Shown here piece by piece: positions 1 to 64,000 of a stretch of DNA of 64,000 nt. The notes beneath the pieces are model-generated. The model worked only from the letters and a program-made list of their open reading frames with translations. It was not told the DNA's origin and ran no database searches. Numbering within the stretch: the first letter of the stretch is position 1; the number at the start of each line of letters is the position of its first letter. The stretch spans positions 1,837,501 through 1,901,500 of the forward strand of contig NZ_CP119421.1 of the NCBI RefSeq assembly GCF_030506305.1. The letters are read 5' to 3'. A program made the position numbers and the translations under genes. Source of the stretch: Porifericola rhodea. Lineage in GTDB: Bacteria > Bacteroidota > Bacteroidia > Cytophagales > Cyclobacteriaceae.

Positions 1-1597
<1,597 letters not shown>

Positions 1598-1699
1598 TTT
1601 CTTATGCAGATCTTTACTTAAGTTTACCTCTCTCTTACACGTTTCATGTCAACAATATTAGTGGTAGTCAGTTGAGTTCGCTCAACACACCCAAGATCT

Positions 1700-1806
<107 letters not shown>

Positions 1807-1815
1807 TCTATAATT

Positions 1816-1850
1816 AGCCTTGTGAGCTTTGTCTTGCAAGGCTTTTTTTT
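1816..1850 (+). terminator. Intrinsic terminator of the rRNA operon
   Basis: AGCCTTG (1816-1822) pairs with CAAGGCT (1837-1843) and is followed by a run of Ts to 1850. It lies ten bases after the 5S gene, the expected position for the end of the rRNA operon. Confidence 0.9.
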
Positions 1851-2349
1851 GCCCTTTGCCTTCCCATACAGCCTATCACTCGCCATTCCCCTACTCCTAC
1901 CCCACTACCTTCAGTCTAACCCATCTTCTAAATTAAGTCCTCTTCTAACTTACTCAACTCTTTCCCCCCATCCATATACCAAAGCTTACACCGTATCCCT
2001 CAATGAAATTAAACTCTATGAATAGTCTAAATCTTGCTTCAATTGAAACTCCCACCCTACACACAATAAAGATAAAGAATCAATTCACGTAGATGACGCA
2101 ATTGCATGTATAGTTGTATCAAAGGATAGGCTGTTAAATTAGATAATACATGATAAGTGGACAAAAATTACAATATGTGTAAATAATAAATGCTGTTAAA
2201 TAACAATTTCGTTACTCGCTTAATAAAACCTATCTGACTATGGTGCAGATGAGATATTCAATTAGCTTATCATCGCTCATTAAGATAATAAAGACTTATA
2301 ACTGATATTTAGGTGATTAATTAGATATGTTAAAATCTTAAGGTATATT
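1851..2349. other. Intergenic spacer with no recognised gene
   Basis: About 500 AT-rich bases lie between the rRNA terminator and the promoter of the sugar kinase. A 67-codon open frame at 1822-2025 begins inside the terminator and has no recognisable features, so it is not called. I see no tRNA, hairpin of note or repeat here. Confidence 0.6.
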
Positions 2350-2357
2350 TAAATTTG
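2350..2357 (+). promoter_or_regulatory. Bacteroidota -7 element (TAAATTTG) for the glucuronokinase gene
   Basis: TAAATTTG matches the TAnnTTTG consensus of the Bacteroidota primary sigma factor. No clear -33 TTTG is visible at the usual distance. Transcription would begin near 2363, after the alternative TTG start at 2355, which favours the ATG at 2403. Confidence 0.55.
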
Positions 2358-2402
2358 TTTACTTTTTTGGATAAATCATATATCCCCACAACCTATATAT
2401 TA

Positions 2403-3407
2403 ATGGATAATGCAATTATAGAAACCAGTGCTTATGCGAGGGCTGGTCTGTTAGGGAATCCTACAGATGGATATTTTGGGAAGACAATTTCCGTAATAGT
2501 AAGAAATTTTGGTGCACGAATAATGCTATATCCTTCTCCTGAACTACATATAGAAGCTCAGGAACAGGATGTAAATAAATTCAGAAACATACATCATTTA
2601 ATAGATTCAGTGAACCTTACAGGGTATTATGGTGGGTCCAGATTAATAAAAGCAGCGATAAAAAAATTTGGAGAATACTGTGAGCAAAATTCTATCAAAA
2701 TTGTTAACAAAAATTTCACAGTAAGGTACCACTCTTCAATCCCCAGACAAGTAGGACTTGCGGGTTCTAGCGCAATCGTTACCGCTACTATGAGAGCTTT
2801 AATGAAGTACTATGAGGTTGTTATCCCTAAAGAAATATTACCATCTATTGTATTGTCTGCGGAAGTGGATGAGCTGGGAATAAATGCAGGGCTACAAGAT
2901 AGAGTGGCGCAAACCTACGAAGGTTGCGTATATATGGACTTTGATAAAAAACACTTGCAGGAAAAAGGTCATGGAATTTATGAAGAGTTAGAACCTTCAC
3001 TCCTACCCAATTTATACTTGGCTTATAAAACAGATCTAAGTAAGGTTTCCGGAGCAGTATTTAATAATGTAAAAGCGAGATTTGAAAAAGGAGATGCCGA
3101 AGTCATACAGACGATCTCGGAAATAGCAGATTTGGCGGAAAAGGGAAAGAGCGCAATAAAAAATAAAGATTATGATACTCTAAACACACTTATAAACACC
3201 AATTTTGACAAGAGATGTAAAATTATGAATATAAGTGATAGCAATATGCAATTGGTAGAGACTGCACGAAAATGTGGTGCATCAGCAAAATTTACTGGCT
3301 CTGGAGGGTCAATCATTGGGATATATAAAAATGATGAAGTATTAAATAAGCTAGTGATTGAGCTGAAGAAGATTAATGCAAGAGTAATTAAACCTTATAC
3401 CGTATAA
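2403..3407 (+). CDS. GHMP-family sugar kinase, probable glucuronokinase
   Basis: This 334-residue protein belongs to the GHMP kinase superfamily and looks most like plant glucuronokinase, which phosphorylates D-glucuronate at C1. Visible support: an N-terminal ARAGLLGNPTDGYFGKT block, a GYYGG motif, the ATP-binding PRQVGLAGSSA loop near residue 135, AGLQDRVAQTYEG in the middle and a C-terminal AAKFTGSGGS motif 3. All match the plant enzyme as I remember it. The ATG at 2403 is preferred to a TTG at 2355 because the latter overlaps the -7 promoter element. Ten bases separate its stop from the GalU-type gene, so the two are probably co-transcribed and could convert glucuronate to UDP-glucuronate. 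The gene is visibly more AT-rich than most of the window, which may indicate transfer. Another uronic acid or galactose-type substrate is possible. Confidence 0.8.
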   Translation: MDNAIIETSAYARAGLLGNPTDGYFGKTISVIVRNFGARIMLYPSPELHIEAQEQDVNKFRNIHHLIDSVNLTGYYGGSRLIKAAIKKFGEYCEQNSIKIVNKNFTVRYHSSIPRQVGLAGSSAIVTATMRALMKYYEVVIPKEILPSIVLSAEVDELGINAGLQDRVAQTYEGCVYMDFDKKHLQEKGHGIYEELEPSLLPNLYLAYKTDLSKVSGAVFNNVKARFEKGDAEVIQTISEIADLAEKGKSAIKNKDYDTLNTLINTNFDKRCKIMNISDSNMQLVETARKCGASAKFTGSGGSIIGIYKNDEVLNKLVIELKKINARVIKPYTV

Positions 3408-3417
3408 AAAATATAAA

Positions 3418-4299
3418 ATGGTAAGAAAAGCAGTAATTCCCGCAGCCGGATTGGGTACAAGATTTTTACCGGCTACTAAAGCGCAACCTAAAGAAATGCT
3501 TCCAATAATTGATACACCTACCATACAGTATGTTGTACAGGAAGCAGTAGACTCAGGAATAGATGATATTCTCATTATTTCTGGAAAAGGTAAAAGAACT
3601 ATTGAAGATCATTTTGATAGAAATTTTGAGCTGGAGTCACGATTGGCAGAAAAGCAGGAGGAAAACTTTTATAACGAAATAGTGAGGTTAGCGGATATGG
3701 CGAACATCCACTTTATCCGTCAGAAAGAAATGAATGGTTTGGGTGATGCTATCTATCATGCACGTCAGCATGTAGGTAATGAGCCCTTTGCGGTGTTATT
3801 AGGAGATACAGTCGTAGACTCTGTAATTCCAGTAACACAGCAGCTCATAGATACATATGAGCAATATCATAGTACAGTAATCGCAGTAGAAGAAGTGCCA
3901 GCTGACAAAGTATCCAGATATGGAATTGCAGGCGGGAAGAAAATAGATGATAAAACAATGGAGGTTAGTGAGCTGGTAGAAAAACCCAGTCCTGAAAAAG
4001 CTCCTTCAAATTTAGCAATCGCAGGAAGATACATTCTTACACCAGAAATTTTTCAGGCTATAGAGCAAACGCCAAAAGGTAAAGGAAATGAAATCCAGTT
4101 AACAGATGCTATGCACCTCTTGATGAAAAGAGATACAATCATCGCGAATACCATAGAGGGAAAACGCTATGATATTGGCAACAAGCTAGATTTTTTAAAA
4201 ACAACTGTGGAGTTTGCGCTGAAAAGGAAAGAGTTTGCTGAACCATTCTACCAATACATGAAGGAGCAGGTAGAAGAATATGAGAAAAAAAGAAAATAA
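3418..4299 (+). CDS. galU: UTP--glucose-1-phosphate uridylyltransferase (GalU family)
   Basis: The 293-residue protein transfers UMP from UTP to a sugar 1-phosphate, normally glucose 1-phosphate, to give a UDP-sugar in the cytoplasm. The nucleotidyltransferase signature AAGLGTRFLPATK is at residues 9-21, followed by PKEMLPI, a QKEMNGLGDA block and LLGDTVV; length matches bacterial GalU. It sits directly behind the glucuronokinase-like gene, so glucuronate 1-phosphate may also be a substrate; that is inference, since the motifs do not settle sugar specificity. It converges tail-to-tail with the next gene, with two bases between stops. Confidence 0.9.
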   Translation: MVRKAVIPAAGLGTRFLPATKAQPKEMLPIIDTPTIQYVVQEAVDSGIDDILIISGKGKRTIEDHFDRNFELESRLAEKQEENFYNEIVRLADMANIHFIRQKEMNGLGDAIYHARQHVGNEPFAVLLGDTVVDSVIPVTQQLIDTYEQYHSTVIAVEEVPADKVSRYGIAGGKKIDDKTMEVSELVEKPSPEKAPSNLAIAGRYILTPEIFQAIEQTPKGKGNEIQLTDAMHLLMKRDTIIANTIEGKRYDIGNKLDFLKTTVEFALKRKEFAEPFYQYMKEQVEEYEKKRK

Positions 4300-4301
4300 T
4301 A

Positions 4302-4883
4302 CTAATTCTTGATCATACAACCTGTAGGGTGGGTATCATCATCTACAATTGGTTTTCCTTGCAGAGTTGCATCAAGAGCATTTTTCAAAAAAGTATGCGT
4401 TACATCAGAGGCTACCTGGGGGTTATCATCTATTGAACCACGATACAGTATTTGATAACTTCCCCCTCTTTGTTGAAGGAGGTAGGCCTGAGGTGTTTTT
4501 TTAGCATTAAAAAGAGAAGTAACTTTTTGCTGGCTATCAATTAAATAAGGAATATTCCAGCCCATCTCACGCACTTTTTCTGCCATTTTGCTAGGGTTTT
4601 CCGCCGGACTTTGCTTAGAATCATTAGGGTTAATCAGCAAGAACTTAACACCTTTTGAGCGATATGTATCAATCAAATTACTAATTCGCTGATCATATAG
4701 CTTTGCATAAGGACAATAATTACTGGTGAAAATAACTACTACGGCTTTGTTTTCACCTACATTAGACAAACTTACTTCTTTACCATCTACAGCATTAACT
4801 AAAGTAAAGTCGTCAACACTAACCACCTGATTATTTGGCAAAAGAGACAAAATATGAGCTATTACTAATAAGTAAGTGAACAT
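4302..4883 (-). CDS. Secreted peroxiredoxin-like protein (PRX_like1 type)
   Basis: A 193-residue thioredoxin-fold protein with an N-terminal hydrophobic signal of about 20 residues, so it is probably periplasmic. The AhpC/TSA-type core has a single cysteine in the active-site region (SNYCPYAK, Cys57) rather than CXXC, and a second at the extreme C terminus (TGCMIKN, Cys189). A lone Cys with NYCPYAK plus a terminal TGC motif is typical of the PRX_like1 group, whose substrate is unclear. A role in thiol-peroxide reduction is inferred. It is a single gene with no obvious partner. Confidence 0.8.
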   Translation of the reverse strand: MFTYLLVIAHILSLLPNNQVVSVDDFTLVNAVDGKEVSLSNVGENKAVVVIFTSNYCPYAKLYDQRISNLIDTYRSKGVKFLLINPNDSKQSPAENPSKMAEKVREMGWNIPYLIDSQQKVTSLFNAKKTPQAYLLQQRGGSYQILYRGSIDDNPQVASDVTHTFLKNALDATLQGKPIVDDDTHPTGCMIKN

Positions 4884-5012
4884 ACGTATATAATATTATG
4901 TGCTAAGCACAAAAGATAAGAAATATATAAGCTATAAACTGTTATAGTGTAATATATGGGTAAGGTTAGTAACGAAAACACATTTTCTTGAGTATGCCTG
5001 GACAACTAATAA

Positions 5013-5648
5013 TCAGACATTAAAAGTTATAAAAAAGTTCTCTTCTTGAACTATATGAAGAGTATACATCTCGTGCTGATCGGCCACTACAATAGCAGCC
5101 TCTAACATAGGCTTTTTAGGATAGTAAAGGTGCTGCACCAGTATGTTGGCTTTAAAGCTTAAATTTTTTCTGCCATGTAGTTTGTATAAGCTTTCTTTAG
5201 CGCACCAGGCCAGGCATAGTTTTTCCAAGTCATAGCTAAAGATTTCCCATTCGGAAGTATGCAGAAATTTATGCTGAACCCTGATAAGCTTGTCGCTGGG
5301 CTTTTCTATATCTATACCTACAGGGCTCTCTAGATGTACTATAGCCGCAGCATGCGGATAAGAATTAGCCAGAGAGATATGTATAGAATACTTTTTGATA
5401 TGAGGTTTACCGTGTGAATCTTTGTACATCTCAAATTCATGAATTCCAATGGATGCGAGTAGATCACGTAAAGCAAGCCTGCCTGCAAGAAATTCCGCTT
5501 TTTTTTGAGGATGTCGTATCTTCAATAACAACTGGTACTCTTCGTCATTAGGTTGTAGCAGATGAAGAAGGTCTGTCCAGGGCACATCTATTTTCCAAAG
5601 TGCCCAACTCAGCTTGTCGTTTATCTTTACTATTTTTGTTAAAGCCAT
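5013..5648 (-). CDS. 4'-phosphopantetheinyl transferase, Sfp type
   Basis: A 211-residue enzyme that would transfer phosphopantetheine from CoA to a serine of acyl or peptidyl carrier proteins. Family motifs are visible: GKPHI near residue 80, the Mg-binding VGIDIE with Asp113 and Glu115, and WCAKESLYK with Trp148, Lys151, Glu152 and Lys156. The length fits the Sfp/EntD group rather than the short AcpS type. No carrier protein or synthase gene lies in the window, so its target is unknown. The gene is divergent from the WD40 gene, with about 30 bases between the starts. Confidence 0.88.
   Translation of the reverse strand: MALTKIVKINDKLSWALWKIDVPWTDLLHLLQPNDEEYQLLLKIRHPQKKAEFLAGRLALRDLLASIGIHEFEMYKDSHGKPHIKKYSIHISLANSYPHAAAIVHLESPVGIDIEKPSDKLIRVQHKFLHTSEWEIFSYDLEKLCLAWCAKESLYKLHGRKNLSFKANILVQHLYYPKKPMLEAAIVVADQHEMYTLHIVQEENFFITFNV
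5631..5638 (+). promoter_or_regulatory. Bacteroidota -7 element (TATTTTTG) for the WD40 gene
   Basis: TATTTTTG matches TAnnTTTG and lies inside the first codons of the divergent phosphopantetheinyl transferase gene. Transcription would start near 5644, about 34 bases before the WD40 start at 5678. Confidence 0.45.
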
Positions 5649-5656
5649 TGCAATTA

Positions 5657-5664
5657 CAAAGGTA
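5657..5664 (-). promoter_or_regulatory. Bacteroidota -7 element (TACCTTTG) for the phosphopantetheinyl transferase gene
   Basis: On the minus strand TACCTTTG matches TAnnTTTG. The predicted start point is only a few bases ahead of the ATG at 5648, so the transcript would be nearly leaderless. It lies about 20 bases from the opposing -7 element, so the two promoters face away and overlap. Confidence 0.4.
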
Positions 5665-5677
5665 TTTTTTTAAATGA

Positions 5678-6658
5678 ATGTTAAGCAATCAGCAGCGAAA
5701 TATGAGAAACAAGCCGATACAAGTAAATAAGCTTCATAGCCTGCAAGGGCACAAAGACTGTGTATACGCGCTAAGTAATGGACCTGATAATAATATTTTT
5801 TTCTCAGGTGCAGGAGATGGTATGGTAGTACAGTGGAGTTTAGAAGACACATCTAATGGCAGAATAATCGCGAAAGTACCCACTTCAGTATATGCTTTAT
5901 ACTATGAGAAAGAAAGAGGAAATCTAATAGTAGGCCAAAACTATGAAGGTATTCATGTGATAAATATGCATACCAAACAAGAACTGGGTTCCGTTAAGAT
6001 AACGAGCTCTGCCATCTTTGATATTAAAGTCTATCACGAAAATATTATTATAGCCGCGGGAGATGGCTCTATTACAATAGTGAGTTATCAAAAATTAAAA
6101 GTATTACACCAGATAAAAGATAGCCATAAAAGTGCTCGTAGTATTGCTATCAACCCCGTGGCAAAAGAAATGGCGGTAGGTTACAGCGATAATAAAATTA
6201 GAGTATATGACTTAGAAAGCTACAAGCTAAAGTATGAGGTTGAGGCGCATGATAACTCTGTATTTACGCTCAGCTATAGCCCCGATTATCATTGGCTATT
6301 GTCTGGTAGTAGAGACGCTCACCTTAAGATATGGGACGTTAACGAACACTATCAACTACATGAGTCAATTGTAGCCCATATGTACTGCATTAACAACATA
6401 ACATATAGCCCTGACGGTAATTACTTTGCAAGTTGTAGTATGGATAAGTCAGTAAAAGTGTGGGATGCCAAACAGTTTAAACTTTTAAAAGTAATAGATA
6501 AAGTCCGGCACTCAGGGCATGCCACATCGGTAAATGCTTTAATATGGAGTGAGTATGTAGATGCACAAAAGCAAAATCCGTTGATTTCTGCGAGCGACGA
6601 TAGAAGCATTTCCGTCTGGCAACTGGATTTGTACAAAAAAGAGAACAATTATCAGTAA
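5678..6658 (+). CDS. WD40 repeat protein
   Basis: A 326-residue cytoplasmic protein made almost entirely of WD40 repeats; no signal peptide or catalytic domain is seen. Repeats are recognised by GH...D...WD spacing, for example LQGHKDCVYAL near the start, KIWDVNEH in the middle, VKVWDAKQ later and a terminal SVWQL. About six or seven blades are expected, consistent with one beta-propeller. Such proteins are protein-protein interaction scaffolds; the partner here is unknown. The ATG at 5678 gives the longest form, but an in-frame ATG at 5702, nearer the first repeat, is equally plausible. Confidence 0.85.
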   Translation: MLSNQQRNMRNKPIQVNKLHSLQGHKDCVYALSNGPDNNIFFSGAGDGMVVQWSLEDTSNGRIIAKVPTSVYALYYEKERGNLIVGQNYEGIHVINMHTKQELGSVKITSSAIFDIKVYHENIIIAAGDGSITIVSYQKLKVLHQIKDSHKSARSIAINPVAKEMAVGYSDNKIRVYDLESYKLKYEVEAHDNSVFTLSYSPDYHWLLSGSRDAHLKIWDVNEHYQLHESIVAHMYCINNITYSPDGNYFASCSMDKSVKVWDAKQFKLLKVIDKVRHSGHATSVNALIWSEYVDAQKQNPLISASDDRSISVWQLDLYKKENNYQ

Positions 6659-6752
6659 ATTAAAAGCAAAATATTGCTTAATCGCATTAATGATAAATAT
6701 TATGTCCGTTATGACTGCTATGGCAGTTTGAGACAACTAAACTCCCTAACTA

Positions 6753-7511
6753 ATGAAAATTACGCCCTTAGAAATACGACAAAAAGACTTTGAGAAAAAC
6801 TTTAGAGGTTACGATAAAGATGAAGTGAATGCCTTTCTTCAAACACTTTCACAGCAGTGGGAACGCATACTAGAAGAGAACAAGGAGATGAAATACAAGC
6901 TGGAGTCTTCACAAAAGGAGGTAGAAAAACTACGAGAGGTAGAAAGCTCACTTTTTAAAACACTAAAGACTGCAGAAGATACCGGGGCAAATATGATTGA
7001 CCAGGCCCAAAAAACAGCTGATCTAAAAATGAGGGAAGCCAAACTTGAGGCAGATACCATCATCGGTAATGCACACTCTAAAGCAAAAGACATACTGAGC
7101 AGAGCAGAGTATAAAGCGCAAGCCATCATAGATGCGATGGAAGAGCGTGTAAAGATGCTGAAACAGAGCTATAAAGCAGCGGAGAACGATTACGAAAGTC
7201 TACTTTTTGAACTTAAAAGTCTGGCACAGAAAACGTTGCAAAAAGTGGACAAGGCCGAGGCTCAGCAGAGATTTAATATAGACGCAAAGGTAGAAGAAGC
7301 AGAAAAAATAGTAGAAGAATATAACGAGTTTCTGGCAAGGCAAAAGGAAGAAGCTATACAGCAAGAAGCAACTTCTTCTGCCAGTAAGCCAACTATTGAA
7401 GAAAGCACAGATTCCCCCACAGAATCAGCAGCGCATAAAACAACTTACGAACACTCAGCCCCTCCCAGAGAAGAAAAGAAAGGCGGTTCTTTTTTTGACA
7501 ATATAGATTGA
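6753..7511 (+). CDS. DivIVA domain-containing protein
   Basis: This 252-residue protein starts with the DivIVA/GpsB lipid-binding motif (MKITPLEIRQKDFEKNFRGY, then DEVNAFL) in residues 1-30, followed by long coiled coil from about residue 35 to 200 and a low-complexity Ser/Thr/Glu tail. DivIVA proteins bind curved or polar membrane and recruit cell-division or envelope-growth factors; the partner here is not known. It leads a compact operon with folB 8 bases downstream and the ChaN-like gene after it. The co-transcription with a folate gene is probably organisational rather than functional. Confidence 0.88.
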   Translation: MKITPLEIRQKDFEKNFRGYDKDEVNAFLQTLSQQWERILEENKEMKYKLESSQKEVEKLREVESSLFKTLKTAEDTGANMIDQAQKTADLKMREAKLEADTIIGNAHSKAKDILSRAEYKAQAIIDAMEERVKMLKQSYKAAENDYESLLFELKSLAQKTLQKVDKAEAQQRFNIDAKVEEAEKIVEEYNEFLARQKEEAIQQEATSSASKPTIEESTDSPTESAAHKTTYEHSAPPREEKKGGSFFDNID

Positions 7512-7519
7512 CATTATGT

Positions 7520-7876
7520 ATGGGGAAAATAGAGTTACAAGGGCTGGAGTTTTTTGCCTATCATGGTTTTCATGAAGAGGAGCGTAAAATAGGTAATCGT
7601 TACGAAGTGGATATTAAAGTAGAAACGGACTTTGATAAGGCTGCTGCAGACGATATGCTAAAACATACCGTAGACTATGGCCAGTTGTATAATATCATAA
7701 AGGAAGAAATGGAACAGTCTACTAAGTTACTTGAAAGGCTAGCTGGAAGAATTGCGGAGCGAGTATTCAAAGAAATTTCAGTAGTAGAACGGCTGGAGGT
7801 TAGTATTTCCAAACTAAATCCCCCCTTAGGAGGTTTGTGCAAAAAAGCTAAAGTAAGCTTACATAAAAGTAGATAG
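7520..7876 (+). CDS. folB: Dihydroneopterin aldolase
   Basis: The 118-residue enzyme would cleave 7,8-dihydroneopterin to 6-hydroxymethyl-dihydropterin and glycolaldehyde in folate synthesis. Typical features are FFAYHGFHEEER with the catalytic-site Glu, the VDYGQLY segment that contributes to the pterin pocket, LERLAGRIAE, and the C-terminal VSISKLNPPLGG with the conserved lysine. Length matches FolB. The ATG at 7520 is chosen over an upstream TTG at 7508 that overlaps divIVA, since family members start with the MGKIxLxGLEFFAYHG block. Confidence 0.93.
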   Translation: MGKIELQGLEFFAYHGFHEEERKIGNRYEVDIKVETDFDKAAADDMLKHTVDYGQLYNIIKEEMEQSTKLLERLAGRIAERVFKEISVVERLEVSISKLNPPLGGLCKKAKVSLHKSR

Positions 7877-7879
7877 AGC

Positions 7880-8749
7880 ATGAAAGCCTTGTTGTTGATT
7901 CTTATGGTCTTCGGAATAACTGTGGACAAACCTACTTATGTTATTTATAACGAAAAGGGCAAATCTGAAGACTACGATAAAATGGTTAAAAAACTTAGCC
8001 AGGCTGATGTTGTGCTGTTTGGTGAATTGCACAACAATGCATTGGCTCACTGGCTTCAGCTTCAACTCTTAAAAGACTTACAAAAAGAGGGAAACACCCT
8101 TGTGCTTGGAGCAGAAATGTTTGAGGCAGATAATCAGATAATAATTGACGAATATCTGGCGGGCCTTATAGAAGCAAGACACCTGGAAAGCGAAGCCAAA
8201 ATTTGGGATAATTATAAAACGGACTACAAACCCCTATTAGAGTTTGCTAAAGAACACCAGCTGCCGTTTGTAGCTACCAACATACCTCGTCGGTATGCAA
8301 GCCTCGTAGCCAGGCAGGGCTTAGACAGTCTGAAAAACTTAACGGAAGAAGCTAAATCTTATATGGCTCCACTCCCTATAGTGATAGATATGGAGCTGCC
8401 CTCCTACCAAAATATGTTAGAAATGATGGGAGGGGGCAAGAACTCCTCCCAACACAATGGCATAGGAGCCGAAAATATGGTAAAGGCACAAGCTATAAAA
8501 GATGCTAGCATGGCTCATTTTATTCTTCAAAATCTGGAAGAAGAAAGTACCTTCCTGCATTTTAACGGCTCTTATCACTCAGATAATTTTGAAGGAATTT
8601 ACTGGTACTTGCAACAAGCCAATCCTAATCTAGATATTGTCACTATTAGCACCAAAGAGCAGGAAGATATAAGTCAGTGGAATAAAGATTTTGAAAATGT
8701 AGCTAACTATATTATTAGCATACCAACAGATATGACAAAAACGTATTAA
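7880..8749 (+). CDS. ChaN-like haem-binding domain protein
   Basis: A 289-residue protein with a short N-terminal hydrophobic segment (residues 1-15) suggesting export. The rest matches the ChaN/DUF399 fold: VVLFGELHNN near residue 48, LGAEMFEADNQ, a DYKPLLEFAKEH block, FVATNIPRRYA and the C-terminal HFNGSYHSDNFEGI. In Campylobacter, ChaN binds stacked haems and acts in iron uptake; here no TonB receptor or haem transporter is adjacent, so the role is unproven. It starts three bases after folB and is the last gene of that operon. Confidence 0.82.
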   Translation: MKALLLILMVFGITVDKPTYVIYNEKGKSEDYDKMVKKLSQADVVLFGELHNNALAHWLQLQLLKDLQKEGNTLVLGAEMFEADNQIIIDEYLAGLIEARHLESEAKIWDNYKTDYKPLLEFAKEHQLPFVATNIPRRYASLVARQGLDSLKNLTEEAKSYMAPLPIVIDMELPSYQNMLEMMGGGKNSSQHNGIGAENMVKAQAIKDASMAHFILQNLEEESTFLHFNGSYHSDNFEGIYWYLQQANPNLDIVTISTKEQEDISQWNKDFENVANYIISIPTDMTKTY

Positions 8750-8765
8750 AGAGAGGTTTGTGTCC

Positions 8766-9200
8766 TTACTGTACCTCATTCAGAAAAGCTACCTTAGCTT
8801 TAGCCAATATCTCTTCATGGTCAAAAGCCAGTTCCGGTAGTTCATTCAAGTTAAACCATTGGGTGGCGGCAGCATCAGAGGCTGCCTCCGGCGAAACAAG
8901 TTTAGCATCTACCTGGGTATAATACGAAACTGAAATTGCTCTGCCCCGAGGATCTCTGTCCGGCTTTCCAAATGTATAAAACTGCTGTATCTGCTCTACC
9001 TTAATGCCGGTTTCCTCTTCTAGTTCGCGGGCTGCAGCCGTATCCAAGTCCTCATCATCTTCTACAAAACCTCCTGGAATAGCCCACTTACCCTGAAATG
9101 GATCGTTCTTTCTCTGAATTAGCAATACCTGTAGTTCTTTATCATGATAAGCAAAAACTACAGCGTCTACAGTTACTTTAATATTTTGAGGATACCCCAT
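8766..9200 (-). CDS. Nudix hydrolase
   Basis: A 144-residue cytoplasmic Nudix enzyme. The Nudix box Gx5Ex7REUxEExGU is complete: GFVEDDEDLDTAAARELEEE followed by TGI, at about residues 44-66. It is preceded by the WAIPGG core. Members hydrolyse nucleoside diphosphates linked to another moiety; substrate cannot be read from the sequence. It converges with the ChaN-like gene, with 16 bases between stops. Confidence 0.9.
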   Translation of the reverse strand: MGYPQNIKVTVDAVVFAYHDKELQVLLIQRKNDPFQGKWAIPGGFVEDDEDLDTAAARELEEETGIKVEQIQQFYTFGKPDRDPRGRAISVSYYTQVDAKLVSPEAASDAAATQWFNLNELPELAFDHEEILAKAKVAFLNEVQ

Positions 9201-9372
9201 AACATAAATGTGATTACAGATACAAATTAAAAATTACCTAAATGTAAGAGCTAGTTAATAAGGCAATAAAAAAAAGAGTGGATTGTTGAAGACAAAAGAA
9301 AAAAAATTAATGTGCCGTGATCTACCAATGTCATCTAGAAGAAATAGGGGTAAAATTCCCCAAGAAGGTGGA

Positions 9373-9618
9373 CTAATTGTCCTTAAATTCTACATAAGCA
9401 TCACAGCTATTGGGAGTTAGTGTGTGGTAAGGTATAGGTTGTAAATTGTCATTTGAGCTATTTATTTGATGTGTGACCTCCTTTTGCGTAGCTATTTTTT
9501 TGTCATCTTCATCTTCGCAAGATAACATAAGGCCAAGTAATAGCGCATAAAAGCTAAAAGTTAGTAGTAGAGAGAAAGAGTGTTCGTATATTCTATTATA
9601 AAGATTTTTGCTTTTCAT
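9373..9618 (-). CDS. Small predicted lipoprotein of unknown function
   Basis: An 81-residue protein on the minus strand with a hydrophobic segment ending in the lipobox-like LGLMLSC, then a charged, low-complexity tail (CEDEDDKK). It would be membrane-anchored by a lipidated cysteine after signal peptidase II cleavage. The first 21 residues of the longer frame overlap the IscA-like gene and are omitted; from the ATG at 9618 it still overlaps that gene's end by 23 bases, suggesting translational coupling. I do not recognise a family, and the gene could be spurious, although the lipobox argues for it. Confidence 0.55.
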   Translation of the reverse strand: MKSKNLYNRIYEHSFSLLLTFSFYALLLGLMLSCEDEDDKKIATQKEVTHQINSSNDNLQPIPYHTLTPNSCDAYVEFKDN

Positions 9619-9904
9619 CGGACTTAATAAAGGTAAAACCACGAGCATCATTACCTTCATAAAAGTCAACTTCCATACCAAGCAAAAAGATAGTATCCTT
9701 CTTAGCTATATAAACAGGCACATTATCAAGGGTAAACTCAGAGTCTCCCTGTCCTTTTTTGTCGAAACCCAATACATAAGATACACCGGCACAGCCCCCC
9801 CCATTTACACCAATGCGCAGGCCATACTCAGCCGGAATATTTTTGTGGGCAATAGTCTTTTTGATTTCTTCTAGAGCTCTGTCAGATACTTTTACAGGAA
9901 TCAT
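9596..9904 (-). CDS. HesB/IscA-family protein lacking the C-terminal CGC motif
   Basis: The 102-residue protein has the A-type iron-sulfur carrier fold: IPVKVSDRALEEIKK at the start, then GLRIGVNGGGCAGVSYVLGFD with Cys38, and DFYEGNDARGFTF at the end. Standard IscA, ErpA and SufA carry a second C-terminal Cys-Gly-Cys that completes Fe-S binding. Here that tail is absent: the sequence after RGFTF runs to a stop within about ten residues, and Cys38 is the only cysteine. It may therefore bind iron or clusters differently, or with a partner. No isc or suf genes are adjacent. Confidence 0.87.
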   Translation of the reverse strand: MIPVKVSDRALEEIKKTIAHKNIPAEYGLRIGVNGGGCAGVSYVLGFDKKGQGDSEFTLDNVPVYIAKKDTIFLLGMEVDFYEGNDARGFTFIKSDEKQKSL

Positions 9905-9968
9905 GAGTACAAATTAATCTACAATATTAAGCAAGTAAGTAATGTCTGTTTCTGTATGCAAATGGCAC

Positions 9969-9998
9969 TTTGTGATGCCGTTAAAATACTTAAATTTG
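9969..9998 (+). promoter_or_regulatory. Bacteroidota promoter (-33 TTTG, -7 TAAATTTG)
   Basis: TTTG at 9969-9972 and TAAATTTG at 9991-9998 are separated by 18 bases, close to the Bacteroidota consensus. The predicted start near 10004 gives a leader of about 49 bases before the gene at 10053. Confidence 0.6.
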
Positions 9999-10052
9999 AA
10001 ACGTAGGAACGTAAATAATGATTCTAACAATAACAATTTTTAAACAAGCCGT

Positions 10053-10574
10053 ATGGAATTAGTCGTAGAGTTTGCCAAACTTATTTTACCTGCCGCCATC
10101 GTTTTATATGCCATGTACCTTACTGTAAAGTCATTTCTGGATAAAGAGATGGCTCAAAAAATGGTAGACATTAAAGCTCAGAACTCTGCTGCTATAGTAC
10201 CAACCCGTCTGCAGGCTTATGAAAGAATTACTCTTTTTCTAGAAAGAATAAGCCCAAATAATCTGGTTTACCGTCTGAATGACAGCAGCTATTCTGCCAA
10301 AGAGTTTCATCAAATACTGATTTCTAACATACGCGAAGAGTTTAACCACAACTTATCTCAGCAGGTATATGTAAGCGACGAAGTATGGAGCATGGCCAAA
10401 AATGCTATGGAAGATGTAATACTTAGTATAAACCAGGCGGCGCAAAACTTAGATGACAAGGCTCGTAGTATTGACTTAGGCCGTAAAGTGATAGATCAGC
10501 AAATGCAGGGAGATACAGATGCCATAGGACAAGCTTTGGCAGCGCTTAAAAGCGAAGTGCGACAAAACTTCTGA
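10053..10574 (+). CDS. Conserved membrane-anchored protein of unknown function
   Basis: A 173-residue protein with one N-terminal transmembrane helix (residues 7-28) and a cytoplasmic, mostly helical remainder. It contains PTRLQAYERITLFLERISP and ends in a helix-rich acidic/basic tail. I associate this layout with a conserved Bacteroidota family of unknown function. It has its own promoter and precedes the YkvA gene by 56 bases, so the two may share a transcript. No enzyme motif is visible. Confidence 0.7.
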   Translation: MELVVEFAKLILPAAIVLYAMYLTVKSFLDKEMAQKMVDIKAQNSAAIVPTRLQAYERITLFLERISPNNLVYRLNDSSYSAKEFHQILISNIREEFNHNLSQQVYVSDEVWSMAKNAMEDVILSINQAAQNLDDKARSIDLGRKVIDQQMQGDTDAIGQALAALKSEVRQNF

Positions 10575-10630
10575 TGTAACCGTAAGTCTGTATATACAGT
10601 TAAATAAGGTGATAATGAATAAATCACTTT

Positions 10631-11059
10631 ATGGCGGACGACGATAAGAAATTTACAGCAGATAATGGTAGTTTTTGGAAAGCAAAAAAGCGTGCATCCG
10701 GAATTCTCAAAGATCCTGAGCGTCTGAAAAAGTTGTTAACTAACTCTGCACAAAAGATAAGAGAAGTTGGTAACGACAATGAAAGTCTTCAAAGACTAAA
10801 AGATCAGGTAAACACGCTCAACCGTATGATCCGTGCCTATGCCAAAGGAGAATATCGGAATATTCCCTGGAAGAATGCACTCATGATAACTGCTGGTATT
10901 GTCTACTTCGTTACGCCACTTGATCTCATCCCTGACTTTATTCCACTCACAGGTTTCCTGGACGACCTTACCGTACTCATGTGGGTATTTAATTCTGTAA
11001 GAGGTAGTATAGAAGAGTTTGAAGACTGGGAAAACTCACAGGCGGAACAAGTCAAGTAA
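10631..11059 (+). CDS. YkvA-family (DUF1232) small membrane protein
   Basis: A 142-residue protein. After about 60 charged helical residues it carries the DUF1232 core: a single hydrophobic hairpin with the family block YFVTPLDLIPDFIPLTGFLDD near residues 94-115. Function of the family is unknown, although YkvA-type proteins are common in bacterial membranes. It ends 13 bases before the downstream thioredoxin-fold gene. Confidence 0.85.
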   Translation: MADDDKKFTADNGSFWKAKKRASGILKDPERLKKLLTNSAQKIREVGNDNESLQRLKDQVNTLNRMIRAYAKGEYRNIPWKNALMITAGIVYFVTPLDLIPDFIPLTGFLDDLTVLMWVFNSVRGSIEEFEDWENSQAEQVK

Positions 11060-11072
11060 TTTAAATTTTGTT

Positions 11073-11684
11073 ATGAATTCAGTAATCACGCAGAAGCACA
11101 TAGATAGAGCTATGTCTTACGACCAGTATTTGACTTTAGTAAAACAACTACTGGATGAAAATAGAACAACGGGCAATAACCAAAGCCCGGCTATGCTGGA
11201 ATATACCAAGTTAAATGCTCAGCGCATGCGCCGACTTAATAAGACTATTGTGCTGGACGATCTGCTGGTAGAAAAGTTGAAATCTTCTTTTGAGCCACAG
11301 ATATGGCTGGTTGTTACCGAAGCTTGGTGTGGAGATGCAGCACAAAATATTCCTTTGCTGGCTAAAATGGCTGAACAAAGTGAAAATATTGATCTTAAGT
11401 TAATCCTTAGAGATGAGTATCCGGAAGTAATAGATGGCTATTTAACAAACGGAGGACGTGCAATTCCAAAACTGATTAGCCTGACGTCACAATTGGAAGA
11501 GATAGGCAGTTGGGGGCCACGCCCCCAAATAGCTCATCAACTGGTAGCTACTTATAAAGCAAACCCTGATGTTGATAAAAAAGTGTTTAACGAGGCAGTA
11601 CAGGGCTGGTATGCTAAAGATAAGACCAAAAGTATGCAGCAGGAGTTTATTATGCTCCTGGATAAATGGCTGAAAAAAGTTTAA
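11073..11684 (+). CDS. Thioredoxin-fold protein with AWCGD motif
   Basis: A 203-residue cytoplasmic protein. The central region has WLVVTEAWCGDAAQNIP, a thioredoxin-like active-site loop with one cysteine (C-G-D instead of CXXC), followed by DEYPEVID and a cis-Pro region GGRAIPKLI. These match the Bacteroidota and Firmicutes thioredoxin_9-like group; without the second Cys, ordinary disulfide exchange is not expected. The ATG at 11073 is preferred, since a longer frame from 11019 would overlap the YkvA gene. The stop (11682-11684) lies 6 bases before the TTG start of the next gene. Confidence 0.78.
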   Translation: MNSVITQKHIDRAMSYDQYLTLVKQLLDENRTTGNNQSPAMLEYTKLNAQRMRRLNKTIVLDDLLVEKLKSSFEPQIWLVVTEAWCGDAAQNIPLLAKMAEQSENIDLKLILRDEYPEVIDGYLTNGGRAIPKLISLTSQLEEIGSWGPRPQIAHQLVATYKANPDVDKKVFNEAVQGWYAKDKTKSMQQEFIMLLDKWLKKV

Positions 11685-11690
11685 GCTAGT

Positions 11691-12722
11691 TTGGACTCAC
11701 TTACACAAGCTGTACTAGGTGCTACAGTAGGCGAACTGGTACTAGGCAAAAAAGTTGGCAATAAGGCTCCCCTTTGGGGGGCCATAGCCGGTACCATACC
11801 GGATCTAGACGTTCTGCTAAATTTTTTTGTTAGAGACGTACAGAGCACACTCTGGCATCGTACATTTTCGCATTCATTTATCTTCCTTACTCTTGCAGCG
11901 CCATTACTGGGGTATCTCGTTTATTACTTACACAGAAATTCAACATCCGCCAGCCCTATAGATTGGTTCTGGCTATTTTTCTGGGGATTAATCACACACC
12001 CTTTATTAGATAGCTGTACTAATTATGGCACAATGCTCTTTTATCCGTTTAGTGATTTTAGAGTAGCCTTTCGTACAATATACATCATTGACCCCTTATA
12101 TACCCTTCCATTGCTTGTAGCTACAATAGCTGTGTTGTTTATGAGAAGGAATTCCAGAACAAGAAAAAATACGGCACGTCTGGCTATCATACTTAGTACT
12201 GCCTACCTCCTACTAACTTCAGCTAATAAGCTATATGTCAACCATGTAGTAAAGCATAGCCTTGAAGAACAGCAGATAAGTCATGAGAAATTTATGAGCT
12301 CACCCACCTTTTTTAATAATTTGTTATGGTCGGTAATTGTAAAAAGCGGCTCAGATTATTATGTAGGCTATTACTCAATTTTAGATAATAAGAAGCAGAT
12401 AGATTTTAATAAGATTAGCCAACAAAAAGGTATGCTTTTGCCTTATTTACAGAAGGCGAAGGCAGAAGACCGTCAACTCATTCTGGAGCTTTTAGAGTTT
12501 ACCGAGTATTTTTATCTGCTTGAACCTGTAGGCGATAAGTTAAACCTTTACGATTTGAGGTTTGGTAAGCTTAGTGGATGGTTTGACGATGCCCAAAACT
12601 ATATTTTTACTTTCAGCATCAACTCACAGGAGGAAGAGCTTAGGATAGAAAGAGTAGATGCTAAGCTTGAACTACAAAGAGAAGATTTTTTACGTCTGCT
12701 AAAACGAACCAAAGGAAACTAA
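11691..12722 (+). CDS. Membrane-bound metal-dependent hydrolase (YdjM/DUF457 family)
   Basis: A 343-residue integral membrane protein beginning MDSLTQAVLGATVGE, the usual family N terminus. Metal-binding motifs are visible: DLDVLLNF near residue 38, WHRTFSHSF near 57, and HPLLDSCTNYGT near 103. At least four transmembrane segments precede a soluble C-terminal domain. The start codon is TTG: an in-frame TAA at 11682-11684 lies two codons upstream and no ATG lies near, so TTG is the only start that yields the conserved N terminus. The family (YdjM, LexA-regulated in E. coli) is thought to be a phospholipase-like hydrolase, with substrate unknown. Confidence 0.85.
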   Translation: MDSLTQAVLGATVGELVLGKKVGNKAPLWGAIAGTIPDLDVLLNFFVRDVQSTLWHRTFSHSFIFLTLAAPLLGYLVYYLHRNSTSASPIDWFWLFFWGLITHPLLDSCTNYGTMLFYPFSDFRVAFRTIYIIDPLYTLPLLVATIAVLFMRRNSRTRKNTARLAIILSTAYLLLTSANKLYVNHVVKHSLEEQQISHEKFMSSPTFFNNLLWSVIVKSGSDYYVGYYSILDNKKQIDFNKISQQKGMLLPYLQKAKAEDRQLILELLEFTEYFYLLEPVGDKLNLYDLRFGKLSGWFDDAQNYIFTFSINSQEEELRIERVDAKLELQREDFLRLLKRTKGN

Positions 12723-12725
12723 ACT

Positions 12726-13397
12726 ATGGAAACGAATAAAAGTGCCCTTATTGTAGGGGCTACAGGGCTTATAGGTGGTCAGCTCTTGCGTATACTTAAA
12801 CACCACCCCTACTATCAAAAAATTTACGTGCTCACTCGCCGTACGCTTGATATTAAAAATGAGCGAGTAGACGAGCTGGTTGTAGACTTTGACAAACTTA
12901 GTATAGACGAGCTGCCACAGGTAGATGATATTTATTGCTGCCTGGGTACTACCATGAAAAAAGCAGGCTCTAAAGAAGCTTTTCGTAAAGTAGATTATCA
13001 TTACCCCCTCAAGATAGCAAGCTTAGGCATAGAAAAAGGAGCGAAACAGTTTATGCTGGTTTCTTCCATGGGAGCTGATAAAAACTCACGATTTTTTTAC
13101 AATCAGGTAAAGGGAGAGGTAGAAGAAAGTTTAGGTAGCTTAGACTATCAGGCTTTGCATATTTTCCGCCCTTCTATACTTTTGGGAGAAAGAAACGAAA
13201 ACAGAACAGGTGAGCAGATCGGTCAGGTAGTCATGAAAACACTAAGCCCTCTCTTATTAGGCGGACTAAAAAACTACCGCCCTATAAAAGGAAAAAGAGT
13301 AGCACAGGCTATGTTTATCGCCGCTAAACAAAACCTGCAAAGTGCTCACCTTTTTGAGTCAGAAAAAATAAAAGTATTAGCTAAAAGCGAATTATGA
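12726..13397 (+). CDS. Atypical short-chain NAD(P)-binding oxidoreductase (HTATIP2-like)
   Basis: A 223-residue Rossmann protein. The N-terminal VGATGLIGGQLL (residues 11-22) is the GxxGxxG NAD(P)-binding loop, followed by YCCLGTTMKKAGS, a segment common in the HTATIP2/YwnB-like group, FMLVSSMGAD, YNQVKGEVE and FRPSILLG. The substrate is unknown. It is the first of a translationally coupled operon: its stop overlaps the dtd start (ATGA at 13394-13397). Confidence 0.85.
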   Translation: METNKSALIVGATGLIGGQLLRILKHHPYYQKIYVLTRRTLDIKNERVDELVVDFDKLSIDELPQVDDIYCCLGTTMKKAGSKEAFRKVDYHYPLKIASLGIEKGAKQFMLVSSMGADKNSRFFYNQVKGEVEESLGSLDYQALHIFRPSILLGERNENRTGEQIGQVVMKTLSPLLLGGLKNYRPIKGKRVAQAMFIAAKQNLQSAHLFESEKIKVLAKSEL

Positions 13398-13846
13398 TTG
13401 CCGTTACTCAACGCGTTAGTGAAGCTACAGTAAGCATTGAAAATCAGACCAAAGGAGAAATTAAACAGGGGCTAATGGTTCTGCTAGGCATAGAAGATGC
13501 CGATAAGGATGAAGATATAGAGTGGCTCAGTCGGAAACTTATTAATCTAAGAATCTTTAATGACGAAGAGGGTGTAATGAACAAAAGCCTACAGGATGTA
13601 GATGGGGATATGCTCATCGTTAGTCAGTTTACACTACATGCTAGCACCAAAAAAGGTAACCGTCCATCTTATATTAAAGCGGCAAAACCTGATGTGGCCG
13701 TACCCCTTTACGAAAAATTTATACAAGCCTGCGAAAAACAAACTGGTAAAAAGGTAGCCACGGGCGAATTTGGAGCAGATATGCAGGTGAGTTTAGTTAA
13801 TGATGGGCCTGTAACCATACTAATTGACACCAAAGACAAAAAGTAA
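13394..13846 (+). CDS. dtd: D-aminoacyl-tRNA deacylase
   Basis: The 150-residue enzyme hydrolyses D-aminoacyl-tRNA, keeping D-amino acids out of proteins. The DTD motifs are present: SQFTLHAST near residue 77 (SQFTLxA) and NDGPVTILID near the end (the NxGPxT/GP motif giving the cross-subunit Gly-cisPro). The length matches the family. It overlaps the genes on both sides by one to four bases. D-alanine metabolism elsewhere in the window (alanine racemase-like gene at 43283) gives it a plausible substrate source, though the genes are far apart. Confidence 0.95.
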   Translation: MIAVTQRVSEATVSIENQTKGEIKQGLMVLLGIEDADKDEDIEWLSRKLINLRIFNDEEGVMNKSLQDVDGDMLIVSQFTLHASTKKGNRPSYIKAAKPDVAVPLYEKFIQACEKQTGKKVATGEFGADMQVSLVNDGPVTILIDTKDKK

Positions 13847-14175
13847 TGACAATAGAAGAGGCCCAGAAGCTGGTAGATGAATGGATCAATACTACCGGCG
13901 TTCGTTATTTTAATGAACTTACCAACATGGCAATACTGACAGAGGAGGTAGGCGAAGTGGCTCGTCTAATAGCTCGGCAGTATGGAGAGCAATCATTTAA
14001 AGAGAGTGATAAAGGAAAAGAATTAGGCGATGAGTTAGCGGATGTGTTGTGGGTAATCATTTGTTTGGCCAACCAAACAGGGGTTAACTTAACTGATGCT
14101 CTAAAAAAAAACATGGATAAAAAAAACATTCGTGACAAGAATCGGCATAAAGAAAATCCAAAACTAAAACCCTAA
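13846..14175 (+). CDS. MazG-family nucleotide pyrophosphohydrolase
   Basis: A 109-residue all-alpha NTP pyrophosphohydrolase of the short MazG type. The metal-binding motif EExxE...ExxD appears as EEVGE near residue 29 and ELGDELAD near residue 63. It would hydrolyse a (d)NTP to the monophosphate plus pyrophosphate, cleaning non-canonical nucleotides. The start overlaps the dtd stop (TAATG), so translation is coupled. Together with dtd it forms a small quality-control operon. Confidence 0.9.
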   Translation: MTIEEAQKLVDEWINTTGVRYFNELTNMAILTEEVGEVARLIARQYGEQSFKESDKGKELGDELADVLWVIICLANQTGVNLTDALKKNMDKKNIRDKNRHKENPKLKP

Positions 14176-14371
14176 TACTCTAGTTAACCTTGTACTTACA
14201 TGAAGTAAGGTCGGGCTGATGTGTAATATTGGTATAATATAATTTTTCCAAATTTTAGAATAAGATTTTGTGCTGGATATTTGATGGTAAGAAAGTTTGC
14301 TATGGGCCAATAGAGCGCGATATTTGTATATATGACCCATTTTCTCTAGTCAAACTTGACCACAAAGTTAT

Positions 14372-17300
14372 ATGAAAAATCTCTTCCGAAATTCTGTATG
14401 GAGCGTAGTTATTGCTCTACTATGTTTTTTTAAAGTTCAAGCTCAACATCAGAATAATCATAATTTTTCTCCTTTGGCTTATGCCGAAATTGTTGAGCAA
14501 CTTCCTTCTGTAACAACTTTACATAATGCAAATATTGACTATTGCAGTTGGGAGCAGCTCTCAAATACTTTAAAATATAGAGTAGAGTCTCAGACGGCTT
14601 TTGTCAATGGTAAACTATATGTCATTTCAGGCTTTGGGTTTGACATCAAAATATTGTCATCTACCACGGAATATGACCCCAGTACTGATGAATGGACAGA
14701 GAAAGCACCCATACCCATACCCGTAACTCACGTAGGGGCCGTAGTGGTGGGTGATGAAATATGGGTTGCAGGAGGTTTTGAAGGAGATAACCCGGGAGTA
14801 GCAATTGATGATGTGCAAATTTACAATACCAAAACCAATGAATGGCGTTTTGGCCCATCTCTTCCAGCTAAACGAGCTTCTGCTGCTATGGCTGTAATGG
14901 GGCGTAAGCTTCATTTTATTGGAGGGCTGAAGCCCGATCGTCAGACCGATGTTTCAGAGCATTATGTGCTGGATCTGGATAATCAAAGTAAAGGCTGGTA
15001 TGAAGCTGCCGCTTTACCAGAAGCTCGTAATCACTTAAGTGCAGCTACAGTAGGAGGAAAAATTTATGCAATTGGAGGCCAGCGAGGACATGACGTAAGT
15101 ATAGAAAACACGGATTTACTGCATGCATATGACCCAGTAACTGACTCGTGGGAAAGAAAAGCGGACCTTACTTTTCCCAGGTCACATTTTGAGCCGGCCA
15201 CTTTCGTATTAGATGGAGATATCTACATTGTGGGAGGTAGAACAGAGTTTCAGTTTTTTAGACATATCACTAAATACTCTCCGGAAGAAAATAAGTGGAC
15301 CGAACTGTGTGGGCTGACAGACAGGCTCTTAGCTCCTGCTGCAAGAGTAATTAACGACTATCTATATATCACTCACGGAGGAAATGCCAATGTTCGCAAT
15401 CCTACTAATGAAGTAAGAAGAAGACCCATAGAAAGAAACTTTTCTCCAGCTATGGGATTCCTCAACCAGCAAATTGATGTTTCACTAAACAGCGGTAGTC
15501 AGACAACTATAAAGGATGCTTTGTGGGTAAAAAGCGGTAGCCCTACATATCAGCTTTCTTTCTCAGGTAACCCTTCATGGATAACTGCTGGAGGTTATTA
15601 CAATAAAACTTCTCATGAAGGTGATCAGATTGAAATTAATATCAATACTTCCGGACTTTCTGCCGGAACCTATTCTACTGTACTAAAAGCCAATGCAAAT
15701 GGGTATCAAACTGCAGAGCTTCCTATAACAGTAAGGGTAAGTGGAGCGCATGCTGCCCACAGTATATTTTTAAATGCCGGAGGAGAAAGTGTACAAATGG
15801 AAGGAAACGAATACCTTGCTGATAGCCAGTTTCCTTCTTACTACAATAGTGAGCATACTTATTCTAATAATGCCTTAAACAACATTCTTTATAGAACAGA
15901 AAGAGGTTCTACAAATGACAAAGGAAGCTTAACTTATAGCATACCTGTAGAAAACGGAGAGTATACAGTCAGGACACATCATGCCGAACTCTATTATGGC
16001 TACATCAGAAGTAATGGTGAAGGCAAAAGAGTTTTTGATATCAGTATTGAAGGAGAGCTTTTAAAAGAAGATGTAGATTTGTTTAAAGAAGGTGTAGGTA
16101 ATGGATTCCAATCAGAGGCTAAAGTATTCACTTTTGAGGATGTTGAAGTAGAAGATGGTCATCTTACAATTCAACTACAGGCATCGGTTAACAGACCTAC
16201 CATTTCTGCTATAGAAATTATTTCTAATGAGCCAGCAACTACCGAAGTATGGCTTGAGGCAGAAGATGCATTAGTAGGAAGTAACTGGATCATAGAAGAA
16301 GATGACGAAGCATCTGGAGAAGCGTATGTCACTATTAAGCCTGGTTTAAATAGTCATAGCAGTGCTCCAGAAGGAAGTTCTAATCATGTTAGTTTCAATT
16401 TTGTATTGAGTAAAGCGGGAGAGTATCAAATAAAAGCAAGAGTAAAAGCTTCCAATTCTTCTAATGACTCCTTTTGGTTCAAGGTTAACAACGGAGACTG
16501 GGTAGAATGGTGGGAAAATGTACAAACTTATGACTTCGCCTGGAAGGAGTTAGCAAATAACCCGTTCAATTTGAGCCAGGGTAACAATACAATTACTTTT
16601 GCATATCGTGAAGACGGAGCTCAACTCGACCAGCTACACATCTACAATGATGGAGATAATACAGCCCCCCCCTTGCCTCAAACATCTTTTTGGTTAGAAG
16701 CAGAATGTGCAACAATTGGAAGCAATTGGAGAGTTCGGGAAGATGACGAAGCCTCAGGCGAAGAATACCTTACCATCAGAGAAGGACTAAATAGCCATAG
16801 TAATGCTCCTATAGGAGCAGCGAATCATTTAGTTTTCAATTTTAATCTAAGTAATGCGGATTCCTATAAGATATTTGCAAGGGTAAAGGCTTCTAGTTCT
16901 GCTGATGACTCCTTCTGGTTCAAAGTCAACAATGGAACCTGGATAGAATGGGCGGAAAATGTAAAATCGTATGATTTTGACTGGAAAGAAGTAGCCAACA
17001 ACCCATTTAGTTTAAATGAGGGTAACAATACAATTACTTTTGCTTATCGTGAGGATGGAGCGCAGTTAGACAAACTTTTTGTGACAAACCAAGGAAATGT
17101 ACCTGAAGGCATGGGAGGTAGAGATATCTATTGTGATGATGATGACGAAGAAGAAGAAGATGATCGCATAGCTAAGGTAATGATCAAATCTGCTGAAGCT
17201 GAATCCACTAACAAAGAGTTAGTAGACACACCGTCAGCGCAATCCTTACTCAATGTTTATCCTAATCCTGCTAGTAATGAAATTAATATAAGATGCGGCG

Positions 17301-17485
17301 AATCTGACTTAGATAAGAACGGTAGATTTTGCTTATTTAATATACAGGGAGAAAAAGTAATGTCTGCTAAAATTGAACAAACAGAAACAGCCGTATCATT
17401 GGCACGGCTGGCAAGCGGTATCTATATTTTTCAGTATGTGGATGATAAAAAAATACTCACCCAAAAAATTCAGGTGAGCAAATAA
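14372..17485 (+). CDS. T9SS-exported Kelch/malectin protein with two carbohydrate-binding-like repeats
   Basis: A 1037-residue secreted protein. Order of parts: signal peptide (1-24, ending KVQAQ); five or so Kelch repeats forming a propeller (about 60-350, with VVVGDEIWVAGGF, GRKLHFIGG and GGKIYAIGG); a BACON/Ig-like linker (about 360-460); a malectin domain (about 465-615, with IFLNAGGESV and DVEVEDGHLTIQL); two tandem domains starting at residues 627 and 774, near-identical in motifs (DDEASGE, NSHS, DSFWFKVNNG, NNTITFAYREDGAQLD); an acidic linker DDDDEEEEDD; and a T9SS sorting domain from about 958 (VYPNPASNEINI, then ASGIYIF). This points to surface glycan binding. No catalytic residues seen. 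It is not in an operon. Confidence 0.9.
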   Translation: MKNLFRNSVWSVVIALLCFFKVQAQHQNNHNFSPLAYAEIVEQLPSVTTLHNANIDYCSWEQLSNTLKYRVESQTAFVNGKLYVISGFGFDIKILSSTTEYDPSTDEWTEKAPIPIPVTHVGAVVVGDEIWVAGGFEGDNPGVAIDDVQIYNTKTNEWRFGPSLPAKRASAAMAVMGRKLHFIGGLKPDRQTDVSEHYVLDLDNQSKGWYEAAALPEARNHLSAATVGGKIYAIGGQRGHDVSIENTDLLHAYDPVTDSWERKADLTFPRSHFEPATFVLDGDIYIVGGRTEFQFFRHITKYSPEENKWTELCGLTDRLLAPAARVINDYLYITHGGNANVRNPTNEVRRRPIERNFSPAMGFLNQQIDVSLNSGSQTTIKDALWVKSGSPTYQLSFSGNPSWITAGGYYNKTSHEGDQIEININTSGLSAGTYSTVLKANANGYQTAELPITVRVSGAHAAHSIFLNAGGESVQMEGNEYLADSQFPSYYNSEHTYSNNALNNILYRTERGSTNDKGSLTYSIPVENGEYTVRTHHAELYYGYIRSNGEGKRVFDISIEGELLKEDVDLFKEGVGNGFQSEAKVFTFEDVEVEDGHLTIQLQASVNRPTISAIEIISNEPATTEVWLEAEDALVGSNWIIEEDDEASGEAYVTIKPGLNSHSSAPEGSSNHVSFNFVLSKAGEYQIKARVKASNSSNDSFWFKVNNGDWVEWWENVQTYDFAWKELANNPFNLSQGNNTITFAYREDGAQLDQLHIYNDGDNTAPPLPQTSFWLEAECATIGSNWRVREDDEASGEEYLTIREGLNSHSNAPIGAANHLVFNFNLSNADSYKIFARVKASSSADDSFWFKVNNGTWIEWAENVKSYDFDWKEVANNPFSLNEGNNTITFAYREDGAQLDKLFVTNQGNVPEGMGGRDIYCDDDDEEEEDDRIAKVMIKSAEAESTNKELVDTPSAQSLLNVYPNPASNEINIRCGESDLDKNGRFCLFNIQGEKVMSAKIEQTETAVSLARLASGIYIFQYVDDKKILTQKIQVSK
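16250..17090 (+). repeat. Tandem domain repeat within the T9SS Kelch/malectin gene
   Basis: Two copies of a roughly 134-codon unit begin at 16250 and 16691, 441 bases apart (147 codons). Both begin with WLEAE, contain DDEASGE, DSFWFKVNNG and NNTITFAYREDGAQLD, and end near 16651 and 17090. The second copy starts WLEAECATIGS, the first WLEAEDALVGS. The units resemble a carbohydrate-binding beta-sandwich, but the family was not confirmed. Confidence 0.85.
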
Positions 17486-17492
17486 GCTATTG

Positions 17493-17523
17493 GAGGATGG
17501 GTAGCACCGTACTACTCATCCTC
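17493..17523. terminator. Hairpin at the convergent gene junction
   Basis: GAGGATGGGTAG (17493-17504) pairs with CTACTCATCCTC (17512-17523) with one G-U pair and a seven-base loop. It lies between the stop at 17485 and overlaps the stop of the opposite gene at 17512-17514. There is no T-run on either side, so it may be a bidirectional RNA end or only a coincidental stem. Confidence 0.5.
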
Positions 17524-18546
17524 ATAAATTCCAATATACATTTGACCTTGGGTATCTATAGAAGCACGGTACATCCCGGCTGTGTTAAAAGGCAAAGCAA
17601 TATTACCTTTAGCATCTATGGAGATTACTCCACCCCCTCCACCCATCTCAACCAGTTTCTCCTTAATTACCTGACTGGCAGCATCGTTTAAACTTAAGCC
17701 TTTGTATTTCATCAAAGCAGCAATGTCGTAGGCTACTACTGAACGGATAAAGTACTCTCCATGCCCGGTAGCCGATACAGCGCAACTGTTATTGTCAGCA
17801 TAGGTACCTGCTCCAATAATAGGTACATCACCTACTCTACCATACCGTTTGTTTGTCATACCTCCGGTAGAAGTAGCGGCAGCCAGGTTTCCGTCCATAT
17901 CTAAGGCTACTGCCCCTACTGTACCAAATTTTCTGTCAGGAAACTTCTGATCAAGCAGACCCTGACGATTATCACCATCATGATCTAACTGTTGCTTTTC
18001 TGTATTTTTAATACGCTGAAGCTGTTCATAACGAGTGTCTGTATAAAAATAGGATGGGTCCACAATTTCCAATCCTTGTTCCTGAGCAAATTGTTCAGCT
18101 CCTTTGCCTATCATCATCACATGGGGAGAGCTTTCCATTACAGCTCGGGCAGCGGAAATAGGGCTTTTCACAGTACTTATTCCTGCCACTGCACCTGCCT
18201 GCAAGCTTTGGCCATCCATTATGGCAGCATCCAGCTCGTTTTTGCCTTCATTTGTAAATACAGCTCCTTTGCCGGCATTAAACAGTGGAGATTCTTCCAT
18301 TATCTGAATGGCTGCTACCACCGCATCCAGGCTATTGCCACCCTCTTCCAGAATTTTATGTCCGGCCTTTAATGCCTCTTCCAGTTTAGCCCTGTACTCA
18401 GCCTCTCGCTCAGGGCTCATATTCTCACGTTTAATGGTACCAGCACCCCCATGTATTGCTATAGCTACCTTCCCTCTGGTTTGGTTCTGGCCTAAAACGC
18501 TAGTGCTTATAAATAGCAGAATAAAAAAGTATATAAATCTTTTCAT
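17512..18546 (-). CDS. Isoaspartyl peptidase / L-asparaginase, plant type
   Basis: A 344-residue Ntn-hydrolase precursor with a signal peptide (residues 1-19, ending SVLGQ), so it is exported. The catalytic nucleophile Thr209 follows the cleavage site in KFGTVGAVALDMDG, giving a small C-terminal subunit of about 136 residues after autoproteolysis. IHGGAGTIKR at the N terminus and GATSTGGMTNKRYGRVGD-type blocks (AATSTGGMTNKRYGRVGD is present) are characteristic. It would cleave isoaspartyl dipeptides and asparagine. It has no neighbour that explains its role. Confidence 0.92.
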   Translation of the reverse strand: MKRFIYFFILLFISTSVLGQNQTRGKVAIAIHGGAGTIKRENMSPEREAEYRAKLEEALKAGHKILEEGGNSLDAVVAAIQIMEESPLFNAGKGAVFTNEGKNELDAAIMDGQSLQAGAVAGISTVKSPISAARAVMESSPHVMMIGKGAEQFAQEQGLEIVDPSYFYTDTRYEQLQRIKNTEKQQLDHDGDNRQGLLDQKFPDRKFGTVGAVALDMDGNLAAATSTGGMTNKRYGRVGDVPIIGAGTYADNNSCAVSATGHGEYFIRSVVAYDIAALMKYKGLSLNDAASQVIKEKLVEMGGGGGVISIDAKGNIALPFNTAGMYRASIDTQGQMYIGIYEDE

Positions 18547-18616
18547 ATCGGTTAAGATTTGTTCAAAAGCCTAAGATACAGAAAGTTATATAAAAGCATA
18601 TAGCTGGAGTTTAGGC

Positions 18617-18647
18617 AAAAAAAAACGCAGCTTCATCAGCTGCGTTT
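18617..18647 (-). terminator. Intrinsic terminator for the AsmA gene
   Basis: AAACGCAGC (18623-18631) pairs with GCTGCGTTT (18639-18647). In the minus direction the hairpin is followed by a run of Ts (the A-run at 18617-18625), as expected for a rho-independent end downstream of the AsmA gene, whose stop lies at 18668. Confidence 0.85.
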
Positions 18648-18667
18648 AAAATTAAGTTTAAACTGAG

Positions 18668-21600
18668 TTACGTAGGAGGCTGAAAAAGCTTCTTTAGTTT
18701 TTTCTGAGCCTCTTTTTTTATTTCTTCTTTAGTTTCGCTTACCTCTTCTTTTACTTCCTGTTTTAGTTTTTCGGCTTCCGCTTTCGCCTTGGCTTCTGCT
18801 TCTTTTTTAGCTTTTTCTGCTTCTGCACGTGCTTTGGCTTCTGCTTCTTCTTTTTGTTGCTGGAGTTGCTTCTTCAGCTCTTCTTTTTCTTTTTCTACCT
18901 TGGCAGTTACAGCAGCTTTAGCAGCTTGAGAAGTGCTTTCTCCCGTTTCTGCTCCTGCAAGGCTTACTTTAGGGTCATCATAGGTTCCTTCAATATTCAG
19001 ATTTAACAAGATATTTGAAGATACCGCTCCTTTGGCACCGGTAAGTTGTGCTATAGCACTGTTGACGGCTGAACCTACCGCACCGGCAGGAATATTCATT
19101 TTGGCTATATAATCTATACTTCCGTCTATACCATTGCTACCTGCTAAGGTGGTCTTAAAATTGCCAATATTTACATCAAAAGGTTCTACGAAAACACGGC
19201 CGCTTTCTATCTCAGCCCTTACTTTTACATCTTTAAGGTTGATAGAGCTACTGTTATCTAGTTTTGATACCTTAGTGATGGCAGAAACTAATTTGGAGTC
19301 TTTTACCGCTGCATCTGCGATAGAGATAAGGCCTTTTCCATCCAGAGAATTCATATCGGGGCTCATATCAGGAAGTAGAAGCCCGGCTATACGGAAATCA
19401 GTAGAAAATTGCCCATCCATTTTTTCGGCGATAGGAGCTAGTGCCTGTACGGTATTAAAGCTTTGATATGCTTTGCTGATAGCCAGGTTATTAATATCCA
19501 GGTCAAAATCAAAAGCAGGTTTTTGCATATCACGTGTGTCATAGGTACCGTTCATAGCAAATTGCCCTCCTAAGGTATTGAATCCAAGCTTCTCCATGCG
19601 AAGCACACCATCTTTAACAATAAGGTTGCCCTTAAAATTGTTAAGCGTAAGGTCATCATAAACCACCTCTGCAATACTGGAAGTAAATACGAAATCAATA
19701 TCTTTAGGGACTTCTATTACTTCAAGAGCAGCGTCAGCTGTATCCGCTGGTACGTCTTCAGTATCCTCAGTCATAAACTCGTTGAGGTCCATTTTACCAG
19801 ACTTCAGGGCCATTTCACCTTTAAGGGTCTGATTATCGCCGAAAATATAAGCGATGTAGTTAGCCAGATAACCGTTCATACGCAAATCGGTACGACCAGC
19901 TGCTCCATCAAAATTGCTTAATGTAATTTTCTGAGGGTCAAAGTTTCCTTTAGCATTATCTATTTTAAAGCCCTGAGGAAAATCCTCACCTACATAACTA
20001 AAGTTTTGAATAGCCATAGAGCCCGAAGTTTGTAAAGCCTGATAGTTTTCGGCTTCTACATCAGACATTTTACCTTTGGAGGAAATCTGTGCTGTAATGC
20101 GGCCAGCTAGCTCCATGCCTTCCATAGGGTAGATTTGTGTGAGCTGCTTTAGGTCAATGCCTCCGTCTACATTGAGGTCCCAGGTATAGTTGTCAAGATT
20201 GGTAAGTACCATGTCGGCAGAGAAAGGCTCTCCGGCCAGTTGCATATCAAAATCATTTAAGCGAACTACCGTTTGTGCCAGCTTACCACTTTCGTTGACT
20301 ACGGAAGAGGTGAAGTTTATTTTTTCTAGAGGAGGGTATTCTCCAGACTTTACAAAACCATTCTGCATAGCCATAGCCAGGTTGATTTTTGGAATAGTGT
20401 TTTTTACACTATCATATGTTCCTTTAGCATTCAGATCTATGTTAAATTTACCTTTCATGCTTAGGCTATCCATAGGGAATATGCGATTGAGCTCATCTAA
20501 ATCTAATTTAGCTTTAGCCATAGCTTCAATATATGGCTTGTCGAGTCCGCGCAATAAAAATTTTGCGTCAATAGGGTTGTTACCCATTTGTGCATGGAAA
20601 GTTTCCAGATTGACAACTGTATTATCCAGGTTGCCATCATCGCCGGTTTCTATTAACAGGTCCACATCGATATTGCTGACGGCGGTAGGCAGGTCGGGGT
20701 ATTGGAACATTGCATTCTGGGTGCCCAACTCCATTTTAAATGCGGGCATAGAAGTTTCATTATAAATACCCTTGATAAAGCCATTGAAGTTAACGGTGCC
20801 CTCGGCCTTTAGGCCATCAAAATCTTGTTGGTATGCCCCGGGAATAAGCGAAAATAAGCTTTTAAAGGTATTGTCCTGAGCTATATAATTAATATCCATT
20901 TCCATATCATCGCCAGGCATAGCAAAAAAACCATCAAAGCCCATCTTAAAATCATTAACAGCTACAGTATTGTCTTTAAAGGTAAATTTCATATTGGCAA
21001 GGTCCATCAGCATTGTGATGTCTGCATTTACCTCCTTGTCAGACATGTACTCTACACCATCGTAGTTTACTGTTAGGCGTTCAATTGAAGTAAACGTTTC
21101 CATGTCAAACTCATCAAGTGTAAAGTCGCCGCTACCACTATGGTCCAGGTTCTGAAGCACCATCAGCATCGGTAAACTCAGGTCTTCGTATATAATATTG
21201 CCATCAGTAATTTCCCAGTGGTCTATACCGATAGAGAAGTCAGAGGAAGTAGTATCAGCCGGAGCCTCTTCCTCCTCACTAGCCACAGCTATATCATAGT
21301 TCGCTCTTCCATCTTCCAGTACTTTGATGTGCAGATTGGGGCGATCTAGATTAACTTCACTCAGGCGAGGCTGATCTTCAAACAGCACACTTTTAAGATT
21401 AACTACGAGCTCAAAATTACCTACTGCTACCAGCGTGTCGCCTTCAAAAGGAGCGTTGTTTACTACGCCAAAGTCTTTCATAGAGACTGTAACATTAGGA
21501 AAGTTTCTGAGCACAGAAAGGTTAAAAGCGTCAATGTCGTAGTAAACCTTAGCATTAAGGTTCTCGGCCATAGCTTTATCTACCGCTTTCTGAATATCAT

Positions 21601-21682
21601 CTTTGAAGATAATAGGGAGTATAAGTGCTGCCAGAAGTATTAAAACCAGCAAACTACCCAGTACAATCAGTAATTTCTTCAT
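18668..21682 (-). CDS. AsmA-family envelope protein
   Basis: A 1004-residue protein with an N-terminal membrane helix (residues 3-27) and a long periplasmic portion, matching AsmA-like proteins (lipid-transport or outer-membrane-assembly related in Gram-negatives). The N-terminal AsmA module is followed by an AsmA_2-like C-terminal domain near residues 780-900 with motifs such as MDGQFSTDFRIAGLLLP and GSIDYIAKMNIPAG. The last 95 residues are a Lys/Glu/Ala-rich coiled coil (KEEAEAKARAEAEKAKKEA). The coiled-coil tail and length exceed E. coli AsmA (about 617 aa). No other member of a lipid-trafficking system is near. Confidence 0.85.
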   Translation of the reverse strand: MKKLLIVLGSLLVLILLAALILPIIFKDDIQKAVDKAMAENLNAKVYYDIDAFNLSVLRNFPNVTVSMKDFGVVNNAPFEGDTLVAVGNFELVVNLKSVLFEDQPRLSEVNLDRPNLHIKVLEDGRANYDIAVASEEEEAPADTTSSDFSIGIDHWEITDGNIIYEDLSLPMLMVLQNLDHSGSGDFTLDEFDMETFTSIERLTVNYDGVEYMSDKEVNADITMLMDLANMKFTFKDNTVAVNDFKMGFDGFFAMPGDDMEMDINYIAQDNTFKSLFSLIPGAYQQDFDGLKAEGTVNFNGFIKGIYNETSMPAFKMELGTQNAMFQYPDLPTAVSNIDVDLLIETGDDGNLDNTVVNLETFHAQMGNNPIDAKFLLRGLDKPYIEAMAKAKLDLDELNRIFPMDSLSMKGKFNIDLNAKGTYDSVKNTIPKINLAMAMQNGFVKSGEYPPLEKINFTSSVVNESGKLAQTVVRLNDFDMQLAGEPFSADMVLTNLDNYTWDLNVDGGIDLKQLTQIYPMEGMELAGRITAQISSKGKMSDVEAENYQALQTSGSMAIQNFSYVGEDFPQGFKIDNAKGNFDPQKITLSNFDGAAGRTDLRMNGYLANYIAYIFGDNQTLKGEMALKSGKMDLNEFMTEDTEDVPADTADAALEVIEVPKDIDFVFTSSIAEVVYDDLTLNNFKGNLIVKDGVLRMEKLGFNTLGGQFAMNGTYDTRDMQKPAFDFDLDINNLAISKAYQSFNTVQALAPIAEKMDGQFSTDFRIAGLLLPDMSPDMNSLDGKGLISIADAAVKDSKLVSAITKVSKLDNSSSINLKDVKVRAEIESGRVFVEPFDVNIGNFKTTLAGSNGIDGSIDYIAKMNIPAGAVGSAVNSAIAQLTGAKGAVSSNILLNLNIEGTYDDPKVSLAGAETGESTSQAAKAAVTAKVEKEKEELKKQLQQQKEEAEAKARAEAEKAKKEAEAKAKAEAEKLKQEVKEEVSETKEEIKKEAQKKLKKLFQPPT

Positions 21683-21909
21683 CTTTATTAACTATTAAAA
21701 ATCTTGTTTGAATATAAAAAAGCAGGGTCCTATGCCTGAATTATAACATTCGTATTCGTCACCATGTAAGAATCTCAGGCAATTCACTTAGATAAGGATA
21801 TTGCCTTAACAGTTTAAAAAACATATCAAAAAATATGCTGCCTTATACTACTGTAACGACTAAGTATGGCAAGTGTTGAAGGGTAAAACGAGAGGAGGGC
21901 TATAAGAAG

Positions 21910-21937
21910 GTATGCCAGATACAATGATCTGGCATAC
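21910..21937 (-). terminator. Strong hairpin downstream of the S46 peptidase
   Basis: GTATGCCAGAT (21910-21920) and ATCTGGCATAC (21927-21937) form an 11-bp perfect stem with a six-base loop, just after the S46 peptidase stop at 21946. In the minus direction the following bases are CTTCTTATA, a weak T-tract, so terminator use is likely but not certain. Confidence 0.6.
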
Positions 21938-21945
21938 AAAGATAC

Positions 21946-24168
21946 TTATTCGTTCATCTGACTATCTTCTACAGGGGCTTCAACTTCCTGTTCAGCTTTT
22001 GTATTTTGCACAATTGTCATTTCATCAATCAGGTGACTGGCACCAGCAAATTTATCTATAATAAAGAGTGTGTAGCGAATATCTACACTAATGCAGCGCT
22101 GAAGTTCATCTTCAAAAGCAATATCGCCACTCATGGCCTCCCAATTACCATCAAAGGCAGTACCAATTAGCTGACCCTTACCATTGATTACCGGGCTTCC
22201 GGAGTTGCCACCGGTGATATCGTTATTTGAAATGAAGCAAAGTGGAAGTGTATTGTCGCTTATGGCATAGGGGCCATAATCTTTGCTTTCGTACAGTGAT
22301 ACAAGTTTTTCTGGCACCTGAAATTCAGGATCATCAGGGTTTTTCTTTTCCATTACACCTTCTAAAGTGGTGTAGTACTGATAAAGTACTCCATCTTTAG
22401 GTTCGTAAGGAAGTACAGAACCATAAGTTAGGCGTAGTGTAGAGTTGGCATCCGGGTAATATTCTTTGTCGGGGTTCATCTGGCGCAGACCATGTACAAA
22501 GAGGCGGTTGTTATTTTCTAGTTTTCCGTAAGCAGAGCGCAAGTGAAGAGCTATTTTTTCGTAGTAGTTGCTCATAAAAGACTGCACAGCGGCGTATGCC
22601 GGGTCATTGCTAAGAGTTTTAAGCTTAGGTTCTTCCAGAAAAGCCATTAGCTTTTGCTGGTCGGTAAAGATAGATTTTTGAAAAACATCTGCCGCCCAAC
22701 GATTAAAGTCACCTTTATATTTGCGTTCCACTTTATTCAATACTTCCGGTAGCTGGTCTGCGGGAGCATTGCTGGCGTACATGCTTAGCAAGGCGGCAAA
22801 TACTTTCTGATCTGTAGGCGCATTATAATCCTTATAAAACTCTTCTGCGCTGCTTTTCATAGAACTAACTACCTGCTCAAGCTTTTGCTGGCTTTGTTCA
22901 TCTTTCGCATCCTGCTGAAGCACCTTCTCCAGTGCAGAAAAACGGTAGGCAAAGGGAAGTATCTCTGTGCCGTATACCCCTTCGGCCAGATATAGATAAG
23001 AGGTCTGGTAATTACGTATTTGCTGATAGGCTTCGTCCATATTTTGCAATACAGTATCATATATAGCTCTTTCTTCGGGTTTTTGGGCTACCCAGTCTTT
23101 GAACTGCTGCTCCAGTTCCTGTTTCTTTTCTATTACTTTAAGGTTTTTAAGACCCTGGCTCTGTCCAATAAAATACTTCCAGTAATTGCTTACCTGAGCA
23201 TATTTAGAAGCATAGCTGATTCTTATTTGAGGGTCGCTGTCCATATCAGCCTTCAGTATCTTAAGGCGACGGTCACGAATATCTACCCGTGTGGGGTTGT
23301 TTACATCCAGCTGCATCTGAATGCCATAAGAAGTAAGAAAGCGATCTGTGCTCCCTGGAAAACCAAATACCATGGAAAAGTCTCCTTTTTTAACACCGTC
23401 TAAGGAAATCGGTAGGTGATGGCGAGGCTCCAAAGGCACATTATCTTCAGCGTATTCGGCTGGAGAGCCATCAGGAGCGGCATAGACTCTAAACAGGGAG
23501 AAGTCTCCGGTATGCCGGGGCCACATCCAGTTGTCAGTATCGCCACCAAATTTACCAATAGACTCAGGAGGTATGCCTACCAGACGCACATCGTTATAAG
23601 TTTCATAAAGAAATAGGTAAAACTCATTGCCTGCGAAAAAGGTCTTAACAGAAGCATCGTAGCCTGTCTCTTCTTCAGCTTCTTTTTGTATCTGGTTACT
23701 AAGCTCAGCTATAATTGCCTGACGTTGCTCAGCACTCATATCATTACTCAGTACTTCCTGAAAGCGACTGCTTACGTCTTCCATGCGTACCAGAAAGCGT
23801 ACATATAAATCTTCTGCAGGAAGCTCTTCATCCATAGACCGGGCCCAGAAGCCATCAGTGAGGTAGTCGTTTTCCAGCGTGCTTAAGTTTTGTGCTGCAT
23901 CATATGCACAATGGTGGTTGGTGAGCAGTAATCCCTGATTAGAGATAATCTCTCCAGTACAAAAACCCCCGAAAGAAACTATGGCATCTTTGAGGCTGGA
24001 CTTATTTACACTATAAATATCTTCAGGGCTTAGCTCCAGCCCCATTTCCTTCATTTGCTCGTAGAGCATCAGGTTTTTAATTTGAGAAGGTAGCCACATG
24101 CCCTCATTGGCTATGCTACCTAAGGGAAGACAAAAAAAGAGACTTAGGATATAAATAATTTTTCGCAT
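21946..24168 (-). CDS. S46-family dipeptidyl-peptidase, DPP7-like
   Basis: A 740-residue exported serine peptidase (signal peptide residues 1-20) of family S46, which removes dipeptides from the N terminus of peptides, mainly in periplasm. The chymotrypsin-like core shows the His region LLTNHHCAYDAAQN and the Ser loop TGGNSGSPVINGKGQLIG. The S1 pocket segment GTAFDGNWEAMSGD carries Gly at about residue 674, the equivalent of Gly673 in Porphyromonas DPP7, rather than the Arg of DPP11, so hydrophobic P1 residues are expected. The gene is alone and ends at a hairpin. Confidence 0.93.
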   Translation of the reverse strand: MRKIIYILSLFFCLPLGSIANEGMWLPSQIKNLMLYEQMKEMGLELSPEDIYSVNKSSLKDAIVSFGGFCTGEIISNQGLLLTNHHCAYDAAQNLSTLENDYLTDGFWARSMDEELPAEDLYVRFLVRMEDVSSRFQEVLSNDMSAEQRQAIIAELSNQIQKEAEEETGYDASVKTFFAGNEFYLFLYETYNDVRLVGIPPESIGKFGGDTDNWMWPRHTGDFSLFRVYAAPDGSPAEYAEDNVPLEPRHHLPISLDGVKKGDFSMVFGFPGSTDRFLTSYGIQMQLDVNNPTRVDIRDRRLKILKADMDSDPQIRISYASKYAQVSNYWKYFIGQSQGLKNLKVIEKKQELEQQFKDWVAQKPEERAIYDTVLQNMDEAYQQIRNYQTSYLYLAEGVYGTEILPFAYRFSALEKVLQQDAKDEQSQQKLEQVVSSMKSSAEEFYKDYNAPTDQKVFAALLSMYASNAPADQLPEVLNKVERKYKGDFNRWAADVFQKSIFTDQQKLMAFLEEPKLKTLSNDPAYAAVQSFMSNYYEKIALHLRSAYGKLENNNRLFVHGLRQMNPDKEYYPDANSTLRLTYGSVLPYEPKDGVLYQYYTTLEGVMEKKNPDDPEFQVPEKLVSLYESKDYGPYAISDNTLPLCFISNNDITGGNSGSPVINGKGQLIGTAFDGNWEAMSGDIAFEDELQRCISVDIRYTLFIIDKFAGASHLIDEMTIVQNTKAEQEVEAPVEDSQMNE

Positions 24169-24299
24169 AGATATAAGATGTTTAGAAGATACGCTCTAAA
24201 AAAACAATTGTACAACTAGCTTAAGATAAGCAGAAAGCGACTGCCGTCAAGCAGAAAATACGAAAGATAGGGCAAATGTTTGCGAGGGAGGAGCTTCTG

Positions 24300-24336
24300 A
24301 AAAAAGAAGGGCTTTCAAATAAGTTTGAAAGCCCTA
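24300..24336 (-). terminator. Intrinsic terminator for the GH20 gene
   Basis: AGGGCTTTCAAA (24309-24320) and TTTGAAAGCCCT (24325-24336) form a 12-bp perfect stem. The A-rich stretch at 24300-24306 becomes a T-run in the minus direction, so transcription from the hexosaminidase gene (stop at 24362) should end here. Confidence 0.9.
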
Positions 24337-24361
24337 AGTAATGAGTTAAGCTAATAAGCGT

Positions 24362-25933
24362 TTATGGCTGTGTTTCAGCCCAGGGGACGAGAGCTGAAGG
24401 GTAGAAATTGATGTCCATAGCTTCAAATCGTGCCTTTTGGGCCGCCAGCCTATACTTGTATTCTTCCCAGTCTCTGGCCTCTTTCGCTGTCCATGCAATT
24501 TCTGAATAACCCAGCAAGCGAGGGAAGACCATGTATTCCAGCTCATCCAGATTGGTAACAGTCTCTGTCCAGAGAGGGGCTTCTATACCAATAATGTTTT
24601 CTCTTTCTACCCCTTCGGTAAAAGTAGTAGGGTCCCAAATATAGGCGCTGTCTACTTCTATATAGGCTGCCCAGTGCAGACCGTACTGTGTGGTAGAGTC
24701 GTACTGCATATCCATATAGGCTTTGGTAGCAGGTGACATTAACACTTTGGCTCCCTGCTCAAGTGCTTTATGTACATTTTCTACGTCTGACCAGTGTTGT
24801 ACCACTACATTATCCAGCAGTTCGGCATTAGCAATTTCGTCCCAGCCCATAACCTGCTTACCATGCGACTGTACAATCTCCTGCGCACGATTTACAAAAG
24901 GAATATAATCTTCCATGGGTGTAACGTGCGACTCATCGCCTCCTATATGAATGTAGGGGCCGGGAGTAAGAGCTGCCAGCTCTTCTACAACATCATCTAC
25001 AAACTCATATACCACTTCTTTGTCGGTACATAGTGTACTAAAGCCTACTTCTATTCCGGTATAAAGGTCAGTAGCTTTACCATCGCAATTAAGCTCAGGG
25101 TAAGAAGCCAAAGCAGCATTTGTATGTCCGGGCATATCTATTTCCGGCACAATAGTAATGTAGCGCTCTGCAGCATATGCAACCAGCTCCGCATATTCTT
25201 CCTGAGTATAAAAACCACCTTCGCCCCCTCCTACTTCTGTACTTCCACCCACCTCAGTAAGCTTAGGCCAGGATTTTATTTCTATTCTCCAGCCCTGGTC
25301 ATCAGACAAGTGCAGGTGCATAGCGTTCATCTTGTAATGAGAGATGTAGTCCAGGTATTGCTTTACATCTTCTAGCGGGAAAAAATGACGTGCTACATCC
25401 AGCATTACACCGCGGTAGCCATATTCAGGATAATCGCGTATGGTGCCACTCGCTATATACCAGGGGCCTTCTTCCTGTAAGGGTAATAGCTGACGTAGCG
25501 TCTGTATGCCCAAAAATATTCCGACCGCCTGTTTGGCTTTCAGGCTTATAGCCTCTTCAGTAATTTCCAGTTCATAGCCTTCTTCGCCTAACTCTTCATC
25601 TTGCGCATCGGTAGAGAGGTAGATATGTCCACCACCTTTATTAGCACCCGCAGCCTCTATAGAGGGAGCAAAGTTAGTAGCCGCCTGAATGGCTTCAGCC
25701 AGAAACTGAGCGTTCTTTTGTAGCTCATCTCCTTCTCCAATGTAAATGATAGTTTCTTCATTTATTTCAAAGGCAGAATTAGTAGCAGTAACAGATACAG
25801 GCTTGGGAATCAGGCTCTCCTGCGTTAAGTCTGTAGTAGGCATGGGTTTATCGGGAGTGCAGGCCCATTGCAGGCATACAGCAACCAGCACCAGTAAAGC
25901 TGAACGGAACATGTTAAGTCTTTTTGTAGTCAT
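24362..25933 (-). CDS. GH20 beta-N-acetylhexosaminidase, lipoprotein
   Basis: A 523-residue glycoside hydrolase of family 20 that would release terminal GlcNAc or GalNAc from glycans, such as chitin fragments or glycoconjugates. It has a lipobox (LVAVCLQWAC) near residue 26, so it is likely lipid-anchored. The GH20 catalytic motif HIGGDESH (Asp-Glu pair acting in substrate-assisted hydrolysis) follows YITIVPEIDMPGHTNAAL; HLHLSDDQGWRIEIK is the usual substrate-binding block. The ATG at 25933 is used because a TAnnTTTG element (25953-25960) puts the transcript start after the upstream GTG at 25951. A second ATG at 25912 is possible. Confidence 0.93.
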   Translation of the reverse strand: MTTKRLNMFRSALLVLVAVCLQWACTPDKPMPTTDLTQESLIPKPVSVTATNSAFEINEETIIYIGEGDELQKNAQFLAEAIQAATNFAPSIEAAGANKGGGHIYLSTDAQDEELGEEGYELEITEEAISLKAKQAVGIFLGIQTLRQLLPLQEEGPWYIASGTIRDYPEYGYRGVMLDVARHFFPLEDVKQYLDYISHYKMNAMHLHLSDDQGWRIEIKSWPKLTEVGGSTEVGGGEGGFYTQEEYAELVAYAAERYITIVPEIDMPGHTNAALASYPELNCDGKATDLYTGIEVGFSTLCTDKEVVYEFVDDVVEELAALTPGPYIHIGGDESHVTPMEDYIPFVNRAQEIVQSHGKQVMGWDEIANAELLDNVVVQHWSDVENVHKALEQGAKVLMSPATKAYMDMQYDSTTQYGLHWAAYIEVDSAYIWDPTTFTEGVERENIIGIEAPLWTETVTNLDELEYMVFPRLLGYSEIAWTAKEARDWEEYKYRLAAQKARFEAMDINFYPSALVPWAETQP

Positions 25934-25952
25934 GTAAATAGTATTAATCACC

Positions 25953-25960
25953 CAAAAATA
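25953..25960 (-). promoter_or_regulatory. Bacteroidota -7 element (TATTTTTG) for the GH20 gene
   Basis: On the minus strand TATTTTTG matches TAnnTTTG; transcription would start near 25947, giving a leader of about 14 bases to the ATG at 25933. Confidence 0.5.
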
Positions 25961-26049
25961 TAAACTTATTTTAATTCTCAGGGCTAATACTTGTAGAGTA
26001 GAGCCTAAGCATAGTAGCAGAATATCAGATTTAGCTATAATTTTACAGT

Positions 26050-26982
26050 ATGAGTAAACAGACAGCTACAGTAGAATCTTCGGAGGCAGAGCATAAAAAT
26101 ATAGTGCGGCAAGAAAGCAGAAAAAGGCTTTATTTTTTTCTGAAATTGTTATTTCTGCTGGGCATACTGTACATAAACTACGAGTTTCAGGGTTGGTTTG
26201 AGGCACAGGAGGCAGCAGAAGAGAAAAATACATTTCTTGAGCGCATCATCAGGGCAGCTTTATTTTACCTGACGGCCCACTTACTGGTCTCTTTAGCCAG
26301 AATTATCTCCGTGTATTTTTACATTCGTCGTAAAAAAATTAAAGAAGAACAGGAAGATAATATCGTACTGGCAATTAATCGTATTGCCACCCTCATTTCT
26401 ATTGCAGCTTTTATTGCAGCAGTTTTTCTTCTCTTTGAAATTACCTGGCAGACTTTCTTCACTTCTTTTTCATTGGTAGCAGTAGCATCAGTAATCCTTA
26501 CTAAAGACTACATATCTAATACAGTAAACGGGATGATTTTTATGGTGAGCGACCGCTTTGTATTAGGAGATACCATTAAAGTAGGTAACCATGAGGGTAA
26601 GGTTGTTAATATTACTTTGAGCAGTGTGCATTTGCGTAGCGAGGAGGGAGATTTGGTAGCTATACCCAATACAACAGTATACAGCTCAGATATTACCAAT
26701 TTGAGCAGACGAGAAAGTGCTATGGTCAATGTGCCTTTTGAGCTTAAGCCTGAACTGCTAAAAGACACCCCTGCTCTTATAGATAGTCTGGTTGGGGCTA
26801 CTGCTGAGTATGAAAAATACATTAAAAAAAATAGCTATGAGCTTTTGGTGCGAAACATAGCTTCTGATAAAGTACAGATGAGCTTTCGTTTTAAAATGAA
26901 CCGCCCCAGCTTATCTAAAGAACAGGAAATCAGGCAGTATACTTTGAGAAAAGCTACCCAGATCATCGCTCAATTGAGCTGA
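26050..26982 (+). CDS. MscS-family mechanosensitive channel
   Basis: A 310-residue inner-membrane channel. Three transmembrane segments precede the conserved MscS core: SLVAVASVILTKDYISNTVNG (pore-lining helix), FMVSDRFVLGDTIKVG and a beta domain with NHEGKVVNITLSSVHLRSEEGD then IPNTTVYSSDITNLSRR. Its role would be release of solutes on hypo-osmotic shock. The charged first 25 residues are cytoplasmic. It is not in an operon with typA; the spacer contains that gene's promoter. A second MscS-like gene lies at 38644. Confidence 0.87.
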   Translation: MSKQTATVESSEAEHKNIVRQESRKRLYFFLKLLFLLGILYINYEFQGWFEAQEAAEEKNTFLERIIRAALFYLTAHLLVSLARIISVYFYIRRKKIKEEQEDNIVLAINRIATLISIAAFIAAVFLLFEITWQTFFTSFSLVAVASVILTKDYISNTVNGMIFMVSDRFVLGDTIKVGNHEGKVVNITLSSVHLRSEEGDLVAIPNTTVYSSDITNLSRRESAMVNVPFELKPELLKDTPALIDSLVGATAEYEKYIKKNSYELLVRNIASDKVQMSFRFKMNRPSLSKEQEIRQYTLRKATQIIAQLS

Positions 26983-27113
26983 AAGAAGTTTTGAGCTCAA
27001 AAAATAGTTTTGCAAAACGTACTTTTAACGCCTGATACCGCCTCTTATACGGTAGATTGAAGAGTTAACAAAAGTTTCTTCAATAATTATCATCTAAATC
27101 GAACCTATTACGC

Positions 27114-27121
27114 TATTTTTG
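27114..27121 (+). promoter_or_regulatory. Bacteroidota -7 element (TATTTTTG) for typA
   Basis: TATTTTTG matches TAnnTTTG at 27114-27121; the start of transcription would be near 27127. This rules out a start at 27119 and supports the ATG at 27152 for typA. Confidence 0.55.
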
Positions 27122-27151
27122 CGCTTTCATAGCATAAATAAAAATAATTTC

Positions 27152-28963
27152 ATGCAGAGCATCAGAAATGTTGCGATTATCGCACACGTTGACCACGGTA
27201 AAACTACCCTGGTGGACAAAATAATTCATGCCTCTAAGGTATTGAGAGAAAATCAGGAAACAGACGATCTTATACTGGATAACAATGACCTGGAAAGAGA
27301 ACGGGGCATCACTATTGTGTCTAAAAATGTGTCTGTTCGCTATAAAGATGTAAAAATCAATATTATTGATACTCCTGGTCACGCCGACTTTGGAGGAGAG
27401 GTAGAACGTGTGCTAAAAATGGCTGATGGCGTGTTGCTGTTAGTGGATGCTTTTGAAGGACCTATGCCTCAGACTCGTTTTGTATTGAGCAAAGCCTTAG
27501 GCTTGGGCCTTAAGCCTATCGTAGTGGTTAATAAGGTAGATAAAGAAAACTGCCGCCCCGATGAGGTTCATGAAAGTGTATTTGATCTGATGTTTAATCT
27601 GGACGCCACCGAAGAGCAGCTGGATTTTGTGACCATGTACGGGTCGTCTAAACAGGGATGGATGTCAGAAGACTGGCAAAAACCTACTGATAGCATTCTT
27701 CCACTTCTGGATGCTATTGTAGACCATATACCTGAAGCCCCTCGCAGAGAAGGTGTTCCTCAGATGCAGATTACCTCGCTAGACTACTCGGCTTTTGTTG
27801 GTCGTATTGCCATTGGGCGTGTATATCAGGGTAAGCTGTCGGAAGGTGCTAACATGGGTATTTGTAAGCGTGATGGTAGCGTGAAAAAAGCCAAAATCAA
27901 AGAAATTCAATCTTTTGAAGGGCTGGGAAGAGTAAAAGTTTCAGAAGTAGAAAGCGGAGATATCTGTGCTATTGTAGGTCTGGACGATTTTGAGATTGGC
28001 GATACTCTTACCGATTACGACAATCCTGAGCCACTACCTCGTATTGCAATAGATGAGCCTACTATGAGTATGCTCTTTACTATTAATAACTCACCCTTCT
28101 ATGGTAAAGAGGGTAAATATGTTACTTCTCGCCACTTACGTGACAGGCTTTTTAAAGAAACGGAAAAGAACCTGGCACTAAAAATTCAGGAGACCAATAG
28201 CGAAGATAAGTTTCTAGTATACGGACGAGGTATTCTTCACTTGTCAGTACTGATAGAGACTATGCGCCGCGAAGGGTATGAGTTGCAAGTAGGCCAGCCT
28301 CAGGTATTGTTTAAAGAAATAGATGGTGTGCGTCATGAGCCGATAGAGCATTTGGTGGTAGATGTACCAGACGAATATGCAGGTAAGGTGATTGAGCTGG
28401 CTACTCAGCGTAAAGGTGAGCTTACGATTATGGAATCCAGAGGAGATGTACAACACCTGGAGTTTGATATTCCTGCACGTGGACTAATAGGTCTGCGTAG
28501 CAATGTGCTTACTTCTACTGCTGGTGAGGCAGTTATGAACCATAGATTTAAATCATATGAGCCTTTCAAGGGGACAATTCAAGGTAGATTAAGCGGATCA
28601 CTTATCTCTATGGACACTGGTGCAGGTACTGGTTACGCTATAGATAAGTTACAGGACAGAGGCGTGTTTTTCGTAGATCCGGGCGAAGATGTATATACCG
28701 GACAGGTTATTGGTGAGCACTCTAGAGGTAATGACCTGGTAGTTAACATTCTGAAAGGTAAAAAACTGACCAACATGCGTGCTGCTGGCTCAGATGATAA
28801 TACCAAAATTGCTCCTAAGAAAACTTTCTCGCTAGAAGAAGCTCTGGAGTACATTCAGAAAGACGAATACCTTGAGATTACGCCTAAAAACATCCGTATG
28901 CGTAAGATCTATCTGGATGAAAACGAGCGTAAGCGTATGGCCTCCAAGATGGAAGCACAATAG
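27152..28963 (+). CDS. typA: Translational GTPase BipA/TypA
   Basis: A 603-residue ribosome-associated GTPase. The G-domain is complete: G1 AHVDHGKTT near residue 10, G2 RERGITI, G3 DTPGHADFGGE, G4 VVNKVDKE. It is followed by domain II, domain III/V (EF-G-like) and the BipA C-terminal region, with PARGLIGLRS and a final RKIYLDENERKR. It binds 70S ribosomes and acts in 50S assembly and stress adaptation. The first motif is MQSIRNVAIIAHVDHGKTT, so the ATG at 27152 is the start. An intrinsic terminator lies 37 bases downstream. Confidence 0.96.
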   Translation: MQSIRNVAIIAHVDHGKTTLVDKIIHASKVLRENQETDDLILDNNDLERERGITIVSKNVSVRYKDVKINIIDTPGHADFGGEVERVLKMADGVLLLVDAFEGPMPQTRFVLSKALGLGLKPIVVVNKVDKENCRPDEVHESVFDLMFNLDATEEQLDFVTMYGSSKQGWMSEDWQKPTDSILPLLDAIVDHIPEAPRREGVPQMQITSLDYSAFVGRIAIGRVYQGKLSEGANMGICKRDGSVKKAKIKEIQSFEGLGRVKVSEVESGDICAIVGLDDFEIGDTLTDYDNPEPLPRIAIDEPTMSMLFTINNSPFYGKEGKYVTSRHLRDRLFKETEKNLALKIQETNSEDKFLVYGRGILHLSVLIETMRREGYELQVGQPQVLFKEIDGVRHEPIEHLVVDVPDEYAGKVIELATQRKGELTIMESRGDVQHLEFDIPARGLIGLRSNVLTSTAGEAVMNHRFKSYEPFKGTIQGRLSGSLISMDTGAGTGYAIDKLQDRGVFFVDPGEDVYTGQVIGEHSRGNDLVVNILKGKKLTNMRAAGSDDNTKIAPKKTFSLEEALEYIQKDEYLEITPKNIRMRKIYLDENERKRMASKMEAQ

Positions 28964-28999
28964 ATATAGAGAACTGTTTAGTTCTGCACTAATTATAGA

Positions 29000-29028
29000 A
29001 GCGTTGCCGTGAGGTAACGCTTTTTTTT
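29000..29028 (+). terminator. Intrinsic terminator after typA
   Basis: AGCGTTGCC (29000-29008) pairs with GGTAACGCT (29013-29021), one G-U included, followed by a T-run to 29028. It ends the typA transcript. Confidence 0.88.
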
Positions 29029-29227
29029 ATCATTTCAGTAAAGACTTGCAAGCCACCACAATGATATCTGCTGCAATAAGAGGTGTTCATACAATATTTT
29101 TTGGTTGTTGCTACAAATTATTTTATCAATACTGATACTAAAAACACGTGTAGAAACCGCCTGAAATGCGATTCTGGATGCATAAATCCTAAATAAACCT
29201 TAACTTGAAGGCTCAAAGTTTTTTAAT

Positions 29228-30127
29228 ATGCAAGCAACTACATATCAGACTGATCTTAAGCAGGCAAAGGATTTTTTATATGCGATAATCCGTGAGAGCG
29301 CAACGGCTGAAGGTCTAAAGTGGCTAGACCAGCAGACCCATAAACTGGAGCAGGAGTGGAACTACCGAACTTTCTATTTCTCTTTTAGCTCAGTGCCTCG
29401 TTTTTTGGGTAAAGCTACCATTACATATAGCAAAGCTACTCTCAGCCAGGCCAGAGAGCTCAGGTCAGGCTTCTCCCCTGAGGGTTGGGACCTGACTCAG
29501 CTTGTCCGCACCTACATTCTACTTTATCTACCCCACAATAATGAAGCGGAATATGCGCAAACGATAGATAGAATGTGCGAAACCGCCGATATGTATGAGC
29601 AGCAGGCTATCTATGCAGCACTGCCGCTGCTTCCTCACCCTAAAGCGCTCACCGGCCGTACAGCAGAGGGTATACGTACCAATATGACCAATGTATTTGA
29701 TGCAATAGCGCTGCAGAATCCCTACCCGGCAGATTATCTGGATCAGGAAGCCTGGAATCAGCTGCTTCTTAAAGCAGTATTTATGGGTAGGCCTTTGTAC
29801 AAAATAGATCGTGCTGACGAACGTGCCAACCCGGAGCTGGCGCGTATGTTGGTAGATTTTGCCCATGAACGCTGGGCCGCCCATAGGCAGATAAGCCCTG
29901 AAATCTGGCGGTTTGTAGCACCCTACCTGGGTGAGCAATACCTCTCAGAGCTTGAGAAATCAATCAAAGACGGACAACCGCTAGAGGTGGAAGCCGCGTT
30001 ACTGGCCTGTGCTCAAAATACTTACTCAGGAGGCAGAACCCTCTTGGAGCAGCACCCCGACTTTAGGCAGCGTATACAAAAAGGAGATATTAACTGGAAT
30101 AGCATAGGAGAGCGGTATAATGCCTAA
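29228..30127 (+). CDS. eboA: EboA, first gene of the ebo cluster
   Basis: The 299-residue protein is the EboA-type protein that heads the ebo (eustigmatophyte-Bacteroidetes operon) cluster. No catalytic motif is visible; it is helical and acidic, with conserved-looking blocks SREL-like ARELRSGFSPEGWDLTQLVR, YEQQAIYAALPLLPHP and a C-terminal LLACAQNTYSGGR. Its assignment rests mainly on position: the next five genes match eboB-eboF in order. Clusters of this kind are implicated in moving or modifying a small metabolite, for example the scytonemin precursor in cyanobacteria. It starts 200 bases after the typA terminator. Confidence 0.82.
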   Translation: MQATTYQTDLKQAKDFLYAIIRESATAEGLKWLDQQTHKLEQEWNYRTFYFSFSSVPRFLGKATITYSKATLSQARELRSGFSPEGWDLTQLVRTYILLYLPHNNEAEYAQTIDRMCETADMYEQQAIYAALPLLPHPKALTGRTAEGIRTNMTNVFDAIALQNPYPADYLDQEAWNQLLLKAVFMGRPLYKIDRADERANPELARMLVDFAHERWAAHRQISPEIWRFVAPYLGEQYLSELEKSIKDGQPLEVEAALLACAQNTYSGGRTLLEQHPDFRQRIQKGDINWNSIGERYNA

Positions 30128-30177
30128 TAGGGTATGCCAAAAAAAGTATCACAACATCCAAATTAACTTGTAGACTA

Positions 30178-31083
30178 ATGAAATTTATAGACCCCCATAT
30201 ACACGTAACTTCACGTACCACTGACGATTATGAGGCCATGCAGGCAGCAGGGATCGTAGCTATTATTGAACCAGCATTCTGGCTGGGCCAGCCTCGTACC
30301 AAAGTAGGAAGTTTTCAGGACTATTTTAATAGTCTGGTAGGTTTTGAGCGATTTAGAGCCAGTCAGTTTGGTATTAAGCATTATTGCACGATTGGCCTTA
30401 ACTCTAAAGAGGCTAACAATGAGCGACTGGCAGAGCAGGTAATGGAACTACTCCCCCTTTATGTAGGAAAAGAAGGGGTAGTAGCCGTTGGAGAAATTGG
30501 CTATGATGACCAGACGCCCGCCGAAGATAAATATTATCGTATGCAGCTGGAACTGGCCAAAGAAGTAGACATGCCAGTAATGATACATACCCCCCATCGG
30601 GACAAAAAAAGAGGCACTACCCGGAGTATGGATGTTTGTATAGAGCATGGCCTTAAGCCAGAAATGGTTGTAGTAGACCATAATAATGAAGAAACAGTGC
30701 AGGAAGTGCTAGACAGAGGATTCTGGGCTGCTTTTACCATTTACCCTCATACCAAAATGGGTAGCGAGCGTATGGTAGATATTGTTAAGCAGTATGGCCC
30801 AGAGCGTATCATTGTGGATAGTGCAGCAGATTGGGGAGTAAGCGATCCCCTTGCGGTACCCAAAACCGCTAAGCTTATGTTAGATAAAGGTATACCAGAG
30901 GAGCATGTGCATCAGGTGTGTTATCAGAATGCTTTGGCTGCCTATAGCCAAAGTGGACAGATGAAAGAGAGTGACTGGGAAGATGTAGCCATAGACCAAC
31001 GTGAAAAGTACTCTGGCAACAGCGTACTTCGCGGGGGGCAGACGCCTAAAGTTAAAGGGTCTTCTGACATTGTAGAGAACTAA
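30178..31083 (+). CDS. eboB: EboB, TatD-family metal-dependent hydrolase
   Basis: A 301-residue TIM-barrel hydrolase. Metal ligands are visible: DPHIH (residues 5-9), GEIGYDD in the middle, MIHTPH, VVVDHNN and a late VDSAADWG. TatD relatives hydrolyse DNA or small metabolites; in the ebo set the substrate is unknown. It follows eboA by 50 bases. The spacer to eboC contains a hairpin with a T-tract (31111-31135), which may end or attenuate the eboA-eboB transcript. Confidence 0.88.
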   Translation: MKFIDPHIHVTSRTTDDYEAMQAAGIVAIIEPAFWLGQPRTKVGSFQDYFNSLVGFERFRASQFGIKHYCTIGLNSKEANNERLAEQVMELLPLYVGKEGVVAVGEIGYDDQTPAEDKYYRMQLELAKEVDMPVMIHTPHRDKKRGTTRSMDVCIEHGLKPEMVVVDHNNEETVQEVLDRGFWAAFTIYPHTKMGSERMVDIVKQYGPERIIVDSAADWGVSDPLAVPKTAKLMLDKGIPEEHVHQVCYQNALAAYSQSGQMKESDWEDVAIDQREKYSGNSVLRGGQTPKVKGSSDIVEN

Positions 31084-31110
31084 TATTTATTCATACATTC
31101 AACAGCGCAG

Positions 31111-31135
31111 AGACGACCCTAAGAGGTCGTCTTTC
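31111..31135 (+). terminator. Hairpin in the eboB-eboC spacer
   Basis: AGACGACC (31111-31118) pairs with GGTCGTCT (31125-31132) with a six-base loop, followed by TTCTT. This resembles an intrinsic terminator, though the T-tract is short, so partial readthrough would be expected. Confidence 0.6.
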
Positions 31136-31165
31136 TTGTATATGCACTAAAAGATTATTCTAGGT

Positions 31166-32059
31166 ATGAAAAAAATTGTAGCGCACCTTAAACTGATGCG
31201 TCCGGCCAACGTCATAACTGCCGTTGCAGATATCATGGCTGGCTTTGCGGCATCCGGCTTGGCGGTGCAATGGATAGATAATGCAGCACATGCAGAAATC
31301 CTAATGTGGCTGGTGTTGGCTACTATAGGTCTTTATGCCGGCGGAGTTGTATTTAACGATGTGTTTGATGCCGAACTAGATCGCGTAGAACGCCCGGAGC
31401 GGCCAATTCCTAGCGGAGAGGCAAGTTTGTTAAGTGCCAGCCTTATAGGTGGGCTGCTTCTTGTGTTAGGTATATTATCGGCCTGGATGGTATCTCACAT
31501 AAGTATGGTCATAGCCATACTGGTAGCTGCCTGCGCCATACTCTACAATGCCTGGGGCAAGCATCAAAAAAACTTTGGCCCGGTAAATATGGGGCTGTGC
31601 CGCGGCGGAAATCTGCTATTAGGAGTTAGTGCCGTACCGGCTACCCTAACCCACGTTTGGTATATCAGCCTTATTCCCATTGTATACATTGCTGCTATTA
31701 CTATGATTAGCCGTGGCGAAGTACATGGAGGAGATCGTAGCACTATGCGCTGGGCAGGGGTAATGTATGCTATAATCATAGTAGCAATATTAATATTAGC
31801 CTGGGTGTTTTATGAGGCTTACTGGCAGGTGCTGCCATTTCTAGCATTGCTAATTTATTTTATCTACCCTCCCTTGGTAAAAGCGATGAAAAGCCCCGAA
31901 CCCAGCATTATAGGCATGGCAGTAAAAGCAGGAGTTCTCTCTCTTATAGTTTTAGATGCCGCACTGGCCACTGCTTTTGCGGGTTGGCTATATGGCTTCG
32001 TCATCATACTATTATTTCCAGTATCGCGTTGGGTAGCCAAGGCTTTTGCGGTTACCTAA
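31166..32059 (+). CDS. eboC: EboC, UbiA-family prenyltransferase
   Basis: A 297-residue integral membrane enzyme with about seven to nine helices. The first Asp-rich motif is NDVFDAELDRVERPERPIPSGEA (NDxxD type, residues about 66-88); the second is the loop around HGGDRSTMRWAG. UbiA enzymes move a polyprenyl or other isoprenoid chain onto an aromatic acceptor or a similar polar head. In the ebo cluster the substrate is not known; prenylation of a quinol-like or cyclitol-like product is inferred. It begins 82 bases after eboB. Confidence 0.9.
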   Translation: MKKIVAHLKLMRPANVITAVADIMAGFAASGLAVQWIDNAAHAEILMWLVLATIGLYAGGVVFNDVFDAELDRVERPERPIPSGEASLLSASLIGGLLLVLGILSAWMVSHISMVIAILVAACAILYNAWGKHQKNFGPVNMGLCRGGNLLLGVSAVPATLTHVWYISLIPIVYIAAITMISRGEVHGGDRSTMRWAGVMYAIIIVAILILAWVFYEAYWQVLPFLALLIYFIYPPLVKAMKSPEPSIIGMAVKAGVLSLIVLDAALATAFAGWLYGFVIILLFPVSRWVAKAFAVT

Positions 32060-32098
32060 ACATCAATAACTCAGGCACTTTTTGTAAAGAATCTCAGT

Positions 32099-32106
32099 TA
32101 CTTTTG
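32099..32106 (+). promoter_or_regulatory. Internal Bacteroidota -7 element (TACTTTTG) before eboD
   Basis: TACTTTTG matches TAnnTTTG in the 95-base gap between eboC and eboD, so eboD-E-F may have a second promoter. No well-spaced -33 TTTG is seen. Confidence 0.4.
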
Positions 32107-32154
32107 TAGTATAACTATTATCTTGCAATCTAGCTTCCAGAATAATTTGATCTC

Positions 32155-33300
32155 ATGAAATCTATACGTCAGTCTTTTAGTGTTCCATTTGAATATCAGG
32201 TCCTATTTACTAATCAACTTTTTCATACTACCAATAGCCTGCTGGCAGATCTGCTTAAAAGTGAGCAGAAACCTAAGGTGTACTACGTAATAGATAATGG
32301 TGTAAGTGAGGCCCACCCGAAGCTATTGCAAGAGATCAAAGCACACGCTACGTATTTTAAAGAAGTTTATACCCTTTGTGCTGACCCGCTAATAATCCCA
32401 GGAGGAGAGCAGGCAAAAAACAATACAGACTATTTGCAGCAAATTGTAGAGGCTACACATTTGTATGGAATAGACCGCCACTCCTACATCATTGCCGTAG
32501 GGGGTGGGGCAATACTAGACCTGGTGGGCTTTGCCGCGGCCGTATCGCACCGGGGTATACGCCATATCAGAATACCTACTACCGTACTTTCTCAGAACGA
32601 CTCAGGAGTAGGCGTTAAGAACGGAATCAATTACTTCGGCAAAAAAAATTATCTGGGTAGCTTTGCGCCACCATTTGCGGTAATCAACGATCTGGACTTT
32701 TTAGCTACCCTGGATGAGCGCGACTGGCGTGCAGGTATCTCTGAAGCTATTAAAGTTGCCCTGATAAAGGATGCAGCCTTTTTTGAGAAGATGGAAAAAG
32801 ATGCAGAAGCTCTGGCAAGACGTGAGTCTCAACCTATGCAGGAGCTGATTTACCGCTGCGCGGAGATGCACTTAGAGCACATTTCCGGAGGCGATCCTTT
32901 TGAAATGGGATCTTCTCGCCCGCTTGATTTTGGACACTGGGCTGCCCATAAACTGGAACAACTTACCCAGTACGAGCTTCGTCATGGAGAAGCAGTAGCC
33001 ATAGGCATAGCGCTGGATGTTACTTATTCCTATCTTAAAGGTATGATAACCGAAGCTGAACTATTAAGAGTAATACAACTTATTAAAGCTTTGGGCTTTA
33101 AATTGTATGTGCCCCAGATGGAGCAGGACGAAATTCTGAAGGGTTTGCAGGAGTTTAGAGAGCATCTGGGGGGTAGGCTGACCATTATGTTGCTAGAAAA
33201 AATTGGCAAAGGAGTAGAAGTACACGAAATGGATACTAAACTCATTCAGCAAGCCGTTAATCGCCTGGAGGTATTTGAAGAGACCGACCAAATCGTATAA
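32155..33300 (+). CDS. eboD: EboD, 3-dehydroquinate synthase-like sugar phosphate cyclase
   Basis: A 381-residue member of the dehydroquinate synthase family. Cofactor and metal-binding blocks are clear: PGGEQAK, AVGGGAILDLVGFAAA, RIPTTVLSQNDSGVGVKNGIN, and the Zn-site DFGHWAAHKLE and RHGEAVAIG. True AroB, a shikimate-pathway enzyme, is similar, but gene context argues for a specialised cyclase acting on a sugar phosphate. Product is unknown. It is the start of a tight eboD-eboE-eboF unit (24-base gap to eboE). Confidence 0.88.
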   Translation: MKSIRQSFSVPFEYQVLFTNQLFHTTNSLLADLLKSEQKPKVYYVIDNGVSEAHPKLLQEIKAHATYFKEVYTLCADPLIIPGGEQAKNNTDYLQQIVEATHLYGIDRHSYIIAVGGGAILDLVGFAAAVSHRGIRHIRIPTTVLSQNDSGVGVKNGINYFGKKNYLGSFAPPFAVINDLDFLATLDERDWRAGISEAIKVALIKDAAFFEKMEKDAEALARRESQPMQELIYRCAEMHLEHISGGDPFEMGSSRPLDFGHWAAHKLEQLTQYELRHGEAVAIGIALDVTYSYLKGMITEAELLRVIQLIKALGFKLYVPQMEQDEILKGLQEFREHLGGRLTIMLLEKIGKGVEVHEMDTKLIQQAVNRLEVFEETDQIV

Positions 33301-33324
33301 TTTTTTTTGTTTTAAGACCTTTTC

Positions 33325-34536
33325 ATGAAACTCAATCAGGAGTACCAGCTAACCTATTGTACTAATATTCATCCTGGAGAAGACTGGGATAGCGTCATGC
33401 AGACGCTAGATATCTATGTTCCAAGTATCAAGCAAGCCTTATCTCCCGATCAGCCTTTTGGCATTGGGCTACGCTTATCCCGTCAGGCTGCGGATCAGCT
33501 CAGAAACGCTCACAATCTGGTAGTGTTTAAAAACTGGTTAGCCGTAAACAACTGCTATGTATTTACTATGAACGGCTTTCCTTACGGGGGCTTTCACAGG
33601 CAGCGGGTTAAAGATGATGTACATCAGCCCGACTGGACTACTCCAGAGCGATATGAATATACCCATACGCTATTTGAGCTGCTCACTGAGTTGCTACCTG
33701 AAGGGATGGATGGAGGCATATCAACATCTCCTGTTTCTTACAAACACTGGCATCAGGGTACTGAGGTTGTACAGGAAGTAATGATAAAAGGAGTAAAGAA
33801 TATTTGCCAGATCGCATGGCAGCTACACCAGATCAAAGCCAACACCGGCAAATTTCTTCACCTGGATATTGAGCCCGAGCCAGATGGTTTGCTGGAAGAC
33901 ACTCAGACTACCCTGGCTTTTTATAATGATTATTTACTACCTCAGGGTACAGCCTGGCTTACGCAAAATCATAATTTGAGTAAAGAAGATGCGGAAGAGT
34001 GCCTGAGAGACCATATTCGTGTATGCTATGATGTTTGCCATTTTGCAGTTATGTACGAAGAGCCGGAACAGGTACTTCAGCAGTTGCAAGCAGCAGATAT
34101 ACGCATAGGCAAGGTACAGATTAGTGCTGCGCTAAAAACACAGTTTCCCGATGGAGATCGCTCACTTAAAGAAGCGGCCTTTCAACAGTTCAAAGAATCT
34201 ACCTACCTGCATCAGGTAGCTGCCTTGGACCAAAGTGGTAAACGCAAGCAATACCCCGACCTTCCCGAAGCACTGGAAGAAATTCATCAAGCGGAAATTA
34301 AAGAGTGGAGGACACATTTCCATGTGCCTATATTTTTAGAAAGCTACGGCGAATTGCAGTCCACTCAGGATGACGTAGTAAAAACGCTTAACCACCTAAA
34401 AACAAATCATATTACTAACCATCTGGAAGTAGAAACATATACCTGGGAGGTGCTGCCTGAAGATATTCGTATAGAATTGGCAGAGTCTATCGCTCGTGAG
34501 CTTTACTGGGTAAGACAAAACTTTGTGCAGGCATGA
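33325..34536 (+). CDS. eboE: EboE, metabolite-traffic TIM-barrel protein
   Basis: A 403-residue protein with the fold of xylose isomerase-like TIM barrels. It starts with LTYCTNIHPGEDWDSVM, contains FTMNGFPYGGFH, HLDIEPEPDGLLEDT and the metal-site-like CYDVCHFAVMYEEPEQVL and VQISAALK. The EP-rich block with three acidic residues is expected to hold a divalent metal. In the ebo cluster this gene is called a metabolite traffic protein because the cyanobacterial version is needed to export a precursor; catalysis is not established. Its stop overlaps eboF by four bases, so translation is coupled. Confidence 0.88.
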   Translation: MKLNQEYQLTYCTNIHPGEDWDSVMQTLDIYVPSIKQALSPDQPFGIGLRLSRQAADQLRNAHNLVVFKNWLAVNNCYVFTMNGFPYGGFHRQRVKDDVHQPDWTTPERYEYTHTLFELLTELLPEGMDGGISTSPVSYKHWHQGTEVVQEVMIKGVKNICQIAWQLHQIKANTGKFLHLDIEPEPDGLLEDTQTTLAFYNDYLLPQGTAWLTQNHNLSKEDAEECLRDHIRVCYDVCHFAVMYEEPEQVLQQLQAADIRIGKVQISAALKTQFPDGDRSLKEAAFQQFKESTYLHQVAALDQSGKRKQYPDLPEALEEIHQAEIKEWRTHFHVPIFLESYGELQSTQDDVVKTLNHLKTNHITNHLEVETYTWEVLPEDIRIELAESIARELYWVRQNFVQA

Positions 34537-35906
34537 AGAAGACAGTTGTAATAGACGTAGTGGCTCTCTCTCCCCGCCTGATCGGAGAACATACTCCTTT
34601 TCTGAAAGAGTGGAGAGACAAAGGTAAGCAGATATCTATAGACCCTGTACTACCGGCAGTAACTTGTAGTGCTCAATATACCTACCTGACCGGCAAACAC
34701 CCTAGCGATCATGGTATCGTCGGAAATGGCTGGTATTTTCGTGATGAGTGCGAAATCAAGCTTTGGCGGCAGTCAAACCATCTGGTACAGGCTACAAAAA
34801 TCTGGGAAGAGGCTAAAAAAGCAGATCCTGGTTTTACCTGCGCTAATATGTTTTGGTGGTACAATATGTACTCCAGTGCAGACTACTCTGTAACTCCACG
34901 CCCGCTTTATCCTTCCGATGGACGAAAGCTGCCTGATGTGTACTCTCAACCTATGGACTTGCGCGACAGGCTGCAGAGTGAACTTGGCCAGTTTCCGCTA
35001 TTTGAATTCTGGGGCCCCAATGCTAACATCAATTCTACCCGCTGGATAGCTAATGCTTCAAAAAAAGTAGAAGAGTGGCACAATCCTACACTTACACTTA
35101 TCTACCTTCCACATCTGGACTATAACCTTCAGCGCTGTGGCATAGACTTTAGCAAAATTGCTAAAGACCTTAAAGAGATAGATGAAGTATGCAAAGATCT
35201 GATAACTTTTTATGAAGCCAGAGGAGCCGAAGTGGTGTTGCTTTCAGAGTATGGGATTACCGATGTAAACCACCCTGTACACATTAACCGGGCTTTGCGT
35301 AAAGAGGGCTATATCGCTATTAAAGAAGAGCTGGGGCTGGAGCGTTTGGATGCAGGAGCCAGCCGTGCATTTGCGGTAGCCGACCACCAGTTGGCCCACG
35401 TATACGTGAACGACAAGAGCATACTTTCGCAGGTCAAAAAGCTGCTGGAAAAATTACCAGGTATACAGCATGTATTGGATGAGGAAGGGAAAAAGCAGTT
35501 TCATATTAACCACGAAAGAGCGGGAGACCTGGTAGCAGTTGCCGATAAAGATTCATGGTTTACGTATTACTATTGGCTAGACGATAATAAAGCTCCTGAC
35601 TTTGCCCGTACGGTAGATATTCACCAAAAGCCAGGCTACGATCCGGTAGAAGTATTTGCCGATCCAAATATTAAGTTTTTAAAGGCTAAGGTAGGTATGA
35701 AGCTACTAAAGAAAAAGCTGGGGTTTCGCTACTTAATGGATGTTATCCCGCTGGATGCCACACTGGTTAAAGGTGCCCATGGTCGTATTCCGGAGTCTGT
35801 AGAAGATCGCCCATTACTAATAAGCCAGAACAAAAATCTGCTTCCGGAGGCAAATATAGCACCAACTCATGTGTACGAATTAATCAAACACCATTTAGGG
35901 TTTTAG
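34533..35906 (+). CDS. eboF: EboF, nucleotide pyrophosphatase/phosphodiesterase-like enzyme
   Basis: A 457-residue member of the alkaline phosphatase superfamily, nucleotide pyrophosphatase/phosphodiesterase branch. The nucleophile Thr is in LPAVTCSAQYTYLTG near residue 49, LTLIYLPHLDYNLQRCG gives metal-binding Asp and His, and LLSEYGITDVNHPVH plus a late KGAHGRIP complete the two-metal site. No signal peptide is seen, so it is cytoplasmic. It would cleave a phosphodiester or pyrophosphate in the ebo product. The ATGA overlap with eboE means coupled translation; it is the last of the six genes. Confidence 0.88.
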   Translation: MKKTVVIDVVALSPRLIGEHTPFLKEWRDKGKQISIDPVLPAVTCSAQYTYLTGKHPSDHGIVGNGWYFRDECEIKLWRQSNHLVQATKIWEEAKKADPGFTCANMFWWYNMYSSADYSVTPRPLYPSDGRKLPDVYSQPMDLRDRLQSELGQFPLFEFWGPNANINSTRWIANASKKVEEWHNPTLTLIYLPHLDYNLQRCGIDFSKIAKDLKEIDEVCKDLITFYEARGAEVVLLSEYGITDVNHPVHINRALRKEGYIAIKEELGLERLDAGASRAFAVADHQLAHVYVNDKSILSQVKKLLEKLPGIQHVLDEEGKKQFHINHERAGDLVAVADKDSWFTYYYWLDDNKAPDFARTVDIHQKPGYDPVEVFADPNIKFLKAKVGMKLLKKKLGFRYLMDVIPLDATLVKGAHGRIPESVEDRPLLISQNKNLLPEANIAPTHVYELIKHHLGF

Positions 35907-35936
35907 TAGCTTTCTCATTTGAAGTTTGGCTTTTCT

Positions 35937-35944
35937 TACGTTTG
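35937..35944 (+). promoter_or_regulatory. Bacteroidota -7 element (TACGTTTG) for the epimerase gene
   Basis: TACGTTTG matches TAnnTTTG in the gap after eboF, so the following epimerase gene can be transcribed separately from the ebo cluster. Predicted start is near 35950. Confidence 0.45.
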
Positions 35945-36001
35945 CGTGTTTTGAGCTGAGATTAGTTTTCACATCAGGGGCAAATGCTGTTTTTTCAGGC
36001 C

Positions 36002-37033
36002 ATGAAAGTTGTAGTGATTGGAGGTACCGGCTTTATAGGTACTCACGTAGTTCGTGCTCTGCTCAGAAGAAATACAGATGTCGTGCTCTTTACGCGTAGC
36101 GATATAGATGGTTTATTCTCCGAAGAGCGTGTATACCATATCCATGGCGACAAGGAGGATATTATACAGTACAGAAAGGTGTTTCGTATGCTGGAGCCAG
36201 ATGTGGTCATAGATATGATCTCCTTTACCTTTCAGGATGCATGGAATACACTACAAGCCTTTGAAGACGCAAAACCACGTATGGTGGGTATTAGTAGTAG
36301 CGATGTGTATCGTGCGTATGAATACTTCAGAAGCCCCAAAGCAGATCAACTGGAACCCTTACCGCTAAAAGAAAGTGCTCCTTACCGCGAAACACTATAC
36401 CCATACCGTTATCTGAATAACCCACGCATATGGGATTATGATAAGATACCTGTAGAAGCACTTTACCAAAATGCATTTGAGCGGCGCAATACAATTTTAC
36501 GTTTATCGGCAGTGTATGGCCCAGGTGATAGGCAGCTTCGCCTCAAGGAGCCCATCAGCCGTATTTTAGACGGGCGACGTTTCATTTTGCTAAACGAAGC
36601 CGAAGCCGACTGGCGGTGGACCTGGGGTTATGTAGAAAATGTAGCCGAAGCTATTGCGCAGGCCGCCCTGTCCCCTAAAGCAGAAGGTAAAATTTACAAT
36701 ATTGGAGAGGAGCGTGCTCATAGTGTATATGAGTGGGTAGTACGTATTGCCAATGCTATGGACTGGAAACTAGAAGTAGTGAAGACAAATGCTAAATTTT
36801 TACCTAACTACCAAAAGCAGCCTTTCAATTACAGACAGCACCTTATTATGGACACCTCCAGTCTGAGAGAAGATATAGGCTTTAGCGAGCCCATAGGTAG
36901 TGCGGAGGCTATTGAGAAAACCATAGAGTATCAGCGCTGGTACTTCTCTAAAGACAAAAAGCCTATCCCCTGGGACTATCGTCTTGAGGATAAGCTTTAT
37001 CACAAGGCATACAAATACAAGTTTATGGTCTGA
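36002..37033 (+). CDS. NAD-dependent epimerase/dehydratase
   Basis: A 343-residue extended short-chain dehydrogenase. The N-terminal VIGGTGFIGTHVVRALLRR holds the NAD-binding GxxGxxG. LRLSAVYGPGDRQLR, a WTWGYVENVAEAIAQA block and IYNIGEERAHSVYEW follow, the usual pattern of nucleotide-sugar epimerases. The ATG at 36002 is chosen over 35984 because it places the conserved beta1 strand at the terminus. It lies 95 bases after eboF and has its own promoter element, so it might be an accessory rather than a member of the ebo set. Substrate unknown. Confidence 0.85.
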   Translation: MKVVVIGGTGFIGTHVVRALLRRNTDVVLFTRSDIDGLFSEERVYHIHGDKEDIIQYRKVFRMLEPDVVIDMISFTFQDAWNTLQAFEDAKPRMVGISSSDVYRAYEYFRSPKADQLEPLPLKESAPYRETLYPYRYLNNPRIWDYDKIPVEALYQNAFERRNTILRLSAVYGPGDRQLRLKEPISRILDGRRFILLNEAEADWRWTWGYVENVAEAIAQAALSPKAEGKIYNIGEERAHSVYEWVVRIANAMDWKLEVVKTNAKFLPNYQKQPFNYRQHLIMDTSSLREDIGFSEPIGSAEAIEKTIEYQRWYFSKDKKPIPWDYRLEDKLYHKAYKYKFMV

Positions 37034-37036
37034 TAC

Positions 37037-37525
37037 TTAGCCTTTAATGCCAAATAGCTTCATAGCTTCTTTTCTACGCTTACTGTCGTCTTCAGAAATA
37101 CTTTCGTTGCTGGCAGCTTTACTTTTAAAATCAAGCTTTTCTGTAAGCAACTCGCTAAAGAACCAGATGGAGCCACTTAGCATTGCACTGATAAGTACTG
37201 AGGTGGCGATCATGTCAATAGACGCTTCCCAATGGTTATAGTACAATAGGTTAGAAGCAAAAGAAGCCAATGCATAAAATTGCCCTACTAATTTTTTACC
37301 ATGTAAAATAAACATAAGAATAGCAGCTTCAATAGCGAAGGCACAGATAATAGCATGAGCCCAGTTAAGACCGCTCCAGTTTTCATTAGCCAGGCTGATA
37401 GTCAGGTCGGCTCGTCTTACCGTCTCAAAGAGGTAAGCCGTATGCAGCATCTGCCCTAAAATAATAAATATCAGAGCGATAAAGACGAAAGACTCTGATC
37501 GGAGAAAGGCAATTATACTTTTCAT
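37037..37525 (-). CDS. Small membrane protein of unknown function
   Basis: A 162-residue protein with four likely transmembrane helices (about residues 12-32, 53-74, 77-96 and 102-122) and a Lys/Glu-rich cytoplasmic tail (SEDDSKRRKEAMKLFGIKG). The ATG at 37525 is chosen so the first helix is near the N terminus; a longer frame to 37585 adds a basic segment that is probably non-coding. I do not recognise a family. It converges with the epimerase gene. Confidence 0.6.
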   Translation of the reverse strand: MKSIIAFLRSESFVFIALIFIILGQMLHTAYLFETVRRADLTISLANENWSGLNWAHAIICAFAIEAAILMFILHGKKLVGQFYALASFASNLLYYNHWEASIDMIATSVLISAMLSGSIWFFSELLTEKLDFKSKAASNESISEDDSKRRKEAMKLFGIKG

Positions 37526-37860
37526 AGAAAAAGTTATTGGTTTCAATGATAAAAGTAAGTCAAGCCGCTCGCTTACTAACCTCAATCACAAATCTTCTCT
37601 TGCATGTGTAATAAGGAGTAGTATTAAATACGCATATAAGGTATGAAAATGGAACTAAAGGAGGATTAGAGGAAAAAGGCTATAAAAACACAGTATATAA
37701 AGCGTTTGTACATAAGGATTTAAAGTAATGCTTTCTCTATTTGTGAAATTCTTTGAATAGTAAACTGCTATTTTCAGCTATAGCCTATGTGAGAATTAAG
37801 GGGTTAATAAGTGAAAGCTGTAGTTTACCCTATTTGTAGGGAAATATTTGCCTTAAATAG
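37526..37860. other. AT-rich spacer with no recognised gene
   Basis: The stretch between the small membrane protein gene and the terminator at 37861 has no credible open frame. A weak 5-bp stem CCCTA/TAGGG at 37828-37841 is the only structure noticed. I see no tRNA and no well-formed promoter. Confidence 0.5.
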
Positions 37861-37884
37861 AAAAACGGGAGGTAAGCCTCCCGT
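37861..37884 (-). terminator. Intrinsic terminator for the DUF2383-like gene
   Basis: ACGGGAGG (37865-37872) and CCTCCCGT (37877-37884) form an 8-bp stem with a TAAG loop. In the minus direction the stem is followed by TTTTTC, the usual T-tract, ten bases after the stop at 37895. Confidence 0.88.
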
Positions 37885-37894
37885 CAGAATAAAT

Positions 37895-38356
37895 TTATAA
37901 TACTTCCCCTGCACCCTCAAGGCTTTCTAGCTCATTAATAGCAAGAATTATCTGTTTGCGATGATCTTCCAGTAGCGTAGTAGTGGAGTCTCCGAGGCTC
38001 TTGCTCTTTAGTGCTTTGTTATAGTCTTTAAGAGCAGCCTCCTCTCCTTTTACACATTCTCTAAGCACTGCATCTTCATCATTTTTTGCACTTACGTTAG
38101 CTGTAAAATTAATCCAGGCTCTATGTAAATCACTCATCAGGCTGGTATCTGATATTGGCTTACCTCCCAGCTCTAAAATTTCATCTGCCAGGTCAATGGC
38201 AAACCCTTGTCTGATATCAGCATTCTGTAGCAAAAAATTGCTTAAGCGAGAATGTTGCTTTACGTTTTCTGCCGCACTACGATAACCCTTCTCGGCATCG
38301 TAATTTTTCTCTAACAATTCGTTGAGAATGGAAATAGCTCTTTTGTCGTTTTCCAT
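37895..38356 (-). CDS. DUF2383-family ferritin-like four-helix protein
   Basis: A 153-residue protein with a four-helix-bundle look: ILNELLEKNYDAEKGYRSAAENV at the N terminus, RQGFAIDLADEILELGGKP, SDLHRAWINF and a C-terminal CVKGEEAALKDYNKAL. These match the PA2169/DUF2383 group, whose function is unclear (stress related in some bacteria). Glu and His at ferritin-like positions suggest a metal site, but this is inference. It is alone on its transcript and ends at a strong terminator. Confidence 0.83.
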   Translation of the reverse strand: MENDKRAISILNELLEKNYDAEKGYRSAAENVKQHSRLSNFLLQNADIRQGFAIDLADEILELGGKPISDTSLMSDLHRAWINFTANVSAKNDEDAVLRECVKGEEAALKDYNKALKSKSLGDSTTTLLEDHRKQIILAINELESLEGAGEVL

Positions 38357-38643
38357 AACTAAAAAATTTGTGTTGGCTAAAAAGTTAGGTATAAATAATG
38401 CTCAGAACGAGGGATTCTACGAAAAGTTCTGAAAGAAATCATACTTATTTTTTTAAACCTTAATTATCTGATAATTAGGGGGTTGTTTTTAGTATTATTT
38501 TTTTATGTTGCTATGATTTGCTAATGATTTCTTGAAAAAAATACGTTTACAAATACTAAGCTCGTAAGACTGTTCTTTAGACAATTATGCATAACCAGTA
38601 GGGGATTTTCAGGTTAGGTATGTATTAATGATGAATATACCCT

Positions 38644-39903
38644 ATGAAAAAGCGACCAAAGCTTAGACACACAGAGCAGGCCAAAACAAGCAGAAGAACT
38701 TTGAAAAGAAGCCGCACTACAGGAAGAAGAAGCCGAAGACGGGGTAATACTCAAGATAATGCGAAACAGGCAAACCAGCAGCTGAGCAGGTTCAAACAGG
38801 CTTCTATTGTGGCTTTTGCCTTTACCATGCTATTGCTCATGGTATTTCCCGGGGGAGAGGCTGCGCAAATTAACAGCGATAGCATACCCACCGAAACAGA
38901 AAAGTCTGTAGCAGAAATAGATAGTGCAGATTTAACGGTAAATACCAGTGCTGCAGCCGGAGAAGCTATTGATACAGTGCGTTCACTTTGGGGCGACTTT
39001 TATAGCAATCTACCCAAATTACTCATAGCTATACTCTCACTGTTGATCGCCTGGCTATTATTAAAGCTAATACGTCCCATACTGCGTAGATTAACTCATC
39101 ATTGGAATATCTCTTCGGCAATTATTGCAGTAGTTTCCATTTCGGTCTGGCTACTGGCCGCAGGCGTAGCCCTGAGTGTGCTGGCAGGGGACATTCGTGC
39201 ACTGGTAGGCTCGGTGGGTTTAGTCGGCTTGGCCTTATCCTGGGCATTGCAAACGCCTATTGAAAGTTTTACAGGCTGGCTGCTTAACTCTTTTCAGGGT
39301 TATTATCGGGTGGGTGACCGAATAGCGGTAGGTGAGATTTTCGGAGATGTGTATCAGATAGATTCTCTAACAACTACCGTATGGGAGATTGGCTCCCCTG
39401 ACCAGCCCGGAGCAGTGCAGGCAGAGCAGCCAACTGGCAGACTGGTTACTTTTCCGAATAACGAAATACTTACCGGTACAGTCATCAACCTAACGCGCGA
39501 CTTCCCTTTTGTTTGGGATGAACTGGCCATACCTGTAGCCAATGAGTCAGATCTACCACTCTCTCTGGAGGTAATACAGAATGTGGCTAATCAGTTATTA
39601 GGAGATTATATGCACCAACCGGCTAAAGAATATGCGGCTACATTAAAGCGAGCCAATATTGAAGAAGAAGTAGCAGAGAAACCTCAGCTTTTTGTCTCAG
39701 CCACAGACTCCTGGACAAACATTACCATTCGCTATCTGGTAGCTGCTAAAACCCGTAGAAAGTGGAAAAGTGAGCTACAGATAGCTATAAGCAAAGAGTT
39801 AAATTTGGATAAGTACCAAAAAAAGATTATACCTGCCTATATCCGTCAGCAATACCAGCAGATTAATCCGCAGGGCATACCCATTGCTCCCAAAGGGGAG
39901 TAG
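38644..39903 (+). CDS. MscS-family mechanosensitive channel with basic N-terminal tail
   Basis: A 419-residue channel. The first 45 residues are unusually rich in Arg and Lys (KRPKLRHTEQAKTSRRTLKR), then a TM segment (50-70), a periplasmic stretch, two more helices near 120-180 and an MscS core: VGLVGLALSWALQTPIESFTG, GWLLNSFQGYYRVGDRIAVGE, GDVYQIDSLTTTVWEIG and PTGRLVTFPNNEI. Its job would be osmotic release of solutes. The basic tail resembles a nucleic-acid or phospholipid contact and is not seen in the other MscS protein at 26050. It is not in an operon. Confidence 0.87.
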   Translation: MKKRPKLRHTEQAKTSRRTLKRSRTTGRRSRRRGNTQDNAKQANQQLSRFKQASIVAFAFTMLLLMVFPGGEAAQINSDSIPTETEKSVAEIDSADLTVNTSAAAGEAIDTVRSLWGDFYSNLPKLLIAILSLLIAWLLLKLIRPILRRLTHHWNISSAIIAVVSISVWLLAAGVALSVLAGDIRALVGSVGLVGLALSWALQTPIESFTGWLLNSFQGYYRVGDRIAVGEIFGDVYQIDSLTTTVWEIGSPDQPGAVQAEQPTGRLVTFPNNEILTGTVINLTRDFPFVWDELAIPVANESDLPLSLEVIQNVANQLLGDYMHQPAKEYAATLKRANIEEEVAEKPQLFVSATDSWTNITIRYLVAAKTRRKWKSELQIAISKELNLDKYQKKIIPAYIRQQYQQINPQGIPIAPKGE

Positions 39904-40062
39904 TGCCAGGCTACGGGTGTAGAGATAATCAGGCCTGAGCTTATATATAAAATCTGCATAAACTAAAGCCTCTCTACATAGTTGTCACTTTGGTTCCTGT
40001 GCTGAGTCAAGTGCTTTTAGCAACATCATTAATTTTTGAATCTATAAAATCCAGAATTAGTC

Positions 40063-41283
40063 ATGGCAAATTGTTTTGCATTATTAGGTTGGAGTTTACC
40101 TGTCATAGAAAGTATGCAAAAGCTCAACAAACCTTTTGTAGTCGTATCCTTCCCCGACTTTGAGTCTTATGCCCAGGAAAACAATATTCCGTTTGTTTCC
40201 TACCAGTTTGACGAATGGAGCGATACCTCAAACTCTATTGACCTGGCAGAGAAACTTCAGCCATTTAATGCGGACGTAGCGGTACCTTTGTTTGAAGAAA
40301 CCGTAGAGTGGGCGGGTGCTCTAAACTCTATTTACCGTGGAGACCCCAGAGTTCTTAACCGTGCTTTTCTCTTCCGTAATAAAGCCATGATGAAACGTAA
40401 AGCACTAATTGGAGGACTTAAAGTAGGCTTTTTTGAAGAGGTGTACAATCGGGAGCAGGTACGTCAGTTTATGAAAAGGCTCAACGAAGCTAACCTGCAA
40501 GTAGCTGGAGAAGAAGATAGCTGGGTACATTTAAAGCCTTTTGCTTCGGCAGGTACCGTAGGTCATCGCCTGCTACGCTCTATGTCCGATATAGACGAGA
40601 AAGTAGAGGATAGCGATTTCCCCTGCCTGGCAGAAAGCCACTTAAGCGGTAGAGAGTTTTCTTGTGAGGCTTTTATCCACAAGGGCAAAATCAGGTTCCT
40701 GAATATTACAGAATATGTAAAGCTGGGCTATTCTAACTTTGTGCCGGAAGGGCGCTATCTGGAAAGTAAACGCGAGCTAATCCACAAGCATGTGCAAAAG
40801 CTGGTAGATATTTTTGGTATTGAGTATGGCATGATTCACCCGGAATGGTTCCTTACTGATGAGGACGAAATGAATTTTGGCGAGGTAGCCTGCCGTATAC
40901 CAGGAGGGCACATATTGGAACTGGCCGCAAAAGCTTATGACTTTGACGCTCTGGCTGCCTTTGTGCTTTGTCATGATCCAAATATAAGTGAGGAGGAATT
41001 AGATGCTGTATTTCCTCCTAAAGACCACAAGCCAGAAACATATTATGGCAATGTAATGATCTATCCTCGTAAAAACGAGATATCTAAGCTGGAAATACCT
41101 GATGAGCTAACCGAAGAGCCCTACTTTATAGACCATAATCTGGTGCCGCCCCTGAGTTCTCAGAAAATCAATTCACGCGAAGGGTTTGGTAATCATTTTG
41201 GTACAATTAATTTTCGCGGAGAAGACCCCGATCGTATGGCAGAGTTACTTAAACATTACGAGAATGTGGACTTCTATTTATAA
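40063..41283 (+). CDS. ATP-grasp ligase, first gene of an unrecognised operon
   Basis: A 406-residue ATP-grasp protein. Early Rossmann-like part (1-110) with ALLGWSLPVIESMQKL, then the grasp region: VHLKPFASAGTVG (P-loop-like ATP contact), PCLAESHLSGREFSCEAF, EYGMIHPEWFLTDEDEMNFGEVACRIPGG with the Mg-binding Glu-rich block. ATP-grasp enzymes join a carboxylate to an amine or thiol through an acyl-phosphate. Substrate unknown. It is 8 bases before the 665-aa gene, which overlaps an alanine-racemase-like gene; together they suggest a D-Ala-type or peptide ligation pathway, by inference. Confidence 0.85.
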   Translation: MANCFALLGWSLPVIESMQKLNKPFVVVSFPDFESYAQENNIPFVSYQFDEWSDTSNSIDLAEKLQPFNADVAVPLFEETVEWAGALNSIYRGDPRVLNRAFLFRNKAMMKRKALIGGLKVGFFEEVYNREQVRQFMKRLNEANLQVAGEEDSWVHLKPFASAGTVGHRLLRSMSDIDEKVEDSDFPCLAESHLSGREFSCEAFIHKGKIRFLNITEYVKLGYSNFVPEGRYLESKRELIHKHVQKLVDIFGIEYGMIHPEWFLTDEDEMNFGEVACRIPGGHILELAAKAYDFDALAAFVLCHDPNISEEELDAVFPPKDHKPETYYGNVMIYPRKNEISKLEIPDELTEEPYFIDHNLVPPLSSQKINSREGFGNHFGTINFRGEDPDRMAELLKHYENVDFYL

Positions 41284-41291
41284 CCATTTGA

Positions 41292-43289
41292 ATGCAAGAA
41301 ACTATTTCTACTGTACATAGTATAGACAAATTTCAAAGCTCTTTTCAGGAGTTTCTGGAAGCCAGTGAGCTTACCAGAGCAGATAAGGCTAACAAGCTTT
41401 TAAGTCAGGTTGATATGCTCAGCCTGACTTTTGAGGGTATAGCACATTTGTATACCAAAATAGGAGCGCTGGAGGAAGCAGGCATATTTAAAGATACTCC
41501 CTGGAATGAGCCTAAGCGTTTGGTGCCCACTCTGGTAAAGGGCACCTTAAAGAGCGGTCACCCTAATTCTTCTACAGAGCTACTTAGTGAGCTTCGTATA
41601 CTGGGCTATGCCCGGGGCGAAATTCAGTCTTCATTAATAAGTCAGGAAGAAGCTGCTGCTTTTTTAGAAGAGGTGTTGGTACACAATCTGGAGTTTGTCT
41701 TTCAGGAGCCTACCGAAGAGACTCGCATAAATTTGAGTGAGCGTGAGCTTAAAAAGATAAGCTTACTTTTTAAATTTTTGCTGGAGCACTCGCGCCTGGA
41801 AGGTATCAAAGAGAAGTTAGCAGAAGAGATTACCATTATTTGCGAACAGCGCCCCGTAGTTACCAGGCCCGCCCGTGAGATTATAAGTCTGGTCAAAGAG
41901 AAAATGGATCTCAGTTCCGACTCTGAAAGTGATCGCATACTAAAAATGTATGTTGATGAACTTTATGCCCCCTCTGCTGCTACCCGTGAGCACCAGACTA
42001 CTGAAGCCTATGAGCAGTTTCTCAAAGAGGCTAGCGCTGATATGCTGGCTCGTGAGTCTTACGAACTAGGAAATGCCATGCGCTCTCATGGTTTGGTAAG
42101 TAACTTCCACGCGAGTTTGCTACTGCACTTGGTAGCACAGGAGCAGGATGATCTGGTACCTGCCGCCCTTAAACTTAACGATACCGGAGAGGCAGAATGG
42201 TATCACCACAAAAAATTTGTAAGAAAACTTTTTCGCGAGGTTATTCACCCCTACAATGCGCAGTGTATTTACGGCTTTGCCAAAATGCTGGAGAAGGGCC
42301 TTTTCTCTCGTCAGGCAGTTAGAGCCGGCTTAGATAATATGCGACGTATGAGGCTGCATAGCAAAACGGAAGAGGCCATTAGGCAGTCTATAGTGCAGAA
42401 GCATCCGCAGGTAAATGCCTTACAATACCTTATCGGTGCGCTTATCCGAATTTTGGGGCAACCCCTTGGCGTAGGGCAAGGTAACAATCCTACCTGCCAG
42501 TCGGCCCGGGGTATTAGTATGTGGAGTCAGCATGCCCCTGCCAAACTGATTAATCTTGTAATAACGGCAGCTACGCAAAATAATATCGTATTCCGTTTTG
42601 AAGGTAAAGAGCTGGAATCCAGCCTTCTGGGCAAAGGCTTGGTAGAGAACCTGGACTATAACCTGGATGCTGTATCAGTCATTTTGGTCCCCAATCTGGA
42701 TAAGGTATACAATGAGATGATGCGCCTGGCTACCGGACGTACAGAAGATCCGCACAAATGGGTGAATCCTGCTTTATATGGGCAGTGGATACAAATTGGT
42801 TTTGCCTCGGTATACAACTATCTGCTCAATGCCATCCACGATTTTAAAGGCTTTCAGAAAGTTCTATATGCCTCTTGCCATCCCGACTACAATGGAGGTC
42901 AGAGGTTAGTGTACCCCAACCCGGTAGGTATTTATATTACCTCCTCAAGGGGAGATATGCTGGGTTTTCATGCGGTATCGCTTTTAAGAGTGCGCCGCGA
43001 CCCTCAGGGTGCGATGCGAGCCTACTTCCTCAACCCCAACAATGAAGGCCGGCAGGACTGGGGGCAGGGTATAAAACCGTCGGTATTTGGGCATGGTGAA
43101 AAGCATGGAGAGTCTTCTCTGCCTTTTTATCAGTTTGCTTCCAGGGTATATGCCTTTCATTATAATAGTTTAGAAACCAAAAATTGGATAGACAAGGTGC
43201 CAGAAGATGAAGTGGCTAAGGTAGAAGAGCTAGCCCGCGAGAGTTGGGGGCGTGCCTATGTCTGGAACGAAACACCAAAACAATGGTAA
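41292..43289 (+). CDS. Large protein with papain-like active-site pattern, function unknown
   Basis: A 665-residue cytoplasmic protein that I do not recognise. The first 380 residues are helical and acidic with no known motif. The C-terminal third shows Gln396 six residues before Cys402 (GQGNNPTCQSARG), His560 (MLGFHAVSLLRV) and Asn581 (YFLNPNNEGRQDWG). That order and the Gln-Cys spacing of six fit a papain-like (Gln, Cys, His, Asn) catalytic set as in C39, transglutaminase-like or amidase folds. A role as a peptidase, amidase or acyltransferase is inferred. Its gene sits between the ATP-grasp gene and, with a 7-base overlap, the racemase gene. Confidence 0.6.
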   Translation: MQETISTVHSIDKFQSSFQEFLEASELTRADKANKLLSQVDMLSLTFEGIAHLYTKIGALEEAGIFKDTPWNEPKRLVPTLVKGTLKSGHPNSSTELLSELRILGYARGEIQSSLISQEEAAAFLEEVLVHNLEFVFQEPTEETRINLSERELKKISLLFKFLLEHSRLEGIKEKLAEEITIICEQRPVVTRPAREIISLVKEKMDLSSDSESDRILKMYVDELYAPSAATREHQTTEAYEQFLKEASADMLARESYELGNAMRSHGLVSNFHASLLLHLVAQEQDDLVPAALKLNDTGEAEWYHHKKFVRKLFREVIHPYNAQCIYGFAKMLEKGLFSRQAVRAGLDNMRRMRLHSKTEEAIRQSIVQKHPQVNALQYLIGALIRILGQPLGVGQGNNPTCQSARGISMWSQHAPAKLINLVITAATQNNIVFRFEGKELESSLLGKGLVENLDYNLDAVSVILVPNLDKVYNEMMRLATGRTEDPHKWVNPALYGQWIQIGFASVYNYLLNAIHDFKGFQKVLYASCHPDYNGGQRLVYPNPVGIYITSSRGDMLGFHAVSLLRVRRDPQGAMRAYFLNPNNEGRQDWGQGIKPSVFGHGEKHGESSLPFYQFASRVYAFHYNSLETKNWIDKVPEDEVAKVEELARESWGRAYVWNETPKQW

Positions 43290-44440
43290 AGCACTCTTCA
43301 AGAATTTTACTGAGTCAATCCGCATTTAAGAATAACCTTAATTTTATCAAGAAAAAGACAGGCGCAGGGGTACGCTTTTCTTCCGTAGTAAAGGCCAATG
43401 CTTATGGCCACGGTATAAAAGAGTTTGTGCCAATGGCAGAAGCCTGTGGTGTCAGACACTTCTCGGTAGCTTCTGCTTTTGAGGCAGAAGAAGTACTGGA
43501 AAGCATAAATAAAGGCTCAGGGATTATGATTATGGGTATCTTGTACGAAGATGATATCCCCTGGGCTATAGAACATGATATAGAATTTTATGTCTATAAC
43601 TACGACCGGCTCGTCAAAGCTCTGGAAGCAGCCCAGAAGCTCAATAAAAAGGCTAAAATTCATTTAGAAGTAGAAACAGGCGCGAACCGCACCGGCCTGC
43701 AGGAAGATGAATTTCCTAAAGCGCTGGACTACATGAAAGCTCATCAGGACTACCTGGTTTTTGAAGGCCTATGTACCCATTTTGGTGGTGCGGAAAGTCT
43801 GTCTAATCAGTTCAAAATAGATCGGCAGCATGCTCGGTACAAGTCATTTTTAAAGCAATGCAAAAGGAAAAAGTTTATGCCTAACTATCGGCATATTGCC
43901 TGCTCAGCAGCAGCTCTTGCCATGAAGGATACCGTATATGACATGGTAAGGGTAGGCGTAGCTCAGTATGGGTACTGGCCCAGCCCCGATATTTACTATT
44001 TGCACCTACAGGAAGTAGACAAAACTTCTGACAAACCGCTTAAACGAATCTTTACCTGGAAAACAGATATCATGGACATTCGCGATGTCAAAGAAGGAGA
44101 GTTTATTGGCTATGGTACCGCTTATCAGGCTGCTCAGGATATGAAAGTAGCAGTATTGCCACTGGGCTACTCTAATGGGTATCCTCGTGCACTATCCAAC
44201 CGGGGGCATGTACTAATCAGAGGAAAGAAGGCTCCTATTGTAGGTTTAATCAACATGAACCTGTTTATGGTAAATATCACTCACATACCTGGTGTTAGCC
44301 TGGAAGATGAAGTAGTATTGGTTGGCAGACAGAAAAACAATGTGATTAACGTAAAGTCATTTACTAACTTTACTCAGTTGGTAAACAACGAAATGCTGAG
44401 CCGCCTGCCGGCAGCTATTCCTCGTGAAATAGTAAAATAA
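43283..44440 (+). CDS. Alanine racemase-like PLP enzyme (stand-alone)
   Basis: A 385-residue fold-III PLP enzyme. The PLP lysine is Lys37 in SSVVKANAYGHG; the catalytic-tyrosine segment GYGTAYQA has Tyr281. The region PIVGLINMNLFMVN aligns with the usual VGxxxMDxxxVD, but with Asn326 where nearly all alanine racemases have Asp. Bacteroidota commonly carry a MurF-alanine racemase fusion, so this stand-alone copy may serve the unusual operon rather than cell-wall synthesis. The start ATG at 43283 overlaps the preceding stop (CAATGGTAA). Substrate other than alanine is possible. Confidence 0.85.
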   Translation: MVKHSSRILLSQSAFKNNLNFIKKKTGAGVRFSSVVKANAYGHGIKEFVPMAEACGVRHFSVASAFEAEEVLESINKGSGIMIMGILYEDDIPWAIEHDIEFYVYNYDRLVKALEAAQKLNKKAKIHLEVETGANRTGLQEDEFPKALDYMKAHQDYLVFEGLCTHFGGAESLSNQFKIDRQHARYKSFLKQCKRKKFMPNYRHIACSAAALAMKDTVYDMVRVGVAQYGYWPSPDIYYLHLQEVDKTSDKPLKRIFTWKTDIMDIRDVKEGEFIGYGTAYQAAQDMKVAVLPLGYSNGYPRALSNRGHVLIRGKKAPIVGLINMNLFMVNITHIPGVSLEDEVVLVGRQKNNVINVKSFTNFTQLVNNEMLSRLPAAIPREIVK

Positions 44441-44536
44441 GCTGCTGTAAAGTGGTAAAGTCCAGAGTATTGTAGTAAAAAACAAGGCAAAAGGCATGGT
44501 TTCTGTCAACAGAAATGCATAACAGAATGAAGAAGT

Positions 44537-45151
44537 ATGAGAGCGTTTGCCTTAAAATTGATGTTGAGCACAGCACTGATAATACCCTGGAGCTGTGTGG
44601 AAGATGATTGCGGTGGCTTACAAAACCAAAAGATCAATACAGTTGGAATAACAGTGAATAATACCCTGCTTCTGGAAGGAGGCTATAGTATAGAGAAACA
44701 ACTTGTGGCAGAAGAAAAGGTGAGCTATAAGCGCTTTGGTCTTCAGGTTTTGCCAGAGGTAGCTTATCTTAGTATGGTCAAGGATAAGTTAAAAAGCTCG
44801 TTTATTTCTGCTGCTTATGCTTGCTCTCCTATGTCTGTATCTACAGAAGAGATAGAGGATATTGCTATATTTAGCGATGAAGACTACATACAGAAGAACA
44901 GCCAAAAAATAATTGTGGCCGGCGACACTTTAAATAGTCTATTTAATATCTATGATTATAATAGCGGGCGTATTGTAGGTTTACCGGATTTTCTAATGGA
45001 TGAAGGCCTGGAGGCATCCGAAGAGGGCTTTATACTTCAGCCAGCAGTAGCACCAGAGCAGGAGCAGAAGCACGAGTTTACAATTCATTACCGCCTCACG
45101 AATGGTGAGTATTATGAAGTAAGCGCAGAGGCTATCATATTACAGCCTTAA
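44537..45151 (+). CDS. Predicted lipoprotein of unknown function
   Basis: A 204-residue protein whose N terminus has a short signal and a cysteine in TALIIPWSCVEDDCGG near residue 20, a plausible lipobox. The mature part is mainly beta-rich, with IYDYNSGRIVG and HEFTIHYRLTNGEYYEV, and has four further cysteines of which two are close to the lipid Cys. No enzyme motif is present. It has a Bacteroidota surface-lipoprotein look. The neighbours (racemase upstream, broken cupin downstream) do not inform function. Confidence 0.68.
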   Translation: MRAFALKLMLSTALIIPWSCVEDDCGGLQNQKINTVGITVNNTLLLEGGYSIEKQLVAEEKVSYKRFGLQVLPEVAYLSMVKDKLKSSFISAAYACSPMSVSTEEIEDIAIFSDEDYIQKNSQKIIVAGDTLNSLFNIYDYNSGRIVGLPDFLMDEGLEASEEGFILQPAVAPEQEQKHEFTIHYRLTNGEYYEVSAEAIILQP

Positions 45152-45211
45152 AACAGATGTGTATTGCTTGTTGTAATTGGGTATATATTTATTGAATAAA
45201 AATTGAATATA

Positions 45212-45551
45212 ATGTCTGATACAAGCATAAAAAAGATAGAGGTAAACCATTCACCTGCTACTGAAAAAGGGGAGAAGTTTTTGGCTTCTGGTACCCAGCT
45301 TGCTATGCGAATGTGGGAAAATGAAGCTCCTGGCAGTAATAAACCAGAGGTAAGCCGCCCCTACGAAACAGTAGGTTATGTAATTAAAGGAAAAGCAGAG
45401 CTACACTCAGAAGGGCAAAAGGTAATTTTAGAACCCGGCGACTCTTAATCTGGTGACAAAAGAGGCCAAGCATACCTATAAAATTCTGGAGTCGTTTACA
45501 GCGGTAGAGGCTACCTCTCCACCATCTCAGGTGCATGGAAGAGAAAACTAG
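45212..45551 (+). pseudogene. Cupin-domain gene broken by a one-base frameshift
   Basis: From the ATG at 45212 the reading frame encodes a small single-domain cupin (YETVGYVIKGKAELHSEG, EPGDS) and stops at 45446-45448 after GDS. Starting within a couple of bases, the +1 frame continues with LVTKEAKHTYKILESFTAVEAT and ends at a natural TAG at 45549-45551, the expected second half of a cupin (VP..AxHxYxIL). One extra base in the TCTTAATC stretch would explain both halves. The result is a pseudogene, a programmed shift or a sequencing error; the intact form would be about 112 residues. Confidence 0.72.
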
Positions 45552-45572
45552 AAGTAAAAACGACTAAAATAT

Positions 45573-45642
45573 AAGACTGCTTCAGAAGGAGTTAAAGAGT
45601 ATGTCTATTAGGTGCTCTTAGCTTCCGGAGCAGTCTTTTTTA
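45573..45642 (+). terminator. Long terminator-like hairpin after the cupin gene
   Basis: AAGACTGCTTC (45573-45583) pairs with GGAGCAGTCTT (45627-45637), one G-U pair included, with inner pairing of AAGAG and CTCTT, and is followed by TTTTT. It fits an intrinsic terminator, though its 43-base apical region is longer than usual and could hold more structure. Confidence 0.75.
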
Positions 45643-45732
45643 CTGCTGCTTGTAGCTGTAGTAAGCAGAGGCAGCAACCAACAGCTGTTATCAAATATCA
45701 GCAGTAATGACCTGCCGGGTGTTTGTGCAGAT

Positions 45733-46791
45733 TTATTTTTTCTTAATTGCCAATTGCCCACAGGCAGCGTCAATATCTTTACCGCGGCTGCGACGCACAT
45801 TTACGGTTACACCTTTTTTCTCCAGAAAAGCAGCGAACTGATCCAGTCGGTCGGCTTCCGTATTTTTGAAATCAGCTTCACTGATGGGGTTATATTCTAT
45901 AATATTTACCTTACTCGGTACTTTTTTGGTAAACTCCCATAGCTCGCGAGCATCCTCTAAAGTATCGTTAAAATTATAGAAAACAATGTATTCAAAAGTA
46001 ATACGATTGCCGGTTTTGTTGTAAAAATAATTGAGGGCGTCTTTTAGGGCTTCCAGGGTATTGCTTTCGTTAATAGGCATTATTTTGTCACGCTTTTCGT
46101 CATTAGCAGCGTGTAAAGAAAGTGCCAGATTAAACTTTACCTCATCATCACCCAGCTTTTTAATCATTTTAGCAATTCCGGCAGTAGAAACAGTAATACG
46201 CTTGGGAGACATATTCAGTCCTTCCGGAGAAGTAATATGGTCTATGGACTCAAGTACATTTTTGTAATTAAGCAGGGGCTCTCCCATTCCCATATATACA
46301 ATGTTGGAAAGAGGTATCTGATAGTTGGTTTCGGCCTGCTGATTAATAAGGACTACCTGATCGTAAATTTCTGCCGCGTCCAGATTTCTTTTACGCTCCA
46401 TATAGCCGGTGGCGCAAAACTTACAGCTTAGAGAGCAGCCTACCTGAGATGATACGCAGGCAGTCATACGAGAAGAGGTAGGAATAAGTACGCCTTCTAC
46501 CGCATGTCCGTCGTGCAGCTCAAACATAGATTTTATTGTACGGTCACTGCTAAGCTGATGATCCTGCACTTTTACTGGATTAAGAACAAAATGTTCCTCT
46601 AAAAGCTCACGGGTTTTTTTAGAAAGGTTCGTCATTTCATCAAAGCTTCGGGCAGACTTCTTCCATAGCCATTCCTGTATCTGCTTACTACGGAAAGGCT
46701 TCTCTCCTATCTCTGCCAGAAACGCTTTAATAGCCTCTGGCTTGGCTTTGCGAATGTCTGTTTTGCTCTGCTGTGTAATAACGGCACCCAT
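45733..46791 (-). CDS. rlmN: 23S rRNA (adenine(2503)-C(2))-methyltransferase RlmN
   Basis: A 352-residue radical SAM enzyme. The cluster-binding CxxxCxxC is CSLSCKFC in the first half, after SSQVG; a Cys near the end, in AACGQLAIKK, is the methyl-carrying cysteine of the RlmN/Cfr family. YMGMGEPLLN, an AdoMet block and ALSLHAAND also match. It methylates C2 of A2503 in the 23S rRNA (position 1221 of this window) and also A37 of some tRNAs. It has no partner in an operon. Between its stop and the cupin terminator lies a 90-base spacer with no gene. Confidence 0.96.
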   Translation of the reverse strand: MGAVITQQSKTDIRKAKPEAIKAFLAEIGEKPFRSKQIQEWLWKKSARSFDEMTNLSKKTRELLEEHFVLNPVKVQDHQLSSDRTIKSMFELHDGHAVEGVLIPTSSRMTACVSSQVGCSLSCKFCATGYMERKRNLDAAEIYDQVVLINQQAETNYQIPLSNIVYMGMGEPLLNYKNVLESIDHITSPEGLNMSPKRITVSTAGIAKMIKKLGDDEVKFNLALSLHAANDEKRDKIMPINESNTLEALKDALNYFYNKTGNRITFEYIVFYNFNDTLEDARELWEFTKKVPSKVNIIEYNPISEADFKNTEADRLDQFAAFLEKKGVTVNVRRSRGKDIDAACGQLAIKKK

Positions 46792-46927
46792 CTGACTAGT
46801 ATTAAATTAAATTGAATGCGGAAGCTCTTTAGCTTATAAGAAAAGGTAAAGCGAAACCTGAGTATAAAATGCTAAAGCTTAATTATGCTCTCCCTGCCCC
46901 CTAGCTTCCTACTGTGCAAATTTATGA

Positions 46928-46935
46928 TATATTTG
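46928..46935 (+). promoter_or_regulatory. Bacteroidota -7 element (TATATTTG) for the TRAP operon
   Basis: TATATTTG matches TAnnTTTG at 46928-46935; transcription would begin near 46941, giving a leader of about 49 bases before the dctQ TTG start. A -33 TTTG at the usual spacing is not visible. Confidence 0.45.
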
Positions 46936-46989
46936 CTAGATGTAGTAATACGATATTTCGGGTCAATAAATTCATAATACAACAACAAA

Positions 46990-47514
46990 TTGAGAAAAAC
47001 TTTAGAAAAGGCCAGCAGCTACATAGACCGGCTCAATGAGGCTATAGGCAAAGGTGTCTCCTGGCTCAATACGGTGCTGGTGCTCTTAATCTGCTACGAT
47101 GTAGCGGCTCGCTACCTCTTCAATACCTCCTCCTCAGGAATAGTAGAACTGGAATGGCACATCTTTTCCTTTATTTTTTTGCTGGGGGCCGCCTATGCTC
47201 TCAAACACGACCGACACGTAAGGGTAGATGTGTTTTACCAAAATTTTTCTCCCAAAAAGCAAGCCTGGGTCAACTTGCTGGGGACGCTTCTTTTTCTAAT
47301 TCCTTTCTGCGTTATTACAATACAAACTTCGCTAAAATTTACAGCTAATGCCTACACTATACAGGAAGGCTCGCCCGACCCCGGAGGACTGCCTTTTCGG
47401 TTTATCGTTAAAGGAGCCATTCCTATAGGTTTTACCCTCTTACTGTTGCAAGCGATTTCCTTGGCTATCCAATCATTACTTACCCTGACCGAACCTAAGA
47501 CTAATCATGCCTGA
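46990..47514 (+). CDS. dctQ: TRAP transporter small permease (DctQ)
   Basis: A 174-residue inner-membrane protein with four helices (about 22-40, 55-72, 90-111 and 135-158), the DctQ pattern, including the WHIFSFIFLLGAAYALKHDRHVRVDVFY block. It pairs with DctM to form the transport channel for a binding-protein-dependent secondary transporter. The start is TTG: an in-frame TAA is 12 bases upstream (46975-46977) and no ATG follows before the first helix. It overlaps dctM by eight bases. Confidence 0.9.
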   Translation: MRKTLEKASSYIDRLNEAIGKGVSWLNTVLVLLICYDVAARYLFNTSSSGIVELEWHIFSFIFLLGAAYALKHDRHVRVDVFYQNFSPKKQAWVNLLGTLLFLIPFCVITIQTSLKFTANAYTIQEGSPDPGGLPFRFIVKGAIPIGFTLLLLQAISLAIQSLLTLTEPKTNHA

Positions 47515-48817
47515 TATACTGCCTATCATTCTTTTTGCTTCTATCTTTTTATTGATTCTTTTCGGTTTTCCGGTAGCCTTTACCTTAGGTGGCGTTTCTG
47601 TCTTGTTTGGGCTCATTACATTTGGTCCAGACTTTTTTTACCTGCTGTCTCTGAGAGTGTTTGGTACCATGACCAATTATGTGCTGCTGGCAGTGCCCCT
47701 CTTTATTTACATGGGTATTATGCTGGAAAAATCAGGACTGGCCGAGAGCTTGCTTGAAACAATGGCGCTGCTATTTGGGCGCTTCAAGGGAGGGCTGGCA
47801 ATTTCTGTAGTAATTGTAGGTGCCATGCTTGCCGCTTCTACCGGTATTGTGGGAGCTACGGTTATTACTATGGGGCTTATCAGTTTGCCTACCATGCTTA
47901 AACGAGGCTACAGCGCGGAATTGGCTACAGGTACAATCGCTTCTTCCGGCACTTTGGGCCAGATTATCCCCCCTTCGGTGGTGCTGGTACTTTTGGGTAG
48001 TGTGCTTAATGTTTCGGTAGGCGATCTTTTTACCGCTGCTTTGGTGCCAGGCTTGGCGCTGGTAGGCTGTTACCTTTTGTATGTAATTATTAAAGCAACA
48101 CTACACCCAAAATCTGCACCGCCTATGCCTATGGAAGAGATTGAGGCATTTAGGCAAAAAGGGATGTTTAAAAGAGTTGTGTCAGCATTTGTGCTTCCTT
48201 TCTTACTAATTGCTGCGGTATTAGGGTCTATCTTTGCCGGCATTGCCTCACCTACTGAAGCTGCCGCGGTGGGAGCTTTAGGAGCTTCTTTATTAACAAT
48301 TTTTCAGGGAAGATTTAGCCTAAAGGTGCTTAAAGATGTAATGCAGGAAACAACTCACCTCACCTGCATGGTGTTTATTATCCTGGTAGGAGCTACTGCC
48401 TTTGCGCTGGTGTTTCGGGGCATGGAGGGCGACCGTTATTTGGTTGGTCTGATTGAACAAGCCAACCTTTCGCCTATGGCTTTTCTGGCAATTGTTATGG
48501 TGGTGGTATTTATTGCCGGCTTCTTTATTGATTTTATTGAGATTATCTTCATTATAGTGCCGGTAGTGGCACCCATTTTTAATGTAATGGGTATAGACCT
48601 GATATGGATAGGAGTATTGCTGGCGCTCAATTTGCAAACTTCTTTTTTGTCTCCACCTTTTGGTTTTTCGCTATTTTACTTAAAAGGCGTGGCCCCTCCC
48701 TCAATAACTACAGCACAATTGTATAGAGGTATCGTTCCGTATGTAGTGATACAACTAGTATTTCTGGGGCTGGTCATCGCTTTTCCGGAGATAGTTACTT
48801 TTCTGCTAGATGACTGA
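47507..48817 (+). CDS. dctM: TRAP transporter large permease (DctM)
   Basis: A 436-residue inner-membrane protein with about twelve helices. Family blocks are visible: VAFTLGGVSVLFGL, LAVPLFIYMGIMLEKSGLAESLLE, GLISLPTMLKRGYS, GQIIPPSVVLVLLG and LQTSFLSPPFGFSLFYLKG. It uses the Na+ gradient to import a carboxylate or similar ligand delivered by DctP. The DctP gene is not adjacent but lies at 52757 on the opposite strand, so the uptake system is split. Ligand unknown; the binding protein lacks a clear assigned ligand. Confidence 0.93.
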   Translation: MPDILPIILFASIFLLILFGFPVAFTLGGVSVLFGLITFGPDFFYLLSLRVFGTMTNYVLLAVPLFIYMGIMLEKSGLAESLLETMALLFGRFKGGLAISVVIVGAMLAASTGIVGATVITMGLISLPTMLKRGYSAELATGTIASSGTLGQIIPPSVVLVLLGSVLNVSVGDLFTAALVPGLALVGCYLLYVIIKATLHPKSAPPMPMEEIEAFRQKGMFKRVVSAFVLPFLLIAAVLGSIFAGIASPTEAAAVGALGASLLTIFQGRFSLKVLKDVMQETTHLTCMVFIILVGATAFALVFRGMEGDRYLVGLIEQANLSPMAFLAIVMVVVFIAGFFIDFIEIIFIIVPVVAPIFNVMGIDLIWIGVLLALNLQTSFLSPPFGFSLFYLKGVAPPSITTAQLYRGIVPYVVIQLVFLGLVIAFPEIVTFLLDD

Positions 48818-48872
48818 TGCCAGTTTGTGAGTGTCTTTCTTTTTTTAGAAATTAAATAATAAAACCTGCGTA

Positions 48873-49667
48873 ATGAATCCTAAGCTTTGTTTAGTCTTCC
48901 TTTTGCTACTGTTTTTCAGCCTTGAGCTTAAAGCGCAGGAAAGTGCTTTTACCTGGCCTGAAGGAAAGCAAATGGCTCTAAGCCTGAGCTTTGACGATGG
49001 CAGAGCCAGTCAGGTAGAAGCGGGAGTGCCCCTTTTCAATACATATGGCGCAAAGGCTACCTTTTATGTAATGCCCTCGGCGATTGAAGAGCAGCTAAAC
49101 CTATGGCAGAATGCAGTAGCTCAGGGGCACGAAATAGGAAATCATTCTCAGCTACATCCCTGCTCCGGTAATTTTCTGTGGTCTCGCCACAAAGCCCTGG
49201 AAGATTACAGTCTGGAAAGAATGGAAGAAGAGCTGAGGGAGGCTAACAAAGAAATAGAAACACTCTTAAATACGGTACCCGCCACGTTTGCTTATCCCTG
49301 CGGGCAAACCTATGTGGGCAGAGGAGAGCAAACCGAGAGCTATGTTCCGCTGGTAGCACGCCTGTTTAGCTCCGGAAGAGGATGGATGGACGAAGCGCCT
49401 AACGATCCGGCTTATTGCGAGCTCTCTCAGATTACAGGTATTTCTATGGATGCTAAAAGTTTTGAAGAGATACTGAACCTGATTGAAAATGCTCATGCAC
49501 AGGGAGCATGGTTAGTACTGGCAGGACACGACATAGGAGAAAAAGGCCCGCAAACTACTCGCCTGAGTATGCTGGAAAAACTACTAAAATATGTGGAGAA
49601 TCCAGATCATGGCATTTGGCTGGCTCCAGTAGGTAAAGTGTCAGAGTATATCATTGAAGCTCGTTGA
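48873..49667 (+). CDS. Secreted polysaccharide deacetylase
   Basis: A 264-residue exported protein (signal peptide residues 1-21, ending ELKAQ). NodB-like catalytic motifs: MALSLSFDDGRASQ (Asp-Asp metal and base), HEIGNHSQLHPC (metal His pair), FAYPCGQTYVG near the end of the barrel and a final LAGHDIGEKG, with the substrate His. It would remove acetyl groups from a carbohydrate. The 56-base gap after dctM suggests possible co-expression with the transporter, but the connection is not established. Confidence 0.87.
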   Translation: MNPKLCLVFLLLLFFSLELKAQESAFTWPEGKQMALSLSFDDGRASQVEAGVPLFNTYGAKATFYVMPSAIEEQLNLWQNAVAQGHEIGNHSQLHPCSGNFLWSRHKALEDYSLERMEEELREANKEIETLLNTVPATFAYPCGQTYVGRGEQTESYVPLVARLFSSGRGWMDEAPNDPAYCELSQITGISMDAKSFEEILNLIENAHAQGAWLVLAGHDIGEKGPQTTRLSMLEKLLKYVENPDHGIWLAPVGKVSEYIIEAR

Positions 49668-50043
49668 GCATTCTGCAGATGATTTTTTCGTACAAAAAGT
49701 TGTTTTTTCAAGCCGAGGAAATTCATATTTTTGAAACAGATTTTTAAGAATTATAGAGAAATGCATATTTCTCTACTATGTTGTTGGATACTTCCCCGTT
49801 TCGCTGATCATATTTTTGTTGCGTGTTGCTAAAATAGCCAGTCTATGGTTGTTCATTGTCTGCTCTTTCGGTATGCTGATAGAAAGTGCGAGCTGCGCCT
49901 TGTGTAATATGTAGAGAAAAAGCAGCCTGCTTGGCTTTTTGCTCTAAAGCGCATATTTATTCCTCGCCAATACTTTAGTATAGCAGACTACAATTAACTG
50001 AAAGTGTGAGCGTTACTCTCTCACTTCTTTAACCTTGGAATGG
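49668..50043. other. Spacer with promoter-like and terminator-like elements
   Basis: This 376-base stretch has no credible open frame. Two TAnnTTTG elements (49726-49733 and 49811-49818), an 8-bp hairpin AGAGAAAT/ATTTCTCT at 49755-49774 and a terminator-like stem at 49917-49940 lie in order on the plus strand. They suggest a short transcript of about 200 bases (see findings). Confidence 0.4.
49917..49940 (+). terminator. Terminator-like stem in the 49.7-50.0 kb spacer
   Basis: AAAAAGC (49917-49923) pairs with GCTTTTT (49934-49940) around a ten-base loop, ending in a T-run, downstream of two -7 elements and upstream of the DUF2227-like gene. Low GC content makes it a modest terminator. Confidence 0.4.
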
Positions 50044-50514
50044 ATGGCGTCAGGAAAGGAACATACTTTAGGTACAATACTACTAACACCGTTGACGGGC
50101 CTGTTTGCCTGGCATTTGTCGCAGGGCGATCAGGCTATAACAATCCTGGCCAGTACTGGCTGTTTGAGTGGTATTTTTATCAGTCCTGACCTGGATATGC
50201 AAACCCGTACGGTTTCGGAAACTACACTGGTTCGTTGGTCCTGGACAATAGGTTATATATGGATATTTCTTTGGTACCCTTACGCTTTATTTTTTAAGCA
50301 TAGGGGTATTAGCCATTGCCCGCTGGTAGGAACTTGTACACGGCTACTTTATATGGTAGGTTATGCTTTTTTACTACAGGAAATTTTGCGGCATACGATG
50401 GATATAGAAGGTCATCTGATGTATTGGCTGAAAAATCATGCTATCACACTCTCCATCTTCTCAGCCGGACTGGCTATTTCTGATATTGGTCATTGGTTTA
50501 TGGACAATTTTTAA
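50044..50514 (+). CDS. DUF2227-family metal-binding membrane protein
   Basis: A 156-residue membrane protein starting MASGKEHTLGTILLTPLTG, typical of DUF2227 (metal-binding) proteins. Its histidines and acidic residues include KEH, FISPDLDMQ, HRGISHCPLVG and DIGHWFMD. The ATG at 50044 is preferred to a TTG at 50035 because the family starts at MxSGKxH. Four to five helices fit. The family appears related to the YdjM-type membrane hydrolases (see 11691). Function is uncertain. Confidence 0.75.
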   Translation: MASGKEHTLGTILLTPLTGLFAWHLSQGDQAITILASTGCLSGIFISPDLDMQTRTVSETTLVRWSWTIGYIWIFLWYPYALFFKHRGISHCPLVGTCTRLLYMVGYAFLLQEILRHTMDIEGHLMYWLKNHAITLSIFSAGLAISDIGHWFMDNF

Positions 50515-50620
50515 AGCAGTCATGCTCTTGCTTTACTTATTTGCTTAAGGTTTTGAGGCTTTTTGTTTAGGTACTACTATGATTTTTGTAAATTATATGT
50601 AGCAACAAATAACAACAGCC

Positions 50621-50974
50621 ATGCAAGTACTAAATACTACAGTAGCGCGTATACTTTTTGCACTACCCTTCATCATTTTTGCCCTCTTTCACTTTATGAA
50701 TGCTTCTGCCATGGCAGCTATGGTTCCCGTACCGGGCGGTGCTTTTTGGGTTTATTTTACCGGAGCTGCCATGTTGCTGGCTGGAGTAGCAATCCTGAGC
50801 GGAAAGTATGCCTATCTGGCTTGTCTGCTACTAGCTTTATTGCTTATAATTTATGTGTTTGCAGTGCACCTTTCAGGAGCAATGGCCGGTAATCAACAAT
50901 CTATTACCAGCCTGCTAAAAGATACTGCACTAGCCGGAGGAGCTTTAGCTCTAGGCTATCAGTTTAAAAAATAA
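50621..50974 (+). CDS. DoxX-family small membrane protein
   Basis: A 117-residue protein with four helices, beginning with NTTVARILFALPFIIFALFH and containing the small loop VPVPGGAFWVYFTGAAMLLAG, both typical of DoxX. Family members are linked to redox or respiration-related processes in some archaea and bacteria; here no partner is seen. It converges with the sulfatase gene, one base between stops. A longer overlapping frame at 50563 in another frame is only a shadow. Confidence 0.82.
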   Translation: MQVLNTTVARILFALPFIIFALFHFMNASAMAAMVPVPGGAFWVYFTGAAMLLAGVAILSGKYAYLACLLLALLLIIYVFAVHLSGAMAGNQQSITSLLKDTALAGGALALGYQFKK

Positions 50975-50975
50975 C

Positions 50976-52754
50976 TTATTGCTTAGTTAAAACAACAGCT
51001 TTTACTTCACCCAGGCCATCCGCTGGAATATTATCTGCTTTTAAACTAATAGGCTGCTGCCCTTTGGATAATTTTAGTAAACCTAAATCTAAAGCTGCCC
51101 AGCTTTGCTCATAAGCTTCCTGCTCTCGCTCTACCCGATCAGGGCTGGGTACTTTTATGGGTTTATATGGCTGCGTATTAATTTGGCTTACGCTACTGCT
51201 GGCAGAAGTTACCTGCATCTTTGCCCCTACCTGTTCTGGGGAAGCTGTGTATTTTAGCTGTACACGATAATCTCCTCCTTCTACAACATCAACATTCCAA
51301 TACATGCTATCAGAAGTATTTGTCCATTGCCTTACCCAATCGTGTGCCCATCCGTGCGGGCTGTACACATAAGACAAGTTTTCAGATAGTGAGGCCTCAT
51401 GAGCGGGTAATTCTACTATGGGTGCCTGTGTGTAGCCTAAAGGAATTGGAGGTGCCTGTTTATTATTTTTAGTTACATTTTCAAACCAGCGCAGGTAATC
51501 CTTTTGAAGCGCCTTAGCAATATCATTACGCTCATGTAGCAGGTTTTGGCGCTCTTCAGGGTCGCCTTGCATGTCATAAAGCATTATATTGTCTTCAGAC
51601 TGCATTACCAGGCGGTACTGTGGCGTGCGGGCAGCTCCAGGATAAGGTCTTATTTTTCCGCCATGCACTTGATGAGTAAAAATAGTGCGCTCCTTCAGCT
51701 CTTCGCTTTCCCCCAAAAGTAATGGCAGTAAATTAACGCCATCCAGAGGGAGCGTTTTTACTGGTTCCAGCTGGCATAGCTCGTTCAGTGTGGGTAGCAC
51801 ATCTATATGGGCGGTAATCTGGTCTATCACTTTTCCTCGGGGAAGGTGGCTATCCCAGCGGATAAAAAACGGTACTCTTACACCCCCTTCATGAACACTT
51901 CCTTTATGTCCACGCATATTTCCATTGTATCGCTGGCTGTTGGGACCATTATCTGTTAAAAAGATGACAATAGTGTTCTCATTGATGTTTAAATCGTCTA
52001 GCTTTTTAAGGACTCGGCCTACATTATCGTCTATGTTTTCGCACATTCCATAAATTGCTGCAAGCTTATTGTCTAGACCTTTCGCCTTATACTTATCAAA
52101 ATACTTATCAGGTACCTGAAACGGGCTATGGGGCGTATTATAGGGGATATAGCAAAAGAAAGGTTGATCTTTATTTTTTTCTATAAAATTTAGCGCGTAG
52201 TCCGTCAAAGCATCTACCATAAAACCTTCTGTCTGTACCGTATCCTGATTACTTTCCAGCGAAGTGTCAAAATAGTTGTACCAGTGGCCCGACTTGAAGC
52301 CTACAAACTCATCAAACCCCTGCCCTATAGGGTCTCGTGGATAATGAGCTCCATTATGCCATTTCCCAAAGCAACCGGTAGCGTAGCCATTTTCTTTAAA
52401 AACTTCTGCCATTGTTACTTCTTCACTGTGCATGTCTTCCATACCATCAGTAACCCAAGAGGTACCCGTACGCAGATGGTAACGGCCCGTGAGCAGGCTG
52501 GCACGAGTAGGAGCACAAACCGGGCTCACATAGAAACGATCTAGACGGATGCCCTCTTTTGCTATTTGATCAAGCACAGGTGTTTCTATAGTATCGTTAC
52601 CATGAATACCAATATCCCCATACCCTTGATCATCGGTCAGGATCAGTACCACATTTGGGTGGTCTACACTGGCGTATATTTCTTCTTCGGGCAAGCTATC
52701 GCAAGCCATAAGCCCTATAAAGACCAGTGCTAGAGTTTTTTCAATAAATGACAT
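50976..52754 (-). CDS. Lipoprotein sulfatase (Cys type) with C-terminal beta domain
   Basis: A 592-residue exported enzyme. The signal peptide ends in the lipobox GLMAC, so Cys18 is likely lipidated. The metal-binding LILTDDQG (Asp41, Asp42) and the formylglycine motif C80-APTR-A with SLLTGRYH give the sulfatase core; HGGKIRPYPG follows. The last 120 residues form a separate beta-rich domain (DYRVQLKYTASPEQVG). It would hydrolyse sulfate esters on a glycan or small molecule at the cell surface. It starts two bases after the DctP gene, so the two share a transcript. Confidence 0.9.
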   Translation of the reverse strand: MSFIEKTLALVFIGLMACDSLPEEEIYASVDHPNVVLILTDDQGYGDIGIHGNDTIETPVLDQIAKEGIRLDRFYVSPVCAPTRASLLTGRYHLRTGTSWVTDGMEDMHSEEVTMAEVFKENGYATGCFGKWHNGAHYPRDPIGQGFDEFVGFKSGHWYNYFDTSLESNQDTVQTEGFMVDALTDYALNFIEKNKDQPFFCYIPYNTPHSPFQVPDKYFDKYKAKGLDNKLAAIYGMCENIDDNVGRVLKKLDDLNINENTIVIFLTDNGPNSQRYNGNMRGHKGSVHEGGVRVPFFIRWDSHLPRGKVIDQITAHIDVLPTLNELCQLEPVKTLPLDGVNLLPLLLGESEELKERTIFTHQVHGGKIRPYPGAARTPQYRLVMQSEDNIMLYDMQGDPEERQNLLHERNDIAKALQKDYLRWFENVTKNNKQAPPIPLGYTQAPIVELPAHEASLSENLSYVYSPHGWAHDWVRQWTNTSDSMYWNVDVVEGGDYRVQLKYTASPEQVGAKMQVTSASSSVSQINTQPYKPIKVPSPDRVEREQEAYEQSWAALDLGLLKLSKGQQPISLKADNIPADGLGEVKAVVLTKQ

Positions 52755-52756
52755 AG

Positions 52757-53899
52757 CTATATGTTAGGTTGAAAGCTGGAGTAGTAAATTTTTTCGTTAT
52801 AAATGGCGTACTCATTAAACTGATCCTGAAATTTTTTATACGAAGTATAAGCCTTTTTGCTAGCGGTGTCTGCAGCTGTCATGTCGTTTACAATCTCCTC
52901 ACTATACTTACGGAATATATCTAATACTTCGGTAGGGAAAGGGCGGAACTCCACATTTTCTTCAGTTTTCAGCTTATGAGCATAGAGACTGTTCATAACT
53001 TCTGATTGGGAGAGTGTCCACAGATTCAGCCGCTCACTACAGGTACGCAGTATAGCCTGCAAGTCGCTGGGCAGCCCTTCAAATTTATCTTTGTTTGCAA
53101 AAAGCTCTAGTGCAGTGCCCGGTTCATGCCAGCCGGGATAGTAGTAGTATTGTGCTACATTATAAAATCCCATTTGATAGTCGTGAAAAGGACCTATCCA
53201 CTCAGTAGCATCAATTACTCCGCGCTCAAGATTGGTATAAATCTCTCCTCCGGCTACCAGTACAGAGGTGCCGCCAGCTCTGCTAAAAACTTTTCCTCCA
53301 ATACCGGGAATGCGCATTTTTAAGCCATTAATGTCTTCTGCAGAATTAATTTCTTTGTTGAACCAGCCACCCATTTGCATGCCTGTATTACCCCCCGGAA
53401 ATGGAAGAAGGTTATAAGGAGCATAGGTTTCCTGCCAGAGTTCGGTGCCTCCTCCAGCTACCAGCCAGGCATTCATTTGTGGTGCATTCATGCCAAAAGG
53501 TACGGTAGCAAAAAATTGGGCCGCTGGTATTTTGCCCGCCCAGTAATAGGCTGCTCCATGCCCAAGTTCTATGGCACCATTACTTACTGCGTCAAATACT
53601 TCAAGGGATGGAACTAATTCACCTCCACCATAAACTGTAATCTCCATTCTGCCCCCCGACATTTCTTTTACCCATTGGGCAAATTTATTGCAGCCCTCTC
53701 CCAGAATAGGAAAGTTAGGAGGCCAGGTAGTGACCATTTTCCAGTGATAACTATCGTTAAAATTAATATAGGGAGCTTGGGCCGATGGCTTTTCGTTTTC
53801 GGTAGAACAGGCAGTTTGTGCAATGGCAGTACCTGCTACTGCGGCGCTAAGGCCGTTGCGCAAAAACTTGCGTCGGCTGGATTGATTAGGTTGCTTCAT
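52757..53899 (-). CDS. dctP: TRAP transporter substrate-binding protein (DctP), Tat signal
   Basis: A 380-residue periplasmic binding protein of the TRAP family. The N terminus has the twin-arginine motif SRRKFLRNG followed by a hydrophobic stretch and AIAQTAC, a lipobox-like Cys31, so it may be a Tat-exported lipoprotein. DctP blocks: WKMVTTWPPNFPILGEG, GELVPSLEVFDAVSNGAIELGH, the ligand-arginine loop LKMRIPGIGG and ATEWIGPFHD (near the ligand site). The ATG at 53899 is used; a longer frame to 54049 is not needed. DctQ and DctM are 4 kb away on the other strand. Ligand unknown. Confidence 0.92.
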   Translation of the reverse strand: MKQPNQSSRRKFLRNGLSAAVAGTAIAQTACSTENEKPSAQAPYINFNDSYHWKMVTTWPPNFPILGEGCNKFAQWVKEMSGGRMEITVYGGGELVPSLEVFDAVSNGAIELGHGAAYYWAGKIPAAQFFATVPFGMNAPQMNAWLVAGGGTELWQETYAPYNLLPFPGGNTGMQMGGWFNKEINSAEDINGLKMRIPGIGGKVFSRAGGTSVLVAGGEIYTNLERGVIDATEWIGPFHDYQMGFYNVAQYYYYPGWHEPGTALELFANKDKFEGLPSDLQAILRTCSERLNLWTLSQSEVMNSLYAHKLKTEENVEFRPFPTEVLDIFRKYSEEIVNDMTAADTASKKAYTSYKKFQDQFNEYAIYNEKIYYSSFQPNI

Positions 53900-53965
53900 A
53901 AATTTTTGTAAAAGAGCAAGATATAAAGGAACAGAGAGAAATAAAATGCGGTTAAAAATTAGCGA

Positions 53966-53999
53966 TTTGTGATATTTAAAGCAAAAAGCGTTAACTTTG
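53966..53999 (+). promoter_or_regulatory. Bacteroidota promoter of the rpsP operon (TTTG, TAACTTTG)
   Basis: TTTG at 53966-53969 and TAACTTTG at 53992-53999 are 22 bases apart, close to consensus. Transcription would start near 54005 and give a leader of about 47 bases before rpsP. Confidence 0.65.
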
Positions 54000-54051
54000 C
54001 AGTCTTTTACGACAAATGGACGGGTTCCATTATGTTTAACAAAAAACAATT

Positions 54052-54654
54052 ATGGCAGTAAAAATTAGATTGGCGCGTCGAGGACGCAAGAAACTGGCAA
54101 TTTACGATGTAGTCGTAGCCGATGCCAGAGCACCACGTGATGGTCGCTTTATTGAAAAACTGGGTGTTTACAACCCTAACACTAACCCTGCTACTATCGA
54201 TATCAGGGAAGACAAAGCTCTGGACTGGTTACTAAAAGGTGCCAAGCCTACCGATACAGTAAGAGCTATGCTCTCTTACCGTGGAGTAATGCTGAAAAAA
54301 CACCTTCAGGTAGGTGTAAACAAAGGCGCTATTACTCAGGAAGAAGCAGATAAGCGTTTCAATGATTGGATTGAAGGTAAAGAGTCGCAGATCAGTGGAA
54401 GAAAAGAATCTATTCTTAAGAAGCAGGAAGAGGAAAGACAAGCTCGTCTGGAAGCAGAGAAGAAAATTAACGAAGCTCGTGCTCAGGAATTAGCCGCTAG
54501 CCAGAAGGCTGAAGAAGAGGTTAATGCCGAGGAAGAAGCTGAAGCCGAAGCTTCAGAAGAAGCTCCTGCACAAGAGGAAGCGGCTGAGAACCAAGAGGCT
54601 CCTGCAGCAGAAGAGAAGACTGAAGAAGCTTCTGAAGAAAAGAAAGAAGGTTAA
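54052..54654 (+). CDS. rpsP: 30S ribosomal protein S16 with long acidic tail
   Basis: S16 stabilises the 5' domain of 16S rRNA in the 30S subunit. The N-terminal 80 residues are the conserved part: [39 protein letters not shown] and [17 protein letters not shown]. Instead of ending near residue 85 as in E. coli, it goes to residue 200 with a Glu/Ala-rich low-complexity tail, a feature common in Bacteroidota S16. Its operon continues with rimM six bases later, the usual pairing. Confidence 0.97.
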
Positions 54655-54660
54655 TACAGT

Positions 54661-55194
54661 ATGCGGATTGATGACTGCTACCAATTAGGCTACGTCACCA
54701 AAACGCATGGCTTACAGGGCGAAGTTAAAGTTCTATTGGATGTAGACTTCCCTGAAGCATACGAAAATCTGGAATCAGTATTTCTGCAACTTATAAGTTC
54801 AGGAACGCTGGTTCCTTTTTTTATTGAGTCGCTTCGTCTGCAGCAGGATAGCCTTATCCTTAAGTTTGAAGATATAGATAGCCTGGAAGACGCTGAGCCC
54901 CTTCTCAAAGCAGGGCTATTTTTGCCACTGGACCAACTACCCGCTCTGGAAGAAGGTCAGTATTATTTCCACGAAATTATAGGCTTTCAGATAGAAGATA
55001 AAAATGCAGGTCCATTAGGTACCGTTAAAGATGTGTACGAAGGTGGAAGGCAGCATCTGATTGCGATGGAATATAAAGAGCGGGAAATTCTGATCCCCCT
55101 CAACGACGAAATTATAGTAGGAGTAGATAAAGACAAACAACGGGTATTTACTCATTTACCCGATGGTCTGCTGGACGTCTACTTAGAGGCTTAA
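54661..55194 (+). CDS. rimM: 16S rRNA processing protein RimM
   Basis: A 177-residue protein that helps mature the 3' domain of 16S rRNA by binding the 30S head. RimM N-terminal beta-barrel is seen in YQLGYVTKTHGLQGEVKV and the PRC-barrel in YYFHEIIGFQIED, GTVKDVYEGGRQHLIAM and ILIPLNDEIIVGVD. It lies six bases after rpsP, as in most bacteria. A T-run (TTGTTTTTTT at about 55207-55216) follows 12 bases after the stop, where the gene converges with the next. Confidence 0.95.
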   Translation: MRIDDCYQLGYVTKTHGLQGEVKVLLDVDFPEAYENLESVFLQLISSGTLVPFFIESLRLQQDSLILKFEDIDSLEDAEPLLKAGLFLPLDQLPALEEGQYYFHEIIGFQIEDKNAGPLGTVKDVYEGGRQHLIAMEYKEREILIPLNDEIIVGVDKDKQRVFTHLPDGLLDVYLEA

Positions 55195-55214
55195 CCTTTC
55201 TTCTCCTTGTTTTT

Positions 55215-56156
55215 TTAAGCTAGTTCGCAATCTGCCAGAGCCAGGTAGTCTGGGCGGTCCGCAGCATGACGGTGGCGGTAGCTTTTTAGAATTTCTCCTT
55301 TGTATATCACAAAAATGCCGGGCATACGAAAGCCATCACCGGCTAATACTCCTATGCCCTGGGTTCTAATTATACCAGCTTGTAGCCCTCTTACCCAGGC
55401 ACGTATACCAAAAAGCTGACGGAAAGAACCTCGGTTTAGCTGAAAAGTACGGTAGAGTACACACTCCGAATCACTGATCTGGTGAATACTATTGAGCTTA
55501 TACTTATCAAAAAACAGAGTGGCTTCTTCACTGCTGCTCATATGTACCAGTACGATGCTCATTCCCTGTGCTTCTATTTCGCGACGATACTGCTTTAGGT
55601 CAGAGAGTGCCTCACGACAAAATGTACAGCCAAAATGACGCAAAAACATAAGATAGACAGGCTTTTGCATTGAAAGCTCGTACAATGATTTTCCTTCTTC
55701 TGTACGAAAGTGTCTTAAAGTATCATTGAGAGGATGCTGCGGGTTATACTCTTCATCATTAGGAGCCTGCCATGCTTTAAAAATCTGGTAAATAATAATA
55801 CCCAATACTGGTATCCAGATAATATCTTTAAGCGCGAAAAAGAAGGCGAGGCGAGCAGTCACCTGATCGGAGAGGTAAAATTTAAGCAGAAAAATAAAAG
55901 AACTCAGTTTAATAAAGAAACCCGTAATAATGATAAGCGTATGGCGGAGAGGGTTAGCCGCCGCTAGAAAGTAGGCAGCTCCGAAGGTGATTGCCATGAG
56001 TCCGATGCTTAACCAGGGAAATATGGAGAAGGGAGTGCTCATGCCTGCCCAGCGTAGCATAATATCTGTAAAAAGCGCAAAAGTAAGCCCCCATACGGCA
56101 TTAGTAATACCAGCAAAGCGGAGCACTATGGCAATCCAGTCGGGTAAATTTCTCAT
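55215..56156 (-). CDS. Four-helix membrane domain fused to a PRXL2-like redox domain
   Basis: A 313-residue fusion. Residues 1-130 form four helices (FAGITNAVWGLTFALFTDI, WLSIGLMAITFGAAYFLAA, LIIITGFFIKLSSFIFLL, DIIWIPVLGIIIYQI), closely like the neighbouring 142-aa protein. Residues 140-313 are a thioredoxin-fold AhpC/TSA-2-type domain with CXXC at Cys177/Cys180 in RHFGCTFCREALSDL, resembling the PRXL2 group. The cytoplasmic redox half would be tethered to the membrane. Its start overlaps the 142-aa gene by four bases. No substrate is known. Confidence 0.8.
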   Translation of the reverse strand: MRNLPDWIAIVLRFAGITNAVWGLTFALFTDIMLRWAGMSTPFSIFPWLSIGLMAITFGAAYFLAAANPLRHTLIIITGFFIKLSSFIFLLKFYLSDQVTARLAFFFALKDIIWIPVLGIIIYQIFKAWQAPNDEEYNPQHPLNDTLRHFRTEEGKSLYELSMQKPVYLMFLRHFGCTFCREALSDLKQYRREIEAQGMSIVLVHMSSSEEATLFFDKYKLNSIHQISDSECVLYRTFQLNRGSFRQLFGIRAWVRGLQAGIIRTQGIGVLAGDGFRMPGIFVIYKGEILKSYRHRHAADRPDYLALADCELA

Positions 56157-56581
56157 GTTTTCAGTTGGTACTTAACTAGTCTAACCTTGAGAATCCGTAT
56201 AAAAACAACGGCAAAAGGCGGTATCCAGACCAGGTCGTTCATAATGAGATGAAACAAAAATTGCTTTGTAGCCTCACCCTCCATAACAAACCAGTAAAAC
56301 CATGCGGCACCTATTAACTTTGATGCAATACCTACCAGCAAAAGATAAACAAGCTTACTGGGGTAAATAGCTATAGCAAGGTAAAGCAGCCCAAAAAATA
56401 ATACACCTATCCCCTGCCAACTAATTATAGACGGGACGGCCATCTCACTTTGGCTTACCCATTGGTAAAAAGATTCGGGAAAATTAAAGATAAAAAATCC
56501 CCAGCCGATATTATATGTTCCGGCTAGTAATAGTACTCCTCTCATCCAGGGTTCTACCCTTAGTTCTTCTTGTTCTTCCAT
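56153..56581 (-). CDS. Small membrane protein similar to the N-terminal domain of its neighbour
   Basis: A 142-residue four-helix protein. Aligned by eye to the first 125 residues of the next gene it shares the R...LL.AG.YN.WG..F pattern, a short tryptophan-containing loop, a middle YLAIAIYPSKLVYLLLVGIASK segment and DLVWIPP near the end. The two genes overlap by four bases, so translation is coupled and the proteins may form a heteromer. Function is not recognised. Confidence 0.72.
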   Translation of the reverse strand: MEEQEELRVEPWMRGVLLLAGTYNIGWGFFIFNFPESFYQWVSQSEMAVPSIISWQGIGVLFFGLLYLAIAIYPSKLVYLLLVGIASKLIGAAWFYWFVMEGEATKQFLFHLIMNDLVWIPPFAVVFIRILKVRLVKYQLKT

Positions 56582-56706
56582 AGATATTAAGAGCCTGCAA
56601 TAACGAACCAGGCTATGCAGGAGATAAATAGGTTTGTAAGATTATAAAAAACAAAGGTAGAGAAAGAGAAGCTGCGCATGATAAATACCTTGAATTTTTT
56701 GAATGC

Positions 56707-57465
56707 CTAATGTACGTAGCTTCCGGCATTTATATCAATTGTAGTGCCTGTAGCATGATCGGCCAGGCCGCTGGCCAGAAAAGCAATGGTAGGTGCTATA
56801 TCTTCTGGTTTGGTTATGGAAGTTAACGCCAGATCACTTTTTACATACGATTCACCATACTTTTTAATAAAATCATCGGCCATATCAGTAAGCGTAAAGC
56901 CTGGTGCTACAATAAAAGCTTTAACCCCTTGTTTGCCATAAGCTCGAGCTATAGAACGTGTAAGTGATACAACTCCGCCTTTAGAGGCAGCATAAGCCAG
57001 ATAGTCGGCAGTATCTCCCCGAAAAGCAGCCCGAGAGGAAATATTAATAATGCGCCCCCCGCCACAGCAGGTAAAGTGCTCAATTGCTTTTTTGCATAGC
57101 AGCCCGCTCGCATGAAGGTTAACCAGCATAGTTTTAGACCAGGCATCCGCAAAAGCGATATCATCGCCTTCCACCTCAGAGCTCATGGCAATGCCTGCAT
57201 TATTAACAATGGCATGTAAGCGGCCAAATTCAGCTAAAACATTCTCAAAAAGCTGTAACACCTCTACAGGTTTGCAGAGGTCTGCCTGAAAAGTTTGCGC
57301 CCCTCCTCCTATCTCATCTGCCACACGTTGTGCGGTATTACTATTGCGGTAATAATGCACGGCTACCTGTGCCCCGGCACCTGCCAGCTGTATGGCTATT
57401 GCCCTTCCAATGCCGCGGCTGGCACCAGTTACCAATATCTTTTGCCCTGATAAGTCTACTTTCAT
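56707..57465 (-). CDS. SDR-family oxidoreductase (FabG-like)
   Basis: A 252-residue classical short-chain dehydrogenase. The N-terminal VTGASRGIGRAIA is the GxxxGxG NAD(P)-binding loop, NNAGIA follows, and the catalytic Ser and YxxxK are ISSRAAF and YAASKGG. LVNLHA and VAPGFTLTDM complete the family pattern. FabG-like 3-oxoacyl reductases and many sugar dehydrogenases look like this; specificity cannot be read. No operon partner is apparent. Confidence 0.9.
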   Translation of the reverse strand: MKVDLSGQKILVTGASRGIGRAIAIQLAGAGAQVAVHYYRNSNTAQRVADEIGGGAQTFQADLCKPVEVLQLFENVLAEFGRLHAIVNNAGIAMSSEVEGDDIAFADAWSKTMLVNLHASGLLCKKAIEHFTCCGGGRIINISSRAAFRGDTADYLAYAASKGGVVSLTRSIARAYGKQGVKAFIVAPGFTLTDMADDFIKKYGESYVKSDLALTSITKPEDIAPTIAFLASGLADHATGTTIDINAGSYVH

Positions 57466-57612
57466 ATGCTATATAATCTGCTACTTATAGAAAAGTTAAA
57501 AAATAACTCTTAGAACTATAAATTTATTTGGCGCTAAGAATAATCATTTTCATTCTCTTACCCTTCATCAGATTTTGTATACTTGTTGCTTTCAACAACG
57601 AGTAAAAAACAT

Positions 57613-58206
57613 ATGGAGATTAATCCTGAACAAATAAACGAGCTGATTAGCGACAGGAGGTCAATTTATCCCGCGATGTATACAGGTGAAGTGGTAGAGC
57701 AGCATATTATTGAGCAAATGCTGGAGAACGCAAACTGGGCACCTACCCATGCTCTTACCGAACCCTGGCGTTTTGTGGTTTTTAGCGGCACAGGCTTACA
57801 AAAACTTGGCGATTTTCAGGCGGAGCTCTACAAAGAAAACAGTAGCGCGAAGGATCAGTTTGACGAAAAGAAATTTCAAAAGCTTAAAGAAAAGCCTTTG
57901 CAGTGCTCTCATGTTATAGCCATAGGCATGAAGCGCGATCCTAAGGGTAAAATTCCAGAAATAGAAGAAGTAGAAGCAACTGCCTGCGCGGTGCAGAATA
58001 TGTACCTGACCGCAACTGCCTATGGTATAGGTTGCTATTGGGGTTCGGGAGGAGTGACCTATTTAGAGGAAGCCAAGCCATTTTTTGGCCTAGAGGCCCA
58101 GGATAAGCTTTTGGGGTTTTTGTTTGTTGGCGTTCCTAAAGAAGGCAAATGGCCAGCCGGGCGACGATCTCCGGTTGCCGATAAAGTGAGCTGGGTGCTA
58201 GACTAA
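57613..58206 (+). CDS. Nitroreductase-family protein
   Basis: A 197-residue flavoprotein (FMN-binding), of the short nitroreductase type. Blocks include SDRRSIYPAMYTG, LENANWAPTHALTEPWRFVVF, ACAVQNMYLTATAYGIGCYW and LLGFLFVGVPKEGKWPAGRRSP. It would reduce nitro or quinone compounds with NAD(P)H; actual substrate unknown. The ATG at 57613 is preferred over a TTG-started longer frame at 57583. It converges with the next gene with no spacer. Confidence 0.87.
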   Translation: MEINPEQINELISDRRSIYPAMYTGEVVEQHIIEQMLENANWAPTHALTEPWRFVVFSGTGLQKLGDFQAELYKENSSAKDQFDEKKFQKLKEKPLQCSHVIAIGMKRDPKGKIPEIEEVEATACAVQNMYLTATAYGIGCYWGSGGVTYLEEAKPFFGLEAQDKLLGFLFVGVPKEGKWPAGRRSPVADKVSWVLD

Positions 58207-59190
58207 TTACCACCCATTAAGCTCCAGCAGCCTTTCTGCTTCTGTTAGGTAGGTAGCTATCCTGCTTTGAGCACTGCTATCAGCTTTCAGAATTCCTAAC
58301 CTGTTCAGACTTTGAGGAGAGGGTACATCTGTTCGGGCAGGGTAGAGATAATGCGCTTCAGCGAAGTTTCTCATAACATCTCTAGAGAAAAGATAACTGA
58401 GTAGGGTGCGAGCTCTGCTGGCATGAGGAGCCCCTTCGGTAATCCCTGCGGCACTCAGGTGCAGGTATGCTCCACCTGAAGGAAATAGTAAAGCTGTTTT
58501 TCTTGAGCTGCTGGCGGCATACTCAGCCGTATTAACCAGGGCAAGCCAGGCACTACTATCGTTAAGAGCTGTAAATTTAGGAAGACCCTGCCGGCTACTA
58601 TCTGCCAGGTTTTGCTTTAGTGAAACCAGCCAATCCTCAGCGTTTTGGGTGTTTTGTATGGCAATCATGGTAGCGAGGTGTGTATGCAGCTTTTCTCTTT
58701 TCAGGCCTAAGCTTAGTTTAGATTGCCACTTTATATCTGTTAGCGCTTCGTATTGCTGTATTTGCAGGGTGTCTACGCTATCTTTCAAGTAGGCAATAGC
58801 ATGGGCACTGTAGGCCAGGCCCAGCCACTGCCGACTGTTATCTTTTAAGTGGGCAGGTATGGCACTAAAAAGGCTACTGGCTGACAGTGTATCCAGCAAG
58901 CCGGCTTGCTTAGCCTCTTGCAGGTATTGAAGGCCATTAAGTATGAGTAGGTCAGCCGGCATACTATCGGCCTGGCTTAAACGACTTATTATACGAGCTC
59001 CGTTTTCATGGACAATGTTCACTTTTACCCCAGAGGATTTCTCGTAAGCAGTAAAGAGATGCTGATCGCTTGATGTAAGAATATTGCTATACACAATGAC
59101 TGCCTCTCCCTGTTCCACCAGGCGGGGAGAAGAGTCACAGGCATACAGAGCTAAGAGTAAGAGAATGTATTTACAGAAAAATCTATCCAT
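58207..59190 (-). CDS. Iron-type ABC transporter substrate-binding lipoprotein (orphan)
   Basis: A 327-residue binding protein of the FutA/FbpA-like type 2 PBP fold. Lipobox: LLLALYAC near residue 18. Binding-protein blocks include EAVIVYSNILTSSDQHLF at the start, GARIISRLSQADSMPADLLILN, and GLAYSAHAIAYLKDS. Relatives bind Fe(III) or Fe-chelates for an ABC importer. No permease or ATPase is within the window, so it is an orphan here or works with genes elsewhere. It ends directly against the nitroreductase stop. Confidence 0.8.
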   Translation of the reverse strand: MDRFFCKYILLLLALYACDSSPRLVEQGEAVIVYSNILTSSDQHLFTAYEKSSGVKVNIVHENGARIISRLSQADSMPADLLILNGLQYLQEAKQAGLLDTLSASSLFSAIPAHLKDNSRQWLGLAYSAHAIAYLKDSVDTLQIQQYEALTDIKWQSKLSLGLKREKLHTHLATMIAIQNTQNAEDWLVSLKQNLADSSRQGLPKFTALNDSSAWLALVNTAEYAASSSRKTALLFPSGGAYLHLSAAGITEGAPHASRARTLLSYLFSRDVMRNFAEAHYLYPARTDVPSPQSLNRLGILKADSSAQSRIATYLTEAERLLELNGW

Positions 59191-59211
59191 AGGCTTAACT
59201 AAAGCCCTCTC

Positions 59212-60576
59212 TTATGCGGCGCGGACTTTGTTTGCGGGCTTAAAGTTTGTTAGCAATTTTTTGCTAAGGTAATGGAAGCGTGCGAAAAGTAAAACGGCAG
59301 CAATAGTAAGGCTTAGCAGAAGGCCGTACCAGATTCCATGAGGCCCCAAATCCATAGGGAAGGCCAGCCAGTAAGCAGTAGGCAGACCTACGACCCAGTA
59401 AGCAATAAGGGTAATGATGGTAGGGATTTTTACATCGGCCATCCCCCGCAGAGCTCCGAGGCCCACAGCCTGTACTCCATCAGAAAGCTGGAAAAATGCC
59501 GCTACAATGAGTAGAGAGCCAGCCAGCTCAATTACATCTACTTCATCTATATATAGGGAGGGAAGAAAATCTCTGCCTACCACAAAAATAATGGCTGATA
59601 GTGTCATGAGTATAAGTCCCATTAAGAATGAGGTAAAGCCTGCACGGCGCATATTAGGGATGTCTTTTTTCCCTAACTGATTTCCTACTCTTACAGTAGA
59701 TGCGGCTGCTATGCCGGTGACCATCATATAACTTACGGCTGCCATATTGAGGGCAATCTGGTGCGCTGCAAGTGCCTGAGCTCCCAACCAGCCCATCATA
59801 ATAGCGGCGCAGCTAAAGGCCCCAACTTCAAATATGTACTGAAATCCGGTAGGGATGCCCAGCTTTAGCATGCGTACCACCAGCTTTTTCTGTAAATTTT
59901 TAATGCTAAAATCTTTTACAAACCAACTGGCTCTGCTAACATATACAATGATGGCAATCAGCATGATAATTCTGGAAATAAGGGTAGCCCACCCAGCACC
60001 GTTTAGTCCCAGTTCAGGAAAGCCAAGTTTACCATAAATCAGCAGATAGTTAAGTACTATGTTTAATAAGTTAGAGCTGATAGTGATAAACATGGCTGTA
60101 CGGGTGAAAGAAAGGCCTTCCGCATACTGCTTAAAAGTCTGAAAAACCATAAAAGGTAGCAGAGAAGAAGTAACTATCAGTAGGTAAGGGATAGTAATTT
60201 CCACTACCTGTTCGGGTTGCTCCAGCTGATAAAGAAGAGAAGATGCAAAAGTTACCAGCAGGCCTAAGAGAACAGCAGCGCACAAATTAATTACAAAGCC
60301 ATGGCGAAAAACCTCACCACTTCTATGAATATCACCTTCTCCATCCGCAGCTGCTACCAGGGGAGTAATGGCCATAGATACACCTATGCCAAACATCATA
60401 ACTATGGAAAAGATACTGTTTGCCAAAGATACCGCGGCCAGAGGTTCGGTACCTAGCTCACCTACCATCACACTATCTGCTACCCCCACAGTAATATGGC
60501 CGAGCTGGCTCAATACTATTGGGTAAGCAATGGTAAAAGTAGTGCGGAAATGTGTACTAAATGATTGTAATGACAT
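59212..60576 (-). CDS. MATE-family multidrug efflux transporter
   Basis: A 454-residue membrane protein with twelve helices. MATE blocks are seen: TIAYPIVLSQLGHITVGVADS, EPLAAVSLANSIF, GIPTGFQYIFEVGAFSCAAI, LGAQALAAHQIALNMAA and VRVGNQLGKKD. It would export cationic compounds using H+ or Na+. A TAnnTTTG element (60606-60613) upstream suggests its own promoter. Substrate is unknown. It lies 22 bases after the iron-binding protein start, but the two are in tandem. Confidence 0.93.
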   Translation of the reverse strand: MSLQSFSTHFRTTFTIAYPIVLSQLGHITVGVADSVMVGELGTEPLAAVSLANSIFSIVMMFGIGVSMAITPLVAAADGEGDIHRSGEVFRHGFVINLCAAVLLGLLVTFASSLLYQLEQPEQVVEITIPYLLIVTSSLLPFMVFQTFKQYAEGLSFTRTAMFITISSNLLNIVLNYLLIYGKLGFPELGLNGAGWATLISRIIMLIAIIVYVSRASWFVKDFSIKNLQKKLVVRMLKLGIPTGFQYIFEVGAFSCAAIMMGWLGAQALAAHQIALNMAAVSYMMVTGIAAASTVRVGNQLGKKDIPNMRRAGFTSFLMGLILMTLSAIIFVVGRDFLPSLYIDEVDVIELAGSLLIVAAFFQLSDGVQAVGLGALRGMADVKIPTIITLIAYWVVGLPTAYWLAFPMDLGPHGIWYGLLLSLTIAAVLLFARFHYLSKKLLTNFKPANKVRAA

Positions 60577-60605
60577 GGTTGATTTGCGAGAAAGCAGTAC
60601 GCGAT

Positions 60606-60613
60606 CAAATTTA
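60606..60613 (-). promoter_or_regulatory. Bacteroidota -7 element (TAAATTTG) for the MATE gene
   Basis: On the minus strand TAAATTTG matches TAnnTTTG; transcription would start near 60600, giving a leader of about 24 bases to the ATG at 60576. Confidence 0.5.
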
Positions 60614-60657
60614 TAGCCTGATGATAAACACCGGGCACCTCAAAAAATTCCCTCTTT

Positions 60658-61206
60658 TTAAATATTTAACTGACGTGCTACTTTTAAAAGGCCCGAAATG
60701 CTAATAGCATCTGTAATTTTGCCATCCATTACCCATTGTACAGCTTCTGCCAGGGGTAACTTTTTTATGGCCAGGTCTTCAGTTTCATCAAACTCTGTCT
60801 CGCCCTGCTCAAGATTTCGGGCAATGTAGGTAAAGCCCTCTTCGTCGGTTACAGAATTGGAGGTATGTATACGCATTAGCAGGCTCCAGTCTTTTGCTAT
60901 AAGACCGGTTTCTTCTTTAAGTTCTCTTTTAGCAGACTCCAGTGGATCCTGATTACGATCTCCACCACCCATGGGTATCTCCCAGGAGTACTCGTCTAAG
61001 GTATATCTATGCTGCCCCACCAACCAGGTATTGCCCTCCTGATCAATAGGAATAATGCCTATGGCTTTATTCTTAAAAATGACCTTACCATAAATATTTT
61101 GTCCTCCCTTAGGGTTAATCACCTGATCTTCGTGCACTTCTATCCAGGGGTTTTGGTAAACCTCTTTGGTACTAATCTGCTTCCAGGGATTTGCTTGTTC
61201 TTTCAT
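60658..61206 (-). CDS. Nudix hydrolase, ADP-ribose pyrophosphatase-like
   Basis: A 182-residue protein of the longer Nudix class. A Nudix box is present: GGGDRNQDPLESAKRELKEE followed by TG (Gx5Ex7REUxEExG), preceded by WEIPMGGG. The N-terminal beta domain and length resemble ADP-sugar pyrophosphatases (NudF/YffH). It would cleave ADP-ribose or related nucleotide sugars, removing toxic intermediates. It is not in a clear operon. Confidence 0.88.
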   Translation of the reverse strand: MKEQANPWKQISTKEVYQNPWIEVHEDQVINPKGGQNIYGKVIFKNKAIGIIPIDQEGNTWLVGQHRYTLDEYSWEIPMGGGDRNQDPLESAKRELKEETGLIAKDWSLLMRIHTSNSVTDEEGFTYIARNLEQGETEFDETEDLAIKKLPLAEAVQWVMDGKITDAISISGLLKVARQLNI

Positions 61207-61365
61207 AGCTCAAAAACATTTAATCGGCATACAGTCCTACACATGCTGACCTCAAATATAATGCAACGGAAGCGGGTGAATGGAGTTTTGCAAATAGTAC
61301 AGATAGAAAATAAGAAGTAGCAGAGCCAGCGCCCTAGCAGGAGAGCCGATAGGCTTTTAACAAGC

Positions 61366-61896
61366 TTAGTCTACCAGTTTTTTAAAGAAGTCCCACATCA
61401 CAATGCCAATACTTACCGATATATTAAGAGAGTGTTTGGTTCCGAACTGGGGTATCTCCAGGCAGGTGTCAGCTTTTTCAATAACTTCATCAGAAATGCC
61501 AAACACTTCATTTCCAAAGACCATGCAGTACTTATTGTCTTTGTAGGGCAGAAAGTCCTGCAGGGGTACACTTTCATCGGCCTGTTCTACGCAAAGAATT
61601 TTAAAGCCCTCTTCTTTTAACTCGTCTATCAGGTCAACCGTTTTTTCTCGGTATTCCCAGTTTACGGAGTCAGTAGCACCCAGCGCTGTCTTGTTAATCT
61701 CACGATGGGGTGGTGTCGCAGTAATGCCACAGAGGTATACCTTTTCTACCAAAAATGCATCAGCAGTACGAAATGCCGATCCCACGTTGTTCATACTACG
61801 GATGTTGTCCAGTACTATAACGATAGGATGCTTTTTTTTGGCTTTAAACTCTTCCAGCGTCAGTCGCTCTAGCTCTTCATTCTTTAGTTTTCTCAT
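61366..61896 (-). CDS. SpoU/TrmH-family RNA 2'-O-methyltransferase
   Basis: A 176-residue SPOUT methyltransferase. Motif 1: NIRSMNNVGSAFRTADAF; motif 2: MVFGNEVFGIS; motif 3: IPQFGTKHSLNISVSIG, forming the trefoil AdoMet site. It would methylate a ribose 2'-OH in tRNA or rRNA; the precise target (for example tRNA G18) cannot be told. The length is typical of TrmH/TrmL-like enzymes without the extra N-terminal RNA-binding domain. Confidence 0.9.
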   Translation of the reverse strand: MRKLKNEELERLTLEEFKAKKKHPIVIVLDNIRSMNNVGSAFRTADAFLVEKVYLCGITATPPHREINKTALGATDSVNWEYREKTVDLIDELKEEGFKILCVEQADESVPLQDFLPYKDNKYCMVFGNEVFGISDEVIEKADTCLEIPQFGTKHSLNISVSIGIVMWDFFKKLVD

Positions 61897-62051
61897 AAGT
61901 ATAATATGATCACATACCTACGTTCTCCTATTACCTAAGGGTAAAAAGAAGTAAATAGGTGCTGTTTTTTGGCGAAAAAGTGAATATATAAGATATTAAA
62001 CTGACCACCATGAATTTAAAAATTTATCTACACTTTTGATGTATGAATTGT

Positions 62052-62083
62052 TTTGCCTGAGGCAAAGCTTATGCTTATTTTTG
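62052..62083 (+). promoter_or_regulatory. Bacteroidota promoter of mutS (TTTG, TATTTTTG)
   Basis: TTTG at 62052-62055 and TATTTTTG at 62076-62083 are separated by exactly 20 bases, within the Bacteroidota consensus. Transcription would start near 62089, about 26 bases before the ATG at 62115. This is the best promoter match in the window. Confidence 0.8.
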
Positions 62084-62114
62084 TAGAATCAGCTTTTTAA
62101 AAAACTACACATTT

Positions 62115-64000
62115 ATGCCTAGCGCGAAAGCTAAGACTGCCAAGAAAGAAGCTCGGCAGAGTACAAAAAAAGAAACCCCTCTTATGAAACAATATAATGC
62201 AGTTAAGGGCAAATACCCCGGAGCATTACTATTGTTTAGAGTAGGCGATTTTTACGAGACTTTTGGAGAAGATGCCATCACTGCCAGCAAAGTGCTGGAT
62301 ATAGTGCTGACCAAACGGGCAAACGGCTCGGCTTCAGAGGTTGAGCTGGCTGGCTTTCCTCATCATGCGCTGGACAACTACCTGACCAAGCTGGTACGCG
62401 CAGGGCATAGAGTAGCCATATGTGATCAGCTGGAAGACCCCAAGTTTGCAAAAGGAGTGGTAAAACGAGGCGTAACCGAGCTGGTAACTCCAGGTCTCTC
62501 TTTTAACGACAATGTGCTGGACCGCAAACGTAACAATTATCTGGCGTCGCTGCATTTTGACAAAACTAAAGTTGGGATTGCTTTGCTGGATTTATCTACC
62601 GGAGAGTTTCTTACCTCTTGTGGTAGCACCGCCTACATAGAAAAATTATTGCAAAGCTTTAATCCGGCCGAGGTCATTTATTGTAAGCGTGATCGTAAAA
62701 CCTACGAAGAGCTGTTTAGAGATCAGTATAATACTTATCGGTTAGAAGACTGGTTATTTACCCACGACTATGCTTACGAGAAGCTAACAAAACACTTTAA
62801 TACCCAATCGCTCAAAGGTTTTGGAGTAGAAAACCTGGAAGAAGGTATTATCGCGGCAGGTGCCGTACTACACTATCTGGAAGAAACAGAGCACAAAGAG
62901 ATTAGGCATATTTCCGCCATCGCGCGTATTGAAGAAGAAAAATATGTATGGCTGGATAAGTTTACTATCCGAAATCTGGAGCTGGTTTTTCCTCAGCATG
63001 AAGGTGGTGTGCCTCTGATAGAAGTGCTGGATAAAACCTGTACACCTATGGGGGCACGCTTGTTAAAGAAATGGATTGTATTGCCGCTCAAATCTAAAAC
63101 GGCTATAGAGGAGCGGCTACAAACGGTAGAAGCTTTGCTAAATCAGGAAGAGCTTCGCAAGCAAATTATACAATACCTTAAAACTATCGGTGACCTTGAG
63201 CGCCTGATCTCAAAAGTAGCTGCTGGCCGTATTAACCCTCGGGAAATGATACAGCTGAAGCGGGCTCTGAAGCATAGTATTCCTGTAAAGCAGCTTCTGG
63301 CTTCGGTAGACATCCCTCAGTTGAAAAAGCTGGCCGATCAGCTGCATACCTGTGAGTTTATTCTGGACAAAATAGAAAAGGAGCTTCGGGATGATCCACC
63401 ATTGGTCACTAACCAGGGAGGGCTGATTAGAGATGGTATTGATGAAGAACTGGATGAGCTCAATAAAATAGCCTATTCTGGCAAAGACTACCTGGAGCAG
63501 GTAAGGCAACGCGAAATTAAAAACACTGGTATAAGTTCGCTCAAGCTCTCATACAATAAGGTTTTTGGTTACTACCTGGAAGTGAGTAATGCTCATAAAG
63601 ACAAAGTGCCTCAGGAGTGGATCAGAAAGCAAACATTGGTAAATGCAGAGCGCTACATCACGCAGGAGCTTAAGACTTATGAAGAGAAAATCCTGCATGC
63701 CGAAGAGAAGCTCACGCATATAGAGCAAAAAATCTATCAGGATCTGATACTGGCCACCGCCGAGTTTATTACCCAGATACAGCAAAATGCACGTACGCTG
63801 GCGGTGGTAGACTGCCTCTCTTCTTTTGCGCAAATTGCATTTCAAAACCGATATGCCAAACCTGAACTGAGCGATGAGGAAGTTATAGATATTAAAGAAG
63901 GACGGCACCCTGTGATAGAGAAGCAAATGACACCTGGTGAAAACTATGTGCCTAATGATATTTATCTGGATAACGAAAAGCAGCAGATTATTATCATTAC
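62115..64000 (+). CDS. mutS: DNA mismatch repair protein MutS, 5' part
   Basis: Partial gene: the reading frame is open to the window edge, about 628 codons. MutS binds mismatches and starts repair. The N-terminal mismatch-binding domain is seen (TPLMKQYNAVKGKYPGALLL, then FRVGDFYETFGEDA with the Phe-x-Glu motif), followed by connector, core and clamp regions (SSLKLSYNKVFGYYLEVSN). The window stops with DIYLDNEKQQIIIIT, immediately before the expected Walker A (GPNMAGKS), so the ATPase and C-terminal dimer domains are outside. A Lys-rich N-terminal 20 residues precede the usual start, but the next in-frame ATG at 62184 starts too late. Confidence 0.97.
   Translation, partial: MPSAKAKTAKKEARQSTKKETPLMKQYNAVKGKYPGALLLFRVGDFYETFGEDAITASKVLDIVLTKRANGSASEVELAGFPHHALDNYLTKLVRAGHRVAICDQLEDPKFAKGVVKRGVTELVTPGLSFNDNVLDRKRNNYLASLHFDKTKVGIALLDLSTGEFLTSCGSTAYIEKLLQSFNPAEVIYCKRDRKTYEELFRDQYNTYRLEDWLFTHDYAYEKLTKHFNTQSLKGFGVENLEEGIIAAGAVLHYLEETEHKEIRHISAIARIEEEKYVWLDKFTIRNLELVFPQHEGGVPLIEVLDKTCTPMGARLLKKWIVLPLKSKTAIEERLQTVEALLNQEELRKQIIQYLKTIGDLERLISKVAAGRINPREMIQLKRALKHSIPVKQLLASVDIPQLKKLADQLHTCEFILDKIEKELRDDPPLVTNQGGLIRDGIDEELDELNKIAYSGKDYLEQVRQREIKNTGISSLKLSYNKVFGYYLEVSNAHKDKVPQEWIRKQTLVNAERYITQELKTYEEKILHAEEKLTHIEQKIYQDLILATAEFITQIQQNARTLAVVDCLSSFAQIAFQNRYAKPELSDEEVIDIKEGRHPVIEKQMTPGENYVPNDIYLDNEKQQIIII

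Follow-up and report, generated by a model that had tools for sequence, protein, structure and literature searches.

A conserved ATP-grasp ligase and papain-like protein gene set, with a racemase in Bacteroidota, and its possible link to ornithine

The genome of Porifericola rhodea carries three adjacent genes, encoding an ATP-grasp ligase (GRASP), a 665-residue protein (P665) and a racemase (ALR), which belong to a gene set that is real and widespread. The set probably encodes an ATP-grasp ligase pathway, a kind already known, and P665 represents an unnamed papain-like family. The reading that we prefer is a cytoplasmic small-molecule pathway that would consume free ornithine and give an amide or a peptide, perhaps a compatible solute, and we rate its chance as just short of even. 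The first-pass annotation, which was made from the single sequence, knew of no pathway for the trio, and none was found here: P665 has no name in the family libraries and no description of the trio was found in the CC-licensed PMC literature. Other genomes were needed to see the ornithine genes, an acetyltransferase of the ablB type and the spread of the set beyond Bacteroidota, all of which the single sequence had missed.

Layout and conservation of the gene set

The window is the whole 64,000-nucleotide stretch that was analysed, from a genome (G000) assembled as one contig of 5.49 Mb. The features discussed here all lie on its + strand.

38644..39903, + strand: MscS-family channel, directly upstream of GRASP, 159 bases between
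40063..41283, + strand: GRASP, ATP-grasp ligase, 406 aa
41292..43289, + strand: P665, family without a name, 665 aa; helices from residue 1 to ∼370, papain-like domain at ∼376–625
42417..43166, + strand: predicted papain-like domain of P665, residues 376–625, from the structure model
42477..42497, + strand: P665 codons Gln396 to Cys402, proposed oxyanion Gln and catalytic Cys, invariant in 32/32
42969..42971, + strand: P665 codon His560, proposed catalytic His, invariant in 32/32
43032..43034, + strand: P665 codon Asn581, proposed catalytic Asn, invariant in 32/32
43283..44440, + strand: ALR, fold-type III PLP racemase with a predicted altered pocket, 385 aa

Three tightly packed genes had been described, with an 8-base gap followed by a 7-base overlap, and this arrangement is confirmed. 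The gap between GRASP and P665 is 8 bases, and ALR overlaps the end of P665 by 7 bases when it is read from the ATG at 43283, which is the conserved start of the protein; the listed racemase reading frame opens at a TTG at 43244.

The neighbourhood comparison covered 46 loci (L008–L053), 43 from a scan of GTDB contigs and three (L008–L010) from the phylum sample. GRASP is directly upstream of P665 on the same strand in 45 of the 46 and ALR is directly downstream on the same strand in 43, so that the order and strand of the trio are kept in 43/46 loci and the adjacency is not due to chance. These counts include L048, which was counted on a 40-residue end of GRASP alone, and L008, in which GRASP lacks its first 36 residues (both genes are at locus ends); L041 starts inside P665. 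ALR is missing from L042 (an Oligoflexia bin) and from two Neobacillus loci, L051 and L052. With script-assigned starts, 35 of the 43 ALR frames overlap the 3′ end of P665. The ALR match of L011 is split into two pieces.

A further 21 loci were compared: one from Halomonas and 20 chosen from 18 of the 47 P665-bearing genomes in the order of Neobacillus terrae. P665 has GRASP as its direct neighbour in 20/21 of these, the exception being L106 with P665 alone, and ALR in 0/21. Because ALR is missing from all 21 while GRASP adjoins in 20, GRASP–P665 is the core of the gene set and ALR is a Bacteroidota addition; the pair without ALR is conserved in Bacilli, in Halomonas and in one Oligoflexia bin. 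The trio proposed in the first-pass annotation thus stands as a conserved operon, but with ALR as a non-essential part. The sequence divergence of GRASP runs parallel to that of P665 (Spearman 0.94 over 946 pairs from 44 loci, to which shared descent also contributes). Copies of P665 that stand apart from GRASP are found in L106, L130 and L154. In genome G475, P665 has neither GRASP nor ALR within the 19 kb examined. Most GRASP–P665 pairs of Bacilli stand without metabolic neighbours.

P665 was found in 4/395 genomes of the phylum sample, 4/241 of the window's order, 47/299 of the order of N. terrae and 1/58 of the phylum to which the Oligoflexia bin belongs. The named relatives are Cytophagales and other Bacteroidota, and the nearest P665 retrieved comes from Fulvivirga aurantia (65%). 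Judging from record titles, many of the hosts in the GTDB scan are presumably marine or from saline lakes. The trio is kept together in many marine bacteria and in part in soil bacilli. A role as mobile cargo was rejected: there was no phage match, and 13 pattern matches in viral contigs gave none that was confirmed. A single plasmid-labelled Halomonas record was found among 72,556. A defence system was likewise set aside, with no PADLOC match for GRASP, P665 or ALR, as was riboswitch control, since Rfam gave nothing at these genes in eight Bacilli loci, eight Bacteroidota loci and the window. Promoter-like and terminator-like sites at these genes occur at chance level.

The ligase, the papain-like protein and the racemase

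The ATP-grasp call for the first gene holds, though in Pfam the match is weak (22.5 bits to PF13535, under the cut-off of 27). A profile of 20 GRASP sequences found the L-amino acid ligase with PDB code 4wd3 (E = 1e-10), followed by 4dim and 3vot, and the match to 4wd3 covers region 61–314. His259, Glu261, Gly273, Glu274, Arg278, Gly281 and Gly282 are invariant in the 20 sequences and are aligned to 4wd3. The segments HPE (259–261) and GEVACRIPGG (273–282) correspond to the part of these ligases that binds metal and nucleotide, so that both the H-x-E and the G-E-x-x-x-R-x-x-G-G region of ATP-grasp ligases are present. The alignment supports the view that GRASP has retained the residues typical of ATP-grasp enzymes.

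The 665-residue protein had been noted as having no recognised family, and it matches none in Pfam (best E = 0.17), NCBIfam, PADLOC or PHROGs; a search of PDB sequences, with the single sequence or with a profile, gave no match either. An AlphaFold model built with 32 family members (pLDDT 88.0, pTM 0.80) is helical to about residue 370 and has a mixed domain after that. The whole model has no Foldseek match at E ≤ 0.001. A second structure aligner placed calpain cores first (6bkj; Z = 7.2, r.m.s.d. of 4.5 over 202 residues, model residues 360–624), with staphopain and bleomycin hydrolase lower in the list among helical-repeat proteins. The C-terminal domain folded alone (pLDDT 84.8) gave mostly papain-like enzymes with this aligner, at Z values of 5.2 or less, and none at E = 0.001 in Foldseek. 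Z values of 7.2 and 5.2 are weak and alone would not settle the fold. The assignment is strengthened by Gln396, Cys402, His560 and Asn581, which are invariant in all 32 sequences; in the model Cys402 is at the start of a helix, His560 is in a strand and Asn581 follows the next strand. This Gln-Cys-His-Asn order, with the Gln six residues before the Cys, is the papain arrangement. Conservation and model together support a papain-like C-terminal domain, the label that the protein had been given at first reading. A pattern for the Cys motif fits 46 of 48 P665 proteins, and the two that it misses differ beside the motif but keep the Gln and the Cys. In the comparison of the whole model the helical part showed no convincing known fold, and the start of P665, judged from the translation without a signal-peptide program, has no evident signal sequence.

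ALR matches PF01168 and PF00842 and scores 279.5 bits against the alanine racemase model TIGR00492 (cut-off 168), in agreement with the first call of a racemase, and the catalytic Lys37 and Tyr277 are kept. It consists of the racemase domains only (385 aa), with no membrane part. Glu129, Thr137, Asn326 and Asn369 correspond to alanine-racemase positions 129, 137, 313 and 354. The first three residues are identical in 15/15 family members. At position 354 there is Asn in 13 of the 15 and Ala in two (L036 and L039), and the pocket Tyr of alanine racemases at this position is absent from all 15. According to PMC3485190, Tyr354 is strictly conserved in alanine racemases; the VanT serine racemase has Asn at this position, and racemases that act on lysine or have a broad specificity have Thr or Ala. 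Two VanT sequences that were retrieved have Asn at 354, as does ALR with Asn369, but keep Asp at 313; against the NCBIfam vanT models the best ALR score is 228.8 bits (cut-off 460). On this comparison ALR is an alanine-racemase relative with a putatively changed pocket, and alanine is a doubtful substrate because the pocket residues depart from those of alanine racemases. The genome of the window has a second racemase of the ALR type (L002; 57% identical, same pocket residues) and a further long racemase frame (L001; 827 aa), which is probably a MurF–Alr fusion. A plain supply of D-alanine by ALR was set aside on account of the different pocket residues and the presence of L001 elsewhere in the genome. 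Of the D-alanine source that had been suggested from the sequence, the racemase stands and the alanine is in doubt.

Ornithine genes and other neighbours

Clustering of the neighbouring proteins revealed arginine genes beside the trio. In seven loci (L013, L016, L019, L046, L047, L049 and L119) ALR is followed by argB-argD-argC-argJ, with one extra gene between them in L013, L016 and L019 and none in the others, and in genome G227 argJ is just upstream of the trio. Neobacillus cucumis (L052) has argC-argJ-argB between two copies of P665, and its genome has two argC and two argJ genes over the cut-off. Ten Cyclobacterium-type loci have an ordinary Bacteroidota arginine cluster nearby; in the two that were inspected (L020 and L034) it lies upstream of the trio on the other strand.

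Among genomes of the window's order, 6/241 have argJ and 4/241 have P665. Every P665 genome of this sample also has argJ (hypergeometric 1.1e-7, without correction for kinship); G585 and G612, which complete the six, have the full argBDCJ cassette without P665. Since argJ is common across the whole phylum (155/395 genomes), the association was tested near the window only. The four P665 genomes of the phylum sample all match argJ, G104 weakly (3.2e-9). A set of 32 P665-bearing genomes, covering 32 of the 40 GTDB-scan loci that are neither Bacilli nor Oligoflexia, has argJ in 28, with a weak partial match in G996 and matches in pieces in G991 and G1002. The four without argJ are G989 (a Marivirga bin), G994 (Marivirga sericea), G1000 (Ekhidna lutea) and G1004 (a bin), M. 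sericea and E. lutea being isolates. The argJ coordinates in the genome of L018 (G987) are the same as those in G605, and the two are probably one genome.

Two argC genes over the cut-off were found in five of the six trio-bearing Bacteroidota tested (G000, G605, G624, G625 and G626). The sixth, G403, has a single argC over the cut-off, which belongs to its argBDCJ cassette, and this cassette may therefore serve ordinary arginine synthesis. In the genome of the window argJ is ∼1.6 Mb from the trio and the 19.5 kb around it contains argC and argJ only, with no argB or argD; G475 likewise has only argC and argJ around argJ. The synthesis of ornithine by ArgJ is known biochemistry. A Bacillus subtilis control has ArgJ in the ordinary arginine synthesis of Bacilli, which would explain why the pairs there usually stand alone. 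Most Bacteroidetes are reported in PMC7311316 to make arginine via succinylated intermediates; free ornithine would then be off this route and would need ArgJ. We put the chance that the trio is linked to ornithine, with ornithine as part of the explanation, at somewhat better than even.

In four Bacilli loci (L095, L101, L104 and L107) the gene directly upstream of GRASP is an acetyltransferase of the GNAT_ablB type (TIGR03827; 236–247 bits, cut-off 205.1). L095 and L101 look like close relatives. Another GNAT gene stands beside GRASP, divergently, in L051, L052, L093, L094 and L109. A general membership of ablB in the gene set was not borne out, with 0/241 genomes of the window's order over the cut-off. 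L035 has an MscS-family channel gene directly downstream of the set, L119 has one behind argJ, and in Halomonas one is encoded close to P665 on the opposite strand, but MscS makes up just three of 148 neighbour proteins from 38 loci; a link of MscS to the trio is possible. In Methanoperedens, kamA-ablB is preceded by an MscS gene (PMC11337218), Halobacillus halophilus makes N-δ-acetylornithine with an acetyltransferase that the review PMC4187189 calls unidentified, and neutral peptides are named as osmolytes in PMC1224877. That an osmolyte is part of the explanation is a tentative and rather doubtful proposal.

A possible ornithine pathway, its rivals and known systems

In the pathway that we prefer, ArgJ-type genes, the presence of which is observed, would supply free L-ornithine in Bacteroidota. 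GRASP would use ATP to activate a carboxyl group for coupling to an amine, with ornithine and another amino acid as the most likely partners, as its residues and its likeness to L-amino acid ligases suggest. Cys402, His560 and Asn581 of P665, an active site backed by conservation and the model, may transfer, cyclise or cleave the resulting amide, with a small substrate. ALR in Bacteroidota might supply or invert a D-amino acid, probably not alanine, and in one clade of Bacilli the gene order suggests that an AblB-type enzyme acetylates an amine of the product. The product would most likely be a soluble ornithine derivative and plausibly a compatible solute. A more specific version, which we consider somewhat unlikely, is a new compatible-solute pathway for a neutral amide or peptide derived from ornithine, present in many Bacilli and in Bacteroidota from marine and saline habitats. 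The product would then be acetylated in some hosts and contain a D-residue in others, the P665 family would build or rearrange an amide rather than cut proteins, and the extra ArgJ genes of these Bacteroidota would feed the pathway.

The same enzymes could be read as making a peptide secondary metabolite, such as an antimetabolite resembling bacilysin or rhizocticin, in which case GRASP would form a dipeptide containing ornithine or a D-residue, to be trimmed or transferred by P665. A ligase, a racemase and a Cys enzyme suit small-peptide chemistry, L-amino acid ligases are the closest relatives of GRASP with solved structures and the spread is patchy (4/241 genomes in the order); yet the 25 most frequent of the 227 Pfam families in the 148 neighbour proteins include no typical transporter or tailoring family and most Bacilli pairs stand alone, and we judge this unlikely. 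The neighbourhood bears in a similar way on a modification of the cell wall or envelope, in which a peptidoglycan precursor would receive ornithine or a D-amino acid. An ATP-grasp D-aspartate ligase works with aspartate racemase on such a precursor, the same pairing of ligase and racemase as here, and ornithine is found in some cell walls. No mur, transpeptidase or wall family is among the same 25 families, however, none of the 21 further loci has a racemase next to the pair, and P665 has no evident signal sequence at its start, making this explanation very improbable.

The direction in which P665 acts is the point at issue in a make-and-recycle switch, where GRASP would build an ornithine amide, as a store or an osmolyte, and P665 would hydrolyse it. 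The solved papain-like enzymes that P665 matches are mostly proteases, and the copies of P665 apart from GRASP (L106, L130 and L154) fit this scheme. The adjacency of GRASP and P665 and their divergence in step (Spearman 0.94) would fit a shared synthetic step equally, and we hold such a switch to be improbable.

If the ornithine pathway is correct, a widespread protein family that has no name in four libraries gains a function, and there is a reason for the ArgJ-type ornithine genes of some Bacteroidota that have arginine genes of their own. The pathway would also provide candidate genes for an ornithine-derived solute, for which the N-δ-acetylornithine of H. halophilus and its acetyltransferase (PMC4187189) offer a comparison. 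The gene set offers three enzymes for assay: a ligase, a racemase whose pocket is predicted to be altered and a papain-like protein that may form amides.

Several known systems resemble parts of the gene set. The kamA-ablB route to N-ε-acetyl-β-lysine and the route to N-δ-acetylornithine share with it an ablB-family gene (beside GRASP in the four Bacilli loci), ornithine as a precursor and an MscS neighbour in some loci, but have no ligase or papain-like step, unlike GRASP–P665. The set for N-acetylglutaminylglutamine amide (NAGGN) has a GNAT–ATP-grasp fusion with amidotransferase and M42 peptidase partners; as may be the case here, an ATP-grasp peptide ligase makes a small osmolyte and an acetyltransferase is involved. 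The trio has no such fusion, amidotransferase or M42 peptidase, and the NAGGN models of NCBIfam have no match in the trio of the window. Alanine racemase and VanT have the fold-type III domains and the catalytic Lys and Tyr in common with ALR, and VanT also the Asn at 354, whereas ALR differs in Glu129, Thr137 and the Asn at 313, in having no membrane domain and in its operon with GRASP and P665. The papain-like enzymes (calpain core, staphopain and bleomycin hydrolase) are like P665 in the predicted C-terminal fold and the Gln-Cys-His-Asn order, and the amide synthetase CcbD is among the matches with Z = 3.8; P665 is set apart from them by the lack of a sequence match, the ∼370 helical residues in front and its ligase partner. 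Finally, the L-amino acid ligases (4wd3; BL00235, 3vot) resemble GRASP in the ATP-grasp profile match, which includes the metal-binding and Arg-Gly-Gly region. They are ∼20% alike at best, with GRASP below the Pfam cut-off, and, whereas these ligases have no such partner, GRASP is always paired with P665.

Genes following the racemase and the window edge

The gene following ALR, the fold-type III racemase of the trio, and the genes at the edge of the window are as follows.

Window 44537-45151, same strand as ALR, 96 bases 3' of it: 204-residue protein
Window 1-1808: 23S rRNA gene (the window starts inside it), then 5S rRNA gene

The 204-residue protein has a lipoprotein-like start and no match in Pfam. 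In Marinoscillum and Ekhidna a 280-residue protein lies immediately 3' of ALR (L013:11140-11982; likewise in L016, L019 and L036); its family is not clear, the match to DUF6377 being weak.

A second racemase in the same genome

The window genome encodes a paralogue of ALR (L002 / L117:9287-10474, contig coordinate about 1,114,000) with 57% identity to it and the same changed pocket residues. This paralogue lies away from any copy of GRASP, the ATP-grasp ligase, or of P665, the 665-residue protein.

P665 relatives and the arginine genes

A P665 relative without GRASP is found in a Bacilli genome (L106:7536-9527), beside levansucrase-like genes. G475 carries a distant P665 (39%; L130:5871-7853), around which neither GRASP nor ALR was found in the 19 kb examined; argC and argJ are also present in this genome. 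The argB-argD-argC-argJ cassette is present in two relatives without P665, G585 (L151) and G612 (L152).
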